Source of the DNA: Rhizobium sp. WSM4643
Lineage (GTDB): Bacteria > Pseudomonadota > Alphaproteobacteria > Rhizobiales > Rhizobiaceae
NCBI RefSeq assembly: GCF_025152745.1
Contig: NZ_CP104040.1
Span: forward strand, 2,356,001 to 2,420,000
Direction of reading: 5' to 3'
Length of the DNA stretch: 64,000 nucleotides
Under the pieces are notes generated by a model, which searched no databases, was not told the origin of the DNA, and saw only the letters and a program-made list of their open reading frames with translations. Shown here piece after piece: positions 1-64,000 of the stretch (within the stretch, counting starts at the first letter, position 1; every line of letters starts with the position of its first letter). Made by a program: the position numbers and the translations under genes.

Positions 1-325
1 CAAGGTCGGCTGGACAGCTGGCGGCGGACAGTACATCTCGATCAAGGACAACGGCCCCGGTATTCCGGAAGAAGAGATTCCCGTCGTCCTGTCGGCCTTT
101 GGCCAGGGCTCGATCGCCATCAAGAGCGCCGAACAGGGTACAGGCCTCGGCCTGCCGATCGTCCAGGCGATCCTTGCCAAACATGACGGACAGTTCCTGC
201 TGAAATCGAAGCTGCGCGAGGGCACCGAAGTCATCGCCATCCTGCCCGCCAAGCGCGTGCTCCAGAGCCTGCCCGCCGTCGAGGAGGCTCAGGCCATCGC
301 GCGCAAACGCAAAAGTTTTGCCTGA
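1..325 (+). CDS. Sensor histidine kinase, C-terminal end (partial)
   Basis: This is the last 107 codons of a histidine kinase whose start lies left of the window; the reading frame begins at base 2 and stops with TGA at 323-325. The visible part is the end of the HATPase domain: the G1 box DNGPGIP and the G2 box GTGLGLPIV are both intact, so the ATP-binding core looks functional. A short basic tail (ARKRKSFA) follows. The sensor part, the phosphorylated histidine and any membrane segments are outside the window, so the signal cannot be judged. The neighbouring dgkA and cobT genes are on the other strand and give no hint about a partner response regulator. Confidence 0.85.
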   Translation, partial: KVGWTAGGGQYISIKDNGPGIPEEEIPVVLSAFGQGSIAIKSAEQGTGLGLPIVQAILAKHDGQFLLKSKLREGTEVIAILPAKRVLQSLPAVEEAQAIARKRKSFA

Positions 326-335
326 TTCAGCTAAA

Positions 336-384
336 GCATGATGCCGAAAAGCGTGAGCGGTTTTCGGGCAACGTCATGATCCAA
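336..384. repeat. Dispersed rhizobial palindromic element, copy 1
   Basis: The stretch around GCATGATGCCGAAAAGCGTG followed by AGCGGTTTTCGGGCAACGTC has diverged relatives in this window at 33384-33431 and 46600-46648. All three lie in short intergenic gaps next to a gene end. The copies keep the central GTGAGCGGTT core and a partly complementary flank (CCGAAAA / TTTTCGG), so the RNA can fold into a hairpin. It may act as a mild transcription end between the convergent kinase and dgkA genes. Confidence 0.6.
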
Positions 385-433
385 TTTTTAGACCTGGATC
401 CGGATGACTTCAGGCCGATCCAGTGTGAAATCA

Positions 434-820
434 TCAGGATCCGAAGAACAGGTGCTTGCCGAGGACGAAGCCGAGATAGAGGCTGCAGGCGGCGATCATG
501 CAGGTCACCGCGAAGGAGCCGAGATCCTTGGCATGTTTGCCGACGATTGAAATCTCCGGCGAAATCCGGTCGATCACCTCTTCAACGGCGGTATTCATCG
601 CCTCCATCGAAAAGAGCCCGAGAAACAGAAGCACCGCGACGACGATCTCGCCCGCAGTCGCTCCCACCAGCGCCAGCGCCGCGATCGAAACGACGAAGAA
701 ACCGAGTTCCTGGCGGAAGGCCGCCTCTTTCAGCACCCGCAAGAAGCCCGCCCAAGAGTAGCTGGCGGCGGCGATGAAATGCCGAAGTCCGCTCTCTTTC
801 GTCACCGCAGGCTTCGTCAA
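434..820 (-). CDS. dgkA: Diacylglycerol kinase (DgkA)
   Basis: This is a 128-residue integral membrane diacylglycerol kinase, which phosphorylates diacylglycerol to phosphatidate in the inner membrane and recycles lipid by-products. The family motifs are visible: EAAFRQEL near residue 33, then the catalytic and metal-binding stretch NTAVEEVIDRISPE and KHAKDLGSFAV. Three hydrophobic helices (around residues 40-60, 64-80 and 100-122) match the family. The open frame runs upstream into cobT, but the likely start is the TTG at 818-820, which has a strong AGGAGAGG ribosome site and gives the usual family length. An upstream ATG would add about 77 residues unlike any DgkA. Confidence 0.9.
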   Translation of the reverse strand: MTKPAVTKESGLRHFIAAASYSWAGFLRVLKEAAFRQELGFFVVSIAALALVGATAGEIVVAVLLFLGLFSMEAMNTAVEEVIDRISPEISIVGKHAKDLGSFAVTCMIAACSLYLGFVLGKHLFFGS

Positions 821-956
821 GATGCCCTCTCCTCTTCCCGTTGCATCGCCGACCGGGAGAGGCTTTGCCGTCTCCTCTTTGATGAGCGAATACGCAAATA
901 CCGAATCCACTTGAGACGCGCAAGCGAACGCGTGCGGACCGGCGCCCACCGCGGCC

Positions 957-1973
957 TTAATGCTTATTCGACACACCGGCCTGGGCGAAGGTCGCCATGC
1001 CGGAATGACAGGCCGCAGCCGCCTTGACGATACCGGCGGCAAGCGCCGCACCGGTGCCTTCGCCGAGCCGCATGCCGAGCGCTAGAAGCGGCGTCTTGCC
1101 GAGCATCTCGATCGAGCGCAAATGTCCGGGCTCGCTGGAGACATGGCCGATCAGGCAGTGATCGAGCGCGGATGGATTGGCGGCTTTCAGGATCGCCGCC
1201 GCTGCGGTCGCGACATAACCGTCGATCAGCACCGGGATGCGCTCCATGCGGGCGGCAAGAATGGCGCCGGCCATCGCCGCGATCTCGCGGCCGCCGAGCC
1301 GGCGCATGATCTCGAGCGGATCGTCGAGATGGTCACCATGCAGTGCAACTGCCTTTTCCACCGCCGCGATCTTGCGCTCCAGCATCTCGCCTTCCGAACC
1401 GGTGCCGGGTCCCACCCAGTCGCGCGCCGAACCGCCGTAGAGCGCATAGTTGATCGCCGCCGCAATCGTCGTATTGCCGATGCCCATCTCGCCGATGCAA
1501 AGCAGGTCGGTGCCGCCGGCGATCGCCTCCATGCCGAAGGCCATGGTCGCGGCGCAATCGCGCTCGGAAAGCGCTGCCTCTTCGGTAATGTCGCCGGTGG
1601 GATAATCGAGCGCCAGGTCGAAGACTTTCAGCCCGAGATCATAGGCAACACAGATCTGGTTGATCGCAGCACCGCCGGCCGCGAAGTTCTCGACCATCTG
1701 TTGCGTCACCGTCGGCGGAAAGGGCGTGATGCCCTGTTTGGTGACACCGTGATTGCCGGCAAAGATCGCCACCAGCGGCCGATTGACGGCGGGTGTGCGG
1801 CCCGTCCAGGCTGCAAGCCAGAAGGCGATCTCCTCGAGCCGTCCGAGCGCGCCCGGCGGCTTGGTCAGTTGCGCGTCGCGTTCGCGGGCAGCCACCAGCG
1901 CGCGGGCATCCGGCCCCGGCAGGTCGCGGAGCAAGGTACGGAAATCGTCGAACGGCAGGCCTGAAACGCTCAT
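957..1973 (-). CDS. cobT: Nicotinate-nucleotide-dimethylbenzimidazole phosphoribosyltransferase
   Basis: CobT (338 residues; cobU in Pseudomonas denitrificans naming) makes alpha-ribazole 5'-phosphate from dimethylbenzimidazole and nicotinate mononucleotide, the first step of lower-ligand assembly of vitamin B12. The glycine-rich GEMGIGNTT segment (161-169) and the conserved RLGEGTGAAL near the C-terminus, whose glutamate (about 305) is the expected catalytic base, are present. The frame stays open upstream to 2141, but the ATG at 1971-1973 gives the family length and N-terminus. cobS is divergent, 157 bp away, so the two lower-loop genes probably share a promoter region. No B12 riboswitch is visible in that gap. 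Confidence 0.93.
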   Translation of the reverse strand: MSVSGLPFDDFRTLLRDLPGPDARALVAARERDAQLTKPPGALGRLEEIAFWLAAWTGRTPAVNRPLVAIFAGNHGVTKQGITPFPPTVTQQMVENFAAGGAAINQICVAYDLGLKVFDLALDYPTGDITEEAALSERDCAATMAFGMEAIAGGTDLLCIGEMGIGNTTIAAAINYALYGGSARDWVGPGTGSEGEMLERKIAAVEKAVALHGDHLDDPLEIMRRLGGREIAAMAGAILAARMERIPVLIDGYVATAAAAILKAANPSALDHCLIGHVSSEPGHLRSIEMLGKTPLLALGMRLGEGTGAALAAGIVKAAAACHSGMATFAQAGVSNKH

Positions 1974-2130
1974 TTGTGCGGTTTTCCTATGAATCCGGGT
2001 ATTCTTGTTTTTTCCACGCAAATCAGCTTCCTTGCGGGTGGCAACTCTCTTAAAGCGGGCGGACGAGGCGAACAACTCCAAAAGCGCCGCCGCGACCATA
2101 AGCCGAGGCCTCCGGCCGGAACGAAGTAGA

Positions 2131-2913
2131 ATGAAGATCAAGGATCATGCGGTCGATACCGCCCGCGCCGTCGCCTTCCTCAGCCGCATTCCCCTGCCGC
2201 AATCGCTGTTCAAAAGCTATGACGGCAGACTTGGCCGGCTGGTGCGCGCCTTTCCCCTCGCAGGCATCGTCATCGGCTTCGTCCCCGCACTCGCCCTCCT
2301 CCTGCTTTTGGGGCTGCGCGCCGATCCGCTGATGGCGGCCCTGATCGCGCTTTCCGTTCAGGTCATCGTGACCGGGGCGCTGCACGAGGACGGCCTGGCC
2401 GATGCGGCCGATGGCATTGGCGGCGGCAAGAGCCGCGAGCAGAGCCTCCTCATCATGAAGGACAGCCGGATCGGCACCTATGGCGCGATAGCGCTGATCC
2501 TCTCCTTCGCGATCCGCGCAGCCGCGCTTGCCGCTATCGCCGGCCATTCCTCGCCGCTCGCTGCCGCCCTTGCCATTCCCGCCGTTGCGGCACTCAGTCG
2601 CGGCGCCATCGCCTGGCACTGGCAACGGCTGCCGCCGGCAAAGGCCGATGGCGTAGCCGCTTCGACCGGCCAGCCGGACGAGGCGGCGATGCAGTTTGCG
2701 CTCGCCTCGGCCGGCCTCGTCGCAACGCTTCTGATCTGGCCGGCTTTCGGCCTGCGGCCGCTCATCGCAAGCCTGCTCGCCACCGGCATCGCAGGTCTTG
2801 CCTTCACCGCTTTCATCCGCCGCAAGCTTGCCGGCCACACCGGCGATACGCTGGGCGCGACGCAGCAGATTTGCGAGATCGCCACTCTTTGCGCCCTTGC
2901 CACGGCTCTTTGA
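2131..2913 (+). CDS. cobS: Adenosylcobinamide-GDP ribazoletransferase (cobalamin synthase)
   Basis: CobS (260 residues; cobV in P. denitrificans naming) joins adenosylcobinamide-GDP with alpha-ribazole in the inner membrane, the last step of cobalamin synthesis. The protein is strongly hydrophobic with about six membrane segments. The acidic family motif [11 protein letters not shown] (85-95) is present, as is the [10 protein letters not shown] segment that follows it. The ATG at 2131 gives the family N-terminus; an earlier in-frame ATG at 2005 would add residues unlike the family. It is divergent from cobT, whose product feeds this reaction, and is followed 18 bp later by a DUF1289 gene in the same direction. 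Confidence 0.93.
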
Positions 2914-2931
2914 AACTCCGATATATCCTTC

Positions 2932-3150
2932 ATGCAAACACCCTGCATTCACCTCTGCTCTCTCGTTTCAGCCACCGGATTTTGCGCCGGATGCGGCCGG
3001 ACTCTTGAGGAAATCGGCAGCTGGACGAGCTACTCCGACACCGAGCGAAGACGGATCATGGCACTGCTGCCGCCAAGGCTCGCAAGCGCCGCCACGGTGT
3101 CGAACCATATGAAATCAAGCCTCGTCGCCGGGCCGGAGCGGCCTTTATGA
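2932..3150 (+). CDS. DUF1289 small cysteine-rich protein
   Basis: This 72-residue protein carries the DUF1289 signature: cysteines at 5, 9, 18 and 21 (CIHLC then CAGCGRT) followed by EEIGSW. The four cysteines suggest binding of zinc or another metal. The family is common in proteobacteria and its role is not established. The gene starts 18 bp after cobS and its stop overlaps the ATG of the next gene (ATGA, 3147-3150), so it is probably cotranscribed with cobS and translationally coupled to the protease gene. Confidence 0.85.
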   Translation: MQTPCIHLCSLVSATGFCAGCGRTLEEIGSWTSYSDTERRRIMALLPPRLASAATVSNHMKSSLVAGPERPL

Positions 3151-3848
3151 TTCGTTTGACCGTCTTCCTCGTCGTAATCGGCATCGGCCTTGCCGTGCTG
3201 ATCGTCAACAATGACAACAGCCGCATCCTCGGCCTGCAGAGTGATGACTTCGGCCGTGTCGTCTACCTGCTGCCGATCGCGCTGATGCTATCGGCCGGCA
3301 TCTGGGCGAGCCGGCGCAGCGTCGGCGAAACGATGCGCCAGATGATGATCTGGCTGGTCATCATCCTGGCGCTCGTGACCGTCTATCTCTATCGCCAGGA
3401 AGCACTGGGCGTCGGCAACAGGCTGCTCGCCGGCCTCGTTCCCGGCCGTGCCGTTGTCGTCACGACAAGCGAGGGCGGCCAGGAAATCATTCTGCACAAG
3501 CTGCTGAACGGCCATTTCGAAGCCGATGTCGTGGTCAATGGCCAGACGATCGAGATGCTCGTCGATACCGGCGCCAGCATGGTGGCGCTGTCGCGCGAAG
3601 ATGCCGAAAGGATCGGCATCGACCTCTCCCGCCTCACCTATTCCATGACTGTCATGACCGCCAACGGCCGCGGCCGCGCAGCACCCGTCACCCTCGACCA
3701 GGTGGCGATCGGCCCGATCATCCGCAACAATGTCGCAGCCAGCGTCTCCGAGGATGGCCGGCTCGACCAGAGCCTGCTCGGCATGAGCTTCCTGGAAACG
3801 CTGGGCTCGCTGCAGATGCGGACCGACGAACTCCGCATGCGCGATTAA
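3147..3848 (+). CDS. Membrane-anchored retropepsin-like aspartic protease (TIGR02281 type)
   Basis: This 233-residue protein has three hydrophobic helices at the N-terminus (about 4-20, 38-54 and 66-82), followed by a soluble domain with the aspartic protease signature LVDTGASMVALS. The catalytic aspartate is D140. A single DTG motif means that, like retroviral proteases, it would need to dimerise. This architecture fits the TIGR02281 clan AA family of alpha- and gammaproteobacteria, whose natural substrate is unknown. The start overlaps the DUF1289 stop by four bases. Confidence 0.85.
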   Translation: MIRLTVFLVVIGIGLAVLIVNNDNSRILGLQSDDFGRVVYLLPIALMLSAGIWASRRSVGETMRQMMIWLVIILALVTVYLYRQEALGVGNRLLAGLVPGRAVVVTTSEGGQEIILHKLLNGHFEADVVVNGQTIEMLVDTGASMVALSREDAERIGIDLSRLTYSMTVMTANGRGRAAPVTLDQVAIGPIIRNNVAASVSEDGRLDQSLLGMSFLETLGSLQMRTDELRMRD

Positions 3849-3983
3849 TTCGGCTCCGCCGCTTTACGGCGACGACCGGGATCTGGCAGCTTGAGCCCAA
3901 GAACAACAGACCACAAAGAGCAAAAAGAAACTCCTGCCGCATAATTCCTTAAATCGGAATCGATTTACGGAATTATGCAACAA

Positions 3984-4036
3984 TTCAAAGTGCTACAGCG
4001 TCCTTTGCGCGTCTGAAAAGACGCGCGGCGCTGTAG
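3984..4036. repeat. Dispersed palindromic element in a 455-bp gene-free gap
   Basis: The sequence from CAAAGTGCTACAGCGTCCTT to CGCGGCGCTGTAG forms a stem (CTACAGCG with CGCTGTAG, and GCGTCT with AGACGC). A near-identical copy lies in the opposite orientation at 27099-27152. The rest of the gap 3849-4303 holds an AT-rich patch with an imperfect mirror (ATTCCTTAAATCGG and CGATTTACGGAATTAT, 3943-3976) just before the element. No gene, tRNA or terminator with a T-run was found there; the small open frames show no family features. Confidence 0.6.
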
Positions 4037-4303
4037 TCTGGTGGCACCGCATGTTCGACCGGCCTTCGCGCGAGGCGAGGCCTTCGACCCATGGGTGCGA
4101 CAGGAGTTTCGCAATGAATTCACTCTGGCCGATCATCATCGGCGGCTTCTGCGAGAGACTTTGCTGCGGGGCTAGGCAAATAGATGGATGCGATTGCGAG
4201 GCATCCAAGCACACTGCTGCCGACCATCAGATTGCCCCATGACCGATAACGTCTTGCTGAGCAATCTTTCATATTGAAATTGCCGCACTTCCTGAGGGCC
4301 GGA

Positions 4304-5065
4304 TCAGTTCCGCAGCCGGTAACCTGTCTTGAAGATCCAGGCGAGTGTTCCCAGGCAAATCACCAGAAACATCGTGATCATCGCCAGGCTGATCGCCGGA
4401 TTGACATCGGCGATCCCGTAAAAACTCCAGCGGAAGCCGCTGACGAGATAGAGCACCGGGTTGAGGTGGCTGACCGCCTGCCAGAACGGCGGCAGCATGC
4501 TGACGGAATAGAAGCTGCCGCCGAGGAAGGTCAGCGGCGGCACGACCAGCATGGGAATGAGGTTCAGCTGTTCGAAATTACCGGCCCAGATGCCGATCAT
4601 GAAGCCGAACAGGCTGAAGGTGATCGCCGTTAACAGGAAAAATAGGATCATCATGAAGGGATGCTCGATCCTGACATCAACGAAGAGATTGGCAGTCAGG
4701 AGGATGATGAAGCCGATGATCATGCCCTTGGTCGCCGCCGCCCCGACATAACCGAGCAGGATCTCAGTCATCGCCACCGGGGCCGAAAGCACCTCGTAGA
4801 TCGTGCCGGTGAATTTCGGGAAATAGATGCCGAAGGAGCCGTTGCTGATGCACTGGCCGAGCAGCGTCAGCATGATCAAGCCGGGCGTGATAAAGGCGCC
4901 GTAGGACACGCCCTCCACCTCCTGAATACGTGATCCCACAGCGGCACCGAAGACGATGAAATAGAGCGAAGTTGAGATCACGGGCGAGATGACGCTCTGC
5001 AGAAGCGTGCGGCGCGTGCGCGCCATCTCGAAGAAATAGATGGATTTGACGGCCTCAACGTTCAT
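4304..5065 (-). CDS. ABC-2 type exporter permease
   Basis: This 253-residue protein with six predicted membrane helices belongs to the ABC-2 / NodJ-YadH permease family. The conserved region [20 protein letters not shown] near residue 175 and the [14 protein letters not shown] segment are typical. It pairs with the ATPase encoded just upstream, whose stop overlaps this start by four bases (5062-5065). Together they would form an exporter of two half-units; the substrate cannot be told from sequence. The family includes lipo-oligosaccharide and drug exporters. Confidence 0.88.
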
Positions 5066-5988
5066 TTGCTCGCTCCCACCAGCGCCACGAAGATGTCCTC
5101 AAGCGAGCTTTGCCGCGTCGAGAGATCCTTGAAATGGATATTGTTCTCGCCGAGCCGGGTCAGCAGAGCCGCAATGCTTTCCTGCTCGTCGTCAGTGTCG
5201 AAATCATAGGTCAGGCGGTTGCCGTCTGCCTCCAGCGTCAGTCCATTGCCGGCAAAACAATCCGGCAGTCGGTCGAGCGGTTCTGTGAGATCGAGGATGA
5301 GCTGCTTGCGGCCGAGCTTGGCCATCAACGCCGCCTTCTCTTCCACGAGCAGCAATTCGCCGCCATTGATGACGCCGACGCGGTCAGCGATTTCCTCGGC
5401 CTCTTCGATATAATGGGTGGTCAGGATGATGGTGACGCCGGAGGCCCGAAGCTCTTCGACGACATGCCACATGTCCTTGCGCAGCGTCACGTCGACGCCG
5501 GCGGTCGGCTCGTCGAGGAAAAGAATATCCGGCTCATGGGATAGCGCCTTGGCGATCAGCACCCGCCGCTTCATGCCGCCTGAGAGCTGGCGCAGCATAT
5601 TGTCCTTCTTGTCCCAGAGCGAGAGCGCGCGCAGCACCTTCTCGATATGGGCAGGATTGGCTTTCTTGCCGTGCAGACCGCGCGAAAAGCTCACCGTATT
5701 GAACACCGTTTCGAACTGATCGGTCGTCAGCTCCTGCGGCACCAGCCCGATCATCCCGCGGGTGGTGCGGAAATCCTTCACGACGTCGGAGCCGGCGACC
5801 AGTACCCGGCCGCCGCTCGGATTGGCGATGCCGCAAATGATCGAGATCAGCGTCGTCTTGCCGGCACCGTTCGGCCCGAGCAGCGCCAGAATCTCACCCT
5901 TTTCGACGTCGAGGTTGATGCCCTTCAGGGCCTCGAACCCATTGGCATAGGTCTTGGTGAGGTTCTGAACGGAAATGATGGGGGTCAT
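5062..5988 (-). CDS. ABC exporter ATP-binding protein
   Basis: This 308-residue ATPase has Walker A GPNGAGKT (38-45), signature LSGGM (135-139), Walker B ILFLDEP (155-161) and the switch histidine in TTH (192). The roughly 80 residues after the core are the extra C-terminal domain common to NodI/CcmA-like exporter ATPases. It lies directly upstream of its permease with a four-base overlap, so the pair is an operon. On the minus strand upstream, ACTATATAG at about 6029-6037 could be a -10 region. Confidence 0.9.
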
Positions 5989-6303
5989 ACAGGACTCTTG
6001 TGGATTCTCGGAGGTTACTTCGGCCCGCTATATAGTCCCTTTGTAACGCTTTAACATCCTTAAGCCTATGAACACTGCATTCGCGCGCTGCCAACACAGT
6101 TGGCCCGCCGAAGCGGTTGGCCGGCGAAAGAAAGGCAGCGACCGGCTTCAGATGTCATCATCCGGTGATCTTCGTGCCCGATAAGAGAGCCGAGGTCAGC
6201 ACCGGCATCCGCCCCGCCGCCCACCCCTTTGCGGAGCCGTCTCCGGGTGTTCTCGTTGCGCCCCATTTTTGCTGCCTCGGCATGTAGTGAGAGTTATTGT
6301 TCA

Positions 6304-6385
6304 GTCACGAAGTGCTTGGAACCGGCCAGTATCCCCTGTTCAGCCGCGTTCGTCTTAGCCGGCCTTGCGCCGGCTTTCTTTTTTT
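6304..6385 (+). ncRNA. Candidate small RNA ending at an orphan terminator
   Basis: The 455-bp gap 5989-6443 contains no convincing gene. On the plus strand it ends in a strong intrinsic terminator, yet both flanking genes are on the minus strand and the nearest upstream plus-strand gene stops 2.5 kb away. A promoter-like pair TTGCTG (6269-6274) and AGTTAT (6292-6297) with 17-bp spacing would start a transcript near 6304, about 80 nt long. The promoter match is weak, and I do not recognise a known rhizobial RNA family here. The terminator is the firm part of the call. Confidence 0.35.
6357..6385 (+). terminator. Intrinsic terminator (orphan, plus strand)
   Basis: AGCCGGC (6357-6363), a five-base loop and GCCGGCT (6369-6375) are followed by a T-rich run to 6385. 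The stem is perfect over seven G+C-rich pairs. Read on the minus strand it would have no T-run, so it serves plus-strand transcription. Confidence 0.75.
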
Positions 6386-6443
6386 GTTCAGCACCTCGTT
6401 CTTTCCGTGGTCCACCGCGGGTGAATGCAACAGGGGGCGCGCC

Positions 6444-8057
6444 TCACAGCTCGTCGTAATTGAACCAGTCAAAATCCGCGATCTTCGCCCGGCCTGACGT
6501 ATCGAAGGCAAACACGCCGGCGAAAGCGCCGGTGAAGGAGCCATGTTCGCCGCGTCCGCCCTCGTCTGAGATCACACCGGCGTCGAGGACCGGACCGATC
6601 GGCTGCCAAGCGCCCTTGCCTTCGGTCTGCCAGAAGAATTGCAGGTCGTTCTCGCGGATTTCCATGGCGAGCTGGACACGGCCCTCGGCGGCAATCGCCA
6701 CGCCGCTTTCGGCGGGAAAGCTCAGGCGTCCGTTCGGGTAGTCGCCGTTGCAGGAGAGGATCGTCACACAGCGACCGAGTGTTTCGTGCAGCGTCACGGC
6801 GACGGCGTGGAATTTGTGACGGTTGTAGTAATGCGTCAGCCCCGCCACCTGCTGGTAGGTGTCGGGCGAGAATTCGATCACGGTCTCGGCACGGAAACTG
6901 TGATGCTCTTGGCGGCGGGCAACCAGCGACTGTTCGAACCAGGAGCCGATGCTTTCGCGCGCAATCAGGCGCAGATGGCCGGGACGATCCGTCAGGTTGA
7001 AGATGCGCGCGGGCTCTGGCGTCCGCAGCCATTGGAAATCGGCGGGCAGCGTGCCGCCATCGAAGCTGTATTCGCTGCGCATCGGCTTTTCCACCGGCAC
7101 CGCGCCAAAGAGGCCCGGCACATCGACATCGGGCACTGAGGTGCCGTTTTCAAGATAGAGCCAGTCATCGTCGCGCCAGACGCATTTCTGTAAGGACGTC
7201 TCGCGCCCCAGCGTACAGCGCCGTTTCGGTGGCAACGGCCGGCCGCAAAGATGGGTGTGATAGGCCTCCCCCTCCGGCGTCTCGACATATTGGCCATGCC
7301 CTGCTCGCTGCAGCACTGCGCCCGGATGATCCTTGGAGGTGATGAGATGCATGTTCGGATGCATCTCATAGGGCCCGTCGATATCACGCGACCGCGCCAT
7401 GGTGACGGCGTGGTCGTAGCCGGTGCCGCCCTCGGCGGTGGTCAGGTAATACCAACCGTTGCGCTTGAAGAGATGCGGTCCTTCGACGAGGCCGAGCGGG
7501 CTGCCGGCGAAGATGTTCTTGATCGGACCCTTCAGCGCCTTTGTCGCCGGATCCCATTCCTGCAGCAGGATGCCGTCAAAGGCCGGCGATTTCGGCGAGC
7601 CGCCATAGCTTTCGGTGCGGTGGTTCCACTGCATGTTGACGAACCATTTCCGGCCGTCATCGTCGTGGAAGAGCGAGGGATCGAAGCCGGAGGAATTGAC
7701 ATAGACCGGCTCGGACCAATCGGCCTCGATCGTAGGTGCCGTGACGATATAGTTCGGCGCATCCTTGAAGTTGCCGTCGTAGCGTTTGACGTCGGTATAG
7801 ACCAGCCAGAACTGCCCGTCGGCATAGGACAGGCACGGCGCCCAGATGCCGCAGCTATCCGGATTGCCGCGCATGTCGAGCTGCGATCGCCGCTCCAGCG
7901 GCCGGCGCACCAGCGTCCAGTTCACCAGGTCGCGCGAATGGTGGATCTGCACGCCGGGATACCATTCGAAGGTCGAGGTGGCGATGTAATAATCCGCACC
8001 GACGCGGCAGATCGACGGATCGGGGTTGAACCCGGGCAGGATGGGGTTGCGGATCAT
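6444..8057 (-). CDS. Glycoside hydrolase family 43 (beta-xylosidase-like)
   Basis: This 537-residue enzyme resembles GH43 beta-xylosidase / alpha-arabinofuranosidase proteins with a C-terminal beta-sandwich. The three GH43 acidic residues can be placed: base D13 (GFNPDPSI), pKa-modulating D126 (GFDPSLF) and acid E192 (GLVEGPHLF). No signal peptide is seen, so it should act in the cytoplasm on imported oligosaccharides. A GGAGGA ribosome site precedes the ATG. It lies at the downstream end of the sugar island and probably removes xylose or arabinose from hemicellulose fragments. Exact specificity is an inference. Confidence 0.9.
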   Translation of the reverse strand: MIRNPILPGFNPDPSICRVGADYYIATSTFEWYPGVQIHHSRDLVNWTLVRRPLERRSQLDMRGNPDSCGIWAPCLSYADGQFWLVYTDVKRYDGNFKDAPNYIVTAPTIEADWSEPVYVNSSGFDPSLFHDDDGRKWFVNMQWNHRTESYGGSPKSPAFDGILLQEWDPATKALKGPIKNIFAGSPLGLVEGPHLFKRNGWYYLTTAEGGTGYDHAVTMARSRDIDGPYEMHPNMHLITSKDHPGAVLQRAGHGQYVETPEGEAYHTHLCGRPLPPKRRCTLGRETSLQKCVWRDDDWLYLENGTSVPDVDVPGLFGAVPVEKPMRSEYSFDGGTLPADFQWLRTPEPARIFNLTDRPGHLRLIARESIGSWFEQSLVARRQEHHSFRAETVIEFSPDTYQQVAGLTHYYNRHKFHAVAVTLHETLGRCVTILSCNGDYPNGRLSFPAESGVAIAAEGRVQLAMEIRENDLQFFWQTEGKGAWQPIGPVLDAGVISDEGGRGEHGSFTGAFAGVFAFDTSGRAKIADFDWFNYDEL

Positions 8058-8112
8058 GACAGGGTCTCCTCCGACCAGCGGTTCTTTTTGCTGTACGTAC
8101 GTCAGATTATAG

Positions 8113-8148
8113 CAGAAAAAGGCCTGGAAGACTTGCCTCCGGGCCTGA
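8113..8148 (-). terminator. Probable terminator after the aldo/keto reductase gene
   Basis: Read on the minus strand, GGCCCGGAGG and CCAGGCC form an imperfect stem followed by TTTTTC. It begins a few bases after the stop of the aldo/keto reductase gene at 8154 and separates it from the GH43 gene. Confidence 0.5.
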
Positions 8149-8153
8149 GATGA

Positions 8154-9185
<1,032 letters not shown>

Positions 9186-9393
9186 CTGAATGTCTCCTCA
9201 ACTTATAAAAATTGCTTCTCTTTCGTATCCGCCTAGAGCGGCGGTCGAAAGCTAAAAACGTCGCCGCCCTCATGTCAGGCCAAGCGCGCCGGCACTATTG
9301 GATCAAGCGCATCCGTACGGCAAGCATATGGCGCGTGTTCTCGACGACTTCGCATACTGACATTGCCTGATGGCAGGCCCTGCCCTCAAACAC

Positions 9394-9465
9394 CGTCATC
9401 CTCGGGCTTGTCCCGAGGATCTGCCGCGCCATCAGTAGATCCTCGGGACAAGCCCGAGGATGACG
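9394..9465. repeat. Long inverted repeat in a 343-bp gap
   Basis: The arms CGTCATCCTCGGGCTTGTCC CGAGGATCT (9394-9422) and its near-perfect reverse complement (9437-9465) flank a 14-base loop. Such 'cctcgggcttgtcccgagg' palindromes are widely dispersed in rhizobial intergenic regions. The gap 9186-9528 otherwise holds only upstream sequence of the aldo/keto reductase gene; no gene is seen. The structure could end or protect transcripts from either side. Confidence 0.75.
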
Positions 9466-9528
9466 ACACTAGCGTGGTGCCATGATGATCCGGGACCGGC
9501 TTTAGCCAAGCCCAAATCAAGCCTCACC

Positions 9529-10662
9529 TTACTTCAAGAGCGCTTGCGCCTCTTCGATACCAAGCGCGGCCGGCTGCGTGCAGGTCGTGGTCAGGTCGAT
9601 GAAACGGCCCTCTTCGCCCGATTTCAGGATCGATGTCATGACGTCGACGCCGTGCAGCGTGCGGTCGAGCGAGCAGCGCGCATCGCGGCCCTCGATCAAC
9701 GACATCGCCATGTCGGCCAAGCCGGCGGTGCGGTAGTTGGCCCGCGATCCGCTCGGGTTTTCCTGGTTGATCTTGCCGAATGGATGCTCCCAGGCATCGA
9801 GCGGCTTGATGTCCTTGTCACGGCCGCTTGCCTCGACCACGCCGCCGAAGAAGTTCGGATCCGGAACGTAGAGCGAACCGTCGGTGCCGTAGAGTTCCAT
9901 ATTGGCATGGCGGTGCGACCACACATCCCAGCTTGCCGTCAGCGTCACCGTGGCGCCGTTGACGAATTCGAGCAGCGCCTGGATCGTCGTCGGCGTCTTG
10001 ACTGGGATGATCTCGCCATTGCGCGGCGCGCTGGTGATCGTGCGGGTGGGCGACGCCATCGAGGTCATGCCGCCGACCCGCTTCACCGGTCCGATCAGGT
10101 TGATCAGATTGGCGATGTAATAAGGGCCGAGATCGAGGATCGGGCCGCCGCCCGCCAGGAAGAAGAAATCCGGGTTCGGATGCCACATTTCCATGCCGGG
10201 GCTCATCACGTAACAGGCGCCCGAGGTCACCCGGCCGATGCCGCCGTCGTCGATGAACTTGCGGGCGAGTTGATGGGCGCCGCCGAGGAATGTGTCGGGG
10301 GCGCAGCCGACGGCGAGGTTCTTTTCCTTGGCGATGCGACGAAGCTCCTCGCCCTCTTCGAGCGAAAGCACCAACGGCTTTTCGGAATAGACGTGTTTTC
10401 CGGCCTCGAGGATCGCCTTCGATACCCGGAAATGCGCATCCGGGATCGTCAGGTTGACGATGACGTCGATCTCGTCATTAACGAGAAGCTCGTCGATCGT
10501 CTGCGCTTTGACGCCATATTCCTCGGCCCGCGCCTCGGCCGCCTGCACGTTGATATCGGCGCAGGCGAGCACCTTCAACCCCTTAAAGAGCGGTGCCAGC
10601 GAGAAATAAGTGGTGGAGATGTTGCCGCATCCGATGATGCCGACGCCAAGTTCCTTGGTCAT
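9529..10662 (-). CDS. Gfo/Idh/MocA family oxidoreductase
   Basis: This 377-residue NAD(P)-dependent dehydrogenase has an N-terminal Rossmann motif GIIGCGNIS (8-16) and the family EKP motif at 94-96 (YSEKPLVLS), whose lysine takes part in catalysis. Relatives oxidise or reduce sugars, inositols and amino sugars. It is nine bases downstream of the sugar isomerase-like gene, and this oxidoreductase/TIM-barrel pairing is common in catabolism of unusual sugars. With the beta-mannosidase upstream it probably processes a sugar released from plant glycans; the substrate is unknown. Confidence 0.9.
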   Translation of the reverse strand: MTKELGVGIIGCGNISTTYFSLAPLFKGLKVLACADINVQAAEARAEEYGVKAQTIDELLVNDEIDVIVNLTIPDAHFRVSKAILEAGKHVYSEKPLVLSLEEGEELRRIAKEKNLAVGCAPDTFLGGAHQLARKFIDDGGIGRVTSGACYVMSPGMEMWHPNPDFFFLAGGGPILDLGPYYIANLINLIGPVKRVGGMTSMASPTRTITSAPRNGEIIPVKTPTTIQALLEFVNGATVTLTASWDVWSHRHANMELYGTDGSLYVPDPNFFGGVVEASGRDKDIKPLDAWEHPFGKINQENPSGSRANYRTAGLADMAMSLIEGRDARCSLDRTLHGVDVMTSILKSGEEGRFIDLTTTCTQPAALGIEEAQALLK

Positions 10663-10671
10663 GATGAAGCC

Positions 10672-11433
10672 TCAGTAGGTCTGGAAGGATGCGATCGAGC
10701 GGCTGATGTTGCGATCGATGTCATTCGGGTTATCGTGTTCGACGACGTAGTGCTTGGCCTTGGTGGCGCGCAACGCCGTCATCAGCCTGGCCCACTCGAC
10801 CTTGCCGTGACCGACATCGGCCCAGCCGCTCTCATCCGTCGCCTCGCCAGCCGGCGCGATGTCCTTGACGTGCACGGCGGTGATGCGGGACCCAAGCTTC
10901 TCGATCCAGGCGAATGGGTCGGCGCCGCCGCGGATGACCCAGGCAATGTCGGCTTCCCAGGAAATATCGGGCGCGCCTTCGAAGATGTGCTCGATCGGCC
11001 GCGAGCCGTCCTGCAGCTTGAAGAATTCGAAATCATGATTGTGCCAGCCGAATTCGTAGCCGGCAGCCTTATAAGGCTTGCTGATCTCCTGCAGGCGCTT
11101 GCCGAACGCGACCCAGCCGGCAGCGTCGGACGGGCGTTCTTCGGCCGCCAGATGTGGCGCATAGATCGAATCCATGCCGAGGATCTTGGCAATATCAAGC
11201 GACTTCTGAACTTCCTTCTCCAGAAAATCAGGGCTGAAATGGCCGGTCGCCATGACCAGGCCATTCTTGTCGAGATCGGCGCGAAGGCTCTTCAGCCCGG
11301 CATCGTCGAGATCGGCATAGATGCCGCCGAAGCCTTCGACTTCGGCATAGCCAGCCTTGCCGAGCTTTTCGAAAATCACAGAATAGGGCTGGAAGTTGCG
11401 GGCGCTATAGAGCTGGTAGCTGAGTTTCGTCAT
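10672..11433 (-). CDS. Sugar phosphate isomerase/epimerase-like TIM-barrel protein
   Basis: This 253-residue protein belongs to the AP endonuclease 2 / xylose isomerase-like fold. Probable metal ligands are visible in VEGFGGIYADLD, EFGWHNHDFEF and YVVEHDNPND. Two adjacent ATGs (11436 and 11433) follow AAGGAG; the second has the better spacing. It lies between the beta-mannosidase gene (37 bp upstream) and the Gfo/Idh oxidoreductase, with which it likely forms a short catabolic route. The actual reaction (isomerase, epimerase or dehydratase) is not fixed by the sequence. Confidence 0.85.
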   Translation of the reverse strand: MTKLSYQLYSARNFQPYSVIFEKLGKAGYAEVEGFGGIYADLDDAGLKSLRADLDKNGLVMATGHFSPDFLEKEVQKSLDIAKILGMDSIYAPHLAAEERPSDAAGWVAFGKRLQEISKPYKAAGYEFGWHNHDFEFFKLQDGSRPIEHIFEGAPDISWEADIAWVIRGGADPFAWIEKLGSRITAVHVKDIAPAGEATDESGWADVGHGKVEWARLMTALRATKAKHYVVEHDNPNDIDRNISRSIASFQTY

Positions 11434-11470
11434 CATGTTCTCCTTGGGCCTCGTGCCCATTCTTGCAAGA

Positions 11471-13930
11471 TCAATCCGCCGACTGGCAGGAATACAGGTC
11501 GTAGAACCGGAACTCCGGAAGTGCGCCACGATCAAGCGGCCGTGCCGGAGTAAAGGTGATGCGGCGGCTCTCGCCGGCCGCAAGATCGAAGGCGTTGTCG
11601 GAATATTTGCCGTCGGTCTCGGTTTCGATCATCACGAAAAGCGCAAGTCCACTAGCGGTGACGTTGATGTCGACGGAACCATTCTCCTCGACATATTCGT
11701 GGGTAACTGTCAGGCCCGAGGGCTCCAGCTCCAGCGCCTTGTATGTGCCGTTGACGTAATGCCCCTCGCCGCCCGTACCGTTCGACGCGGTGAAGTGCCA
11801 GGCAAGCAGCGTTCCCTCGGGAATATCGGAGACGTCAATGCTCGTGGCAGTGACGGCCGCATCCGGCGAACACACAGCCTTCACGTCCTTCAGGTGCCGG
11901 CGTTCGCCCTTTACCGTCAGGATCGAGACTGCAAGATCAACGCTGACATCGGCAAGCGTGTCATTGACCAGCGAGAGGCGGATCGTCTCTCCGTCATCGG
12001 AAGGAATGGCAGCGACCGCGACCGGCTGGAAGAAGCGCTTGACGAGGTAGTGCATCGCCTTCCAGCGGCCGCCGTAATCGAGGCTCGACCAGGAGGCCAC
12101 CGGCCAGGTGTCGTTGAGCTGCCAGTAGATCGTACCCATACAATGGGGTTTGAGCGACCGCCAGTATTCCACCGCCGTCTTGATCGCCAGCCCCTGCTGG
12201 ATCTGGGACAGATAGACGAAGTTCGGAAAATCCTTGGGGAAGCGGAAATAACGGAACATCGTGGCGGCGATGCGCTCGTTGCCGCCGGCATTCTTCTGGT
12301 GAAGCTCCATGACGGGGGAAGCGACGTTCATGTCCTTCTCCTCGGCATAGGTCCTGATCACAGGCAGCGAGGTATAGGACTGGAAGCCGAATTCCGAGCA
12401 GAAGCGCGGACGCACCGAACGGTAATTGTCGAACGACTTGTTCTCGTGCCAGACCGACCAGTAATGCATGTCGCCGGAACCGTCGGCATGCCAGGCATCG
12501 CCGAAATCGAGATAGCCGGACGCCGGGCTCGACGGCCACCAGAGCGCGCCGGGCAGCGCCTTCTTCACCGCCTGCTCAATCGTGCGGTTGAGCCGATCAT
12601 AGGAGACGAGATAGCGGTCGCGGTCCTTCCTCGATTCCTCGAACCAGGTCAGCGCCCCGACCAGCTCGTTGTCCCCGCACCAGAGCGCGATCGACGGATG
12701 CGAGGAGAGCCGGCGCACCTGGTAATCGACCTCGATCGTTACATTGTCGAGGAAGTCCTCGGTCGAGGGGTAGAGGTTGCAGGCGAACATGAAGTCCTGC
12801 CAGACCATGAGGCCCAGCCGGTCGCAGAGATCGTAGAAATGATCCTGCTCATAGAAGCCGCCGCCCCAGACGCGGATCATGTTCATATTGGCGGCTTTGG
12901 CCGATTGCAGCAGATCCTCGGTCTTCTCAGGCGAAGACAGCGAAAACAGCGCGTCGGCCGGGATCCAGTTGGCGCCGCGGCAGAAAATCTCGCGGCCGTT
13001 GACCTTGAAGGCGAAGCGGCTGCCTGACGCATCCGGCGTGGTGATCAGTTCGATGGTGCGAAGGCCGATCTGCTTGGTCACCTCATCCGTCGGCAATTCG
13101 ACGCAAAGCCTGTAGAGCGCCTGCTCGCCGCTGCCGGAGGGCCACCAGAGGCGTGGATTGTCGATATGGAAGAGGTGGTTGACATGGGTCTCGCCATTGA
13201 CGCCGACATCCAGGCGCACGCGCTCGCCGTCGAGCTCGAAATAGACCTGGGCAATATCTGGTCCCTTGGAAAACAGCGTCGCCGTCACTTTGAGATCGAC
13301 TGTGCCGTCGTTATTGTGGGTCTGGCGGGTGACCACATGTTCGATGCGCGCGGTTTCGAGCTTCTTCAGCGCGATCGTCCCATAAAGGCCGAGCGGGGCA
13401 ATGGCGATGTTCCAGTCCCAGCCGAAATGGCATTGCGGCTTGCGCAGCATGTTGCCGTCGGGGATTGGCGAATTACCGGTGCTGTAGGGAATGTAGAAGG
13501 GCTGCTGTTTCTGTCGCGCAGCGCCGACGGCGATGTTGGAGGCAAAGACGATGCGGATGCTGTTGTCGCCTGATTTCAGCATGCTGGAGACATCGGGCCG
13601 GTAGCGGCGGAAGCTGTTATCGGCTTCGAGCGCCAGGAAGCCGTTGACGTGGACGCTGGCGACCGTGTCGAGATAGTCGATATCGAGATACCAGTCGCCC
13701 TCGACCTCAGGAAGCGTGAAGCTGCGCTCGACAGCCCATTCACGTTCCGCGACCCACTGCACCTTTTCCTCGTTGCGGCCGAAATAGGGATCGGGGATCA
13801 GTCCTGCCCGGTGCAGCGCCGTGTGCACGTCGCCCGGCAGCATGATCGCGGTGCGGATCTCGCCGTCGACGGAGGCGAGCTGCCACGAACCGGAAAGATC
13901 GATGTTGGGAGTAGTTGATCGATGCGTCAC
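11471..13930 (-). CDS. Glycoside hydrolase family 2, beta-mannosidase type
   Basis: This 819-residue enzyme has the GH2 layout: an N-terminal sugar-binding domain, an immunoglobulin-like domain, a TIM barrel and C-terminal sandwich domains. The catalytic acid is E422 in LWCGDNEL and the nucleophile E513 in RFCSEFGFQS. The MIRVWGGGFYE segment is characteristic of beta-mannosidases rather than beta-galactosidases. No signal peptide is visible, so it should cut imported beta-mannosides (for example mannan or glucomannan fragments) in the cytoplasm. A RIME-like repeat separates it from the importer genes upstream, and it probably depends on the same LacI-type control. Confidence 0.92.
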   Translation of the reverse strand: MTHRSTTPNIDLSGSWQLASVDGEIRTAIMLPGDVHTALHRAGLIPDPYFGRNEEKVQWVAEREWAVERSFTLPEVEGDWYLDIDYLDTVASVHVNGFLALEADNSFRRYRPDVSSMLKSGDNSIRIVFASNIAVGAARQKQQPFYIPYSTGNSPIPDGNMLRKPQCHFGWDWNIAIAPLGLYGTIALKKLETARIEHVVTRQTHNNDGTVDLKVTATLFSKGPDIAQVYFELDGERVRLDVGVNGETHVNHLFHIDNPRLWWPSGSGEQALYRLCVELPTDEVTKQIGLRTIELITTPDASGSRFAFKVNGREIFCRGANWIPADALFSLSSPEKTEDLLQSAKAANMNMIRVWGGGFYEQDHFYDLCDRLGLMVWQDFMFACNLYPSTEDFLDNVTIEVDYQVRRLSSHPSIALWCGDNELVGALTWFEESRKDRDRYLVSYDRLNRTIEQAVKKALPGALWWPSSPASGYLDFGDAWHADGSGDMHYWSVWHENKSFDNYRSVRPRFCSEFGFQSYTSLPVIRTYAEEKDMNVASPVMELHQKNAGGNERIAATMFRYFRFPKDFPNFVYLSQIQQGLAIKTAVEYWRSLKPHCMGTIYWQLNDTWPVASWSSLDYGGRWKAMHYLVKRFFQPVAVAAIPSDDGETIRLSLVNDTLADVSVDLAVSILTVKGERRHLKDVKAVCSPDAAVTATSIDVSDIPEGTLLAWHFTASNGTGGEGHYVNGTYKALELEPSGLTVTHEYVEENGSVDINVTASGLALFVMIETETDGKYSDNAFDLAAGESRRITFTPARPLDRGALPEFRFYDLYSCQSAD

Positions 13931-14038
13931 GATATCGTTTCCGATTTATGATTTTGAAAGAGACGGCGCTTGGTCGTCGTCCGGTCGTTGTCGTTCGGCA
14001 GGGTCCGGTGGATGACTGAGGTTCCGGCTTGGCTCCCC

Positions 14039-14232
14039 GCTTCTCCCCAGCGGGGGTCCGGAGGACGGGTCGAGACCCGCGGCTCGACCCTGGTCGGTGG
14101 CCCGAAGGGTCGGATGAGGGGGCCACACGGCACACCCTTCATTGCCCTTCGCTTCCGCTCAGTGCATTCGCTCCTGTCGTCGCTCACCCCCTCAACCGCC
14201 TGCCGGCACCTTCTCCCCGCTGGGGAGAAGAG
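14039..14232. repeat. RIME-like element, copy A
   Basis: The element starts and ends with inverted TTCTCCCC / GGGGAGAA modules and contains the dispersed segments CCCGAAGGGTCGGATGAGGG and AACCGCCTGCCGGCACCTTC. Related copies lie at 53841-54000 and 58276-58470. It occupies most of the 383-bp gap 13931-14313 between the ATPase gene and the beta-mannosidase gene, where no coding sequence is seen. The match to the rhizobial intergenic mosaic element (RIME) is by recognition of the modules. Confidence 0.75.
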
Positions 14233-14313
14233 ATGTGTAGCAGAGCCTCGGTCCCCTTCTTCTCCGCCGGAGCCAGGGGATCGGACAGGAGCGGTGGGAG
14301 GCCTGACGGCCAA

Positions 14314-15405
14314 TTAAATCCTGTCCTCCGTTTCGGCGTCGAAGACCGAGGCGACCGTCATGTCGAAGCTGAGCTTCACCTTGGCTCCGACGTTGAAGCG
14401 GCGTGCGCCGTTGACACGTACCGACATCGTGTGACCGGCGTGTTTCAGCCACAGCAGATTGTCCGCGCCCATCGGCTCCTCGATATCGACGGTGGCGTCA
14501 TGTTCTTCGCCGCCGGTATTCTCGTTGACCTTGATGTGTTCTGGACGAACGCCGAGCACCACTTTGCGGCCGGGCTGCAGCATCTCGCTGGCGTCGTAGG
14601 CAGCGAGCGAGAAAATGACGCCGTTGGCTGAAAAGGCAATGCCGCCGCCTGATTTGACCAGCTCGCCGTGCAGGAAATTCATCGACGGCGAGCCGATGAA
14701 ACCGGCGACGAACAGATTGCGCGGCCTGTTGTAGATCGTCGTCGGATCGTCGAGCTGCTGAATGATGCCGCTCTTCATGATGGCGATGCGGTCGGCGAGC
14801 GTCAGCGCCTCGATCTGGTCGTGGGTGACGTAGATCATCGTGTTCTTCAGCGACTGGTGCAGGCGCTTGATCTCGACGCGCAGCTCCGAGCGGAGTTTGG
14901 CGTCGAGATTGGACAGCGGCTCATCGAACAGGAAGACGTCGACATCGCGCACCAGTGCCCGGCCGATCGCCACGCGCTGGCGCTGGCCGCCGGAAAGCTC
15001 GGCCGGCTTGCGCTTCAGCAGCGGCTGAATCTGCAGAATTTCGGAGGCACGCGCCACCCGCTTGTCGATCTCTGCCTGAGGAACCTTGGCAACGCGAAGA
15101 CCGAAGGACAGGTTCTTCTCGACGGTCATCTGCGGATAGAGCGCATAGGACTGGAACACCATGCCGATGCCGCGGTCCTTAGGCTCTTCCCAGGTAACGT
15201 TCTTGCCCTTGATGAAGATCTGCCCTTCCGAGGCATCGAGCAGGCCGGCGATGCAATTCAGCAAGGTCGACTTGCCGCAGCCGGACGAGCCGAGCAGCAC
15301 GAGAAATTCGCCATCATTGATGTCGAGGTTGAGATCCTTCAGCACGCTCACCGCACCGAAGTTCAGGGACAGATCCTTGATGGAGACGCTTGCATTCATA
15401 TTCAT
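14314..15405 (-). CDS. Sugar ABC importer ATP-binding protein (UgpC/MsmK type)
   Basis: This 363-residue ATPase has Walker A GSSGCGKST (39-47), signature LSGGQ (137-141), Walker B FLFDEP and the Asp-loop SNLDAKLR. A C-terminal TOBE-type regulatory region follows, as in MalK/UgpC. It energises the two permeases encoded just upstream. The start is one of two close ATGs (MNMN), four bases after the stop of the MalG-like permease gene, so it is the last gene of the importer operon. Confidence 0.93.
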   Translation of the reverse strand: MNMNASVSIKDLSLNFGAVSVLKDLNLDINDGEFLVLLGSSGCGKSTLLNCIAGLLDASEGQIFIKGKNVTWEEPKDRGIGMVFQSYALYPQMTVEKNLSFGLRVAKVPQAEIDKRVARASEILQIQPLLKRKPAELSGGQRQRVAIGRALVRDVDVFLFDEPLSNLDAKLRSELRVEIKRLHQSLKNTMIYVTHDQIEALTLADRIAIMKSGIIQQLDDPTTIYNRPRNLFVAGFIGSPSMNFLHGELVKSGGGIAFSANGVIFSLAAYDASEMLQPGRKVVLGVRPEHIKVNENTGGEEHDATVDIEEPMGADNLLWLKHAGHTMSVRVNGARRFNVGAKVKLSFDMTVASVFDAETEDRI

Positions 15406-15409
15406 GAGA

Positions 15410-16354
15410 TCAACCCTTCACTGCGCCGGCGGCGATGCCGCGGACGAACAGCCGTCCCGACACGAAGTAGACGATGAGCGGCACGAGACCCGTCAGGATC
15501 GTTGCCGCCATGTTGACGTTGTATTCCTTCACGCCCTGGACGGAATTGACGATATTGTTGAGCTGCACGGTCATCGGATAGGTATCCGGCCGGGTGAAGA
15601 CCACGCCGAACAGGAAGTCGTTCCAGATGCCGGTCACCTGCAGGATCATCGCAACGACGAAGATCGGCAGCGACATCGGCAGCATGATCCGCAGGAAGAT
15701 CTGCCAGAAGCCCGCCCCGTCGACACGCGCCGCCTTGAACAATTCCTCCGGCAGCGACACGAAATAATTGCGGAAGAGCAGCGTCAGGATCGGCATACCG
15801 AAGATCGAATGCACGATGACGAGGCCGGTCAGTGTGCCGTAGATGCCGATTTCGCGCAGGATGATGACGATCGGATAGATCATCACCTGATAGGGAATAA
15901 ATGCCCCGATAATGAGGATCGAGAAGAAAAGCTCAGAGCCTCTGAAGCGCCAATTTGCCAGCGCGTAGCCGTTCACCGAGGCGATCCCGATAGAGATGAC
16001 GACCGACGGCACCGTGATGCGCACCGAATTCCAGAAACCGCGCGACAAACCATCGCAGTTGAGGCCGGTGCAGGCCTGCGCCCAGGCTTTCACCCAGGGT
16101 TCGAAGGTGATCTCCACCGGCGGCGAAAAGATGTTGCCGAGCCGGATTTCCGGCATGCCCTTCAGCGAAGTCACCACCATCACATAGAGCGGCAGCAGGT
16201 AGTAAAGCGCTGCAACGATCAGCGTACCGTAGAGCATGATGTTGCGCGCCGACAGCGCCGGGCGTGGCCGGGGGCCGCTGGGGCCTTCGCCGAGTTTTGG
16301 TGCAACGGCGTCCATCCCGGCAACAACCGTGTTGAGCGTTTCTATATCAGCCAC
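15410..16354 (-). CDS. Sugar ABC importer permease, MalG-like
   Basis: This 314-residue CUT1-family permease has six predicted helices. The coupling (EAA) loop EELFKAARVDGAGFWQIFLR is present, with the conserved Gly in ARVDGAG. It overlaps the upstream MalF-like gene by eight bases (16347-16354), a sign of translational coupling. The first 30 residues are hydrophilic and cytoplasmic. Confidence 0.92.
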   Translation of the reverse strand: MADIETLNTVVAGMDAVAPKLGEGPSGPRPRPALSARNIMLYGTLIVAALYYLLPLYVMVVTSLKGMPEIRLGNIFSPPVEITFEPWVKAWAQACTGLNCDGLSRGFWNSVRITVPSVVISIGIASVNGYALANWRFRGSELFFSILIIGAFIPYQVMIYPIVIILREIGIYGTLTGLVIVHSIFGMPILTLLFRNYFVSLPEELFKAARVDGAGFWQIFLRIMLPMSLPIFVVAMILQVTGIWNDFLFGVVFTRPDTYPMTVQLNNIVNSVQGVKEYNVNMAATILTGLVPLIVYFVSGRLFVRGIAAGAVKG

Positions 16355-17252
16355 GTTTGCGCCCTCCGCCGAATTCCAGATAAGCCCATGGAACGATGAT
16401 GATCGCGACAGTGACGAGCATCATGGTCGAGGCGGCAAAGCCCTGCCCCAGGTTCTGCGCCTGGAACATGTAGTCGTAGACATATTTCGCCGGCACCTCC
16501 GAAGAGATGCCCGGTCCGCCCGATGTCTGCGCGACCACGAGGTCGTAGACCTTGACGATGCCGGAGGCGATGATCACGATCGTCGTGATAAAGACCGGCC
16601 GCATCATCGGGATCACGATGAAGAGATAGGTCCTCCACATCGGAATGCCGTCCACGCGCGCCGCTTTCCAGATGTCCTCGTCGATCCCACGCAAGCCGGC
16701 AAGCATCAGGCACATGACGAGACCCGTTCCCTGCCACAGCGCCGCGATCAGAATGCCGTAGATGACGATTTCAGGCGTATAGAGCGGATTGAAGGTGAAA
16801 CTCGTCCACCCGATCGAGCGGACCACCGCCTGAATGCCGAAATCGGGGTTCAGAACCCATTGCCAGACGAGGCCCGTCACGATGAAGGACAGCGCGAAGG
16901 GATAGAGAAAGATGGTGCGGAAGGTGTTTTCGAAGCGGATTTTCTGGTCCATCAGCGCGGCGAGCATGAAACCGATGACCAGGCTGAAGATCAGCGAGAG
17001 GATGCCGTAGACAGCCAGATTCTCGATCGCCGTCACCCAGCGGGGTGCCGCCCAGAGGCGCTGGTACTGATCGAAGCCGACAAAGCTCAACCGCGGAAGG
17101 AGCTTGGAATTGGTGAAAGAATAAAAGACCGTCCAAAACGTGCCGCCGACAAAGATCACCAGCGCTGTCAGGATCATCGGGATAGACGCAATCTTGGCAT
17201 TCAGATTGCGCAGCAACTTGTTTGGCCGGCCTGCTCGCGCTTGACCCGTCAT
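16347..17252 (-). CDS. Sugar ABC importer permease, MalF-like
   Basis: This 301-residue CUT1 permease has six predicted helices and an EAA loop, DEDIWKAARVDGIPMWRTYL. The ATG at 17250-17252 lies eight bases from GGAG and is preferred over the in-frame GTG two codons earlier, which touches the ribosome site. It pairs with the MalG-like protein to form the membrane channel of the importer. Confidence 0.92.
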   Translation of the reverse strand: MTGQARAGRPNKLLRNLNAKIASIPMILTALVIFVGGTFWTVFYSFTNSKLLPRLSFVGFDQYQRLWAAPRWVTAIENLAVYGILSLIFSLVIGFMLAALMDQKIRFENTFRTIFLYPFALSFIVTGLVWQWVLNPDFGIQAVVRSIGWTSFTFNPLYTPEIVIYGILIAALWQGTGLVMCLMLAGLRGIDEDIWKAARVDGIPMWRTYLFIVIPMMRPVFITTIVIIASGIVKVYDLVVAQTSGGPGISSEVPAKYVYDYMFQAQNLGQGFAASTMMLVTVAIIIVPWAYLEFGGGRKRG

Positions 17253-17389
17253 AAACACTTCTCCTCAATCGCAACTGCGACAACTAACAGAACGGCAAGG
17301 CGCCGCCTGTCGTCTCCACCTCTGAGACCTGCTGAAGATACCAGAGAGACGCCGCCGCCCGCCGGACCATCACCGACCGTCCGGAACGA

Positions 17390-17411
17390 TCCGGCTCCTA
17401 TGGGAGCCGGA
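17390..17411 (-). terminator. Hairpin between binding-protein and permease genes
   Basis: TCCGGCTCC-TATG-GGAGCCGGA is a perfect nine-pair stem without a T-run in the 183-bp gap after the binding-protein gene. Hairpins at this place in sugar importer operons usually stabilise the upstream mRNA and let only part of transcription continue, which raises the level of binding protein over permeases. Confidence 0.5.
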
Positions 17412-17435
17412 CCGCAAGGGCAGCGAATCTGCTGA

Positions 17436-18671
17436 TCAGTCAGCAGAAGCGATGATCCCGGCGAAACGCTTCTGGGCGTCTTCCGGCGTCATCGACGGAT
17501 TGGCGAAGAATTCGGAGAAAAGGTCTTCCTTCTGCTTCTGGCTGTCGGCCGAAAGCAGTTGGTCGGTGCCTTGGATCACGTTGCCCTTGGCCAGGATGTC
17601 GAGACCCTTCTTCATGCAGTCGTTGGCGGCAGCGAGATCGACGTCGCCGCGAACCGGCAGCGAACCCTTTTTCAGGTTAAAGGCAACCTGGGTCTTCGGA
17701 TCGAGCAGGGTCTTGGCAAGCACGGCCTGCGCCTTGGACTTTTCTTCGTCCTTCAGCAGCGGGAAGTAGAAGGCGTCGCCGCCAGTCGAGATGATCTCGT
17801 TCACGCCGAGGCCCGGCAGGCAGGTATAGTCGGTACCGGCTTTCTGACCGGCGAGCGCGAACTCACCCTGCGCCCAGTCGCCCATGATCTGGCCGCCGGC
17901 CTTGCCTGTGATGACAAGGTTGGTGGCCTGGTTCCAATCCTGGACGTTGCTGCCTTTGGCCATGCGCCGAGCGTCGTCGGCCGCCTTGAACACCTTGGCG
18001 ATTTCGGGACCGGCGGCAACTTTCGCATCCTTGTCCTTGAAGACCTTGTTGAAGGTGTCCTTGCCGGCGACCGCAACCATCAGCACGTCGAAGGCGCCTG
18101 TCGCCTGCCACGGCTGACCGCCGACGGCGAGCGGAATGATGCCGGCCTTTTCGAGAGCCGGAGCCGCAGCGACGAACTCATCCCAGTTCTTCGGAACTTC
18201 GACGCCGGCCTTCTTGAAGGCGGCGTTCGAAAGCCACAGCCACTGCCAGGAGTGGATGTTGACGGGAGCGCAGTAGATCTTGCCGTCGATGGTGCAGGAA
18301 TCGAGCAGGCTCGACGGACGAATGATATCCTTCCAGTGCTCGGCGGTCGCCACATCGGTCAGGTCGCGCATCAGGCCGGCCTGAACGAGTTCCTCGGCCT
18401 GGCGGCCATGGTTGAACTGAGTGGCGCCCATCGGATCGCCGCCTGTGATGCGGCTGATCATGATCGGACGGGCAGTGCCGCCGGAACCGGCGATAGCACC
18501 GTCGACCCAGTGGTTGCCGGTGGCGTCGAATGCCTTTGCCAGCTCGGCGACGGCAGCGGATTCACCGCCCGAAGTCCACCAGTGCGTGACTTCGAGATCG
18601 GTGGCGTTGGCGGCGCCGAACGGAAGCGCGACCGAGGCGGCAAGCACGGCCGCCAATATACGGATTTTCAT
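17436..18671 (-). CDS. Sugar ABC importer periplasmic binding protein
   Basis: This 411-residue family 1 solute-binding protein has a clear Sec signal peptide (MKIRILAAVLAASVALPFGA, cleavage likely after ANA at 23). The mature start TDLEVTHWWTSGGE is like GtsA-type glucose/mannose-binding proteins and related oligosaccharide-binding proteins. A strong GGGAGGAG ribosome site precedes the ATG. It is the first gene of the importer operon, divergent from the LacI regulator. Linked beta-mannosidase and GH43 genes suggest hemicellulose oligosaccharides as cargo, but glucose or mannose cannot be excluded. Confidence 0.93.
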   Translation of the reverse strand: MKIRILAAVLAASVALPFGAANATDLEVTHWWTSGGESAAVAELAKAFDATGNHWVDGAIAGSGGTARPIMISRITGGDPMGATQFNHGRQAEELVQAGLMRDLTDVATAEHWKDIIRPSSLLDSCTIDGKIYCAPVNIHSWQWLWLSNAAFKKAGVEVPKNWDEFVAAAPALEKAGIIPLAVGGQPWQATGAFDVLMVAVAGKDTFNKVFKDKDAKVAAGPEIAKVFKAADDARRMAKGSNVQDWNQATNLVITGKAGGQIMGDWAQGEFALAGQKAGTDYTCLPGLGVNEIISTGGDAFYFPLLKDEEKSKAQAVLAKTLLDPKTQVAFNLKKGSLPVRGDVDLAAANDCMKKGLDILAKGNVIQGTDQLLSADSQKQKEDLFSEFFANPSMTPEDAQKRFAGIIASAD

Positions 18672-19112
18672 GAGTTCTCCTCCCTCACTGAAACGTTGCC
18701 GGAAAAACTTAGATCAATCGATTTCTCCACACGCAAATTTTTCCGCGATAACGCGAAATGCTACTTCTGCCTGTTTCCATCAGAAGCGCCGCATCCCCTG
18801 AAGCGAGATTCAGTCGGCCGTTCTCGCACATGCGTTTTCTATTTATCTTTCTGAATTTGCGTAATAATTTTAAATAGTAAATTTAGTTGCGCGATTCGGC
18901 CTCTTCGCAATCGCAAAAAAACAGAGCACGAATTGCCGATTCAACCTATGCGTATCATGCTGCAATGCACACAACAAAAAGCACTCGACATTTCTACTGT
19001 ATCGTTACAGATTGCATTCCTCAGGGAGGTGCGATTTTGGCATGCGGCGGGCTTACGACGCTGGAAAAAGCCTCTATAAGCGTCACCAATTCGCGCAGGA
19101 CGGCCTAAAGGG
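18672..19112. promoter_or_regulatory. Divergent control region of the sugar importer and LacI gene
   Basis: This 441-bp gap has no gene. It contains an AT-rich block (18840-18890) that is the likely core promoter area. A possible regulator site is CGCGATAACGCG (18745-18756), flanked by TTC and AAA. GAAACGTTGC at 18701-18710 also resembles half of a LacI-family site. These sites are suggestions only; neither is a perfect LacI palindrome. Confidence 0.35.
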
Positions 19113-20156
19113 ATGGAAAACAAGGGAAATTTTGGGAACGCGGCATCGACGCCGGCAGCGCGCGAGCGCCCGACGTTGAAGACGATCGCCTTCATGACCG
19201 GCCTTGGCGTGACGACGGTATCGCGCGCGCTGAAGGATGCGCCGGATATTGGGGCGGAAACCAAGGAGCGAGTGCGCATGGTCGCCCGCCAGCTCGGCTA
19301 CCAGCCGAACAGGGCAGGTGTGCGCCTGCGCACCGGCAAGACCAACGTCATCGCCCTCGTTCTCAGCATCGACGAGGAGATCATGGGCTTCTCGAGCCAG
19401 ATGGTCTTCGGCATCTCCGAGGTGCTATCCGGCACGCCCTATCATATCGTCATCACGCCGCATTCCCACAGCAAGGACCCGATGCTGCCGGTGCGCTATA
19501 TCCTCGATACAGGCTCGGCCGACGGCGTCATCATCTCGCGTATCGAGCCGGACGATCCGCGCGTGCGGCTGCTGACGGAGCGCGGCATGCCCTTTGCCAC
19601 GCATGGGCGCACCGATGCGGGCTTGACGCACCCCTTCCACGATTTCGACAACGAGGCCTTCGCCCACCAGGCGGTGGAAAAGCTCGTCAAGCGCGGCCGG
19701 CGCCGCATCGCCCTGCTGCAGCCGCCGAGCAAGCTCACCTACTACGCCCATATCCGCATCGGCTTCCAGACCGGCCTGCATGATTACGGCGCCGAGGAAG
19801 TGCCGCTGCGCGTCAACACCGACGCACCGCTCGCCGACATCCGCGACATCGTCGAGGTGATGATGCGCTCGGCCAATGCCCCCGACGGCATCGTCTGTTC
19901 GGCTGGTAGTGCTGCAATCGCCGTCAATGCCGGCATCGAGGCCGCGGGCAAGGCGCTCGGCCGCGATCTCGACATGGTTTCCAAGCAATCGGTGCCGATC
20001 CTGAACTGGATCCGCCCCGAGATCATCACCGCGCAGGAAGACGTGCGCCAAGCCGGCCGCGAAATGGCCAAAGCCGTCATCGCCCGCATCGACGGCGTCG
20101 AACCGGAACTGCTGCAGAGCGTAAGCCAGCCGACCTGGCCGGAGAGCGGCAGGTAG
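19113..20156 (+). CDS. LacI-family transcriptional regulator
   Basis: This 347-residue regulator has a 20-residue leader, then the LacI helix-turn-helix (21-40, [20 protein letters not shown]) and the hinge helix region [15 protein letters not shown] periplasmic-binding-protein-like effector domain follows. It is divergent from the sugar importer operon and is expected to repress it, and probably the downstream beta-mannosidase genes, until a sugar inducer is bound. Confidence 0.93.
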
Positions 20157-20175
20157 GCGGTCGGTTGAGGGAACG

Positions 20176-20202
20176 GATCGTCGGGCGCAAATCCCGACGA
20201 TC
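20176..20202. terminator. Hairpin between convergent LacI and leuS genes
   Basis: GATCGTCGGG (20176-20185) and CCCGACGATC (20193-20202) form a perfect ten-pair stem with a seven-base loop. It lies in the 58-bp gap between the two convergent genes and probably ends transcription from both sides, although only a short T-run follows on the plus strand. Confidence 0.6.
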
Positions 20203-20214
20203 GGCTTTGGATCA

Positions 20215-22731
20215 TCACAGGTCGTCGACGACGAAATTCACCAGTCGCCCCGGGACCAGAACTTCCTTAACCACCGTTTTGCCGTCGAGCAAGGCCATGA
20301 CGGAAGGTTCGGATCGCGCCGCTGCAAGCAGCGCCTCGCCGAGATCGGCGGCGGCTTCGAAGCGGTGGCGAACCTTGCCGTTGATCTGCACGACATATTC
20401 GCGGGTCTCCATCTCGATCATTGCAGAATCGAAGGTGGGCCAGGAAACCCATGTCAGTGTTTCCCCGTGACCAAGCTTGCTCCATAACTCCTCCGCAATG
20501 TGAGGCGCAAAGGGTGCGAGCAACAGCACGAATGTCTCCACCACTTCGCGCGGACGCACTGCTTCCGCCGTCAGTGCGTTGGCCAGTTCCATCAGCCGGG
20601 AAACCGCGGTATTGAACCGAATTGCTTCGATATCCGCCGTCACGGACTTCACCGTCTGGTGGCACAAGCGAAGAAGCTGCGGGCTGGGGGCCGCCTCCAG
20701 CACCACTGGAGACAATCCGTCGCTCTCGTCGCAGACAATACGCCAGGCACGCTCCAGAAACCGACGCACGCCGATCAAGCCAGCGGTCTGCCAGGGTTTT
20801 GCCGCGTCCAGAGGTCCCATGAACATCTCGTACAGGCGCAAGGCGTCGGCCCCAAACTGATGGACGACATCGTCGGGATTAACAACGTTCAGCTGCGACT
20901 TCGACATCTTCTCGACGGCGCGCTGCACCTCGACCGGCCCAGCGAACCATCTACCCTCCTCGCTGACGACGGAAGACGGCTCGTAATACCGGCCCGCCGC
21001 GTCGCGGTAGGAATGAGCAAGGATCATGCCTTGGTTGAACAGCCGCTGGAACGGCTCTTCCGTCGAAACGACGCCGATGTCGTAGAGCACCTTATGCCAG
21101 AAGCGGGCATAGAGCAGATGCAGGACCGCGTGTTCGGCGCCGCCGACATAGAGATCGACCGGCATCCAATAGCGCTCGGCCTCGCGCCCGACGGGTTCGC
21201 TGGCGTTTTCCGGATCGAGGAATCTGAGATAATACCAGCAGGACCCCGCCCATTGCGGCATCGTGTTGGTCTCCCGCCGTGTCGGAATGTCGGTGCCCGG
21301 CACGATCGTTTCGACCCAGGCCGGCGCACGGACAAGCGGCGGTTCGCCATCCGGCGTCGGAGCGTAGTCGTCCAGTTCAGGCGGCAGCAGCGGCAGGCAT
21401 TCCTCGGGCAGCGGCATCACCGAGCCGTCCGCCAGATGCAGCACCGGGATCGGCTCGCCCCAGTAGCGCTGGCGGGAGAACAGCCAGTCACGCAGGCGAT
21501 AGGTGACCTTAGGCCAGCCTGCGCCGCTCGCCTGCAGCCAAGCGATCATGGCTTTCCTAGCCTCCGGCGAGGCCAGACCGTTCAGGGAGCCGGAATTGAC
21601 CATCCTCCCCTCGCCCTCAAACGCCGTCTTTTCGATATCGTCGGCACTGTCGATCACGCGAATGATCGGCAGGCCCTGCGCGCAGGCAAAAGCGTGGTCG
21701 CGCGCCTCATGAGCCGGCACCGCCATCAGGGCGCCGGTGCCGTAGCCAGCCAGCACGTAATCGGCCACCCAAACCGGCAGCCGGGCTCCGCTGGCAGGGT
21801 TGATCGCATAGGCGCCGGTGAAGACGCCCGTTTTCTCGCGCCCGGCATCGGCCCGCGCCGTCTCTTCCAATCCTTCGGCCTCGGCAATATAGGCGGCCAC
21901 CGCCTCGCGCATTTCCGGCGTGACGATGGCGGCAACTGCCGGATGTTCCGGCGCGAGCACGATATAGCTTGCTCCGAACAGGGTCTCGGGGCGCGTCGTG
22001 AAGACGGTGATGACCTCTTTGCCGTGCTCGAGCGGAAACCGAATTTCGGCGCCCTCGGAGCGTCCGATCCAGTTGCGCTGCATGGTTTTCAGGTTTTCGG
22101 GCCAGTCGAGGCCGTCCAGTCCCTGCAGCAGCCGATCGGCATAGGCCGTGATGCGCAGCATCCACTGGCGCATCCTGCGGCGGATGACGGGATCGCCGGT
22201 CTCGACGTAACGCCCGTCCTTGACCTCCTCGTCGGCGAGCACCGCGTTCTGGGCCGGGCACCAGTTGACCGCGACCTCGGCTTGATAGGCGAGGCCCTTC
22301 TCGAACAGCTTCAGGAAGATCCACTGCGTCCAACGCACATAAGCGGGGTCGGTCGTCGCGAACTCGCGGCTCCAGTCATAGGAGAAACCCAACCTCTGCA
22401 CCTGCCCGCGAAACGTCTCGATATTGCGCTTCGTCGTGATATCGGGATGCACACCAGTCCGCATCGCGTGGCGCTCCGCCGGCAGGCCGAAACTGTCCCA
22501 TCCCATCGGATGCAAGACATTGAAGCCGCGCATGCGTTTGTAGCGGCACGTTATATCAGTGGCCGTATAGCCGAGAGGATGGCCGACATGCAGGCCCGCA
22601 CCGGAAGGATATGGGAACATGTCGAGTGCGTAGAATTTCGGTCTGGCCGGATCGATTTCCGCTCGGAAGATATGGTGGTCGGCCCAATAGGCCTGCCACT
22701 TCGGTTCGATCTTTGTGGGATCATAAGGCAT
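20215..22731 (-). CDS. leuS: Leucyl-tRNA synthetase (stand-alone copy)
   Basis: This 838-residue class I synthetase charges tRNA-Leu. The ATP-binding HIGH motif is HVGH (48-51) and the second motif is EKMSKSQ (KMSKS at 608-612). The CP1 editing domain is present with TTRPETLFGA (245-254) and the conserved Asp of VPAHEARDH at 345, so proofreading looks intact. The C-terminal domain is complete. It is shorter than the usual alphaproteobacterial LeuRS of about 870-880 residues, and its neighbours are accessory genes, not the lptE/holA genes that normally follow leuS. It may be a second, divergent copy, for example one that tolerates an inhibitor; the rest of the genome is needed to know. Confidence 0.92.
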   Translation of the reverse strand: MPYDPTKIEPKWQAYWADHHIFRAEIDPARPKFYALDMFPYPSGAGLHVGHPLGYTATDITCRYKRMRGFNVLHPMGWDSFGLPAERHAMRTGVHPDITTKRNIETFRGQVQRLGFSYDWSREFATTDPAYVRWTQWIFLKLFEKGLAYQAEVAVNWCPAQNAVLADEEVKDGRYVETGDPVIRRRMRQWMLRITAYADRLLQGLDGLDWPENLKTMQRNWIGRSEGAEIRFPLEHGKEVITVFTTRPETLFGASYIVLAPEHPAVAAIVTPEMREAVAAYIAEAEGLEETARADAGREKTGVFTGAYAINPASGARLPVWVADYVLAGYGTGALMAVPAHEARDHAFACAQGLPIIRVIDSADDIEKTAFEGEGRMVNSGSLNGLASPEARKAMIAWLQASGAGWPKVTYRLRDWLFSRQRYWGEPIPVLHLADGSVMPLPEECLPLLPPELDDYAPTPDGEPPLVRAPAWVETIVPGTDIPTRRETNTMPQWAGSCWYYLRFLDPENASEPVGREAERYWMPVDLYVGGAEHAVLHLLYARFWHKVLYDIGVVSTEEPFQRLFNQGMILAHSYRDAAGRYYEPSSVVSEEGRWFAGPVEVQRAVEKMSKSQLNVVNPDDVVHQFGADALRLYEMFMGPLDAAKPWQTAGLIGVRRFLERAWRIVCDESDGLSPVVLEAAPSPQLLRLCHQTVKSVTADIEAIRFNTAVSRLMELANALTAEAVRPREVVETFVLLLAPFAPHIAEELWSKLGHGETLTWVSWPTFDSAMIEMETREYVVQINGKVRHRFEAAADLGEALLAAARSEPSVMALLDGKTVVKEVLVPGRLVNFVVDDL

Positions 22732-23117
22732 GAATTACTCCTGGCGCCGGCCGGATTTGCGGCGGCGTGTCCTGAAAAATGGAGGCGTTCTTTGGTTCAG
22801 GAGCAGCTACGGCTGCCGGTGCTCCGGTAACGTCCGGCAGCCGCGGCTAAGTCGAATCGCGTGCGGAGTTGCGACGCAGGACGTCCGCACGAAAACAGCG
22901 CGATGTGGCTTTGATCTGGTGTTCATGGGCGGTGGCTCAAGGCAAATAAGGAGAAAGCAAACGACGGTGTTAACCCGGCTCCGATCAGGAGGCCGTGGTG
23001 GTAAGTCGTGCGTCGCGTGCGCGAACGTCTGCTGCTTGAGTTGCCATAACCATGAACCAAGAGTGCCCGATATGATCGCTTCTGCCAAGAGTGCATTCGC
23101 GCGAAATCAGGATCTGT
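22732..23117. other. Gene-free leader region upstream of leuS
   Basis: This 386-bp gap between leuS and the LysR gene holds no convincing gene. On the minus strand a 20-codon frame (22985-23047, ending LTTTAS) is followed by a small GGC/GCC hairpin, but it lacks leucine codon runs, so I do not call it an attenuator. An inverted repeat (CGGCTGCCGG at 22808-22817 and CCGGCAGCCG at 22834-22843) could form a stem ahead of leuS. Confidence 0.4.
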
Positions 23118-24044
23118 TCAATTCCGCGGCGCGCTCCTCACCAACTGATCGAGCACCGCGGCGACCTTCGGGTTACGCACCTCGCCGCGCCGGGTAATCG
23201 CATAGATGCTCCGGTAGGTGGATGGCGCCAGCGGCTTGACGGTCAGGCCTTCGCCAAAATCTCGAAGCGCCAGTCCGGGCATCACTGAAATCGAGCAACC
23301 GGCTTCGACAAGCGCGAAAACCACTTCGAAACTGTCGCTGAAGCCGTTGATGACGGGCTCGAAACCGATGTCGCGGCAAGCCTGGCGGATGGCCATGGAA
23401 TAGGCGCTGGAGGCAACGTCGAGCGCCCAATGTTCATCCCTCAGCTGTGCGAGTTCGATGACGGGCTCGCCCTCCAGCCTGTGGCCAGCGGGCAGAAGCA
23501 CGAAGAGCTGGTCGCGGCACAGAAACAGCGTGTCGGCCGCGCCCTCCAGCGTATGTGGATCGAACGATATGTCGTCGGCAATGACGATATCGGCCTGCCA
23601 GGCCCGGAGTGCCGCCACGCCTTCGGCAGGCCCCATCGTCGTCATGACGATGTCGAGATGCGGATGGTCGATGGCGAGCTGGCGCATCGCAGCGGGAATG
23701 AAGGACGAGGCCGCGGAAGGTTGAGTGGCGATCCTCAGGTCGCCGGCAACGATATTCTGCAGCTCGGCAATATCGGTCTTGGCTTCCTCGACAATACCGA
23801 AGATCCGGTCGGCATGCACAACGAGCCGCTGGCCGGCCGGTGTCAGCGTCACCCCTCGCCCGCGCCGCTCGACGAGCGCAATGCCGACTTCGTCCTCCAG
23901 TTGGGCGATCTGCTGGGAAACAGCCGATGAGGAAATACCCAGCGCGTCGGCGACCGCCGCCATCGTCTCGCGGCGCGAGAGTTCGCGAAGCGTGCGCAAT
24001 CGAAAAAATCCAAATCGGGTTCCCTCAGTTGATCGATAGGCCAT
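23118..24044 (-). CDS. LysR-family transcriptional regulator
   Basis: This 308-residue regulator has an N-terminal helix-turn-helix around residues 10-45 (LRELSRRETMAAVADALGIS then SSAVSQQIAQLE), followed by a LysR effector-binding domain. The ATG at 24042-24044 is chosen because an earlier start would remove the promoter space shared with the divergent peptidase gene. The 105-bp divergent arrangement suggests it controls the C39-like peptidase gene and perhaps the following ligase gene. Confidence 0.88.
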   Translation of the reverse strand: MAYRSTEGTRFGFFRLRTLRELSRRETMAAVADALGISSSAVSQQIAQLEDEVGIALVERRGRGVTLTPAGQRLVVHADRIFGIVEEAKTDIAELQNIVAGDLRIATQPSAASSFIPAAMRQLAIDHPHLDIVMTTMGPAEGVAALRAWQADIVIADDISFDPHTLEGAADTLFLCRDQLFVLLPAGHRLEGEPVIELAQLRDEHWALDVASSAYSMAIRQACRDIGFEPVINGFSDSFEVVFALVEAGCSISVMPGLALRDFGEGLTVKPLAPSTYRSIYAITRRGEVRNPKVAAVLDQLVRSAPRN

Positions 24045-24149
24045 AATTTGAAAACTGCACCCTACCCTTGGTTTCGTAAGCGGCACATCGGCTCGAAAAA
24101 GCCCAGATTGCCCGCCATCTCAGAAACGAGTCACGGAGATATCGACAGG

Positions 24150-24764
24150 ATGCAGCAGAGCGGCGTGCCCTATTTCAGTCAATGGGAAACACCCGGTATG
24201 ACATTGCCGGTGCTTGCCGAGGGATCGCAGGCCCTGCTTGGCGATCCGCTCTGGCGCCATTCGGGAGCCGCGACGATCGAGGAATATGCGCGCTGGGCGG
24301 TCAATGTCTGCGGCATGGCCTGCCTGAAGATGATCCTTGCCGCCCGCGGCGAGATTCATCGGACACTCGAGCTTGCCCGCGCCTGCACTGCCTATGGCGG
24401 TTATCTCGTCAGCGAGATCGACGCCTCGATCAAAGGGCTAATTTACGCGCCCTTCGTCCGCTTGGCAGCCGACCGCTTCGGACTTAGCGCGGAGACGATC
24501 ACCGGCGTCGAGACATCGGCCATTCCCGGGCTGCTGTCGAAGCGCCGGTTCTTCATCGCCTCGGTGAACTCGGGCATTCGCTGGCCGGAGCGCGAGCCGC
24601 CGTCGAAAGGCGGACACCTGGTGCTGGTGACGGCAGCCAGCGACGAGACAATCCGCTTTCACAACCCGTCCGGCCACGACGAAGCGAGCCAGGCCGATGT
24701 GACTCTGCCGCTTGCGGTCTTCGACCGTTTCTTCGCCAATCGCGGCATATCGGTCGACGCCTGA
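24150..24764 (+). CDS. C39-like cysteine peptidase domain protein
   Basis: This 204-residue protein resembles the Peptidase_C39_2 family. The probable catalytic Cys is C54 in VCGMACLKM, and a His lies in GGHLVLVTAAS with downstream FHNPSG, the usual order of a papain-like fold. No signal peptide or membrane segment is seen, and no ABC transporter domain is fused as in bacteriocin exporters, so it probably acts in the cytoplasm. The open frame continues upstream to 24048, but that start would abut the divergent LysR gene, so ATG 24150 is preferred. The D-Ala-D-Ala ligase gene follows 36 bp later; the substrate is unknown. Confidence 0.75.
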   Translation: MQQSGVPYFSQWETPGMTLPVLAEGSQALLGDPLWRHSGAATIEEYARWAVNVCGMACLKMILAARGEIHRTLELARACTAYGGYLVSEIDASIKGLIYAPFVRLAADRFGLSAETITGVETSAIPGLLSKRRFFIASVNSGIRWPEREPPSKGGHLVLVTAASDETIRFHNPSGHDEASQADVTLPLAVFDRFFANRGISVDA

Positions 24765-24800
24765 CCTATTCAACAACACCAGATCGTCTCGGAGGCTTTC

Positions 24801-25877
24801 ATGACCCCATCTCCAAACAGGCTGCGCATTGCCGTGCTCTTCGGCGGCCGCTCGGCCGAACATGAAGTTTCCGTGCTCTCGGCAACCAACGTCATGGGCG
24901 CGCTCAAGCCCGAAAAATACGACGCCATCCCTGTTTTCATCACCCGCGAGGGGCAATGGCTGCTGAGCAGTTTCGAGGACGGCATACTGGCGACGCCTTC
25001 ATCGGGCACGGAAATCTGCCTGGTGCCGGGTGGGCGCGGCCGCGTGCTGGCAATCCCAGCTCATGGGGCGCCGCATGACCTGCCAAAGGTCGACATCCTG
25101 TTTCCCGTCCTCCACGGCCAGTATGGCGAGGACGGATCGGTACAAGGCGCGGCGGAAGTGGCTCGCGTTCCACTCGCCGGTTGCGGCATCCTCGGCTCCG
25201 CCGCAGCGCTCGACAAGGACATCGCCAAACGTCTTCTGAGGGCGGCGGGCCTGCCGGTGGCGCGCGCGGTGACGATCCATGAGGGTGCAGCCCCTTCACT
25301 GGCAGCCCTGGAGGGTGAGCTCGGCCTGCCGCTCTTCATCAAGCCTGCGCGCCAGGGATCGTCGGTCGGCGTTGCCAAGGTCCATGCCAGCCAGGAATTC
25401 GCGCCCGCCCTTGCTGAGGCCTTCCGCCACGATCGCACGCTACTCGCCGAGGAATTCGTGCGCGGCCGTGAGATCGAATTCAGCGTCTTGGAAGATCCGG
25501 CAGGAGAACTCTTCGTCTCCCGGCCGGGTGAGATCGTGCCGGCGGAAAGCCACGGTTTCTATAGCTACGATGCCAAATATGTCGACGAGAAAGGTGCGGC
25601 GCTGAAAGTGCCGGCCGAACTGCCGCAGGAGGTCGAGACCGCCATGCGCGACGTAGCCGCAAGAGCCTTCAGGGCGGTCGGCTGCGATGGCATGGCCCGC
25701 ATCGACTTCTTCTTGACGGATGACATGCAGTTCCTCGTCAACGAAATCAACACCATCCCCGGCTTCACCGATATCAGCATGTATTCCAAGGCTATGGCGG
25801 CAAGCGGCGTCACCTACGCCGAAATCATCGACCGCCTGGTGGATCACGGCCTGGCGCGCGCCCGACGGGCCGCCTGA
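24801..25877 (+). CDS. ddl: D-alanine-D-alanine ligase
   Basis: This 358-residue ATP-grasp enzyme joins two D-alanines for peptidoglycan precursors. Family features are FGGRSAEHEVS near the start, the ATP-binding PARQGSSVGV segment and the C-terminal NEINTIPGFT with metal-binding Asn/Glu. A GGAGG ribosome site precedes the ATG. Rhizobia usually keep a ddlB in the division cluster; this gene is outside such a context, next to a peptidase and a LysR regulator, and is likely the second (ddlA-type) copy. Its position suggests a regulated rather than housekeeping role. Confidence 0.92.
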   Translation: MTPSPNRLRIAVLFGGRSAEHEVSVLSATNVMGALKPEKYDAIPVFITREGQWLLSSFEDGILATPSSGTEICLVPGGRGRVLAIPAHGAPHDLPKVDILFPVLHGQYGEDGSVQGAAEVARVPLAGCGILGSAAALDKDIAKRLLRAAGLPVARAVTIHEGAAPSLAALEGELGLPLFIKPARQGSSVGVAKVHASQEFAPALAEAFRHDRTLLAEEFVRGREIEFSVLEDPAGELFVSRPGEIVPAESHGFYSYDAKYVDEKGAALKVPAELPQEVETAMRDVAARAFRAVGCDGMARIDFFLTDDMQFLVNEINTIPGFTDISMYSKAMAASGVTYAEIIDRLVDHGLARARRAA

Positions 25878-25892
25878 GACGGGAGCTTGATC

Positions 25893-26438
25893 ATGAACAG
25901 GTCGGTCTTGATTTCGGGATGTTCCGGCGGTGGAAAATCGACACTGCTTGCGGAACTTGCCGCCCGGGGTCATGCCATCGTCGAAGAGCCCGGCCGGCGA
26001 ATCGTCAAACAGGAGCTCGAGGGCGGCGGCGCAGCCCTGCCCTGGGTCGACATGGCGGCTTTTGCCCGCCGCGCAATCGAGATGGCGATGGCCGACCACA
26101 CAGCGGCGCGTGAGCAGCCGGGCTGGACGTTTTTCGATCGTGGGCTGATCGATGCGGCGGTAGCGCTGCAGCACCTGACCGGAGAACCGGTCCTGGAGAA
26201 ATTGAGCGCCGCCCACCGCTATCACCCGAGGGTTTTTCTCACGCCGCCATGGCCCGAAATCTACACGACCGACCCCGAGCGGCGCCATGGCTTCGACGAG
26301 GCGGTCGCCGAATATGATCGACTTGTCGCCGTCTATCCCACGCTCAGCTACGACATCGTCATGCTGCCGAAAATCGCGGTCGCCGACCGGGCGGATTTCA
26401 TCCTCGACTGCCTCTCTCGGGAACCGAAGCAGCAGTAG
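25893..26438 (+). CDS. AAA family ATPase (AAA_28 / NTPase-like)
   Basis: This 181-residue P-loop protein has Walker A GCSGGGKST (9-17). A possible Walker B-like FFDRGLIDA lies mid-protein, and the arginine-rich PPWPEIYTTDPERRHGF region is typical of AAA_28 predicted kinases. The ATG at 25893 has GGGAG at seven bases; the TTG six bases earlier is less likely. It starts 15 bp after ddl and is probably cotranscribed with it. The family has no firm function; nucleoside or small-molecule phosphorylation is possible. Confidence 0.85.
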   Translation: MNRSVLISGCSGGGKSTLLAELAARGHAIVEEPGRRIVKQELEGGGAALPWVDMAAFARRAIEMAMADHTAAREQPGWTFFDRGLIDAAVALQHLTGEPVLEKLSAAHRYHPRVFLTPPWPEIYTTDPERRHGFDEAVAEYDRLVAVYPTLSYDIVMLPKIAVADRADFILDCLSREPKQQ

Positions 26439-26447
26439 ACGAGATCG

Positions 26448-27065
26448 TTAGAGCCTGCGAAAAATGCACCACTGGAACGACTGCCGGCCGCCGCCGGGTG
26501 TCGTGTGTTCCTCCCGCCAGTCACGCTGAAGCGCGAAGGTGGACGAGAATTCGGTCGCAAGCGCCACCGCGTCGTAACGCTGGACCGGCAATCCGCTGCA
26601 CCGTTCCGGCCCGTCCGGCGCGAAAGTCGCGATGATCACGACGCTGCCTGGCGCTGTGCCGCTTTCGAGCGCGCGGCGGTAGGCCAGCCGCTGCTCGGGC
26701 TCGGTGAGGAAGTGAAAAACGGCGCGGTCGTGCCACACATCGTAGTGGCGGTCGGGTTGCCATGACGTGACGTCGGCAACCACCCAGGCGATGCGGGCGG
26801 CTTCATCCCGCAGCCGCGCCTTGGCGACGTCGAGCGCCGGCGCGGCGATGTCGAGGATGGTGAGGTCGGACCACCCGCGCTCGACAAGACAGTCGACAAG
26901 GCTCGATGCGCCGCCGCCCACATCGATCAGCGAGGCCGTGACCGGCAGTTGCAGCTCGTCAAGCGCCCGTAAGGAAGGCCCGGGCATCGGCTGATACCAG
27001 CTGACGCTGTCGGCAGATTTCGTGCGGTAGACCTCGTCCCAGTGTTCCCGCTTCTCGCCTGTCAT
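26448..27065 (-). CDS. Class I SAM-dependent methyltransferase
   Basis: This 205-residue protein has motif I SLIDVGGGASSLVD (45-58), the acidic end of strand 2 (LTILDIAAPAL) and a motif IV-like region WHDRAVFHFLTEP. It resembles small thiopurine/TehB-like methyltransferases of proteobacteria. The N-terminal HWDEVYRTKSADSVSWYQ is typical of this group. It is convergent with the AAA ATPase gene, 9 bp away. The substrate is unknown. Confidence 0.88.
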   Translation of the reverse strand: MTGEKREHWDEVYRTKSADSVSWYQPMPGPSLRALDELQLPVTASLIDVGGGASSLVDCLVERGWSDLTILDIAAPALDVAKARLRDEAARIAWVVADVTSWQPDRHYDVWHDRAVFHFLTEPEQRLAYRRALESGTAPGSVVIIATFAPDGPERCSGLPVQRYDAVALATEFSSTFALQRDWREEHTTPGGGRQSFQWCIFRRL

Positions 27066-27098
27066 CCGATATCCCCATCTCTTGCCGAGCCCGATATC

Positions 27099-27152
27099 CT
27101 ACAGCGCCGAGCGTCTTTTCAGACGCGCAAAGGACGCTGTAGCACTTTGAAT
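27099..27152. repeat. Dispersed palindromic element, inverted copy
   Basis: This is the reverse-complement copy of the element at 3984-4036. The shared parts are the CTACAGCGC / CGCTGTAG ends, the central CTTTTCAGACGCGCAAAGGA and the outer AGCACTTTGAATT. It lies between two minus-strand genes, in the 165-bp gap after the acetyltransferase start. Confidence 0.65.
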
Positions 27153-27230
27153 TAAGCAGTAGCTGATCAACATGTAAGAACTGAGACGTCTGCAACCAAT
27201 CGCAGTGCGCCCAAGACCATGTTCCGCGTT

Positions 27231-27740
27231 TCAGGACGCGAGGTGACGGTAAACGAGATCGGCAGGCTCCGTTCGGGGTGCTGCGGGATCGAGACGCGCG
27301 CCCAGCCGCTCCGCAACGGCAACGGATGCCGCATTGCCTGGAGCGATATAGCTGACGAGCGACGACAGCTTAAGCGTCGCGAAGGCCCAGTTGCGCAGCG
27401 CGAGCGCCGCTTCGGTCGCATAGCCTCTGCCCTCGTATGCCTCATAGACGAACCAGCCCAGTTCCTTTTCGGGAAAGAGTGGTCCGTGATTGATCCCCAC
27501 CTGACCGACGCATTCGCCGGTTTCGCCAAGCTCGATCGTCAGCGCTCCGTGCCCGAAAAGCTGCCAGAGAGCGACGTCGTGACAGAACATTCCCCAAGCC
27601 GCGCGCAGATCGAACGGGCCGCCCATTCCGACGGATCGCGGCGACGCCATGATCTCAGCATAGGCGGCGAAATCGCCGATATCAGGCATGCGGAGCTTGA
27701 GACGCTCGGTTCGAATGGTCACCGTGCCCGCTTCGGACAT
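27231..27740 (-). CDS. GNAT acetyltransferase (RimJ/RimL-like)
   Basis: This 169-residue N-acetyltransferase has the family opening IRTERLKLRMPDIGDFAAYA and acetyl-CoA loop region EAYEGRGYATEAA. RimJ/RimL-like enzymes acetylate protein N-termini or small amines; the substrate here cannot be told. It is preceded by a 56-bp gap from a second acetyltransferase gene on the same strand. Confidence 0.88.
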   Translation of the reverse strand: MSEAGTVTIRTERLKLRMPDIGDFAAYAEIMASPRSVGMGGPFDLRAAWGMFCHDVALWQLFGHGALTIELGETGECVGQVGINHGPLFPEKELGWFVYEAYEGRGYATEAALALRNWAFATLKLSSLVSYIAPGNAASVAVAERLGARLDPAAPRTEPADLVYRHLAS

Positions 27741-27796
27741 GTCGTCACCTTCTCTGTCAGCTTGGGTTTGGAGTTTCGGCCGTTGAACGGACTATT

Positions 27797-28291
27797 CTAG
27801 CTTTCGAATGCCGGAACGAATTGCAACGTCCCGCTTGGTGGAGATCCCCGAAAGACAATCCTCTGCACGAGCCGCGTATCGAGGTCGAGATACTTCAGTT
27901 GTCCGTCGCTCCTGAAACCGACACGGCTGTAGATCTCGGGATTGCCGATCAGGGCGCATCCGCTCGCGCCCATCTCGTTCAACAATTCGAGACCCAGTGC
28001 AATCATCGCCTTGCCGATACCCTGCCGCTGTCTCTCCGGCTTGACCGATATCGGCCCCAGCCCGAACCAGCCATCATTCGCGCCCTCGATCGTCACCGGC
28101 GAAAACGCCACATGCCCGAGGATCTCGCCGTCCTGCTCGGCCACCAGCGATATCGTTAGATCGCCGTTTTCGCGAAGTCTTCGGACAATCTCCGCTTCCG
28201 TCCCGTCGCTGTAAGTCATCGGCTTGAAGGCGGTCCAGGTCAGATTATGGATCGCGTCGATATCCTCCGGCGTTTCGTCTCGGATAAGCAT
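27797..28291 (-). CDS. GNAT acetyltransferase
   Basis: This 164-residue acetyltransferase has the acetyl-CoA binding loop PERQRQGIGKAMI and the following LGLELLNEMGASGCALIG, typical of YhbS-like predicted N-acetyltransferases. Starts at 28297 (touching the upstream stop) and 28291 are possible; the latter has better spacing to AGGA. It directly follows the nitrilase-family gene and is probably translated from the same mRNA. Confidence 0.85.
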   Translation of the reverse strand: MLIRDETPEDIDAIHNLTWTAFKPMTYSDGTEAEIVRRLRENGDLTISLVAEQDGEILGHVAFSPVTIEGANDGWFGLGPISVKPERQRQGIGKAMIALGLELLNEMGASGCALIGNPEIYSRVGFRSDGQLKYLDLDTRLVQRIVFRGSPPSGTLQFVPAFES

Positions 28292-28296
28292 GTCCA

Positions 28297-29055
28297 TCAA
28301 TCCTCAATCGCCACAGGTTCAATGCAAGGAAAGTCGAAGACCAGCAAGCCGGGCTCCTCCAGCGGCAGCTGCGCCACGACCTGTCCTTCCGGGTTCAATA
28401 CCGCCGTCGGCCCCCAGGCAATGCGCCCGTCACGCTCGCCTGTCACGTCGGACGAGATCAGCCACAGACCGGTTTCGCGGCATCGTTCGCCGCGAACGGC
28501 ATTATGCATCTGCTTGAATATTTCCGCCTTTTCCCGTGGCATCATGTTGTTGGAGAGGCATACGATCAGCGACGCGCCAGACGCGGCGACCTTTGCCGCT
28601 GCTTCGGGAAAATTCGTGTCGTAGCAGATGTTGATCCCGACGCGCAGAGCACCGATCGCAAAGAGCGGGCTATCCTTTCCCGCCTCGAAAGCCCGTTCGC
28701 CGCGCAGCAGGTGGGCTTTCCGGAAGCGGCCGAGGAGAACGCCGCGCTCGATGACAACAGCGGTGTTGAACAATCGCCCGTCATCGACCTCAATGAGCCC
28801 CATGACCAGCACCGGTCCCGACTTCGGCAGCCGGTCCAGGACCGCGGCGAACTCGGCGGATGTGAAATCGAGAGCAACGCGGCGCGCCGATGGTTCATCG
28901 ACCAAGTAGCCCTGCAAAAAACCTTCGGGAAAGACCAGCAAGGCCGCACCATCAGCCTCAGCAAGCGCTGCGACCTTTACGGCATAATCCAACGCTGCCC
29001 GGACATTCTCCCGAAATTCCGGCGTCTGCGCGGTGGCTATCCGAGTGCTCGTCAC
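28297..29055 (-). CDS. Carbon-nitrogen hydrolase (nitrilase superfamily)
   Basis: This 252-residue hydrolase has the nitrilase-fold triad: Glu44 (FPEGFLQGY), Lys113 (FRKAHLLRGE) and Cys144 (NICYDTNFPE). Such enzymes split amides, carbamoyl or nitrile groups; the branch with short N-terminus is often an amidase. The start is a GTG with GGAG six bases upstream. It overlaps the downstream acetyltransferase gene at its stop region. Confidence 0.9.
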   Translation of the reverse strand: MTSTRIATAQTPEFRENVRAALDYAVKVAALAEADGAALLVFPEGFLQGYLVDEPSARRVALDFTSAEFAAVLDRLPKSGPVLVMGLIEVDDGRLFNTAVVIERGVLLGRFRKAHLLRGERAFEAGKDSPLFAIGALRVGINICYDTNFPEAAAKVAASGASLIVCLSNNMMPREKAEIFKQMHNAVRGERCRETGLWLISSDVTGERDGRIAWGPTAVLNPEGQVVAQLPLEEPGLLVFDFPCIEPVAIED

Positions 29056-29089
29056 TTAGATCTCCGGTTTCTCGGCCGCGGCATCTCAG

Positions 29090-29118
29090 CAAAAAGGCCC
29101 AGCGCAGTGGCCGGGCCT
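29090..29118 (-). terminator. Terminator after gnd
   Basis: On the minus strand AGGCCCGGCC, a short loop and GCTGGGCCT are followed by TTTTTGC. It lies 24 bp after the gnd stop and fits an intrinsic terminator. Confidence 0.7.
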
Positions 29119-29141
29119 CTCCTTGAAAACCTGGCTGAACC

Positions 29142-30572
29142 TCAGAAGGTCGACGCACCGCTGCCCCAAGGGCCGTGGTGGAAATCCTTGCCATCAAGAC
29201 GGTCGAAACCGTGGGCGCCGAAGAAATCGCGCTGTGCCTGGATGAGGTTTGCCGTTCCCCTGCCCTGGCGATAGGCGTCGAAATAGGTCAGCGCCGAGGT
29301 CAGTGCCGGAACCGGCAGACCAGCGGCAATCGCGGCACCAACGACACGGCGAAGCGCCGGAATCGATTCCTTGACCATGTCGGAGAAAGCCGGCGTGACG
29401 ATCAGGTTCGCAGCGTCAGGCGCCTTGGTGAAGGCCGAGGTGATCTCGTCGAGGAACTGCGAGCGGATGATGCAGCCGGCGCGCCAGATCCTGGCAATCG
29501 TCGGCATCGGCAGCGACCAGTTGAACTCGCGCGATGCTTCCGCCATCACCGCGAAGCCCTGCGCATAGGCGCCGATCTTGGCGGCAAACAACGCCAGTTC
29601 CAGATCCTTGTTGAGCTCGGGGCCGTAAGCGATCGGGAAGGACACAGCCTGCGTCCCGAAGATCTTCTCAGCGGCTTCGCGCTGCGACTTCATCGAGGAG
29701 AGGCTGCGGGCGGCGACCGCGGCTTCGATCGCCGTTGCCGGAATGCCCATGTTCTGCGCCTCGATCGCCGACCACTTGCCGGTGCCCTTCTGGCCGGCCT
29801 TGTCGAGGATCATGTCGACCATCGGTCCGCCGGAGACCGGATCGGTGGCCGCAAGCACCTTCTCGGAGATTTCAATCAGGTAGGAGTTCAGGCGGCCCTT
29901 GTTCCATTCGCCGAAGATGCTGGAGATTTCGGAGGCGCTCTTGCCGAGGCCGTCGCGCAGGATGCCGTAGATTTCGGCGATCATCTGCATGTCGGCATAT
30001 TCGATGCCGTTATGGATGGTCTTGACGAAATGGCCGGCGCCGTCATTGCCGAGCCAGGCGACGCAGGGCTCGTCATTGTAGCGCGCGGCAATCGAGGTCA
30101 GCACCTTCTCGACGCGCCTCCAGGACTCTTCGGTGCCGCCGACCATGATCGACGGGCCATGGCGCGCACCTTCTTCACCGCCGGAAACACCCATGCCGAT
30201 GAAGGTCAGATCTGTATTCTTCAGCCGGTCGAAGCGGGCGACGGTGTCGCGGAAATTGGCGTTGCCGGCATCGATCATGATGTCGCCCTTGGAGAGATGC
30301 GGGCGCAGCAGCTCCATCTGCTGGTCGACGGGCTCACCCGCCTTGATCATGATGATGATCGGACGCGGTGGCCGGATCGCATCGACGAACTCTTCGATGG
30401 TCTTGCAGGGAATGATCTGCTTCTTCAGATCGCCGGCGCTTTCGTAGAATTCGTCGGTTTTCTCCGGCGTGCGGTTGAACACCGCGATTTTATTGCCTTT
30501 CTCCGCGATGTTGAGCGCCAGGTTGGAGCCCATGACCGCAAGGCCGATCAGTCCGATTTCTGCCTTTTCCAC
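29142..30572 (-). CDS. gnd: 6-phosphogluconate dehydrogenase, decarboxylating
   Basis: Gnd (476 residues) converts 6-phosphogluconate and NADP to ribulose 5-phosphate and CO2 in the pentose phosphate pathway. The cofactor motif GLIGLAVMGSNLALN is near the N-terminus, and the active-site region NGAGHFVKTIHNGIEYADMQ holds the catalytic lysine. The frame runs upstream to 30722, but the GTG at 30570-30572 with GGAGG six bases before it gives the standard length. The gene has its own terminator. Confidence 0.94.
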   Translation of the reverse strand: MEKAEIGLIGLAVMGSNLALNIAEKGNKIAVFNRTPEKTDEFYESAGDLKKQIIPCKTIEEFVDAIRPPRPIIIMIKAGEPVDQQMELLRPHLSKGDIMIDAGNANFRDTVARFDRLKNTDLTFIGMGVSGGEEGARHGPSIMVGGTEESWRRVEKVLTSIAARYNDEPCVAWLGNDGAGHFVKTIHNGIEYADMQMIAEIYGILRDGLGKSASEISSIFGEWNKGRLNSYLIEISEKVLAATDPVSGGPMVDMILDKAGQKGTGKWSAIEAQNMGIPATAIEAAVAARSLSSMKSQREAAEKIFGTQAVSFPIAYGPELNKDLELALFAAKIGAYAQGFAVMAEASREFNWSLPMPTIARIWRAGCIIRSQFLDEITSAFTKAPDAANLIVTPAFSDMVKESIPALRRVVGAAIAAGLPVPALTSALTYFDAYRQGRGTANLIQAQRDFFGAHGFDRLDGKDFHHGPWGSGASTF

Positions 30573-30868
30573 GACAAACCTCCGATGTGTCATTTGGACC
30601 GGTGTTGTGGCACTGTCTCGGTCAAACGGCAAGTCTCGCAAGGGTCTAATCGGTTCGCAAAAGCCAATGAAATGAGGCTTGCAATACCTCGGCTTGTCCG
30701 ACAACCCGCCAGCTGCCGCCAATCCGGAAGCCGCAATTTTTCATGCGACCTGCCCGTAATGCCCTATCTCATGGTATTATCAGTGCATCGGGAGATATTG
30801 CATTGGCATCGGGAAAACGAAAAGAGACAGCACTCCTGGCGGCCCGCGCCGGCTGCTACCGTGAGTCT

Positions 30869-31594
30869 ATGCCGCCGCCGACGCTGCGACGCCATTTCAG
30901 CCGCCTCTGGTCGCATGCGCTGCATGACGGACCGCCGGCAATGGTGGCGATCGTGCCGGACGGTTATTGCGATCTCCTCTGGATCGACGGCCGGCTGGTC
31001 GTCGCCGGTCCCGACAGGACGGCGGCCTTTCCCGTCATTCGGCCGGGCGCGACTGTCATTGGCGCACGTTTTGCGCCCGGCGCCGCAGCACCCTGGCTGA
31101 AGACGCCGCTCTCGGCACTGGTCGGCTGCTCGGTGCCCCTTGCCGACATCGGCCGGAAGGACACCGCCGAATTCGAAGCGCAGCTTGCGGATTGTCCCGA
31201 CCCCTCGGCCGCGACGGCGCTGTTTGGCCGCCTGCTCGAAGGGACTGCGCGCGATGCGGAGGAGCCCGCCCGCGACGCCGCCATGATCTTCGCCGCCGCC
31301 AACAGCGCTCGCCCGGCGTCCGGTCTGCTCGACAGGCTCGGCATAAGCGAAAGGCAGCTGCGGCGCCGCTGCCACCACCATTTCGGATATGGCGCAAAGA
31401 CGCTGGAACGGATCCGCCGGTTCCAGCGTTTCCTCGACCTCTGCCGCAGGTCGGACACGATGCCGCTTGCCCGTCTTGCGCTCGAAGCGGGCTTTGCCGA
31501 TCAGTCCCACATGACGCGCGAGGTCGGCGAGCTCTCGACGCTGACGCCCGCGGTCATTCTCGACCAGCTCAGCTTGCGGCAAAGAGCCGACTGA
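30869..31594 (+). CDS. AraC-family transcriptional regulator
   Basis: This roughly 241-residue regulator has an N-terminal beta-rich domain of the type found with the pattern MVAIVPDGYCDLLWIDGRLV, and a C-terminal AraC double helix-turn-helix containing LDRLGISERQLRRRCHHHFG and LARLALEAGFADQSHMTREV. The start is uncertain: the frame is open to 30743, and ATG 30869 matches the usual beginning (PPPTLRRHFSRLW) of such proteins. It points away from gnd with a gap of about 300 bp. The target genes are unknown; the two small genes that follow on the same strand are candidates. Confidence 0.8.
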   Translation: MPPPTLRRHFSRLWSHALHDGPPAMVAIVPDGYCDLLWIDGRLVVAGPDRTAAFPVIRPGATVIGARFAPGAAAPWLKTPLSALVGCSVPLADIGRKDTAEFEAQLADCPDPSAATALFGRLLEGTARDAEEPARDAAMIFAAANSARPASGLLDRLGISERQLRRRCHHHFGYGAKTLERIRRFQRFLDLCRRSDTMPLARLALEAGFADQSHMTREVGELSTLTPAVILDQLSLRQRAD

Positions 31595-31664
31595 CCGTTT
31601 TGTTCAAGACGCTGCCGGCCGGTTCGTTATTCTGACGAAACGAAATGACAGGGACCTGCAGCCG

Positions 31665-32063
31665 ATGACGACAATGCCCGCGAAAATCATCCACCTGTCG
31701 ATCGAGCGCGACTGGCGCGACGTCTATGACTTCGCCGGCAAACCGGAGAACATGCCGCTCTGGGCTTCCGGCCTTGCGACCGGCCTCGAACGGCACGGCG
31801 CCGACTGGATCGCCCACGGCGCTCTTGGCAGCGTCAAGGTGAGCTTCGTGCCTGCCAATGAATTCGGCGTGATCGATCATACGGTGACGATCGAATCCGG
31901 CCTCAGGGTCTATAATGCGCTGCGCATCGTGCCGAACGGCGATGGCTGCGAGATCATGTTCACGCTGCTGCGTCTGCCCGGCATGACCGACGCGCAGTTT
32001 TCCGCCGATGCCGCCCATGTCGAGAAGGATCTCGCCATGCTGAAAGCCCTGATGGAGAGATAG
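31665..32063 (+). CDS. SRPBCC-type small domain protein
   Basis: This 132-residue protein resembles START/SRPBCC (polyketide cyclase-like) proteins: an opening IIHLSIERDWRDVYDFAGKP, a WASGLATGLERHG segment, and a long C-terminal helix ending AMLKALMER. These domains bind hydrophobic ligands. No catalytic residues can be named. Its stop is directly followed by the ATG of the VOC protein, so the two are cotranslated. Confidence 0.7.
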   Translation: MTTMPAKIIHLSIERDWRDVYDFAGKPENMPLWASGLATGLERHGADWIAHGALGSVKVSFVPANEFGVIDHTVTIESGLRVYNALRIVPNGDGCEIMFTLLRLPGMTDAQFSADAAHVEKDLAMLKALMER

Positions 32064-32426
32064 ATGGCCGAGAAGACAGAAAACCACGACCGCCGCATCG
32101 ACTATGTCGAATTCAACGTCGCCGACATCGCTGCCGCCAAAGCCTTTTACGGCTCGGCCTTCGGCTGGCGTTTCACGGATTACGGCCCGAACTATTGCGA
32201 ATTCGACGATGGCCGGCTGAAGGGAGGCTTTACCGATTTCGGACCGGTGCGGACGGGGGGCGGCCCGCTGGTCGTCGTCTATGCCAATGATCTGGAAGAA
32301 GTGCTGACCTCAGTCGAAAGAGCTGGCGGCACGATCTGCCGGCCGATCACCGATTTTCCCGGCGGCCGTCGCTTCCACTTCCTCGACCGCGATGGTTACG
32401 AGCTCGCCGTCTGGGCGGCTGCTTAA
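32064..32426 (+). CDS. VOC-family (glyoxalase-like) protein
   Basis: This 120-residue protein has the vicinal oxygen chelate fold pattern: IDYVEFNVADIAAAKAFYGS at the start and FHFLDRDGYELAVW at the end, with a probable metal glutamate in YELAVW. It starts on the base after the stop of the SRPBCC gene. The substrate is unknown; relatives include glyoxalases and antibiotic-binding proteins. Confidence 0.82.
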   Translation: MAEKTENHDRRIDYVEFNVADIAAAKAFYGSAFGWRFTDYGPNYCEFDDGRLKGGFTDFGPVRTGGGPLVVVYANDLEEVLTSVERAGGTICRPITDFPGGRRFHFLDRDGYELAVWAAA

Positions 32427-32481
32427 CCAGACTGCCTAAGGCAGCCGAGTTGGTCAGGCTGCCTAAGGCCGCCGACCGGGA

Positions 32482-33198
32482 TCAGGCAGCCTGCGACAGC
32501 CGATCGAGATCTTCCATAACGAGCAGGGCTCCGATCACCATGCCGCCCGCATCACGCAGCGGCGACATGCGACAGCGCACCTGCCGCGATCCGCCGCTGC
32601 TGTCTGAGCGCTCATAGGTATAGTCGATCTGGTCGCCGGCAAAACAGGCGTCGAGCTTGTGCTTGGCGCATTCGGCAAACCGCTCCTCGCCGATGAATTC
32701 GGAAAGGTGGCGGCCGATGAGTTCCATCGGCTTCCTGTTGAGATGGGTGCTGTTGGCTGGATTGGAATAGAGGTAGCGATAGTCCCTGGTCAGCACCGCC
32801 ACGCGATCCGGCAGGCTTTCGAGGATCACCGCGTTGAGGAACTGGCCGTTATCGGTATCCGGCACATAGGCCGGCGGCGGCTCGATGCGCACATCCTGCG
32901 GCGAAGGCACGCGCCAGTCCGGCCCATGCGCCCCGAAATAGCGGTCGAGCAGATAGGAAAGCACCGATGTGTGCTCCGTGACGCTGGCGCTGTCGTCGGC
33001 ATCCTGGCTGATCAGATGGCTCACAAACTGCAGCTGCATGTAAACTTCGAGCAGATTGGCTGCCCGGCATGCGAGGATTGCCTCGACCAGCGGCTCGACA
33101 TGGCGGTCGAGCGCCGTGACGCGCCGGTCGTCGCCCTGGCGTATGGCTTCCTCGATTTGCACGCAACGCAAGGAAAAAGCTCGAAAAAGCTCCAGCAA
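32482..33198 (-). CDS. PAS-domain protein
   Basis: This 238-residue protein has a helical N-terminal half (to about 105), then a PAS domain (about 125-235) with VILESLPDRVAVLTRDYRYL, NPANSTHLNRKPMELIGRHL and a closing GALLVMEDLDRL. There is no output domain such as a kinase, cyclase or DNA-binding part, so it may sense a ligand and act through a partner. Cofactor residues cannot be identified. Upstream, toward 33455, lies a short gap holding a dispersed repeat. Confidence 0.8.
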   Translation of the reverse strand: MLELFRAFSLRCVQIEEAIRQGDDRRVTALDRHVEPLVEAILACRAANLLEVYMQLQFVSHLISQDADDSASVTEHTSVLSYLLDRYFGAHGPDWRVPSPQDVRIEPPPAYVPDTDNGQFLNAVILESLPDRVAVLTRDYRYLYSNPANSTHLNRKPMELIGRHLSEFIGEERFAECAKHKLDACFAGDQIDYTYERSDSSGGSRQVRCRMSPLRDAGGMVIGALLVMEDLDRLSQAA

Positions 33199-33383
33199 GA
33201 CGCCTCCACTCCCATTGTCCCAAGAGACGAGTCCGAAACCTCACATGGCTGCATTTCCCAAAAATGCGCCTTCCGGTAGACATTATTCGCGCCTTGGTGA
33301 CGACTAACATGAAGTGCCCTCAGTTTCAATCCGAGAGCACCTGCCGCTTTTCACCGCTGATAAATGAGGGTGGGCGTTTTTGC

Positions 33384-33431
33384 AGCATGACGCCGAAAGT
33401 GTGAGCGGTTCTCGCCAGACATCACGCTCAA
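33384..33431. repeat. Dispersed rhizobial palindromic element, copy 2
   Basis: GCATGACGCCGAAAGTGTGA followed by GCGGTTCTCGCCAGACATCA is a diverged copy of the element at 336-384. It sits 25 bp after the lpxXL stop and may mark the 3' end of the acpXL operon mRNA. Confidence 0.6.
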
Positions 33432-33455
33432 ACTATTATTTTAGATCATTCTGTT

Positions 33456-34391
33456 CTAAGGCGCGAGCGTCTGCTTGATCTGCCAACGGTCGTGATACCA
33501 GAGCCACTGGTCCGGATATTCACGCACCCAGCTTTCCACCTTGTCGTTGAGCAACTGGGCGGCGGCCGGCAGGTCGAGATTACCCACGGCGTCGCGCGGC
33601 ATATCCAGCCGCGGCTCGATTTCCAGCCGGTAGCGATTTCCCGGCAGCCGGATGCAGCGCGCCGGATAGACCTCGCAGTCGAACTGGCGCACCAGCTTCG
33701 GCAGCAGCGGATTGGTCTTGACCTCGCGTCCGAAGAAGGTGCCCTTCAGCCCCTTGCGGAATTTCTGGTCGACCAGCACGCCCACGCCCTGTCCTGCTTC
33801 GAGCTGACGGGCGAGCGCAAAGGACGAGCCGGCATGCGACGGCACCAGCTTGCCCATGCGCGCGCTCCTGAAGTCGAACACCTTCTTGGCGACATAAGGA
33901 TTGTTCGGCGGCCGGAAGAGCACGGTCACGGTGAGCCCGAAGGCAGCACCCGCCACCGGCAGCAGCTCGAAATTGGCGGTATGGCCGGTAAAGACGATGA
34001 AGGGTCGCGGATTGTCGCGCAGGTCGAGGAAGATCGGGACGCCCGACACCTCCACCCTGCCCGGCTCCGACTTTTCGGGATCATAGTCGAACAGCTGGTC
34101 GAGGAAGACGTATTCGGCGGCAAGCCGGCCCATATTGCCCCAGCTGGCGAGCGCGATCTCCTCGATCTCGGCCTCGCTCTTCTCAGGGAAGGCGTTGCGC
34201 AGATTGGTCAGCATCAGTCTGTGGCGACTGGTCAGCCGGCCGAGGCGGCGCATCATCCTGTCGGCGAAGCGGATCGCGCCATCGGCCGGAAACAGCTTCA
34301 GGAAATTCAGGAAGCCGAACATCACCTGCGCCACCAGCCATTGCTGGAAATTCCTGAGCGCCAGAATGATCCGGGTGATGAACAGTTTCAC
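33456..34391 (-). CDS. lpxXL: Very-long-chain acyltransferase for lipid A (LpxXL)
   Basis: LpxXL (311 residues) transfers the 27-hydroxyoctacosanoyl chain from AcpXL to lipid A at the inner membrane. It belongs to the HtrB/LpxL family: the catalytic H-x4-E motif is FTGHTANFELLP, and an N-terminal hydrophobic segment (QVMFGFLNFLKLFP) anchors it. The start is GTG (VKLFITR), four bases after the adh2XL stop. It is the last gene of the cluster. Position in the canonical gene order, more than the sequence alone, distinguishes it from other LpxL-type enzymes. Confidence 0.92.
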   Translation of the reverse strand: MKLFITRIILALRNFQQWLVAQVMFGFLNFLKLFPADGAIRFADRMMRRLGRLTSRHRLMLTNLRNAFPEKSEAEIEEIALASWGNMGRLAAEYVFLDQLFDYDPEKSEPGRVEVSGVPIFLDLRDNPRPFIVFTGHTANFELLPVAGAAFGLTVTVLFRPPNNPYVAKKVFDFRSARMGKLVPSHAGSSFALARQLEAGQGVGVLVDQKFRKGLKGTFFGREVKTNPLLPKLVRQFDCEVYPARCIRLPGNRYRLEIEPRLDMPRDAVGNLDLPAAAQLLNDKVESWVREYPDQWLWYHDRWQIKQTLAP

Positions 34392-34395
34392 GCAG

Positions 34396-35424
34396 TCAAT
34401 CCATCTTCAGGATGATCTTGCCGAAGATCTGCCGCGATTCCATCCGCTCCAGCGCCCGGTCGATATCGCTGAAGCTGACCTCGGTATCGATGACGGGATG
34501 GACGAGCCCGCGGCCCATCTTCTGCATCGCATCCGCCATGTTCTCCATGCGGCAGCCGAAGGAGCCGAAGAGCTTCAGCTGCTGCTGGAACAGCATCATC
34601 AGGTTCATCTCTGTGGAAACGCCCGAGGTCGAGCCGCAGGTGACGAGGCGCCCGCCGCGCTTCATGCAGAGCATCGAGCCCGCCCAGGTGTCCTTGCCGA
34701 CATGTTCGAAGACGACGTCGACGCCCTTCTTCTTGGTGAGTTTGCGCACCACGCCCTCGAAACGGTCGGTGCGGTAGTTGATGACGTGATCGGCGCCAAG
34801 CGCCTTGGCCCTCTCGATCTTATCGTCCGAACCGACCGTGGTGATGACGGTGCAGCCGATCTTCTTGGCGAGCTGGATCGCCGCCGTACCGATGCCGGAG
34901 CCGCCGGCATGGACGAGGATCGTCTCACCCGGCTCAAGCTTGGCATTGTCGAACAGCATATGCTCGACCGTGCCGAAGGTGACGGGCGCTAGCGCCGCGC
35001 CGATCGCGTCGACGCCGGGAGGGGCCGGCACCAGGAGGCGCGCCGGCAGGTTGACCTTCTCCTGCGCAAAGCCGTCAAGATGGAAGCCGTGCACGCCGGA
35101 GACATGTTCGCAGAGATTGTCGCGGCCTTCGCGGCAGGGGCGGCAGAGGCCACAGGTGCGCGCGCCATAAATCGCCACCAGCTGGCCCGGCAGCACATTC
35201 GCCACGCCCGGTCCGATCGCTTCGACGACGCCGGAAGCTTCCGCACCGATGACGAGCGGCATCTTGCGCTTGGCAAATGCCATGCCGCGCCAGCCCCAGA
35301 CGTCGATATGGTTGAGCGCCACCGCCTTGACGCGCAGCGTCACCTCGCCGGCACCTGGGGCATCCGGTTCCGGCAGATCGGTGATCTCAAGCTTGCGGTC
35401 GTCGATCAGTTGCAAAGCGCGCAT
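34396..35424 (-). CDS. adh2XL: Zinc-type alcohol dehydrogenase of the lipid A fatty-acid cluster
   Basis: This 342-residue MDR dehydrogenase has the structural-zinc cysteines in YGARTCGLCRPCREGRDNLC and the cofactor motif VHAGGSGIGTAAIQLA. In rhizobia this gene stands between fabF1XL and lpxXL and is required for normal very-long-chain fatty acid content; its exact redox step is not settled. It is 57 bp downstream of fabF1XL and 4 bp before lpxXL. Confidence 0.9.
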   Translation of the reverse strand: MRALQLIDDRKLEITDLPEPDAPGAGEVTLRVKAVALNHIDVWGWRGMAFAKRKMPLVIGAEASGVVEAIGPGVANVLPGQLVAIYGARTCGLCRPCREGRDNLCEHVSGVHGFHLDGFAQEKVNLPARLLVPAPPGVDAIGAALAPVTFGTVEHMLFDNAKLEPGETILVHAGGSGIGTAAIQLAKKIGCTVITTVGSDDKIERAKALGADHVINYRTDRFEGVVRKLTKKKGVDVVFEHVGKDTWAGSMLCMKRGGRLVTCGSTSGVSTEMNLMMLFQQQLKLFGSFGCRMENMADAMQKMGRGLVHPVIDTEVSFSDIDRALERMESRQIFGKIILKMD

Positions 35425-35481
35425 GGCAAAATCCCTCGCCTTGAAGGCGTTCTTCTTGTCATAAAAATTGTCGGGAACCGC

Positions 35482-36768
35482 TTAAGCCGGTTCGAGCGCC
35501 ATGACAAGGCTGGCATTCTGCCCGCCGAAGCCGAAGGAGTTGGAAAGCACGGCTGAAACCTGAGCTTCCCGCTTCTTGTTCGGCACGACATCGAGAACGA
35601 TCGAAGGATCGGGGTTGTTGTAGTTGATGGTCGGCGGCAGCGTTCCGGTCAACATCGTCTGCAGCGAGAACACTGCCTCGACGGCGCCCGCCGCCGTCAG
35701 CGTGTGGCCGATCATCGACTTGTTCGACGAAACCGGAATGCCGACGATCCGTTCCCCGAAGACGGCCGACATCGCCCCATGCTCCATCTTGTCGTTCTCC
35801 GGCGTCGACGTGCCGTGCGCATTGATGTAGCCGATGCCGCTCTCGTCGAGGCCGGCATCGGCAAGCGCCGCGCGGATCGTCGCGATCGCCGGGCCACCAT
35901 CGGGCGAAGACCGGGTGCGGTGGAAGCTGTCGGCCTTGTCGCCGGCGCCCTTCATGATGCCGAGCACTTTGGCGCCGCGGGCGACTGCTGATTCCAGCGA
36001 TTCCAGCACCAGGGTCGCAGCACCTTCGGCGATGACGAAGCCGTCACGATCCTTGCTGAATGGCTTGGAAGCTTTGGTCGGCGGATCGTTCTGCGTCGAA
36101 AGGGCTGAGAGCAGCGAGAAGCGGATCAGAGCTTCGGCACTCAGCGACCCGTCGGTCGCGACCGTCAGCGCGCGATCCGTGCGGCCTTGGCGGATTGCCT
36201 CGATGCCGAGCTGGATCGCCGTGACGCCGGAGGCGCAGGCGGTCGACAGCGTCACGGGCAGGCCGCGGGTGCCGAACCGGTCGGCAAGGCGCTCGGAAAT
36301 CGCGCCGAACAGTGCTGCTTCATGGAAGGCCGGATCCGGACGTTGGCGTAGCGCCGTCAGGAAGCGCTCATAGGCATCACCCGGATGGTCGGAGGCCGGC
36401 GAACGGTCGGCAAGTTCGAAGCGCGCGCTCCACTCCGGCTCGATCGGCGGGGCGGCGAGGAATAGCGGGCCATTGAAATCGCCGGAAAGGCCGGCATCGG
36501 CGAGCGCCTCGATCGTCGTTTCGCGGGCAAAGGCATAGGAGCGCTCGACGGCGTTCGGCACCGGAATGCCGATGAAATCGACGGTGCCGGCGATCCGCGT
36601 CGACAGGCCCTCGGTCGGGAAGCGGTTGATCTCGTGGATGCCCGACGTGCCAGACGAAAGCGCTGCCCAGTTGTCGCTGAGGCCCTGACCGAGCGAGGTG
36701 ATGATGCCCATGCCGGTAACAGCCACGATCGGACGACCGAGGTGATCTCTATAAACGGAAGCTGTCAT
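35482..36768 (-). CDS. fabF1XL: Beta-ketoacyl-ACP synthase of the C28 fatty acid pathway (FabF1XL)
   Basis: This 428-residue condensing enzyme elongates the acyl chain on AcpXL. All three catalytic residues are present: Cys in LSTACASGVTAIQ, His in INAHGTSTPEND and His in NKSMIGHTLTAAGA. The C-terminal SNSFGFGGQNAS is typical of KAS II. The ATG at 36766-36768 is preferred over the GTG three codons earlier, which lies too close to GAGGA. It follows fabF2XL by 12 bases. Confidence 0.93.
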   Translation of the reverse strand: MTASVYRDHLGRPIVAVTGMGIITSLGQGLSDNWAALSSGTSGIHEINRFPTEGLSTRIAGTVDFIGIPVPNAVERSYAFARETTIEALADAGLSGDFNGPLFLAAPPIEPEWSARFELADRSPASDHPGDAYERFLTALRQRPDPAFHEAALFGAISERLADRFGTRGLPVTLSTACASGVTAIQLGIEAIRQGRTDRALTVATDGSLSAEALIRFSLLSALSTQNDPPTKASKPFSKDRDGFVIAEGAATLVLESLESAVARGAKVLGIMKGAGDKADSFHRTRSSPDGGPAIATIRAALADAGLDESGIGYINAHGTSTPENDKMEHGAMSAVFGERIVGIPVSSNKSMIGHTLTAAGAVEAVFSLQTMLTGTLPPTINYNNPDPSIVLDVVPNKKREAQVSAVLSNSFGFGGQNASLVMALEPA

Positions 36769-36780
36769 ATCTCTCACTCC

Positions 36781-37986
36781 TCACGCATCTGCGGAAAGAA
36801 CGGCAACGCCCTCGCCGCGCTGGTGTCCGACCGTGGTCACGACGGCGGCGGTGGCGCCTGCCCGCATCGGCGCCTCATGGGCGGCATCGAAAGGTGGAAC
36901 CTTGGCTTTGCCATCGACGGCAAGGGCTGCGAGTGCCAGACCCAGCGTGAACTGCGTCTCGATCGTATGGCCGGTGACGCCGCCGAAGCCACGGATCGCA
37001 ACATCCGGCAATTGATGTTCGAGCACCGCCCGCTCACGGGCCGCCAAATCATGCATGCCGGTCGATCCGGAAAAGATCGCCGTGCTCTCAGTGGCAAGCC
37101 CGGCAGCCGGTGCCAAAAGCCGCTCCAGCCGAACTTCGAGATTGCCGGAATTGCGGTTGCCGCGATCACCCTCGACCGCGTCGATGACGGCATAGATATG
37201 GGCGCCGCGGGCTTCAGCATGCTTGCGCGATTCGAGCACCAGGAAGGCGCCTGCCGAACCGGTGATCATGCCGCCGCCGTCGCTCGGCTTGCGTGACCAG
37301 AGCGGCACCCAATCGCCGCGCGCATGGGCGCCGATCGCTTCGGTGAGCAGGATCATATCAGGCCGCTCGGCCGCGAAGGCGCCTCCGACAAGCGCATGCG
37401 AGGATTCGCCTGATTTGATGCGGTAGAAGGCGGTCTCGACGGCGGATATGCCGGCTGCTTCCTCGCCCATGAAGGTGCGCGACGAGCCGGTAACCTTGTG
37501 CACGATCGAGATATTGCCGGCGAGCAGGTTGGAAAGCTGGGCGAGGAACAGAGTCGGCCTCAGCTCGGTCGTCAGCTTCTCGTTGAGCAGCAATTCGCGG
37601 TCATTGCGCTTCAGCGCCTCATCGACGATCAGTGTGTCGACATTGATATCGCGCTCGCCGCCGCCGGCCGCCACGATCATATCCATCGTGCCGCAGGCCT
37701 CGATATCATCCTTGAAACCGGCATCGTCGAGCGCAAGGCCGGCGGCGAAAACGCCGATGCGCTGCCAGTTCTCCATCTGCCGCTGGTCGCCGCGTTTGGC
37801 GATCTGCTGCGACCAGTCGATCTCGGGCAGCGGATGCACCGGATAGGGCTTGAACTTTTCGGTCTCGACGATCGCTTTCGGCGCACTGGCGGCAGAAAGC
37901 AGCGCGATATGCGCGTCCTTGCCGACGCCCTGACAGGTGACGATGCCGATGCCCGAGATGACGACGTCGTTTGCAGCCTTGCTCAT
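36781..37986 (-). CDS. fabF2XL: Ketosynthase-like protein without active-site cysteine (FabF2XL)
   Basis: This 401-residue protein keeps the thiolase-like fold of KAS II (ISGIGIVTCQGVG at the start; FGGVTGHTIETQF near the end). The nucleophile region, which in FabF1 reads STACASG, here reads VTGSSRTFMGEEAAG (165-179) and has no Cys; the only cysteines are C18 and C98. The HGTSTP motif is also changed to STGMHD. It is therefore unlikely to condense acyl groups alone and resembles the KS-beta / chain-length-factor partners of type II polyketide synthases. It overlaps fabZXL by four bases and directly precedes fabF1XL. Confidence 0.9.
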   Translation of the reverse strand: MSKAANDVVISGIGIVTCQGVGKDAHIALLSAASAPKAIVETEKFKPYPVHPLPEIDWSQQIAKRGDQRQMENWQRIGVFAAGLALDDAGFKDDIEACGTMDMIVAAGGGERDINVDTLIVDEALKRNDRELLLNEKLTTELRPTLFLAQLSNLLAGNISIVHKVTGSSRTFMGEEAAGISAVETAFYRIKSGESSHALVGGAFAAERPDMILLTEAIGAHARGDWVPLWSRKPSDGGGMITGSAGAFLVLESRKHAEARGAHIYAVIDAVEGDRGNRNSGNLEVRLERLLAPAAGLATESTAIFSGSTGMHDLAARERAVLEHQLPDVAIRGFGGVTGHTIETQFTLGLALAALAVDGKAKVPPFDAAHEAPMRAGATAAVVTTVGHQRGEGVAVLSADA

Positions 37987-38465
37987 CCAATCACTCCCTG
38001 CGCCGCGATCGCTTCGAGAAGCCCGATCTCGCCGGCACGTTTCTTCACGATATCGCCGAGCGGCACCTCGGAAAACGGCATGGTGCGCAGTTTCAGCTGC
38101 GCATCGCAGACCTTCTTGCCGCCGCTGGTGATCTTAGCCTTGGTGACCGCGAAACCCGAACCGTCATGCTCGAGCACCGCCTCAATGTCGAGCACGGCTT
38201 CCGGTTCGACGAAAGTGCGCATCTTGGCGGCGTCGACCGTCATCAGGAAGGGCATGGCGGCAAAATTGGTGACGGCAAGCACCAGCATGCCGGAGGCCTG
38301 CGCCATGGTCTCGATCAGGAGCACGCCGGGAACGAGCGGCATGCCGGGAAAATGACCCTCGAAGACGGGGCTCTTGGCAGGCACGACGGATCGCGCCTTA
38401 AGCGTGCCCTTCTTCAGGTCCACCGCTTCGACGCGGTCAATCATCTGGAAATATTCCAGCAGCAT
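37983..38465 (-). CDS. fabZXL: 3-hydroxyacyl-ACP dehydratase of the C28 fatty acid pathway
   Basis: This 160-residue hot-dog-fold dehydratase has the FabZ active-site His in FEGHFPGMPLVPGVLLIE and the acidic partner Glu in LLIETMAQASG. It removes water from 3-hydroxyacyl-AcpXL during chain elongation. The stop overlaps the fabF2XL start by four bases. Upstream, a dispersed palindromic element separates it from acpXL. Confidence 0.92.
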   Translation of the reverse strand: MLLEYFQMIDRVEAVDLKKGTLKARSVVPAKSPVFEGHFPGMPLVPGVLLIETMAQASGMLVLAVTNFAAMPFLMTVDAAKMRTFVEPEAVLDIEAVLEHDGSGFAVTKAKITSGGKKVCDAQLKLRTMPFSEVPLGDIVKKRAGEIGLLEAIAAQGVIG

Positions 38466-38510
38466 TCGGATCCTCCGGCCCGACAGGCCAGATCCGCCCG
38501 CCGGTGATGC

Positions 38511-38598
38511 CTAAAGCGCGTCTGGTTCGCACTTTAGGTCTTTGTTATTATGCATGCCGTTGTCCCAAAACCGCTGCGCACTTTTGGGCGGCACGCAC
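38511..38598. repeat. Rhizobial palindromic element inside the acpXL operon
   Basis: The element begins CTAAAGCGCGTCTGGTTCGC and includes the partner segments GTCCCAAAACCGCTGCGCAC and TTTTGGGCGGCACGCAC, which form a CCCAAAA / TTTTGGG stem. Sequences of this kind are widespread in rhizobial intergenic regions. It lies in the 204-bp gap between acpXL and fabZXL and could protect the acpXL transcript or lower expression of the genes after it. Confidence 0.65.
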
Positions 38599-38669
38599 TA
38601 GTTAGGAACGAAACCGCCCGGCCGCCATATTCAGGGCGGCAGGGCGTTCAAAAAAGACTGATATGTCGC

Positions 38670-38948
38670 TCAGGCCTTGGCTGCTTTGAGCTCGTCAATC
38701 TTGGCGCAGAGGTTCTTCAGCACGAAGTATTCTTCGGTGGAAACCTTGCCTTCGTTGACTTCCTGCGTCCACTTTTCGAGCGGGATCTTGATGCCGAATT
38801 CCTTGTCGATCGCAAACACGATGTCGAGGAAATCGAGGCTATCGATACCGAGGTCGTCGATCGTATGGCTCTCCGGCGTGATCGTCGCGCGGTCGATCTC
38901 GCTGGTTTCTGCAATAATGTCGGCAACTTTGTCGAATGTAGCGGTCAC
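38670..38948 (-). CDS. acpXL: Acyl carrier protein for very-long-chain fatty acids (AcpXL)
   Basis: AcpXL (92 residues) carries the growing chain that becomes 27-hydroxyoctacosanoate of rhizobial lipid A. The phosphopantetheine serine is in [15 protein letters not shown]. The acidic composition and the sequence [13 protein letters not shown] C-terminus ([15 protein letters not shown]) match known AcpXL proteins. The start is GTG with GAGG eight bases upstream. It is the first gene of the six-gene minus-strand cluster; its promoter lies in the region shared with fnrN. Confidence 0.95.
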
Positions 38949-39235
38949 GCGCTGTACCTCATGAAATGACGATTTAAACCCCCTCATAGGCAAATCCATT
39001 TCAAAAGCCAATGCTTTCGTCCCGGCGTCGCGGCAATTTGCCGGCTGGGTGTTGCCTAAACAGCAATGGAATGCCGGCATTTGCCGTCACCCGAACAGGC
39101 GTCGAAGCGGAAGGCGAGGCCTCTGTGGAATGCCCGCCCGCCGGCAGATCGGAGAAGCCGTCCGAATCAAACCCATGGATGGCCCTCGCACGGGGGCAAG
39201 CGCGGTTCCCGACAAAACCCACGGACGGGCATGCT

Positions 39236-39249
39236 TTGATCTAGATCAA
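39236..39249 (+). promoter_or_regulatory. FNR/FixK box (anaerobox), distal copy
   Basis: TTGATCTAGATCAA is a perfect match to the TTGAT-N4-ATCAA consensus bound by FNR, FnrN and FixK regulators. It lies 108 bp before the fnrN ATG. It is also upstream of acpXL on the other strand, about 290 bp from its start. Confidence 0.85.
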
Positions 39250-39267
39250 ACAGCGATCCTGGCAAAA

Positions 39268-39281
39268 TTGATAATCCTCAA
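39268..39281 (+). promoter_or_regulatory. FNR/FixK box, proximal copy with one mismatch
   Basis: TTGATAATCCTCAA matches TTGAT-N4-ATCAA with one change (C for A at position 10). Its centre is 32 bp downstream of the distal box. In R. leguminosarum fnrN two such boxes mediate activation (distal) and self-repression (proximal); the same layout is seen here. Confidence 0.7.
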
Positions 39282-39357
39282 GCGGCGCTGGGGCATGCTG
39301 GCGATGCCGGACGCGCCAGTCGTGCCAGCCGTACGAGATTTCAAAAGGGATCAGGAC

Positions 39358-40080
39358 ATGGATATTGCCCGCAGCGAGCCTTTCGAGACCGGCACTCCCG
39401 TCGCTTGCGCTTCCTGCCAGGCGCGGCACGGCGCCGTCTGCGGCGCCCTGTCGAGCGGTCAATTGAGAGAGCTCAACCGCCACTCTCTGCGCCGCAAGAT
39501 CGGGGCCGGCTGCGAGATCATCGCCCAAGGGTCGGAAAGCTCTTTCTATTCGAACATCGTGCGCGGGGTGGTGAAGCTCTGCAAGGTGATGCAGGACGGG
39601 CGCCAGCAGATCGTCGGTCTGCAATTCGCCCCAGATTTCGTCGGCAGACCCTTCATCCGTGAAAGCTCGCTGTCGGCTGAGGCTGCGACCGATGCCGAAA
39701 TCTGCGTCTTTCCCCGCAACCTGCTCGACCGGATGATATCTGAGACGCCGGAGCTGCAGCGCAGTCTGCACGATCAGGCGCTAAAGGAGCTGGACGCCGC
39801 GCGCGAATGGATGCTGACCCTCGGCCGGCGCACCGCAGGCGAGAAAGTCGCAAGCCTGCTTTACCTGATCGCCACACACGCCGAACCGCAGACCGCCACG
39901 AGCACCGATTTCGACCTGCCGCTGTCCCGCGCCGAGATTGCCGATTTTCTGGGGGTAACGATCGAAACCGTCAGCCGCCAGATGACCAGGCTGCGCAAGA
40001 GCGGCGTCATTCGCATCGAGAACTTCCGACATATCATCGTGCCCGACATGGATGAGCTGGAGCGAATGATCAGCGCATAG
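39358..40080 (+). CDS. fnrN: FnrN-type Crp/Fnr oxygen-responsive regulator
   Basis: This 240-residue regulator controls microaerobic genes such as fixNOQP in rhizobia. Cysteines C17, C20 and C28, with C116 in AEICVFPRNL, correspond to the four ligands of the oxygen-sensitive [4Fe-4S] cluster of FNR. The cyclic-nucleotide-like fold is followed by the C-terminal helix-turn-helix SRAEIADFLGVTIETVSRQM, whose E-TVSR contacts TTGAT. The ATG at 39358 gives the length of R. leguminosarum FnrN. Two boxes upstream suggest autoregulation. Confidence 0.93.
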   Translation: MDIARSEPFETGTPVACASCQARHGAVCGALSSGQLRELNRHSLRRKIGAGCEIIAQGSESSFYSNIVRGVVKLCKVMQDGRQQIVGLQFAPDFVGRPFIRESSLSAEAATDAEICVFPRNLLDRMISETPELQRSLHDQALKELDAAREWMLTLGRRTAGEKVASLLYLIATHAEPQTATSTDFDLPLSRAEIADFLGVTIETVSRQMTRLRKSGVIRIENFRHIIVPDMDELERMISA

Positions 40081-40124
40081 AACGGGATCAACTGCCAACA
40101 TCGGGGTCAGGCGCTGATCCGGGA

Positions 40125-40556
40125 TCAGCGCGTGATCACGACGCGGGTATTGGCAAGGCCGGCCTGTCGCGCCAGCGAGAAGAACTGGGCGGCGTTATCG
40201 GGATGCAGGCGAACGCAGCCATGCGAGGCCGGCGTACCCAGACGCTTCAAATCGAAGGTGGCGTGAACGGCGTAACCGCCGTTGAAGAACACCGCAAACG
40301 GCATCGGCGCATTGTCGTATTTGCGCGAGCGATGATCGCGCGACAGCCACTTGGCGCTCCACGAACCGGTTGGCGTGACATAGCCGTTGCGCGCGGTCGA
40401 GACCTTCCAGCGATACTTGACGAAGCCGTTCTCGGAAACGGTCATCATCTGCTTGCCGATGCTGACATTGGCGACCAGCGTTGCTGCCTCAGCGGCAACG
40501 GGAGAAAACTGCAGCAATAAACTTGCGGCCGCAGCCGCCAAAATCGTCTTCATCAT
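40125..40556 (-). CDS. L,D-transpeptidase (YkuD domain)
   Basis: This 143-residue exported protein has a signal peptide (cleavage near AEA at about 25) and a minimal YkuD domain. The catalytic motif is SHGCVRLHPDNA with His112 and Cys114. Such enzymes form L,D cross-links in peptidoglycan or attach proteins to it. It is convergent with fnrN, 45 bp away, and appears to be a single-gene unit. Confidence 0.9.
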   Translation of the reverse strand: MMKTILAAAAASLLLQFSPVAAEAATLVANVSIGKQMMTVSENGFVKYRWKVSTARNGYVTPTGSWSAKWLSRDHRSRKYDNAPMPFAVFFNGGYAVHATFDLKRLGTPASHGCVRLHPDNAAQFFSLARQAGLANTRVVITR

Positions 40557-40705
40557 AACCCCTCTTCGAACTCGCGCAGCTTAATTGCGCCCTCACGAAA
40601 GAGAGACTACGGCAATACTTATTATATTGCTTTAATCCGAATGGTAATCACAATTCTAACGAGCGAAAAAGCGGGAGCTGGCGCCGGAAGACAGCGGCGC
40701 CTGCC

Positions 40706-40906
40706 TCACTGGAGTTTGCGCGCCGCCGAAGGCTTCTTGAGTCCTTGGTAGGCCTTGTTCATCTTCTCGCGGATCGAGGCCATCGTGCCGAGATTATGCC
40801 CGCAGGCCGCACACGTGATGATGTCGGCCTCCCGGATCTCGGGCCGCTCGAACTTCATCTTGGTGCTCTTGCACTTCGGGCACGGTAATTCAACCTGAAC
40901 TGTCAT
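40706..40906 (-). CDS. Small zinc-ribbon protein
   Basis: This 66-residue protein has two CxxC pairs, C9/C12 (PCPKCKSTKM) and C32/C35 (TCAACGHN), which would bind zinc in a ribbon fold. The rest is basic and ends KKPSAARKLQ. The ATG at 40904-40906 is preferred over one 14 codons upstream because the zinc-ribbon core begins directly after it. The function is unknown; nucleic acid or protein binding is possible. Confidence 0.75.
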   Translation of the reverse strand: MTVQVELPCPKCKSTKMKFERPEIREADIITCAACGHNLGTMASIREKMNKAYQGLKKPSAARKLQ

Positions 40907-40993
40907 CGCTCTGCTTCCGGTCTGATGGAGATATGAGGCGTTTCGCATAAACGTTTGAGTGGGAGCTGTCTACCGGGGAGCGTGCCGTGTGAG

Positions 40994-41166
40994 CCCCCCT
41001 CTGCCCTGCCGGGCATCTCCCCCACAGGTGGGGAGATTGGCTGGACGCACCGGCTTCCCCAAACAACTGGTGTCACAGCAGGGCGAAACCGTAAAGGGGC
41101 ACGAAGTTCAAGCCACTTGTGATCTCCCCACCTGTGGGGGAGATGCCCGGCAGGGCAGAGGGGGGT
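40994..41166. repeat. Inverted pair of CCCCCCTCTG...GGGGAGAT repeats
   Basis: Arm 1 (40994-41037, starting CCCCCCTCTGCCCTGCCGGG) and arm 2 (41121-41166, starting GATCTCCCCACCTGTGGGGG) are reverse complements over more than 40 bases with an 83-base spacer. Each arm also has an internal ATCTCCCC / GGGGAGAT stem. The same element, in a slightly different version, is inserted in cobN at 51163-51350. The gap 40907-41205 holds no gene. Confidence 0.85.
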
Positions 41167-41205
41167 ACCACGGCACACCCTACATCCCGTATGCACGGCA
41201 CGACC

Positions 41206-42186
41206 CTACAGAAAACACAGAAACAGCCCGAACGTAATGCCCGCAAGCACCATGCAGCTGGCATAAAACACCGATACGCCGTCCTCGATGTCGCCCGACG
41301 TCGCCATGTCGCGGCCGGCGTCGTTGATCATCGGTTCGCGCACGATGACGCCGCCATAGATGCGCGGCCCGGCCAGTTGGACGTTCAGCGCGCCCGCCAT
41401 GGCCGCCTCCGGCCGGCCGGAGTTTGGCGAGCGGTGCAAGGCCCCGTCGCGCATTGCCACGCGGATCGCCTCACGGCCGGCGCTTGTTCCCCGCCGGATC
41501 CAGGCGCCGGCGGCAATCAGCAGGATGGAGAGGCGCGCGGCCGGCCAGTTGGCGACGTCGTCGAGCCGGGCGGCAGCCCAGCCGAAGTCGATGTATTTTT
41601 CCGACTTATGGCCGATCATCGAATCCGCCGTGTTCAGCATCTTGTAGGCGAAGAGCCCCGGCAGGCCGAAGACGGCATACCAGAGCGCCGGCGCAACGAC
41701 GCCGTCGGAGAAATTCTCGGCGAGGCTTTCGATCGCCGCGCGGCAGACGGCTGGCTCGTCCAGCGTCTCGGGATCGCGTCCGACGACGCGGGAGACGGCG
41801 GCCCGCCCGCCGGCAAGCCCCTCGTCGCGCAGCGCGAGGGCAACGGCCGCGACGTGATCGGCAAGGCTTTTCTGCGCCAGGAAGATCGCCACCAGCCCGG
41901 TCTCCAGCAAGACGCCGACAAGGCCGAACAGCGCGAAGAACCGGTTGAACACAAAGCCTGCGGCCACCGTCAAAAGAAGCAGCGCCAGGATGGCGGCGAT
42001 ACCGTTCATTCGGCGTTGCGAGCTCGTGAGGCTTGCTGGGTTGAGCTGCCGGTCGGCATAGGAGATCGCCGCGCCGAAGACGACGACGGGATGCGGCATC
42101 CGCGACCACAGCCATTGCGGATCGCCGACGATCCGGTCGAGCAGCAGCGCCAGAAGCAGTACGAGAAGGTTTTCGTCGATCGTCAT
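41206..42186 (-). CDS. cobD: Adenosylcobinamide-phosphate synthase
   Basis: CobD (CbiB; 326 residues) attaches (R)-1-amino-2-propanol or its phosphate to adenosylcobyric acid in the inner membrane. It is highly hydrophobic with several membrane helices and the family opening LLLALLLDRIVGDPQWLWSR. ESLAENFSDGVVAPALWYAV is a conserved segment. It overlaps cobC by four bases and is last in the cobA-cobB-cobC-cobD run. Confidence 0.93.
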   Translation of the reverse strand: MTIDENLLVLLLALLLDRIVGDPQWLWSRMPHPVVVFGAAISYADRQLNPASLTSSQRRMNGIAAILALLLLTVAAGFVFNRFFALFGLVGVLLETGLVAIFLAQKSLADHVAAVALALRDEGLAGGRAAVSRVVGRDPETLDEPAVCRAAIESLAENFSDGVVAPALWYAVFGLPGLFAYKMLNTADSMIGHKSEKYIDFGWAAARLDDVANWPAARLSILLIAAGAWIRRGTSAGREAIRVAMRDGALHRSPNSGRPEAAMAGALNVQLAGPRIYGGVIVREPMINDAGRDMATSGDIEDGVSVFYASCMVLAGITFGLFLCFL

Positions 42187-43247
42187 CGCTCAAATCTCTG
42201 AAGGGCTTCGCCAAGCCGCCTGTCTGCCGCCGGATCGGGAGTCAGCCCGAAACGCAGCCAATTCGGCGCATACTCGAACTTGCGGACGAGAATATGATGG
42301 CGGCAGAGATGCATGTAAATGTCGCCGGCTCTCGCATCGGCGACAAGGGTGAAGAGTGCCGTTCCTCCAGCCATCCGCACCCCCCCGCCCTTCAGCACCG
42401 CATGCTGGCCGGTGCAACGTTCATTGATGCGGCTGCGGATAGCCGAAACGTCCGATCGCAGCAGCGAACCGGCAATCGAAAGGGCCGGTCCGGAGACCGC
42501 CCAAGGTCCGAGCCAGTCTTCGAAACGCGCGAGAATATCGCCGCGCGCAATCGCAAAGCCGAGCCGGAGGCCGGCAAGTCCAAAGAACTTGCCAAAGGAG
42601 CGGAAGATGATGAGATTGGTAAGCTGCGGCGCACGGGATGCAAGACTGAGCGCTGGATCCGTATCACCGAAGGCTTCATCGACGACGAGAAGCCCGCCTG
42701 CTGCCTTCATCCTGTCGTGCAGAGCAATCAGTGTTTCGGCCGGCCATACCCGTCCGTCAGGATTGTTCGGATTGACAACGACGGCCAGCCTATGCTCGAT
42801 CCCGATCGCGGCGAGATTATCGACAGCGTCGACGGTAAAGCCGCCCGAGGTGAAGGCGCGCGCATACTCGCCATAGGTTGGCGATACCACGGCGATCCTA
42901 TCGTCCGTCACGGCGATCCTGTTGTCCGTCACATCGACTTGCTCATCCGCGACGCCAACCAGCCTGCCCGCCTCGACCAGGCGTGGCAGAAGCTGGATCA
43001 CCGATTGTGTGCCGGGCACTGGCAGCGGCAGAATCTCGCCGCTGCCGTAGTGGTCGCGCGCCGCGCGCCTTGCCTCATCGATGAGGTGCCGGTCCGGCAG
43101 GCGGTGCCAGGCTCGCGCCGGAATGTCAGGCAGCGCGACGGGGCACGGATTGATGCCTGTGGAAAGATCGAGCCAGTCTTCCGGCCTGCCGCCGAAGGCG
43201 GCGGCAGCGGCGGTGATGCCGCCGCCATGGGCGATCGGTGCGCTCAT
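42183..43247 (-). CDS. cobC: Threonine-phosphate decarboxylase (CobC)
   Basis: CobC (354 residues; CobD in Salmonella naming) is a PLP enzyme that makes (R)-1-amino-2-propanol phosphate for the nucleotide loop. The PLP lysine is in RSFGKFFGLAGLRLGFA, and NPNNPDGRVW and VVDEAFGD are typical of fold type I aminotransferases. One short stretch (VTDNRIAVTDDRIAVVSPTY) contains a direct duplication of VTDNRIAV/VTDDRIAV, probably a small in-frame repeat. It overlaps cobB and cobD by four bases each. Confidence 0.92.
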   Translation of the reverse strand: MSAPIAHGGGITAAAAAFGGRPEDWLDLSTGINPCPVALPDIPARAWHRLPDRHLIDEARRAARDHYGSGEILPLPVPGTQSVIQLLPRLVEAGRLVGVADEQVDVTDNRIAVTDDRIAVVSPTYGEYARAFTSGGFTVDAVDNLAAIGIEHRLAVVVNPNNPDGRVWPAETLIALHDRMKAAGGLLVVDEAFGDTDPALSLASRAPQLTNLIIFRSFGKFFGLAGLRLGFAIARGDILARFEDWLGPWAVSGPALSIAGSLLRSDVSAIRSRINERCTGQHAVLKGGGVRMAGGTALFTLVADARAGDIYMHLCRHHILVRKFEYAPNWLRFGLTPDPAADRRLGEALQRFER

Positions 43248-44551
43248 GCGGAGGCTCCGGCAAGGTCGATCAGATGCATGTAAGAGCCCGCCACCTGCTC
43301 GCGCCGCAGCCCGGCCATGCCGAGATCGGTTCCGAGCGCATCCTGTACCTGAAACAGCCGCTTGCCCTCGCCCTCTGAGACGACGCTGGAATAGTGGAAT
43401 TCATGGGCCGTCATCATCCGTGCGAAGAAGGCGCCGTCGAGCGGCACAACTCGGCGATAGCCGAGATGGCGCTTTCGCTCCGCATAGCTGGTGACGACGG
43501 GCAGCAGGCCGAGCATCTGATGGCGCTTGCTCTCCGCATCGATCAACCCGTCGCCGAGCACCATGTAGCCGCCGCACTCGCCGTAGATCCGGATGTCGCG
43601 CGCTGCCGCATCGAGCATGCCGGCGCGGAAATTCTGCGCCTCTGCCAGCCGTCCGGCATGCAGCTCGGGATAACCGCCGGGCAGATAGATCGCATCGGCA
43701 TCGCCAGCCGGCGCCTCGTCGGCGAGCGGCGAGAAAAAAGAGATCGCAGCACCCCGGCGGCGCCAGCCGAGCAGCATATGCTCATAGGAAAAGGCAAAGG
43801 CGACATCGCGGGCCACGGCGATGCGTGCGCCCAGCGGCGGTAGCCGGTCGATATTGGCGGCCGATGGCCGGTTGAGCCCCTGCTTTGCAATGCGCAGCAG
43901 GAATTCGAAATTGCATTCCTCGGAGACCGCATCCGCCGCATGGTCGATGAAAGCGTCGAGCGTAGCATGTTCGCCGGCCTGGACCAGCCCGAGATGGCGC
44001 TCCGGCAAAGAAAGCCCTTTGTCGCTGCCGATGACGGCGATGACGGGCATGCGGATAGCCTCCAGCGCCTGTCGCAGCATCGCTTCGTGGCGGCCGCTGC
44101 CGACCTTGTTGAGGATGACGCCGGCGACGCGGACATCGGCACGGAAACCGGCAAAACCGGAAACCAGCGGCGCCACCGACTGCGACATGCGCGAGGCGTC
44201 GACGACCAACACCACCGAAAGCCCGAGCTGAGCGGCAAGGTCGGCCGCAGTTCCCCTTCCGTCGGCGGCTCCGTCGAAAAGCCCCATCATCGCCTCGATG
44301 ACGAGGATGCGGTCGCCGGAGCGGTGAAGCGCGGCATTGGCCGAGATCAATTCCCCACGCATCGCCCATGGGTCGAAATTCAGGCAGAGCGTGCCGCTCG
44401 CCGCCGCATGGAAGGCGGGATCGATATAGTCGGGGCCGGCTTTGCCGGGCGCGACCGCAATGCCGCGCCGGCGAAGCGCTCGGAGCAACCCGAGCGTTAC
44501 CGTCGTCTTGCCTGCGCCGGAGGAAGGGGCTGCGATCAGGAGGCCGCTCAT
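43244..44551 (-). CDS. cobB: Hydrogenobyrinic acid a,c-diamide synthase (CobB)
   Basis: CobB (435 residues) amidates the a and c side chains of hydrogenobyrinic acid using glutamine and ATP. It has a P-loop APSSGAGKTTV (about 8-18) and a C-terminal glutamine amidotransferase-like domain with nucleophile Cys in IYGECGGYMVLG. Overlaps of four bases with cobA and cobC indicate translational coupling. Confidence 0.93.
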   Translation of the reverse strand: MSGLLIAAPSSGAGKTTVTLGLLRALRRRGIAVAPGKAGPDYIDPAFHAAASGTLCLNFDPWAMRGELISANAALHRSGDRILVIEAMMGLFDGAADGRGTAADLAAQLGLSVVLVVDASRMSQSVAPLVSGFAGFRADVRVAGVILNKVGSGRHEAMLRQALEAIRMPVIAVIGSDKGLSLPERHLGLVQAGEHATLDAFIDHAADAVSEECNFEFLLRIAKQGLNRPSAANIDRLPPLGARIAVARDVAFAFSYEHMLLGWRRRGAAISFFSPLADEAPAGDADAIYLPGGYPELHAGRLAEAQNFRAGMLDAAARDIRIYGECGGYMVLGDGLIDAESKRHQMLGLLPVVTSYAERKRHLGYRRVVPLDGAFFARMMTAHEFHYSSVVSEGEGKRLFQVQDALGTDLGMAGLRREQVAGSYMHLIDLAGASA

Positions 44552-45387
44552 GCCCGCACCTTGCCGGACCGGCGAAACGGATCGGGCTGCAGCCGCTGTC
44601 CAGCGAGTGCGCCGAGCCAGTCGAGCGAGGCCCTCAGCCGCACCACCTCGCCGACGACGACCACCGCCGGCGGCTCCAGCCCGGAGACAGCAACGGCCTC
44701 GGTCGCCTCTCCAAGCGTCGTCTCCAGCACCTGCTGCCGGCCAGTGGCGGCATTGCAGACGAAGGCGACGGGTTCTGATGGCGGCCGGCCGGCGGCCATC
44801 AGGCGGGCGCTGATCTCGGCGATATGCTTCATCGCCATGTACATGACGATGACGGGTGAGCCACGGGCGATTGCCTCCCAGTTGATCCGGTCAGGCACGA
44901 TGCCGGAGGAATCATGGCCGGTGAGGAAGGTCACGGCATGGTTGATGTCGCGATGCGTCACCGGGATGCCGGCATAGGCAAGCCCGCCGATGCCGGCGGT
45001 GATGCCGGGCACGATGCGGAAAGGAACGTTGTGCTCGACCAGCGTCAGCGCCTCTTCGCCGCCGCGGCCGAAAACGAAGGGATCGCCGCCCTTCAGCCGC
45101 AGCACCCGCTTGCCGGCGCGCGCCAGTTCCACAAGCCGCAACGAGATATCGCGCTGTTTCGCCGAAGGCTTGCCGCCGCGTTTACCGGCATATTCCACCA
45201 GCGTTTCCGGCCGCGCCAGCGCCAGGCATTCCTCGTTGACCAGCGCATCGTGGACGATGACGTCGGCCTCGGAAAGCCCCTTGGCGGCTAGCAGCGTCAA
45301 AAGGCCGGGATCGCCGGGACCGGCGCCGACGAGCCAGACGCTGCCCGGCTCCAGCGCCGGAAGATGGGAGAATGCGGCATCGATCAT
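44548..45387 (-). CDS. cobA: Uroporphyrinogen-III C-methyltransferase (CobA)
   Basis: CobA (279 residues) makes precorrin-2 by methylating uroporphyrinogen III at C2 and C7 with SAM, the entry step to B12. Motifs are VWLVGAGPGDPGLLTL near the N-terminus and LRLKGGDPFVFGRGGEE in the middle. It is the stand-alone methyltransferase, not fused as in CysG. It is the first gene of the cobA-cobD run; upstream, a 186-bp gap separates it from a nucleoside hydrolase gene on the same strand. Confidence 0.94.
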   Translation of the reverse strand: MIDAAFSHLPALEPGSVWLVGAGPGDPGLLTLLAAKGLSEADVIVHDALVNEECLALARPETLVEYAGKRGGKPSAKQRDISLRLVELARAGKRVLRLKGGDPFVFGRGGEEALTLVEHNVPFRIVPGITAGIGGLAYAGIPVTHRDINHAVTFLTGHDSSGIVPDRINWEAIARGSPVIVMYMAMKHIAEISARLMAAGRPPSEPVAFVCNAATGRQQVLETTLGEATEAVAVSGLEPPAVVVVGEVVRLRASLDWLGALAGQRLQPDPFRRSGKVRA

Positions 45388-45541
45388 TCTGCTGATCTAG
45401 GCCCCGCAAAGGGCAAGGTCAACGCCGCGCCCATCACCTCACTTGAAGTTGCTGAGATTGATATGACTCACTTTGCGAAGAGGCGGATTCGAATTCTCGA
45501 AAAACCCGCACAACAATATGAATATATTATCATATATCGAA

Positions 45542-45563
45542 AGCCGGCGCGATGCCGCCGGCT
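45542..45563 (-). terminator. Hairpin after the nucleoside hydrolase gene
   Basis: AGCCGGC, an eight-base loop and GCCGGCT form a perfect stem; on the minus strand it is followed by TTTCG. It lies 11 bp after the nucleoside hydrolase stop and may end that transcript before cobA. Confidence 0.5.
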
Positions 45564-45573
45564 CTCCCATCCG

Positions 45574-46527
45574 TCAGGCTGCAAGCAGCGTGTTGCGGAT
45601 GAGGTCGAGGACCTTCTCCGATTCAATACCTGTGCAGACGACCTGGCTCGGCAGCCCATCCCAAGCGCCGTCAGGCGGAAAACGCCGGGCGTCCGGCCTA
45701 ACGATCGTCTGACCGTCGGCAATGCCGCCGCAGACGACGCGCACCGCACCCGAGATCGACGAGAACAGCTCCGGCACCACGACATAGACGCAGGCGCAAC
45801 TGTCATGCACCATCATGCCGTCTTCAACCGCGTGCTTGTAGAAATCGATGTAGGACTGCGAGAGCGCGTCGAGCTGCTTGACTGCTTTGTCACCCCTGGC
45901 CGCCATCTCGCCGAGATAGCTGCGGCTCATCGTGGTGATCGCGGTGACGTCGAGGCCGATGACGGCGACCTTCCAGGGCGCGGTCATGACGATGTCGGCA
46001 GCTTCGGGATCACCGTGGATATTGGCCTCGGCGACCGGCGAGACATTGCCCGGCACATAGAAATTGCCGCCCATGATGACGACGTCTTTGGCCAGCGCCG
46101 CAATCTCGGGATCTTCCTTCAGCGCCAGCGCCAGGTTGGTCATTCGGCCAACGGCGACGAGTCGCACTTCGCCCGGATGGGCGCGCACCGTGTCAATGAT
46201 AAAGCGATGCGCCGGGCGCGGATCGAGCGGCAGGTCGATCGTCTCGGGCACATCGATATCACCGAGGCCGTTCTCGCCGTGCACCATGGCCGGCCATGGC
46301 CGCTCCGCCCGCGCGGAATCGATGGTGACGCTGGCGCCTTTGGAAACGGGTGCCGGAATATTCCATTCGCGCTTGAGGAAGAGCGCATTGCGCGTCGTCG
46401 TCTCGACCGAGGCGTTGCCGAAAACCGTGGTGATGCCGAGAAGGTCGATTTCGGGATGACGATGCAGGAAGAGAAGCGCCATGGCGTCGTCGACGCCAGG
46501 GTCAGTGTCATAAATGACCTTGTGCAT
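45574..46527 (-). CDS. Nucleoside hydrolase (IunH family)
   Basis: This 317-residue enzyme splits ribonucleosides to base and ribose. The calcium-binding signature YDTDPGVDDAMAL (7-19) and VIMGGNFYVPGNV are present, and the C-terminal part holds a conserved VVCGG region. It lies between cobE and cobA on the same strand. A role in recycling ribose or bases near cobalamin synthesis (for instance from nicotinate riboside) is only a guess from location. Confidence 0.9.
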   Translation of the reverse strand: MHKVIYDTDPGVDDAMALLFLHRHPEIDLLGITTVFGNASVETTTRNALFLKREWNIPAPVSKGASVTIDSARAERPWPAMVHGENGLGDIDVPETIDLPLDPRPAHRFIIDTVRAHPGEVRLVAVGRMTNLALALKEDPEIAALAKDVVIMGGNFYVPGNVSPVAEANIHGDPEAADIVMTAPWKVAVIGLDVTAITTMSRSYLGEMAARGDKAVKQLDALSQSYIDFYKHAVEDGMMVHDSCACVYVVVPELFSSISGAVRVVCGGIADGQTIVRPDARRFPPDGAWDGLPSQVVCTGIESEKVLDLIRNTLLAA

Positions 46528-46599
46528 GAGATATCCTCTAGATGTGAACCGTGAAGCAGCCGGACGGCGCCGCGCGTTGGCGCCATCATAGCGCCAGAG

Positions 46600-46648
46600 A
46601 ATGATGCTGAAAAGTGTGAGCGGTTTTCAGACGACATCATCCTCTATT
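46600..46648. repeat. Dispersed rhizobial palindromic element, copy 3
   Basis: AATGATGCTGAAAAGTGTGA followed by GCGGTTTTCAGACGACATCA carries a CTGAAAA / TTTTCAG stem and is related to copies at 336 and 33384. It sits at the cobE stop and probably marks the 3' end of the riboswitch-controlled transcript. Confidence 0.65.
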
Positions 46649-47077
46649 TTATTGATTTGATACAGATTCTGCGACCCGCTGCGCCAATGCCGCCGTCGCA
46701 TGCGCAGATTTGATCTTGGCAACGGCAAGCTCGGCCGAGGCGCCCGCTGCCGCTAGTGCTGCCGCCTCCGCAACGCCATGGCAGCCGACGCGGGCAAAGA
46801 CGATCTCCGACGGGTTCTTCAGCCGCGGCGTCTCCCCTTCCAGCCGTGCGGCGGTAAAGAATACCGCCGGCACCGAGAAATGCGCCGCCACCGCAAGCAC
46901 CGCCGGCTCGTTCTTACGGGTATAGATCGAGGCAACGGCCGCCAGTGCCTCCCCGCTGACCCCGGCCTTACGAAGCGCCTGTTCGGCTAGAGCCAGCACC
47001 TCCTGTGCCGGTGCACCACGCTCGCAGCCGAGCCCGAGCACCAGGCGCCGAACGATGTCGAATCGGACTTCATCCAT
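46649..47077 (-). CDS. cobE: Cobalamin biosynthesis protein CobE
   Basis: CobE (142 residues) belongs to the CobE/GbiG-C family. It is needed for aerobic cobalamin synthesis but its reaction is not established. Typical parts are VLGLGCERGAPAQEVLALAE at the start and VGCHGVAEAAALAAAG near the end. It follows cobO by 114 bp on the same strand. Confidence 0.88.
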   Translation of the reverse strand: MDEVRFDIVRRLVLGLGCERGAPAQEVLALAEQALRKAGVSGEALAAVASIYTRKNEPAVLAVAAHFSVPAVFFTAARLEGETPRLKNPSEIVFARVGCHGVAEAAALAAAGASAELAVAKIKSAHATAALAQRVAESVSNQ

Positions 47078-47191
47078 GACGAACAGCCCACAAAGATTCC
47101 AACAGAGACTCTCTCACGTGAATGTTTAGCGCAGAGCGCGAGGCCCACAACGTTGCCCGCGCGCTTTGCCGACGGGAGCCGGTCCTGATGT

Positions 47192-47842
47192 TCAGAACTC
47201 CACGCCCGGCTGGCCCTTGATGCCGGAGCGGAAGGGGTGTTTGACGAGCTCCATCTCGGTCACCAAATCGGCGATGTCGATCAATTCTTCCTTGGCGTTG
47301 CGTCCCGTCAGCACGACGTGTGTCATGGCCGGCTTCTCGCTCTTCAGGAAGGCGACGACATCGTTGATATCGAGGTAGTCGTAGCGCAGTGCGATATTGA
47401 TCTCGTCGAGCAGCACCATGGAATTGCGCTCGTCGCGGATCAGCTCCTTGGCCTTTTCCCAGGCAGCCGACGCTGCCGCGACATCGCGGGCGCGGTCCTG
47501 GGTTTCCCAGGTGAAGCCCTCGCCCATCGTGTGGAACTGGCAGAGATCGGAGAAATGCTTCTCGATCAGGTCGCGCTCGCCGGTCCACATCGCGCCCTTG
47601 ATAAACTGCACGACGGCCGACGGCTTGCGGTGGGCGATATGGCGGAAGATCATGCCGAAGGCGGCAGACGACTTGCCCTTGCCCTTGCCGGTGTGAACGA
47701 TGATCAGGCCCTTGCCATCGGTCTTGGTCGCCATGATCTTGTCGCGCGCGGCCTTCTTCTTCGCCATCTTCTCGGCATGGCGGGCGTCGTCCTTGCCAAC
47801 TCCGCCTTCTGCGATCTCGCTGTCCGGGGTCTCGTCGCTCAT
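47192..47842 (-). CDS. cobO: Cob(I)yrinic acid a,c-diamide adenosyltransferase (CobO)
   Basis: CobO (216 residues; CobA/BtuR type) transfers the adenosyl group of ATP to the reduced cobalt. The P-loop is VHTGKGKGKSSAAFG (49-63). A charged, lysine-rich N-terminal extension precedes it. The start overlaps the cobN stop by four bases, so the products of cobalt insertion and adenosylation are made together. Confidence 0.94.
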   Translation of the reverse strand: MSDETPDSEIAEGGVGKDDARHAEKMAKKKAARDKIMATKTDGKGLIIVHTGKGKGKSSAAFGMIFRHIAHRKPSAVVQFIKGAMWTGERDLIEKHFSDLCQFHTMGEGFTWETQDRARDVAAASAAWEKAKELIRDERNSMVLLDEINIALRYDYLDINDVVAFLKSEKPAMTHVVLTGRNAKEELIDIADLVTEMELVKHPFRSGIKGQPGVEF

Positions 47843-50800
47843 TGGGTCACCTCATTCTGTTGTGTAGCAGCCAGGTCGAACCGGGCCGAATTGCTGCGCG
47901 GCGTCCAGAGGCTGCGGTCGATCGCTTCGAACAGCCGCTCCTTCATCTCGTCGAACGCCGCCGGGTTCTTCTCGATCATGAAATCGCGCACGCCGGGATC
48001 GGCGACGAAGGCCCGGTAGACGGCCTCGAAATGATGTTCGCCGACCGCACCTGTCGTTGCAGCGAAGGCAAAGAGATAATCGACGGTGGCGGTGATCTCG
48101 GCTGCCCCCTTGTAGCCGTGGCGCATGACGCCCGCGATCCATTTCGGGTTGACGACGCGCCCCCGCACGACGCGGCCGATCTCCTCTTCCAGCGAACGGA
48201 TCACCGGCTTTTCCGGCCGGGAATGGTCGTTATGATAGATCGAAGGGCGCGCGCCGGCGAGCTGCTCGGCGGCCGCCGCCATGCCGCCCTCGAACTGGTA
48301 ATAGTCGTCGCTGTCGAGCAGGTCGTGCTCGCGATTGTCCTGGTTCTGGATGACAGCCTGCACCGAGCGCAGCCGCTCCTCGAACAGGCCGCGTTCGGCC
48401 CTGCCCTCTTCGCCGGCACCATAGGCATAGCTGCCCCAGACAAGATAGGCCTCGGCGAGATCGGCGCGCCGCTCCCAGCCCTTTTCATCGATCAGCGCCT
48501 GCAGGCCGGCGCCGTAAGCGCCGGGCTTCGAGCCGAAGACCCGATAGCCCGCCCGGCGCTTTGCCGAGATTTCGTCCAGGCCGGCGGCGCCAAGCCTTGC
48601 CGCCTCGCCTCGCATACGTGTTGCGATCGGATTGTCGGCCTCGTCTTCCTCAAGTGCGCCGACGGCACGGATCGCCTTGTCGAACAGCGCGATCTGCTCG
48701 GGAAAGGCATCGCGGAAGAAGCCGGAAATGCGGAGCGTCACGTCGACGCGCGGCCGCCCGAGCATCGCCGGCGGAATGATCTCGTAACCGGTGACACGAC
48801 GCGAGCTCATGTCCCAGAGCGGCTTGACACCGATCAGCGCCAGCGCCTGGGCGATATCGTCGCCGCCGGTGCGCATGTTCGACGTGCCCCAGGCCGTCAG
48901 CCCGAAGGAGACAGGCCATTCGCCGTGATCCTGCACATAGCGGCGGACAAGCAGTTCGGCCGATTTCTTGCCGAGCTCGTAGGCAGCTGGCGTCGGCACG
49001 GCACGGCTGTCGACGGAGTAGAAATTGCGGCCGGTGGGCAAGACGTCGGGCCGCCCTCGCGTCGGCGCGCCGGATGGACCGGGCGCGACAAAGCGGCCGT
49101 CGAGGCCCTTGAGCAGAGCTTCGATTTCGGCGGGGCCGCAGGCGAGAATGGAGGGTTTGAGGCGGGTTTCGATTTCGGAGAGCACCACCCGTGTCGCCTT
49201 CCAGTCCTCGGGGCATTTGCTCTCGCCGGAAACGAACTTCGCCGCCAGCAGTTCGATGCGCTCGACGGTGTCGCCGTTGGTTCGCCATGGGGTATCGAGG
49301 AGGTCAGCGAGGATCTCAGAACGTGGCCCGGTCCAGATGGCGGCCATGTCGGTGTCGAGAGGGTCGAAAGAAGGCCCCTCCCCAACCCCTCCCCACAGGT
49401 GGGAGGGGCTTGCTGGGCGCCCCGTCTCAACATCAGCTTTGGCAATACGGGCTGCAGCAAGCGCAGAGGTAAGTCCCTCCCCCTTGTGGGGAGGGGTTGG
49501 GGAGGGGTCTTTCAGCTGGGAGAGATCTTTCACCGCATCTCCAGCAATCGCCCGCTGCAAGCTCGCATCACCGCCCTCGCCAAGCCCGCGCGGCACCCGC
49601 GCCAGCGCCACAGTGAGGTCGGTCAGCAGCCGCCCCTCGGGCGAGACCCCAAACACATGCAGCCCATCGCGGATCTGCATTTCCTTGAGGTCGCAGAGAT
49701 AGGCATCGAGCTTCTTCAGCGCCTCGCCCTCGCTTTCGCCCTTGGCGATACCGGCATCCCGGTCGAGACCGATATCGGTCACGAGATCGAGGATCTGGCG
49801 GCTGAGCAGCCGGATGCGGCGGGGATCGCCGCCGGATGCCTCGTAATATTCGTCGACCAGCGCCTCCAGATCCTTCAGCGGCCCATAGCTCTCGGCCCGC
49901 GTCAAAGGCGGGGTCAGATGATCGATGATCACAGCAGCATTTCGGCGCTTGGCCTGCGTACCCTCGCCCGGATCGTTGACGATGAAGGGATAAAGGTGCG
50001 GCAGCGGTCCGAGGATCGCCTCGGGATAACAGCTTTCAGACAGCGCCAGCGCCTTGCCCGGCAGCCATTCGAGATTGCCGTGCTTGCCCATATGGATGAC
50101 GGCATGCGCACCGAACTCGCGGCGCAGGAAAGCGTAGAAGGCGAGATAACCGTGCGGCGGCACGAGATCCGGCGAATGATAGCTCTCTTTCGGATCGATA
50201 TTATAGCCGCGCGCCGGCTGGATGCCGACGAGCACCTCGCCGAAGCGCGCGAAGGGCAGGGCGAAGACGCCCTCGCGAAAATACGGATCGTCTTGCGGGC
50301 TTCCCCAGCGGGCTCTCACCTCATTCTGAATCTTGTTAGGAAGAGATTCCAGGAAGCTGTGGTACGAACTCAGGGAAAGCGTCTCGCGGATGATCTTTCC
50401 GTCGGAACCGGAATTGGTCGGCCCTTCCATCAGATGGCGGATCAGCAGATCGCCGTCGGCGGGAATCTCGGCGACCGGATACCCCGCCGCCCGCATGGCG
50501 CGAAGCACCTCGATGGTGCCGGCTGGCGTATCCAAGCCGACGCCGTTGCCGAGCCGACCGTCGCGGTTCGGATAATTCGCCACGACGAGCGCGATGCGCC
50601 GGTCGCCGGCTGATGTCTTCCGCAGCCGTGCCCAATTGCCGGCGAGCTCCGCCGTATAACGCACACGGCCGGCGTCGGCCTGGCTGGCGACGATATTGGT
50701 CTCGACGGCAGCATCGTAGCGCGCCGCCGTCTTGAAAGAGACCGCCCGCGCCAGCACCCGACCGTCGACTTCAGGCAGGGCCACGTTCATGCCGAGATCG

Positions 50801-51975
50801 CGCGCCGACAAGCCTTGCGAAGAAGCCGCCCATGCCTCCCTCGACGAGGCCGACAGGATCGCCTGCAGCACGATCGCCTCATTCGCCTCCAGCACCGTCG
50901 GCTGCCGGTCGGCACCCGGTGCCGAGACCGCAAAGCCCGTCGTATTGATGACGACATCAGGTTTCAGCGCCGAAAATACGCTTTCGAGAATGCCTGTCGA
51001 AACCGGATCTTTGAGACTATAGGCAAAGACCGGCAGCGGCCGCAGGCCGAGTGTCATCAGCGCTTCGATCAGAGCTTCGATCGGCCCAGTCTCGCCGCTT
51101 TGGACGAGGGCGCGGTAGAAGCTGATGGCGACGATGGGTTGGGATCCTGCGTCTGCCACCGAGTTCGGGATACCCCCCTCTGTCCTGCCGGACATCTCCC
51201 CCACAAGGGGGGAGATCAGGGATGAGAAGTCTCGCTCCATCTCCTCGGCCGAAGGTGCGGCATCCTCCAACGTTTCTCTTGTGCGAAGCCCTGGCGACTT
51301 GCCGATCTCCCCCCTTGTGGGGGAGATGTCCGGCAGGACAGAGGGGGGTAGCTCGGCGAATAAGGCAGGCACCACACGCGAAGACATCTCCGCAACAACC
51401 CGCCGCCACTCCTCGACCCCGATCACCCCTCGTCCCGGCCACCAAATACCCGCCTTCATCAAAGGCACCGCCGGCGCCGGCTTTTCGCCATCCGCCAGCA
51501 TCGCCTCGGCATAATCGAGAAACGCCTGCGTATTGGCATCGCCGCCCTCGATCAGATAGGCCCAGAGCGCATTGAGATCGTCGACATCAACATTAGAGAA
51601 CGGCACCAGCCCCGCATCCGGCCTGGCATCGCCCGGCAGCACGGCGATCAGCGCACCGGCGCGGGCAGCTGCCGCATGCAGCGCTTCCAGCGCATAGTGG
51701 AAATAGCTGGCGCCGCCGAGCGCACGCACGATGATCAGCTTTGCATGCCGCGCTGTGCGCTCGACATAGGTGTCGACCGACATCGGGTGCTTGAGGCTCA
51801 TCAAGCTGGCGAGTCGCAGCGAAGGTGCTGTCCGGCGATCGCGATAGGCGGCGGCGATCGCGGCAAGCTCGCTGTCGGCCGCCGACAGGAACAGGATATC
51901 GCCCGGGGACTGCCCGAGGTCGATTGCCTCCTCACCGTCGCTGATCGTCCCTTGTTGAGCCAGAAGCAGATGCAT
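47839..51975 (-). CDS. cobN: Aerobic cobaltochelatase subunit CobN, with two in-frame repeat insertions
   Basis: CobN is the large subunit of the ATP-dependent chelatase (with CobS and CobT chelatase subunits encoded elsewhere) that inserts cobalt into hydrogenobyrinate a,c-diamide. At 1378 residues it is about 100 longer than the usual CobN (about 1270). The excess is explained by two segments coded by palindromic repeats: residues about 209-270 (PPSVLPDISPTRGE ... SPLVGEMSGRTEGG) and about 822-868 (SPTPPHKGEG ... SPSHLWGGVGEG). The frame is open through both and conserved CobN sequence resumes after each. Core motifs such as VIHMGKHGNLEWLPGKALAL and TAWGTSNMRTGGDD are intact. It lies 4 bp downstream of cobW. 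Confidence 0.94.
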   Translation of the reverse strand: MHLLLAQQGTISDGEEAIDLGQSPGDILFLSAADSELAAIAAAYRDRRTAPSLRLASLMSLKHPMSVDTYVERTARHAKLIIVRALGGASYFHYALEALHAAAARAGALIAVLPGDARPDAGLVPFSNVDVDDLNALWAYLIEGGDANTQAFLDYAEAMLADGEKPAPAVPLMKAGIWWPGRGVIGVEEWRRVVAEMSSRVVPALFAELPPSVLPDISPTRGEIGKSPGLRTRETLEDAAPSAEEMERDFSSLISPLVGEMSGRTEGGIPNSVADAGSQPIVAISFYRALVQSGETGPIEALIEALMTLGLRPLPVFAYSLKDPVSTGILESVFSALKPDVVINTTGFAVSAPGADRQPTVLEANEAIVLQAILSASSREAWAASSQGLSARDLGMNVALPEVDGRVLARAVSFKTAARYDAAVETNIVASQADAGRVRYTAELAGNWARLRKTSAGDRRIALVVANYPNRDGRLGNGVGLDTPAGTIEVLRAMRAAGYPVAEIPADGDLLIRHLMEGPTNSGSDGKIIRETLSLSSYHSFLESLPNKIQNEVRARWGSPQDDPYFREGVFALPFARFGEVLVGIQPARGYNIDPKESYHSPDLVPPHGYLAFYAFLRREFGAHAVIHMGKHGNLEWLPGKALALSESCYPEAILGPLPHLYPFIVNDPGEGTQAKRRNAAVIIDHLTPPLTRAESYGPLKDLEALVDEYYEASGGDPRRIRLLSRQILDLVTDIGLDRDAGIAKGESEGEALKKLDAYLCDLKEMQIRDGLHVFGVSPEGRLLTDLTVALARVPRGLGEGGDASLQRAIAGDAVKDLSQLKDPSPTPPHKGEGLTSALAAARIAKADVETGRPASPSHLWGGVGEGPSFDPLDTDMAAIWTGPRSEILADLLDTPWRTNGDTVERIELLAAKFVSGESKCPEDWKATRVVLSEIETRLKPSILACGPAEIEALLKGLDGRFVAPGPSGAPTRGRPDVLPTGRNFYSVDSRAVPTPAAYELGKKSAELLVRRYVQDHGEWPVSFGLTAWGTSNMRTGGDDIAQALALIGVKPLWDMSSRRVTGYEIIPPAMLGRPRVDVTLRISGFFRDAFPEQIALFDKAIRAVGALEEDEADNPIATRMRGEAARLGAAGLDEISAKRRAGYRVFGSKPGAYGAGLQALIDEKGWERRADLAEAYLVWGSYAYGAGEEGRAERGLFEERLRSVQAVIQNQDNREHDLLDSDDYYQFEGGMAAAAEQLAGARPSIYHNDHSRPEKPVIRSLEEEIGRVVRGRVVNPKWIAGVMRHGYKGAAEITATVDYLFAFAATTGAVGEHHFEAVYRAFVADPGVRDFMIEKNPAAFDEMKERLFEAIDRSLWTPRSNSARFDLAATQQNEVTQ
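49373..49511. repeat. Palindromic repeat inserted in cobN (second site)
   Basis: Arms CCCCTCCCCAACCCCTCCCC (49376-49395) and GGGGAGGGGTTGGGGAGGGG (49488-49507) are inverted complements. The total of about 138 bases (46 codons) keeps the cobN frame. The encoded peptide is low-complexity, rich in Pro, Gly and Ser, unlike the surrounding protein. Confidence 0.8.
51163..51350. repeat. Palindromic repeat inserted in cobN (first site)
   Basis: Arms starting CCCCCCTCTGTCCTGCCGGA (51173) and ending with its complement TCCGGCAGGACAGAGGGGGG (51329-51348) enclose about 85 bases. The same inverted pair occurs outside genes at 40994-41166 with a few base changes. The insertion adds about 62 codons to cobN without a stop. 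Confidence 0.85.
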
Positions 51976-51979
51976 CGGG

Positions 51980-53029
51980 TTACGCCAGCGCTTCGATCGC
52001 CGCCCTCACCGCGCCCTGATCCATTTCGTGCAGGCCGATGACGACGAGGCGCGTGGCGCGCTTTTCGCCAGTTGCCCAGGCGCGGTCGAAATAATGGTCG
52101 ATGCGGCTGCCGACGGCCTGGAGTTGCAGGCGCATCGACTTGCCTGACACATCGACGAAACCTTTTAGGCGCAGCACGTCATGGGCGGCAATGATGCCCT
52201 TCAGCGCTTCGATGAAGCCGGCGGCATCGGCAATGGGTCCGAGATCGACGACGAAGCTGTCGAATTCGTCATGATCGTGCGGCGCACCGTCCTCATGCTC
52301 CAGCTCGTGATGCGACTTGCGATTGGCGACATCGTCCTCCGTGCCGATGCCGAGGCCGAGCAGGATGCCGGCCGACACCTCGCCATTCCGTGCTTCGATC
52401 ATGACCGGCTTACGGACGGTGCGGGAGGCGACTTCGTCCCGCACGCGGCTAAGGCCGGCAGCATCGATCAGGTCGGTCTTGTTGAGCACGATGAGATCGG
52501 CGCAGGTGAGCTGATCCTCGAACAGCTCCTCAATCGGGCTTTCGTGATCGAGCGATTCATCCTCGGCGCGGCGCGCATCGACGGCATCATGGTCGTCGGC
52601 GAATCGGCCGGCGGCAACGGCAGCACTGTCGACCACCGTGACGACACCGTCGACGGTCACCTGGGTGCGAATGTCGGGCCAGTTGAAGGCGGCGACCAGC
52701 GGCTGCGGCAGGGCAAGGCCCGAGGTTTCGATGACGATATGGTCGGGCCGATATTCGCGTTCCAGCAGCTTGGTCATCGTCGGGATGAAATCGTCGGCGA
52801 CGGTGCAGCAGATGCAGCCATTGGTGAGTTCGATGATGTCGTCCTCGGTGCAATTCTCCGCACCGCAGCCCTTCAGCACATCACCGTCGACGCCGAGATC
52901 GCCGAATTCGTTGATAATAAGCGCAATCTTCTTGCCGCCGGCATTGGTGAGCAGGTTGCGGATCAGCGTCGTCTTGCCGGCGCCGAGGAAGCCGGTGATC
53001 ACGGTTGCGGGAATCTTCTGCTGGTTCAT
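51980..53029 (-). CDS. cobW: CobW, metal-chaperone GTPase of cobalamin synthesis
   Basis: CobW (349 residues) is a G3E GTPase thought to deliver cobalt to the CobNST chelatase. The P-loop is GFLGAGKT (13-20), the metal-binding CxCC motif is NGCICCTV (C72, C74, C75) and the guanine motif is NKTD. A histidine-rich stretch (HHELEHEDGAPHDHDEF) in the second half may bind metal. The C-terminal CobW_C domain follows. It is the second gene of the riboswitch-controlled operon, 4 bp after cobP. Confidence 0.94.
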   Translation of the reverse strand: MNQQKIPATVITGFLGAGKTTLIRNLLTNAGGKKIALIINEFGDLGVDGDVLKGCGAENCTEDDIIELTNGCICCTVADDFIPTMTKLLEREYRPDHIVIETSGLALPQPLVAAFNWPDIRTQVTVDGVVTVVDSAAVAAGRFADDHDAVDARRAEDESLDHESPIEELFEDQLTCADLIVLNKTDLIDAAGLSRVRDEVASRTVRKPVMIEARNGEVSAGILLGLGIGTEDDVANRKSHHELEHEDGAPHDHDEFDSFVVDLGPIADAAGFIEALKGIIAAHDVLRLKGFVDVSGKSMRLQLQAVGSRIDHYFDRAWATGEKRATRLVVIGLHEMDQGAVRAAIEALA

Positions 53030-53033
53030 GGAC

Positions 53034-53558
53034 TTAACCCTTCATTTTCAACGGCAGGCCTGCCGCGATGAAATAAACTTCGGCGGCCTTCGCCGCGATT
53101 AATTGGTGCAGTCGGCCGGCATGATCGCGAAAATCCCGCGCCATGCGATTGTCGGGCACGATGCCGAGGCCGACCTCGTTGGAAACGAAAACGAGCCGTG
53201 CCTTCGCGGCAGGCAGAAAATCGGCAAGGGCAGCAAATTCCGCCGCCATCTCACGCTCCTCCATCATCAGATTGGTGACCCAGAGCGTCAGGCAGTCGAC
53301 GAGAACGATGCGCCCCGGTCCATCGATGGCGGTGAGCTTGCCGACAAGATCGACCGGCTCCTCATACGTCGTCCAGGACGGACCGCGGTCGGCTTGGTGT
53401 TGGGCGATGCGCGCCTGCATCTCCTCGTCCCAAGCGCGGCCGGTCGCGAGATAGTGGCGATCGAGGCCGGTTGCGGTGACGAGGGATTCGGCGAACCGGG
53501 ATTTGCCGGAACGTGCGCCGCCGAGGATGAAGACGGTGTTGGATGGGGAGGCCGTCAT
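53034..53558 (-). CDS. cobP: Adenosylcobinamide kinase / cobinamide-phosphate guanylyltransferase
   Basis: CobP (CobU in Salmonella naming; 174 residues) phosphorylates adenosylcobinamide and transfers GMP to give adenosylcobinamide-GDP, the substrate of CobS. The P-loop is [14 protein letters not shown] (11-24), the guanylylation region is [18 protein letters not shown] with its His, and [11 protein letters not shown] is conserved. The ATG at 53556-53558 gives the family length; the frame continues 13 codons upstream. It is the first gene after the B12 riboswitch. Confidence 0.94.
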
Positions 53559-53600
53559 GCGAAAGCGGCCTCCAGAGGAAACGCAACGTTCCACCACGCT

Positions 53601-53739
53601 CCCTCATTCCTGTGCTGGTCACAGGAGTCCAGCCACGGCGCGTCCGCGCCGTGAATGACTCTGTGCTGTCGTGAAATGATTCTTTCGCGCCCAAGGACTT
53701 GGGCGCACTGGATTCCTGTGACCAGCACAGGAATGAGGG
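53601..53739. repeat. Long inverted repeat between cobP and its riboswitch
   Basis: Arms CCCTCATTCCTGTGCTGGTC (53601-53620, extending to 53632) and its complement (53708-53739, ending CCAGCACAGGAATGAGGG) match over about 32 bases with one mismatch and enclose 75 bases. Inner arms CACGGCGCG / CGCGCCGTG (53634-53652) form a second stem. Confidence 0.8.
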
Positions 53740-53840
53740 AGGAGAGGAAAGTGCCTCGCAAATGCACCGAGCCACAGGTCTCAACCCGTCTTTCGGTCCC
53801 CCCTCGCGAATGAGAGGAAGCGAGGCGCCCCCGCACATCT

Positions 53841-54000
53841 CTTCTCCCCAGCGGGGAGAAGGTGCCGGCAGGCGGTTGAGGGGGTGAGCGGCGAAGCCGC
53901 GAATGCACTGAGCGCAAGCGAAGGGCAATGATGAAGGGCGTGCCGTGCGGCCCCCTCATCCGACCCTTCGGGCCACCTTCTCCCCGCTGGGGAGAAGAGG
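53841..54000. repeat. RIME-like element, copy B
   Basis: The element starts CTTCTCCCCAGCGGGGAGAA and ends CTTCTCCCCGCTGGGGAGAA, with the shared internal parts GGTGCCGGCAGGCGGTTGAG and CCCTCATCCGACCCTTCGGG. It is related to copies at 14039-14232 and 58276-58470. With the inverted repeat next to it, it fills the region 53559-54111 between cobP and the riboswitch; no gene was found there. Confidence 0.8.
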
Positions 54001-54111
54001 AAGCAAATAGCGCCGCACCAGGCCGCGCTGAATTCAATCGTTCAGCCAAGACAACCTCCGTGCTGGCAACGGGCATAGTGCCCAGGTGTGGGCTTCTCGC
54101 CCGGCACGCAT

Positions 54112-54463
54112 GGCAGGTCTCCTGGCTCGCGGTTATCGGCCGCGATCGGGGCAGACCGGAAACCGGTCGCCCTGATCGTGCCAGCGGATCATCCTCGCCT
54201 TCCCGGCCGCATCAGTGAAAAGGTGGACGATTCGTAGACTTGAGAGGCGTCCGACCCCGGTTGATCACCATGCATTTCCAGTGGCTTTTCCGGCATATCG
54301 CCTATCCCGCCCGCTTGCATGATTGCAAGTCGCCGGCCGGAAGGGCTTAGTGCCGGATGGAAGACCCTGACCGCTCTACAGTCGCGGGGTCGGCTGTGAT
54401 GAAGGCGCCCGGCTTGGGTCCGCCCCGTCACATTCCCTTTTCATCCGGAAGGGCGTAACACCG
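54112..54463 (-). promoter_or_regulatory. Cobalamin (B12) riboswitch
   Basis: Read on the minus strand, the region has GGTG near its 5' end (54462), GAAAAGGGAA (54433-54442), GCCACTGGAAATGC in the middle (about 54280), the CCGGGAAGGCG core (about 54205) and the B12 box AGCCAGGAGACCTGCC (54112-54127). These are the conserved elements of the adenosylcobalamin riboswitch in their proper order. It should reduce expression of cobP-cobW-cobN-cobO-cobE when B12 is abundant. About 550 bp of repeats separate it from cobP. Confidence 0.92.
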
Positions 54464-54470
54464 ATCCGGA

Positions 54471-54520
54471 ACCATCCGTTATGTCAGGATGGTCAATCGA
54501 CCATCCGTTATCGGGATGGT
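54471..54520. repeat. Tandem 29-bp palindromes upstream of the riboswitch
   Basis: ACCATCC-N9-GGATGGT (54471-54493) and ACCATCC-N7-GGATGGT (54500-54520) are two dyads starting 29 bp apart, just before the riboswitch 5' end on the minus strand. They fit a double operator site or small hairpins in the promoter region. Confidence 0.6.
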
Positions 54521-54744
54521 TAGGCAAGCGCAGGGGTGAAGTCAACCGGCCTTGGCGGTCGACCAGTTGACGGCCAGCCGGTATGCTTGCTCCAACACGA
54601 CTTACTCTACCTAAAACATCGTCATTTATCAGAGGCTTACGTCACAAATATTTATCCCGCCCGCCGGGTTTTCGCCGCAATTGCGTCGCAAGCGGACTGC
54701 GCCTTCGCCCTTGACCGGGCCTCTCCCTGCCTAGTTGTCTAGCC

Positions 54745-56535
54745 ATGCTTATGAAATTGGATCGGCGCCGTTTCCGCGCGCTGCGTGTTTTCTTCGATCC
54801 GGGACGCCTGCGGGCGCTGACCCGCCGTAGCGAGGTCGGCCTGTCGCTGGCGGGTGCCGTCGTCGGCATTATCTCGGGTCTTGCCGTCACCGGCATGAGC
54901 TACGTCTCCAACGAGCTGCATCAGCTGGTCTTCGGCATCGCCGACAGCGAACGGCTGAGCGCGTCCGAGATCGAGAACAAGATGCTGTTGCTCACCGCCC
55001 CCGTCATCGGCGGCGCCCTGCTCGGCCTGTTGCTTCTCGTGCTGGCGAAACGGCGCAAGAAGCCGATGGTCGACCCGATCGAGGCCAATGCGCTGCATGG
55101 CGGCCGCCTGTCCCTGACCGACAGCATCATCGTTGCCGTGCAGAACCTGATCTCCAACGGTTTCGGCGCCTCGGTCGGCCTGGAGGCCGGCTATACCCAG
55201 CTTGCCGCCGGCCTCGCCTCGAAATTCGGCCTGAAGCTGCAGCTTCGCCGCTCGGACCTGCGCACCCTGGTTGGCTGCGGCGCGGCGGGCGCCATCGCCG
55301 CCGCATTTAACGCGCCGCTGACCGGTGCTTTCTACGCTTTCGAGCTGATCATCGGCTCCTATACGATCGTCTCGCTGACGCCTGTCGTCGTCTCCGCCCT
55401 TGTCTCGACTCTGATCGCAAGGCTGCTTGCCGGCAGCGATTTCACCATCGATATCGGCAGCTTCGGCTCGGTCGTGCCGGCCGATTATATCCCAGCGCTG
55501 CTGCTCGGCATTTTCTGCGCCGGTGTCGGCATCCTGATCATGCAGGGCGTCGCTTTTGTCGAGGAGCTGGCGCGCAAGAGCTCAATCGCCCCACCCTTCC
55601 GTCCGGCACTCGGCGGCATCATCGTCGGGCTCTTGGCTATGATCTCGCCGCAGGTGCTCTCGGCCGGCCACGGCGCGCTACATCTCAATCTTTCCCGTGA
55701 GGTGGCAATCCCGACGCTGATCGGCCTCTTCCTCTTGAAATCCTTCGCCTCGGCGATCTCGATCGGCTCCGGCTTCAGGGGTGGGCTATTCTTCGCTTCG
55801 CTGTTCATGGGCGCCCTGCTCGGCAAGCTCTTTGCCTATTGTGGCCCCTACTTCGCCGATGCGACGCTGACGCCCGTCATCTATGCCGTGGTCGGCATGA
55901 GCTCGCTTGCCGTCGCCGTCATCGGCGGGCCGCTGACCATGACGTTCCTGGCGCTCGAAATCACCGGCGATTTTCCGATCACGGCGCTGGTGCTCGCTGC
56001 CGTCATCACCTCCTCCCTCGTCGTGCGCTCGACCTTCGGCTACTCCTTCGCCACATGGCGGTTCCATCTGCGCGGCGAAAGCATCCGCAGCGCCCACGAC
56101 GTCGGCTGGATCCGCAATCTGACGGTCGACAAGCTGATGCGCGCCGACGTCAAAAAGGCGAAGGCGGGCATCACGCTGGAGGAATTCAAGCAGGCCTTCC
56201 CGATCGGCTCGACCCAGCGCGTCATCCTCGTCGAGGAGAGCGACAAATATGCGGGTTTGGTGCTGGTGCCGGAGATCTACGCCAACCCGACCGACGCCCA
56301 GGACGAGGGCAAGACGCTTGCCGATTTCATCCACTACCGCAACGACTTCCTGCAGCCGCAGATGAATGCCAGACAGGCGGCGGCGATCTTCGACAAGAGC
56401 GAAAGCGAAGCGCTCGCCGTCGTCAACAACCTGATCGAACGCAAGGTGATCGGCCAGCTCAGCGAAAGCTATACGCTGCGCCGTTACAGCGAAGAACTCG
56501 ACCGCCGCCGCCGCGAGGTCTCCGGCGAGATCTAA
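54745..56535 (+). CDS. ClC-family chloride channel/transporter with CBS domains
   Basis: This 596-residue membrane protein has about 10-12 hydrophobic helices (30-450) of the ClC fold. The gating glutamate appears as E147 in SVGLEAGYTQLA (GREGP region), and FNAPLTGAFYAFELIIGSY and GSGFRGGLFFASLFMGALLG match later pore motifs. The last 140 residues form a cytoplasmic pair of CBS-like domains. It may be a Cl-/H+ exchanger or channel; fluoride selectivity is not indicated. Two close ATGs (54745 and 54751) are possible starts. Confidence 0.9.
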   Translation: MLMKLDRRRFRALRVFFDPGRLRALTRRSEVGLSLAGAVVGIISGLAVTGMSYVSNELHQLVFGIADSERLSASEIENKMLLLTAPVIGGALLGLLLLVLAKRRKKPMVDPIEANALHGGRLSLTDSIIVAVQNLISNGFGASVGLEAGYTQLAAGLASKFGLKLQLRRSDLRTLVGCGAAGAIAAAFNAPLTGAFYAFELIIGSYTIVSLTPVVVSALVSTLIARLLAGSDFTIDIGSFGSVVPADYIPALLLGIFCAGVGILIMQGVAFVEELARKSSIAPPFRPALGGIIVGLLAMISPQVLSAGHGALHLNLSREVAIPTLIGLFLLKSFASAISIGSGFRGGLFFASLFMGALLGKLFAYCGPYFADATLTPVIYAVVGMSSLAVAVIGGPLTMTFLALEITGDFPITALVLAAVITSSLVVRSTFGYSFATWRFHLRGESIRSAHDVGWIRNLTVDKLMRADVKKAKAGITLEEFKQAFPIGSTQRVILVEESDKYAGLVLVPEIYANPTDAQDEGKTLADFIHYRNDFLQPQMNARQAAAIFDKSESEALAVVNNLIERKVIGQLSESYTLRRYSEELDRRRREVSGEI

Positions 56536-56539
56536 GCCG

Positions 56540-57793
56540 CTATGATCCGGGGCCGGCGAGCTTGAACACCTCTGCCCGCTTCGAAACGCCGCGCAATTCA
56601 AACGAACCCAGATACTCGCAGGCCACGGCGCAGGTGGTCGCGAAGCTCTCCGACATCAGCAGGTCTTGCTCTAGCGTGCCGCAGAGCTTTTCAAGCCGCG
56701 AGGCCTCGTTGACGGCCCTGCCGATCACCGTGAAATCGAGCCTGCCGCGGGCGCCAACGTTCCCGTAGAAAACCTCGCCGAGATGAAGGACGACATCGAC
56801 GCCGATATCGGGGCCGCCGTTTTGCGTCCGCTCGCGGTTCAGCGCCTCGTTTGCTTTCAGCAGATTCTTCGCGGAAGCCAGCGCGGCCATGCAAGCCTTC
56901 TGTGGGTCGTCGGCGTCGGTCGGAAAGATCGCCAGCACGCTGTCGCCCATGAACTTGAGGATTTCGCCGGAATTTTCCTCGACATGCCGATCGATCAGCT
57001 CGAAATGTTCGTTCAGAAACCCGACGATCTCGCCGGGTTGATAGACCTCGGTCAAGGCAGTGAAATTTCTGAGGTCCGCAAGCAGGATCGCGGCATTGAT
57101 GGAACCGCCCGTTCCCCTCTGGGTCTCCCCGGCCAGGATGCGCGCGCTCGTTCTGGCGCCGGTATAGACCGCGAGGATATCGGTGGCGGTTTTCGATGCC
57201 GCCACACGGTAAGCCGCCAGCCCCAGCGCTGGGACAAGCGCTTTGACTGTTGCCAGCTGATCATCGGAAAATCCGCCCGGCGCATCGCTGGTCAGCGAGA
57301 AGCCGAGCCCGCGTAGCGCGACTTCCTTCGGGAATTCGAAAAGGCTGACCACGTGGTCCGTGCCGCCGGCGAGCGCGAATTCCTTGAGCTGCGGATAGTC
57401 GAAACCTTCACCCTTCGCCAGTATCCAACGCCCCGTTCTTTCGCCGCGGCTCAACAGGTAGAATATCGGCGTTTTCTCGAAATTGCGCTCTTCCACGCTG
57501 CCATGCGCCGCATTTTCAAGAACCGTTGCACCGCCCCGGATGAAATTGGCCGAAACGCCGCGATACATAGGGTGAATGGATGGCATAGTGATGCTGGCCC
57601 TCCAGATGGGAAAGCCGTCCGCGATCAACCGGTCGCACAGGCCGGCGACGAGATCGCCAATATGCTCACTAGTGATTCCCTGTTCTATAAGCCACTGAAT
57701 ATGATCGTTAATTTTGGAATCTCCACATGACCGACGCAGTCTATCGTCGGAAATCGGGCAAATGGACGGCGATGACCAACGGGGGCGTTGCAC
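56540..57793 (-). CDS. Adenylate/guanylate cyclase (class III) domain protein
   Basis: This protein of about 400 residues has a class III cyclase domain at the C-terminus: metal Asp in ILLADLRNFTALTEV, GEILKFMGDSVLAIFP with the second metal Asp, and GRLDFTVIGRAVNEASRLE. The N-terminal half is an unrelated sensor-type region that begins at INDHIQWLIEQGITSEHIGD. The start is uncertain: there is no ATG, GTG or TTG at the natural N-terminus (about 57720), and the frame stays open to 57910. GTG 57793 is a guess. Rhizobia carry many such cyclases. It is convergent with the ClC gene, four bases away. Confidence 0.8.
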   Translation of the reverse strand: MQRPRWSSPSICPISDDRLRRSCGDSKINDHIQWLIEQGITSEHIGDLVAGLCDRLIADGFPIWRASITMPSIHPMYRGVSANFIRGGATVLENAAHGSVEERNFEKTPIFYLLSRGERTGRWILAKGEGFDYPQLKEFALAGGTDHVVSLFEFPKEVALRGLGFSLTSDAPGGFSDDQLATVKALVPALGLAAYRVAASKTATDILAVYTGARTSARILAGETQRGTGGSINAAILLADLRNFTALTEVYQPGEIVGFLNEHFELIDRHVEENSGEILKFMGDSVLAIFPTDADDPQKACMAALASAKNLLKANEALNRERTQNGGPDIGVDVVLHLGEVFYGNVGARGRLDFTVIGRAVNEASRLEKLCGTLEQDLLMSESFATTCAVACEYLGSFELRGVSKRAEVFKLAGPGS

Positions 57794-57959
57794 GTCAACC
57801 AATAGTCGAGTCAGGCAGATATTTCTAGCCACGGACTCCGGCAACGACAACCACAAGCCAGAGGGAATGATACCTGCCGTTGCCGTCATTCGCCTGCCGA
57901 CGAAGGGCAACGGAGAGTGCTGCAGAAATGAAGACGGTGCCGTAGCGCCTACGAATATC

Positions 57960-58250
57960 TCACATCCTGACCGTCATGCCGCCGTTGACCGTCAGCACAT
58001 CGCCGTTGACGAAGGAAGCGGCGGCGCTTGCGAGAAACAGCGCCGCGCCGGCGATCTCGTCTGGGCGTCCCCAGCGCTGGACCGTGATGCGCTGGCGCAC
58101 GAAGGGCATCAATTCCTCGTTCGCAGCCATCGCCGCATTCGTCTCGGTAGCAAACCAGCCGGGCGCAATCGCGTTGCTGGTGATGCCGTGCGCGCCGAAC
58201 TCGACCGCCATGCCGCGCATCAGTCTGGTCAGTCCCTTCTTTGCTGCAGG
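57960..58250 (-). pseudogene. Short-chain dehydrogenase/reductase remnant (C-terminal 96 residues)
   Basis: The encoded segment from AAKKGLTRLMRGMAVEFGAH through NAIAPGWFATETNAAM to VNGDVLTVNGGMTV is the C-terminal half of an SDR like gluconate 5-dehydrogenase. The break falls just after the position of the catalytic Tyr of YxxxK; the Rossmann N-terminus is absent and a RIME-like repeat replaces it. No other part of the gene is found upstream. The remnant is therefore non-functional. Confidence 0.8.
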
Positions 58251-58275
58251 GGGAACGCGGCGCCGCCACGATTCT

Positions 58276-58470
58276 CTTCTCCCCATCGGGGAGAAGGTGC
58301 CGGCAGGCGGTTGAGGGGGTGAGCGGCGGAGCCGCGAATGCGCTGAGCGAAAGCGAAGGGCAATCAATGACGTAGTGCCGCGTCGCCCCCTCATCCGACC
58401 CTTCGGGCCACCGACCGGGGTCGAGCCACGGGTCTCGACCCGTCCTTCGGACCCCCGCTGGGGAGAAGAG
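58276..58470. repeat. RIME-like element, copy C, at the SDR break
   Basis: The element opens with CTTCTCCCCATCGGGGAGAA and ends with CCCCGCTGGGGAGAAGAG, with GGTGCCGGCAGGCGGTTGAG and CCCGTCCTTCGGACC modules between. It lies between the SDR remnant and the cobQ stop, so its arrival or a recombination between copies may have removed the SDR 5' part. Confidence 0.8.
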
Positions 58471-58536
58471 GGAGCCGCGATTTTTGTCATCCCACAGACT
58501 AGGAACGATGCGGCAGCCGCCCACGACATACCCAGG

Positions 58537-59991
58537 CTAGCCAATCAACCCCGCAAACCAGCCCGGATCGAGATGACGTTCCAATTCTCCGGCGATCTCG
58601 TCGAGCGCCTGCTCGACGACGTCGCGGTAATTCCTCCGCTCGCCTGATAGGCCGAAGCTTTGAAGCAGTCGGGCGCGGTAGGCGTCGCTGCCGAAGAGCC
58701 CGTGCAGATAGGTGCCCATGATCCGGCCGTCGGCCGACAGCGCCCCGTCGGGCGCGCCGTCGATGATTACGGAAGGCCGATTGCAATCCGGGCCGCGGGT
58801 GATGCCGAGATGGATCTGGTAGCCGGCGAGCGGCGCGTCATATTCGGTCGAGCGGGCCTGGCTGTTGCGCACGGTCTTTTCCAGCGCCATCTCAGTCTCG
58901 ATGTCGAGCAGCCCGAGCCCCGGCGTCTCGAGCGTCCCGCCCTCGATGCCGAGAGGGTCGCGCACCATGCGGCCGAGCATCTGATAGCCGCCGCAGATGC
59001 CGATCACCCGGCCGCCGCGCCTGACATGCGCCTGGAGATCGTGATCCCAGCCATGGGCGCGGAAGTCGGCGAGATCCGATATCGTCGATTTCGAGCCGGG
59101 AAGCACAACGAGGCTCGCATCGGCAGGTAGCCGCTCGCCTGATCGCACGAAGACCAGCTCGACATCCGGCTCGGTCCTCAGCGGATCGAGATCGTCGAAA
59201 TTGGCGATACGCGGCAGCACTGGCACGGCGATCTTCAGCGCGCCCGTCCCGCCCCTCGCCAGCCGTTCGAGCACGGCCGAATCTTCGGCCGGCAGGCGCG
59301 CAGCCCCCCTCAGCCACGGCACGATGCCGAAACACGGCCAACCGGTAAAACCTTCGATGGCGCGGATGCCGTCGTCAAACAGCGAGACGTCGCCGCGGAA
59401 CTTGTTGATGATATAGCCTGCAATCATCGCCCGGTCGCCATCATCGAGGATCGCATGCGTGCCGACCAGCGAGGCGATGACGCCGCCGCGGTCGATATCG
59501 CCGATAAGCACGACCGGCACGCGGGCACGCGTCGCAAAGCCCATATTGGCGATATCGCCGGCCCTGAGATTGATCTCGGCGGGCGATCCGGCGCCCTCGA
59601 CGATGACGAGATCGGCGCCATCGGCCACTCTTTCGAAGCTTTCGAGCACGGCGCCGAGCAACTGAGGCTTCAGCCGCTGGTAATCGCGTCCTTTCGCCTG
59701 CCCAAATACCCTGCCGTGCACGATGATCTGGCTGCCATTTTCCGATTGCGGCTTGAGCAGCACCGGGTTCATGTGCACCGTTGATGGCGCGCGCGCGGCC
59801 AACGACTGCAGCCACTGCGCCCGGCCGATCTCGCCGCCATCATCGGCGACCGCCGCATTGTTCGACATGTTCTGCGGCTTGAACGGCCGGACGGTCAGCC
59901 CGCGATTGGCCGCCAACCGGCAAAGGCCCGCAACCAGAACCGTCTTGCCGACATCGGAGCCGGTCCCCTGCAGCATGATCGCTCTTGCCAT
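58537..59991 (-). CDS. cobQ: Adenosylcobyric acid synthase (CobQ)
   Basis: CobQ (484 residues) amidates the b, d, e and g side chains of adenosylcobyrinate a,c-diamide. The N-terminal synthetase motif LQGTGSDVGKTVLVAG (7-22) and the glutamine amidotransferase Cys in VIGICGGYQMLG are present, with the later His region MGTYLHGLF. The ATG at 59989-59991 is preferred over one four codons upstream. The gene is separate from the other cob operons, on the same strand, and has tandem repeats instead of a riboswitch in front of it. Confidence 0.94.
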   Translation of the reverse strand: MARAIMLQGTGSDVGKTVLVAGLCRLAANRGLTVRPFKPQNMSNNAAVADDGGEIGRAQWLQSLAARAPSTVHMNPVLLKPQSENGSQIIVHGRVFGQAKGRDYQRLKPQLLGAVLESFERVADGADLVIVEGAGSPAEINLRAGDIANMGFATRARVPVVLIGDIDRGGVIASLVGTHAILDDGDRAMIAGYIINKFRGDVSLFDDGIRAIEGFTGWPCFGIVPWLRGAARLPAEDSAVLERLARGGTGALKIAVPVLPRIANFDDLDPLRTEPDVELVFVRSGERLPADASLVVLPGSKSTISDLADFRAHGWDHDLQAHVRRGGRVIGICGGYQMLGRMVRDPLGIEGGTLETPGLGLLDIETEMALEKTVRNSQARSTEYDAPLAGYQIHLGITRGPDCNRPSVIIDGAPDGALSADGRIMGTYLHGLFGSDAYRARLLQSFGLSGERRNYRDVVEQALDEIAGELERHLDPGWFAGLIG

Positions 59992-60042
59992 GATGGCCCG
60001 CATTCGCCTCTCGTTCAGGCGAGGCCTACAATGGGCGGCAAC

Positions 60043-60122
60043 CTCGGGTCAAGCTTGGCTCGGGTCAAGACTTGGCCCGGCGCAAGACTTGGCCCGGCGC
60101 AAGACTTGGCTCGGTGCAAGTT
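60043..60122. repeat. 17-bp tandem repeats upstream of cobQ
   Basis: Five units of the form CTCGGGTCAAGACTTGG / CCCGGCGCAAGACTTGG lie 52 bp before the cobQ start. Two central units (60076-60092 and 60093-60109) are identical. The rest of the 674-bp gap 59992-60665 contains an inverted repeat CTCCGGT-N13-ACCGGAG (60217-60243) and an AT-rich stretch 60296-60460 that may hold promoters; no gene was found. Confidence 0.85.
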
Positions 60123-60665
60123 CCCACGCAAACGCGAAAACCGCGCATGGCCTTGGCTCTGCGCGGTTTGCCGAAAACTCAGGCGTCTTCGCCCTTACAC
60201 GGCGAAGCTCGCTTTCTCCGGTACGCACTACCTGAACCGGAGAAGCGGCGGTCATTGCTGCCACGCCCTAACTGATAACCGCACATTCTTACCGGAGAGT
60301 TATTGAAGGCTTACGCAAATGTTAATTTTGATCTTTTTTGACATTCTCGCCAAAATATCTGCCGAAAATCCGCCGCCGGTCGCGAAGAGCGTGTATTTCG
60401 CCGGAGGGCGCCATTTTCGGGATGCTGACATAAATTCTTCGAATTCAATAATTTAGTCACGCAACCATGAGCAGAAGATGGTTGATTTCTGCGAGCGAAC
60501 GCGTAGGCTTCATCAAGATGCTCCATTATTGAACATGGCATGCCCATGAACCGGAAAGCCTGTCGCGGTATCGCCCGGCAGGCATTGTCCCTTCGGGTGC
60601 CGGAGAGATTTGGCGGTGGATTTCAGAGCCTGCGCGTCCGCCTAAGAAGAATTCGGGGAATGACG

Positions 60666-61661
60666 ATGAAGACGTTTCTGATTCCGGCCGTCTTTGCCGC
60701 GGCTCTTTCTACCGTCGCGCCGGCTGAAGCCGCTGAGTGCGGCAGCGTTTCGATCGCCGAAATGAAATGGGCCTCGGCAGGCATCGCGGCGAGCTTCGAC
60801 AAGATCATCCTGGAAAAGGGATACGGCTGTTCGGTCACCATTGTCGATGGCGACACTCTGCCGACTTTCGCCTCGATGAATGAGAAAGGCACCCCCGACA
60901 TCGCCTCGGAATACTGGATCAATTCCGTCAGGTCCCTGCTCGATCAGGCCGTCAACAGCGGCCGGTTAGTGGAGGGGGCCGAAATCCTGGCTGACGGCGC
61001 CGTCGAGGGTTGGTGGATTCCGAAATTTATCGCCGACGCCCACCCCGACATCCGCTCGGTCGAAGACGCGCTGAAACATCCCGAACTCTTCCCCGCCGAG
61101 GACGACCCATCGAAAGGCGCAGTTTACAACTGCCCCGCCGACTGGAGCTGCCAGATATCGACCACAAATCTGTTCAAGGCGCTTGCCGCCGACAAGAAGG
61201 GCTTCGAGCTCGTCGAGACCGGCAGTCCCGAACGGCTCGATGCATCGATTGCCCGCGCCTTCGACAACAAGGTCGGCTGGCTCGGTTATTACTGGGCGCC
61301 GACCGCCATCCTCGGCAAATACGACATGACGCGCCTGAGCTTCGGCGTCGGCCACAACAAGAGCGAATGGGACCGCTGTACCGCAGTTGCCGGCTGCGCC
61401 AGGCCCGAGGTCAACTCCTACCCGGTCTCGCGCGCCTTCACGCTGATGACCAGGTCCTTCGCCAGCCGCGCCGGGCCTGTCACGACCTATCTCAAGACCC
61501 GCAAATGGGACAATGCGACGATCAATCAGGTGCTCGCCTGGCAGGACGAAAACCGCGAAAGCATTGAGGATGCCGCGATCTATTTTCTTCGCAATTACGA
61601 GAGTCTGTGGACCAAATGGGTGCCAGTCGATGTAGCCGAGAAGGTCAAGGCGAGCTTATAA
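60666..61661 (+). CDS. Glycine-betaine/choline-type ABC substrate-binding protein
   Basis: This 331-residue periplasmic protein of the OpuAC family has a signal peptide (MKTFLIPAVFAAALSTVAPA, cleavage likely after AEA). Several Trp and Tyr residues (EYWIN, GWWIPKF, GWLGYYWAP) could form the aromatic cage for a quaternary amine. ATG 60666 is preferred because it has GGGGA at seven bases; ATG 60660 is too close. No matching permease or ATPase gene is in the window, so it may be an orphan binding protein. Confidence 0.88.
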   Translation: MKTFLIPAVFAAALSTVAPAEAAECGSVSIAEMKWASAGIAASFDKIILEKGYGCSVTIVDGDTLPTFASMNEKGTPDIASEYWINSVRSLLDQAVNSGRLVEGAEILADGAVEGWWIPKFIADAHPDIRSVEDALKHPELFPAEDDPSKGAVYNCPADWSCQISTTNLFKALAADKKGFELVETGSPERLDASIARAFDNKVGWLGYYWAPTAILGKYDMTRLSFGVGHNKSEWDRCTAVAGCARPEVNSYPVSRAFTLMTRSFASRAGPVTTYLKTRKWDNATINQVLAWQDENRESIEDAAIYFLRNYESLWTKWVPVDVAEKVKASL

Positions 61662-61681
61662 CGGCAAAAACACGATCAAGC

Positions 61682-62035
61682 ATGGACGATTCGATGATTC
61701 CCTTTCCCGACCGCGATACCGTTGCGGAAAAGCTCGCCGCGCTGTCGGAGACCGACAAGTCGTATCTGGCGCTGCTCATGGAAAACGCTGCCCAGGACGA
61801 CAACCTGCTCGACGGCCTGCGCCGCCATCTCGATCTTGCCGCCGGATCGCGTTTCCTGAACTCGCTGAAGCTCGAAAATCTGGGAATCTGGCTCGGAACC
61901 CAGGCGCCGGACCGGTTGCAGATCCGGCTGACGGAAGCTGCCCGCTCCAGCCAGCATCCCGCCTACCAGGCCTTCCGGACCGGTCTCGACCGATCCGGCG
62001 GGCTGGAAAAGGCTTATCCCCCAGTCACCCCTTAG
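61682..62035 (+). CDS. Hypothetical helical protein
   Basis: This 117-residue protein has no recognised family. It is hydrophilic and rich in helices, with a leucine-rich centre (LLDGLRRHLDLAAGSRFLNS) and no signal peptide or membrane segment. It starts 20 bp after the binding-protein stop and may be cotranscribed with it. The ATG 61682 is chosen as the first without overlap. Confidence 0.55.
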   Translation: MDDSMIPFPDRDTVAEKLAALSETDKSYLALLMENAAQDDNLLDGLRRHLDLAAGSRFLNSLKLENLGIWLGTQAPDRLQIRLTEAARSSQHPAYQAFRTGLDRSGGLEKAYPPVTP

Positions 62036-62133
62036 AATGATCCGAACTCGGTCATCTGATCCGGCCCCGGCCGATATCTGATCCCGCGGTCAATATCTGA
62101 TCCGGCAATCCTCGGAAGAAAGCTGAATCGTCA

Positions 62134-62289
62134 TTACTTCTTCGCGGCGCGGTCGACCGAGCGGCCGGCATCCTGCGTGGCGTTCACGGTATTTGCCGTA
62201 TCCTTTCCTATGCCGCGGATCGTGTTGCCGCAGGAGGAAAGGGCAAGAAGAACCATCAAGGCTGCGGCAATTTTGGCCGTTGTCGTCAT
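62134..62289 (-). CDS. Entericidin-like small lipoprotein
   Basis: This 51-residue lipoprotein has a short signal peptide with the lipobox LSSC at 17-20; Cys20 would be lipidated. The mature part GNTIRGIGKDTANTVNATQD matches the entericidin A/B pattern of small membrane-toxic or stress-linked lipoproteins. AAGGA precedes the ATG by nine bases. It stands alone between convergent and divergent neighbours. Confidence 0.85.
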   Translation of the reverse strand: MTTTAKIAAALMVLLALSSCGNTIRGIGKDTANTVNATQDAGRSVDRAAKK

Positions 62290-62459
62290 CTCGGATATCC
62301 TTGTTTGAAATCAACCCCGAACGGCGACAATTGCCGTCCCGCGCCAATAACGCACGACAAACCAAAAGGTTCACTGGCTATAAGGATACCCGCTAGAGAC
62401 ACGCGTTCCATAGAACGCGCTACCTACTTTCGATCGGCGCATAATCCTGTCCAATGCTG

Positions 62460-63359
62460 CTAGGCGGCGACTGCTTTCGCTCTCTCGGCAAAGGCGCCGC
62501 GAATGCTGTCGGCCACCGTCTCGATCGGCCCCGATACCTGCGAGGCGGTCAGCAGGCGGATATCGAAGGCGCCGAGCTCCGGCAGCCCTTCCTGAGGCCC
62601 GAGGATCGCCATGTCCTCGTTGACATAGGAAAGCGGCAACGGTGCGATGGCGAGATCGGAAAGCACGGCGGCGCGCTGCGCCATCGTGTGGCCGCTGAGA
62701 TAGGCGACGCGATAATGCCGCTTGTTGCGTTCGAGCTGCGAGAGCGCTTCCTGGCGCCAGATGCAGCCATCCTCCCAGATCGAGATCGGCAGCGGATCGC
62801 GGCGATGCGCCGAACCACACTTGGCGCCGGCCCAGACCAGCCGCTCGCGGAACACCACCTCACCGCCCGTCGGGAACGGCCGTGTCGCACAGTTGATCAA
62901 CGCCAGGTCGAGCCGTTGCTCCTCCATGCGCTTCTTCAGCCCCATGCTCATGTCGATCGTCACGTCGACCATGATGCCGGGATAGCTCTCGGCGAAACTC
63001 TTCAGAATACTCGGCAGCAGCCGTTCGCCGATATCCTCCGGCGCGCCGAGCCGCACGACGCCGCTGAGCTCCGGCATGATGAAGCGCGACACCGCTTCGT
63101 TCGACAGCGCCAGGATGTTGCGAGCATATGACAGCAACATCTCGCCGTGGCGCGTCAGGGATACCGAGCGTGCGTCGCGCAAAAATAGTGTCGCACCAAG
63201 CTGCTCTTCAAGTTTCTTGATCTGCATCGACACCGCCGACGGTGTGCGGAAGACCGCCTCGGCGGCGGTCGAAAAATTGCCCGTCTCGGCGATGGCAACA
63301 AAGGTACGCAATACATCGTTGTCGAGCAGCGGAATGGGACGGCGAAAGGGAATGCTCAT
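62460..63359 (-). CDS. LysR-family transcriptional regulator (LrhA-like)
   Basis: This 299-residue regulator has a helix-turn-helix near residues 20-50 (FVAIAETGNFSTAAEAVFRT then PSAVSMQIKKLE) and an effector domain. The ATG at 63357-63359 is preferred; the frame is open upstream to 63476. It is divergent from a small DUF1127-like gene, 115 bp away, and in the same direction as the LysE-type exporter beyond it. It may control one of these. Confidence 0.88.
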   Translation of the reverse strand: MSIPFRRPIPLLDNDVLRTFVAIAETGNFSTAAEAVFRTPSAVSMQIKKLEEQLGATLFLRDARSVSLTRHGEMLLSYARNILALSNEAVSRFIMPELSGVVRLGAPEDIGERLLPSILKSFAESYPGIMVDVTIDMSMGLKKRMEEQRLDLALINCATRPFPTGGEVVFRERLVWAGAKCGSAHRRDPLPISIWEDGCIWRQEALSQLERNKRHYRVAYLSGHTMAQRAAVLSDLAIAPLPLSYVNEDMAILGPQEGLPELGAFDIRLLTASQVSGPIETVADSIRGAFAERAKAVAA

Positions 63360-63474
63360 CGTCGCATCTTTCAATTTTTCTGATTTATAACCCCATATCA
63401 TTTTGTTTGATTGAATGTCAATTGAACCCGATATTTCGCGTGTCGGCAGCAAAATGCAGCCAAGGAGGCCCAAC

Positions 63475-63663
63475 ATGTCTCAAACAAGCATCTGGAATAT
63501 CGTACAGGCCCTTTCCGCATTCAAGGCGCAGAGACGCAGGGATGCTAACCATGAGCATGCGCTCCGGGAGTTAAGGCGCTTTCCGCCACATCTGCTGGCG
63601 GATTGCCAGCGCGAAATGGAGTTAACCCTCCCGGAGCGCCGCGCATGCGATGGGACCCGGTAG
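63475..63663 (+). CDS. DUF1127-like small protein
   Basis: This 62-residue basic protein contains HALRELRRFPPHLLADCQRE, similar in pattern to the DUF1127 motif (RELxRLxDxxLxDIG) but lacking the usual DIG end, so the assignment is tentative. Small DUF1127 proteins of alphaproteobacteria take part in RNA and phosphate metabolism. The ATG at 63475 follows AGGAGG by six bases, a strong ribosome site. Confidence 0.7.
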   Translation: MSQTSIWNIVQALSAFKAQRRRDANHEHALRELRRFPPHLLADCQREMELTLPERRACDGTR

Positions 63664-63767
63664 AGACGCTTCATCACTTTGAATCCGCTCAGGCCAGATC
63701 GATGGCGGTCCACTTGCAACGTCCGCTCGACCTGCGCCGCAGCGGCCGACCGACAGTCGAACGGCGA

Positions 63768-64000
63768 TCACATCCCGCCCAGCAGTTTGAACGCAATGAT
63801 CCACATCGTGAAAGCGACGAGCGTTTCCAGCACGCGCCAGGATGAGGGTTTCGAGAAGATCGGCCGCAGCCGTGTAGCGCCATATCCGAGCGAAAAGAAG
63901 AACAGGAAGGAACCCGTCACCGCCCCTGTCGCAAATGAAGCCTGCTCTCCCGGATATCGTGTCGATATCGTGCCGAGCAGCACCACCGTGTCGAGATAGA
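63768..64000 (-). CDS. LysE/ArgO-family amino acid exporter (partial)
   Basis: The last 77 codons of a LysE-type membrane exporter are present; the start lies beyond the right edge. The visible part has LDTVVLLGTISTRYPGEQ, a membrane helix GAVTGSFLFFFSLGYGATRL and a last helix LETLVAFTMWIIAFKLLGGM, as in arginine exporter ArgO. The rest cannot be judged. Confidence 0.85.
   Translation of the reverse strand, partial: YLDTVVLLGTISTRYPGEQASFATGAVTGSFLFFFSLGYGATRLRPIFSKPSSWRVLETLVAFTMWIIAFKLLGGM

Follow-up and report, generated by a model that had tools for sequence, protein, structure and literature searches.

Palindromic elements inside the reading frame of cobN and other genes of Rhizobium

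The insert at about residues 207-270 of the CobN protein of Rhizobium sp. WSM4643 is one instance of a wider system of coding palindromic elements in Rhizobiaceae. Very probably, it is a non-autonomous palindromic element that is tolerated in a linker between domains of CobN and works in a manner like that of the Rickettsia palindromic elements (RPE). According to this reading, a non-autonomous palindromic repeat would have inserted in frame into cobN. In Rhizobiaceae and their neighbours, the same two loops of the enzyme have repeatedly been entered, emptied, and refilled, with different palindromic families taking part. The cobN insert would persist because the region in which it sits links two folded domains and is disordered. 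Since the site-1 arms contain no stops in any of the six frames, a suitable spacer length would be enough to give a hydrophilic, disordered, and tolerated peptide. We infer that CobN is made at full length and is active, as we do the manner in which the elements move.

Anatomy and reading frame of the cobN insert

The window, a contiguous stretch of 64,000 nucleotides, carries cobN on its minus strand (Table 1), and the identity of the gene follows from Pfam PF02514 (CobN-Mg_chel, 1250.5 bits) and from the CobN of PDB 9uk9. A sequence-only reading of this DNA had proposed that about 62 codons of cobN (residues 209-270) are an inverted-repeat element, that the reading frame is kept, and that CobN sequence resumes behind it. 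The repeat search confirmed the element with nearly the same borders, and the minus-strand ORF is open through it. The outer arms reported by this search (51166-51217 and 51304-51355) are 52 nt long and 96% complementary with 86 nt between them, while the perfect core consists of two 44-nt arms around the 88-nt spacer. A scan against Rfam gave no match at the element at E values up to 1; its one weak match lay outside the site-1 element and under its gathering score.

Table 1. Coordinates of cobN, its two inserts, and related palindromes within the window.
Feature	Position	Strand	Remark
Intergenic relative of site-1 element	40994..41165	.	44-nt arms, different spacer
cobN, cobaltochelatase large subunit, 1378 aa	47839..51975	-	single open frame across both inserts
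Site-2 in-frame insert of CobN, other palindromic family (PSPTPPHKGEG .. PSHLWGGVGEG)	49366..49530	-	about residues 815-870
Site-1 palindromic element, in frame, 190 bp	51166..51355	-	CobN residues about 207-270
Site-1 3' arm (coding direction) ISPLVGEMSGRTEGG	51173..51216	-	44 nt
Site-1 spacer, 88 nt	51217..51304	-	both orientations seen in relatives
Site-1 5' arm (coding direction) PPSVLPDISPTRGEI	51305..51348	-	44 nt, perfect inverted copy of 3' arm
Intergenic palindrome of the family filling CobN site 1 in L044, L045, L048, L054, and L067	53839..53999	.	

The open frame is a general property of the CobN loci. A single full-length frame was found in 75 of 80 loci; of the remainder, four run into contig ends, and one (L061) is split at the element. 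In L061 and in L201, the latter from genome G007 and found in another search, the site-1 arms differ in length by a single base, which breaks the cobN frame and in L061 leaves a part of about 250 aa and the remainder; these two breaks may be either sequencing errors or real losses. Both loci would fit the view that the insert marks a pseudogene or an assembly artefact. However, we consider this barely credible, given the 75 intact frames against a single split one, a dN/dS of 0.10 in the enzyme core, and the same anatomy in R. johnstonii 3841 and in the window genome, which is assembled in 4 contigs.

The lengths of the elements in CobN keep the frame as well. A spacer length of 1 mod 3 was found in 60 of the 70 CobN copies with two recognised arms, compared with 3 of 12 other own-genome copies with two arms (Fisher p 5e-5, with the counts drawn from related sequences). 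The ten CobN copies with other spacer lengths likewise stand in open CobN frames.

With regards to the protein, the site-1 insert is predicted to be disordered. In the structure model, residues 201-270 reach pLDDT values of 29-37 per ten-residue block, against 67-77 just outside, the model as a whole being a modest one (mean pLDDT 58.6) from a shallow alignment of 28 rows. The dN/dS of the spacer amounts to 0.56 in the forward set (6 sequences) and to 0.51 in the reversed set (4 sequences), compared with the core value given above. Its dS of 0.32 is close to the dS of the core (0.40), so that the element is not a recent arrival.

Turnover at two sites of CobN and further host genes

Only two internal blocks of variable length exist among the 76 CobN compared. 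Depending on the species, both sites are occupied by one of several palindromic families or are empty, at times more than one element is found in one site, and in several relatives site 2 is occupied by the site-1 family. The CobN tree was calculated with FastTree from 75 loci and the window after both sites had been removed, leaving out L061 (split frame) as well as L092, L093, L099, and L100 (contig ends) of the 80 loci. On this tree of related sequences, site 1 requires at least 26 state changes and site 2 at least 31, counts that are approximate because the families were classed by hand-written peptide patterns. The corresponding minima for changes of presence, drawn from the same related sequences, are 12 and 13.

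No recognised repeat family was found at site 1 in 20 of the 76 CobN, most of which are short there, with the reservation that L077 and L058 are classed as empty yet contain element-like sequence, that L050 resembles a decayed element, and that L057 and L091 are classed as filled yet hold scars. In L057, half an arm remains as an in-frame scar. The CobN of PDB 9uk9 has neither insert, and at site 1 it aligns on both sides with a link of only eight residues. The possibility, raised with the sequence-only reading itself, that repeat-free CobN proteins carry the segment as conserved sequence is therefore not borne out by these 20 proteins and 9uk9. At site 2, the empty L064 and L057 form a near-clean pair with the element-filled L031 and L055; in one site-2 comparison of empty and filled sequences, no target-site duplication was visible by eye.

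This turnover also bears on whether selection maintains the insert peptide for a function in the CobN of these species. The dN/dS of the spacer, which is under 1, would be in line with such a role. However, the segment has been acquired and lost again, gives way to other families, occurs inverted, and is predicted to be disordered, which makes a functional peptide very improbable in our view. With the tolerated element as the preferred reading, the insertion at site 1 that had been called the first one is real, but not isolated, as it represents one case of a recurrent phenomenon. The second insert of CobN derives from a different repeat family.

Four families other than the site-1 family of the window recur in their own host genomes. 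With arms and strands counted apart, the blastn matches amount to 83 for the site-2 family in the window genome, and to 94, 48, and 47 for the site families of L044 (R. vallis), L082, and L097 in their respective genomes. As a separate observation, a smaller palindrome is apparently nested in the element or insert of L041, L201, and L043 at site 1 and of L046 at site 2, and in L041 it is in frame.

The site-1 element itself has 63 blastn matches in the 6.44-Mb window genome, where its family comprises about 24 copies or fragments; together with its RNA fold (z -13.7), this exceeds what chance would give. The exact 39-nt arm is present in 66 of 148 congeneric genomes; in the window genome it occurs in cobN only (one forward, one reverse), so that no identical donor is present there now. 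The intergenic repeat at 40994-41166 had been regarded as the other copy of the cobN element. It is indeed intergenic, and its arms (40994-41037 and 41122-41165, 44 nt, 100% complementary) are related to those in cobN, but the spacer is not common to both, and with unrelated spacers this copy was ruled out as the source of the cobN insert. The best spacer identity to the cobN spacer among the 14 own-genome two-arm copies measured was 0.60. Elsewhere, element copies in L117 (2976-4644) and L119 (2954-4618) are apparently split by the same insertion of ~1.6 kb, with an identical flank at the break.

Inside recognised genes of the window genome, three copies are in frame, namely those in cobN, in ribD (L116 2183-3493, +), and in ftsY (L126 1884-3512, -). 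The RibD insertion was found at the same position in 9 of 20 congeneric loci that had been chosen for long open frames (L161-L164, L166, L170, L171, L175, and L179), and also in L219, while the FtsY insertion occurs again in L177. In the congener G075, half an element is present in UvrB (L215 1-1884, +), located behind the UVR motif and before the C-terminal tail. In the phase used by the hosts RibD, FtsY, and UvrB, the 3' arm is translated as ISPLVGEM or a similar peptide, with no Cys and no Trp; the remaining phases of the arm read, for example, SPPLWGRCPAG and DLPPCGGDV. The left arm of FtsY in the window genome is read in a different phase.

A subset of 29 own-genome ORFs that overlap elements was scanned with Pfam. 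Besides RibD and FtsY, three Pfam-matched ORFs have an element at their extreme 5' end, ExoD (L125), an ABC transporter (L130), and an SLT lytic transglycosylase (L129), and these three were excluded from the count of coding copies. In L129 (1743-3185, -), the element covers residues about 8-66, counted in the stop-to-stop frame, and precedes the SLT domain; the congeners L235 and L240 resemble this arrangement. The element in L169 is located ahead of a DNA ligase, and in eight further long congener frames (L165, L167, L168, L172-L174, L176, and L178) no Pfam family was found. The arm copies in L241-L247 were rejected as coding, as their frames were judged spurious by eye or no frame was present; in L248, the exact arm was not found.

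Arm conservation and spacer orientation

In seven species (the window, L030, L031, L032, L034, L035, and L055), the 44-nt arms at site 1 are identical on both sides with 0 of 88 positions variable, a comparison that omits L033 (one arm mismatch), L036 (four), L041 (nested insertion), and L061. None of the 19 fourfold sites in these arms is variable, compared with 63 of 128 in the neighbouring 260 codons (p 1e-5) and 316 of 584 in the core (p 5e-7). When L033 and L036 are included in a forward set, 5 of the 88 arm positions vary, and the fourfold sites remain at 0 of 15 variable against 69 of 131 (p 4e-5). As the site-1 arms are without change at fourfold sites, they seem to be kept as DNA, and pure tolerance does not explain their conservation at these sites. 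In RibD, the arms of 11 loci differ mostly as a few recurring variants, often with 1-5 mismatches in 44 between the two arms, which suggests that arms are exchanged with a pool, that the DNA is constrained, or a combination of the two.

One conceivable reason for keeping the arms would be a hairpin of ~46 bp in the cobN mRNA with a function in translation pausing or RNase III processing. As RNA, the site-1 element has a very stable predicted fold (-138.7 kcal/mol, z -13.7), and 13 of the 18 CobN copies whose spacer is 88 nt long show 0 or 1 arm mismatches over 44 nt. However, the other five copies have 2, 3, 4, 13, and 18 mismatches, and a recognised site-1 element is absent from 20 of the 76 CobN proteins. 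Furthermore, the unlike arm variants of RibD each recur across species, so that the sequence, and not the pairing, is preserved there. All in all, we regard a selected hairpin as decidedly unlikely.

The spacer was found in both orientations at both sites. Among 29 non-redundant cobN copies, 13 are forward and 7 reversed at site 1, and 7 are forward and 2 reversed at site 2; the spacer therefore seems to have been inverted in place. The copy of the window has its nearest counterparts (92%) among reversed copies, namely those of R. johnstonii 3841 and G093. The genome of R. johnstonii 3841 has two cobN copies that share 90% identity and are oppositely oriented, while no other copy was found there above 73% identity over the whole element. 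Misassembly of inverted repeats is a concern in draft genomes, but both orientations also exist at site 1 in genomes of 8 contigs or fewer, with three reversed (G039, which is 3841, G093, and G007) and six forward (G000, G078, G089, G023, G096, and G135). On a tree of the flanks, at least 7 changes of orientation are required.

These findings, together with the arms that are identical over 44 nt in seven species, would suit a live DNA cassette, whose arms would be maintained as DNA, with a spacer that turns around between them and is passed by copying from one CobN site to another. Such a cassette is compatible with the main reading and, judged from sequence comparison, is a tentative possibility to which we give less than even weight. 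With the same restrained confidence, each flip would exchange a linker stretch of about 29 residues and leave the reading frame of the enzyme intact. The inversion itself could arise if the perfect arms recombined or if a template switch took place between them. However, strongly supported branches demand only 2 of the orientation changes, and the orientation label is unclustered on the flank tree (7 changes against a shuffled mean of 6.0). Allele exchange between strains could move orientations as well and may inflate the number of changes. Moreover, the unused orientation is open in 26 of 29 spacers of 88 nt, no better than the 26.2 expected from codon shuffles, and in 31 of 43 other spacers compared with 28.0 expected, and selection on both strands of the spacer was accordingly rejected.

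The searches with the 88-nt spacer set a further limit to the cassette. Matches were obtained in 25 of 148 congeneric genomes (34 rows, with 6 candidates scored per genome) and in 11 of 13 selected genomes, one of them via a 33-nt piece only. Of the 30 loci that resulted from the 148 genomes, cobN flanks place 27 at site 1 or 2, and three are short partial matches without such flanks. Four rows had no locus; three of these lie ~1.8-1.9 kb from a site-1 match, as expected of site 2, and the fourth is a 23-nt piece. The searches missed known copies, namely L032 at site 1 and L035 at site 2, which restricts the notion of a spacer found in cobN only to the copies that were measured. For this reason, the privacy of the spacer was checked by the whole element instead, and the spacer appears to be private to cobN, firmly only so for the copies measured in the window genome and in R. 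johnstonii 3841.

Another repeat family was observed in the genome of L097 (G163), where three places (C38:320951, 330144, and 331884) share a spacer. Two places are 1.7 kb apart, by their spacing the two cobN sites, and are 88% identical in opposite orientation; the third copy of the spacer is about 10 kb away (86%).

Relation to known repeat systems

RPE and the similar elements of Wolbachia are palindromes of ~100-200 bp that are found between genes and in frame in unrelated conserved genes, where the inserted peptide lies in loops and the host protein continues. To our knowledge, coding palindromic repeats have so far been a curiosity of Rickettsiales. The likeness to the protein-coding elements of Rickettsia had already been pointed out from the sequence, and as a comparison of mechanism it is fair. 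The rhizobial family consists of inverted repeats with copies within and between genes, its in-frame inserts affect unrelated conserved proteins (CobN, RibD, and FtsY in one genome, UvrB in G075), and the insert occupies a loop that is absent from homologues without it, in line with 9uk9, the 20 of 76 CobN classed as lacking a family at site 1, and the low pLDDT. In contrast to RPE, the rhizobial case concerns another bacterial order, several families share two loops of a single enzyme, the spacer is found in both orientations, and the arms are preserved at synonymous sites. It is thus fair to say that the coding palindromic elements of Rhizobiaceae probably work like RPE, a likeness that concerns the mechanism.

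RIME and similar repeats of Rhizobium and Sinorhizobium are GC-rich double palindromes that have been described as intergenic. The copy at 40994-41165 looks to be of the RIME kind; the repeats presented here differ in that they are coding. Invertible DNA segments serve as switches of phase variation, with inverted repeats flanking a segment that is found both ways. Similarly, the cobN arms flank a spacer seen in both orientations at the same locus, but here the host protein is in frame in either orientation.

In a free-living, nitrogen-fixing genus, several families have repeatedly been gained, lost, replaced, and apparently inverted at two sites within a single conserved enzyme. As dozens of sequenced species can be placed on the tree, this system could serve as a natural laboratory for selfish DNA that supplies protein segments, for the loops that accept them, and for arms that resist synonymous change. 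For annotation, the conspicuous motif ISPLVGEMSGRTEGG should be taken as the mark of a repeat and not of a domain.

The neighbourhood upstream of cobN holds further elements of note. A cobalamin riboswitch (Rfam RF00174) is located at 54095-54491 (-), upstream of the ORFs 53034-53597 and 51980-53029 and of cobN. Between the riboswitch and the first of these ORFs lie two palindromes, one at 53599-53741 and the other at 53839-53999.
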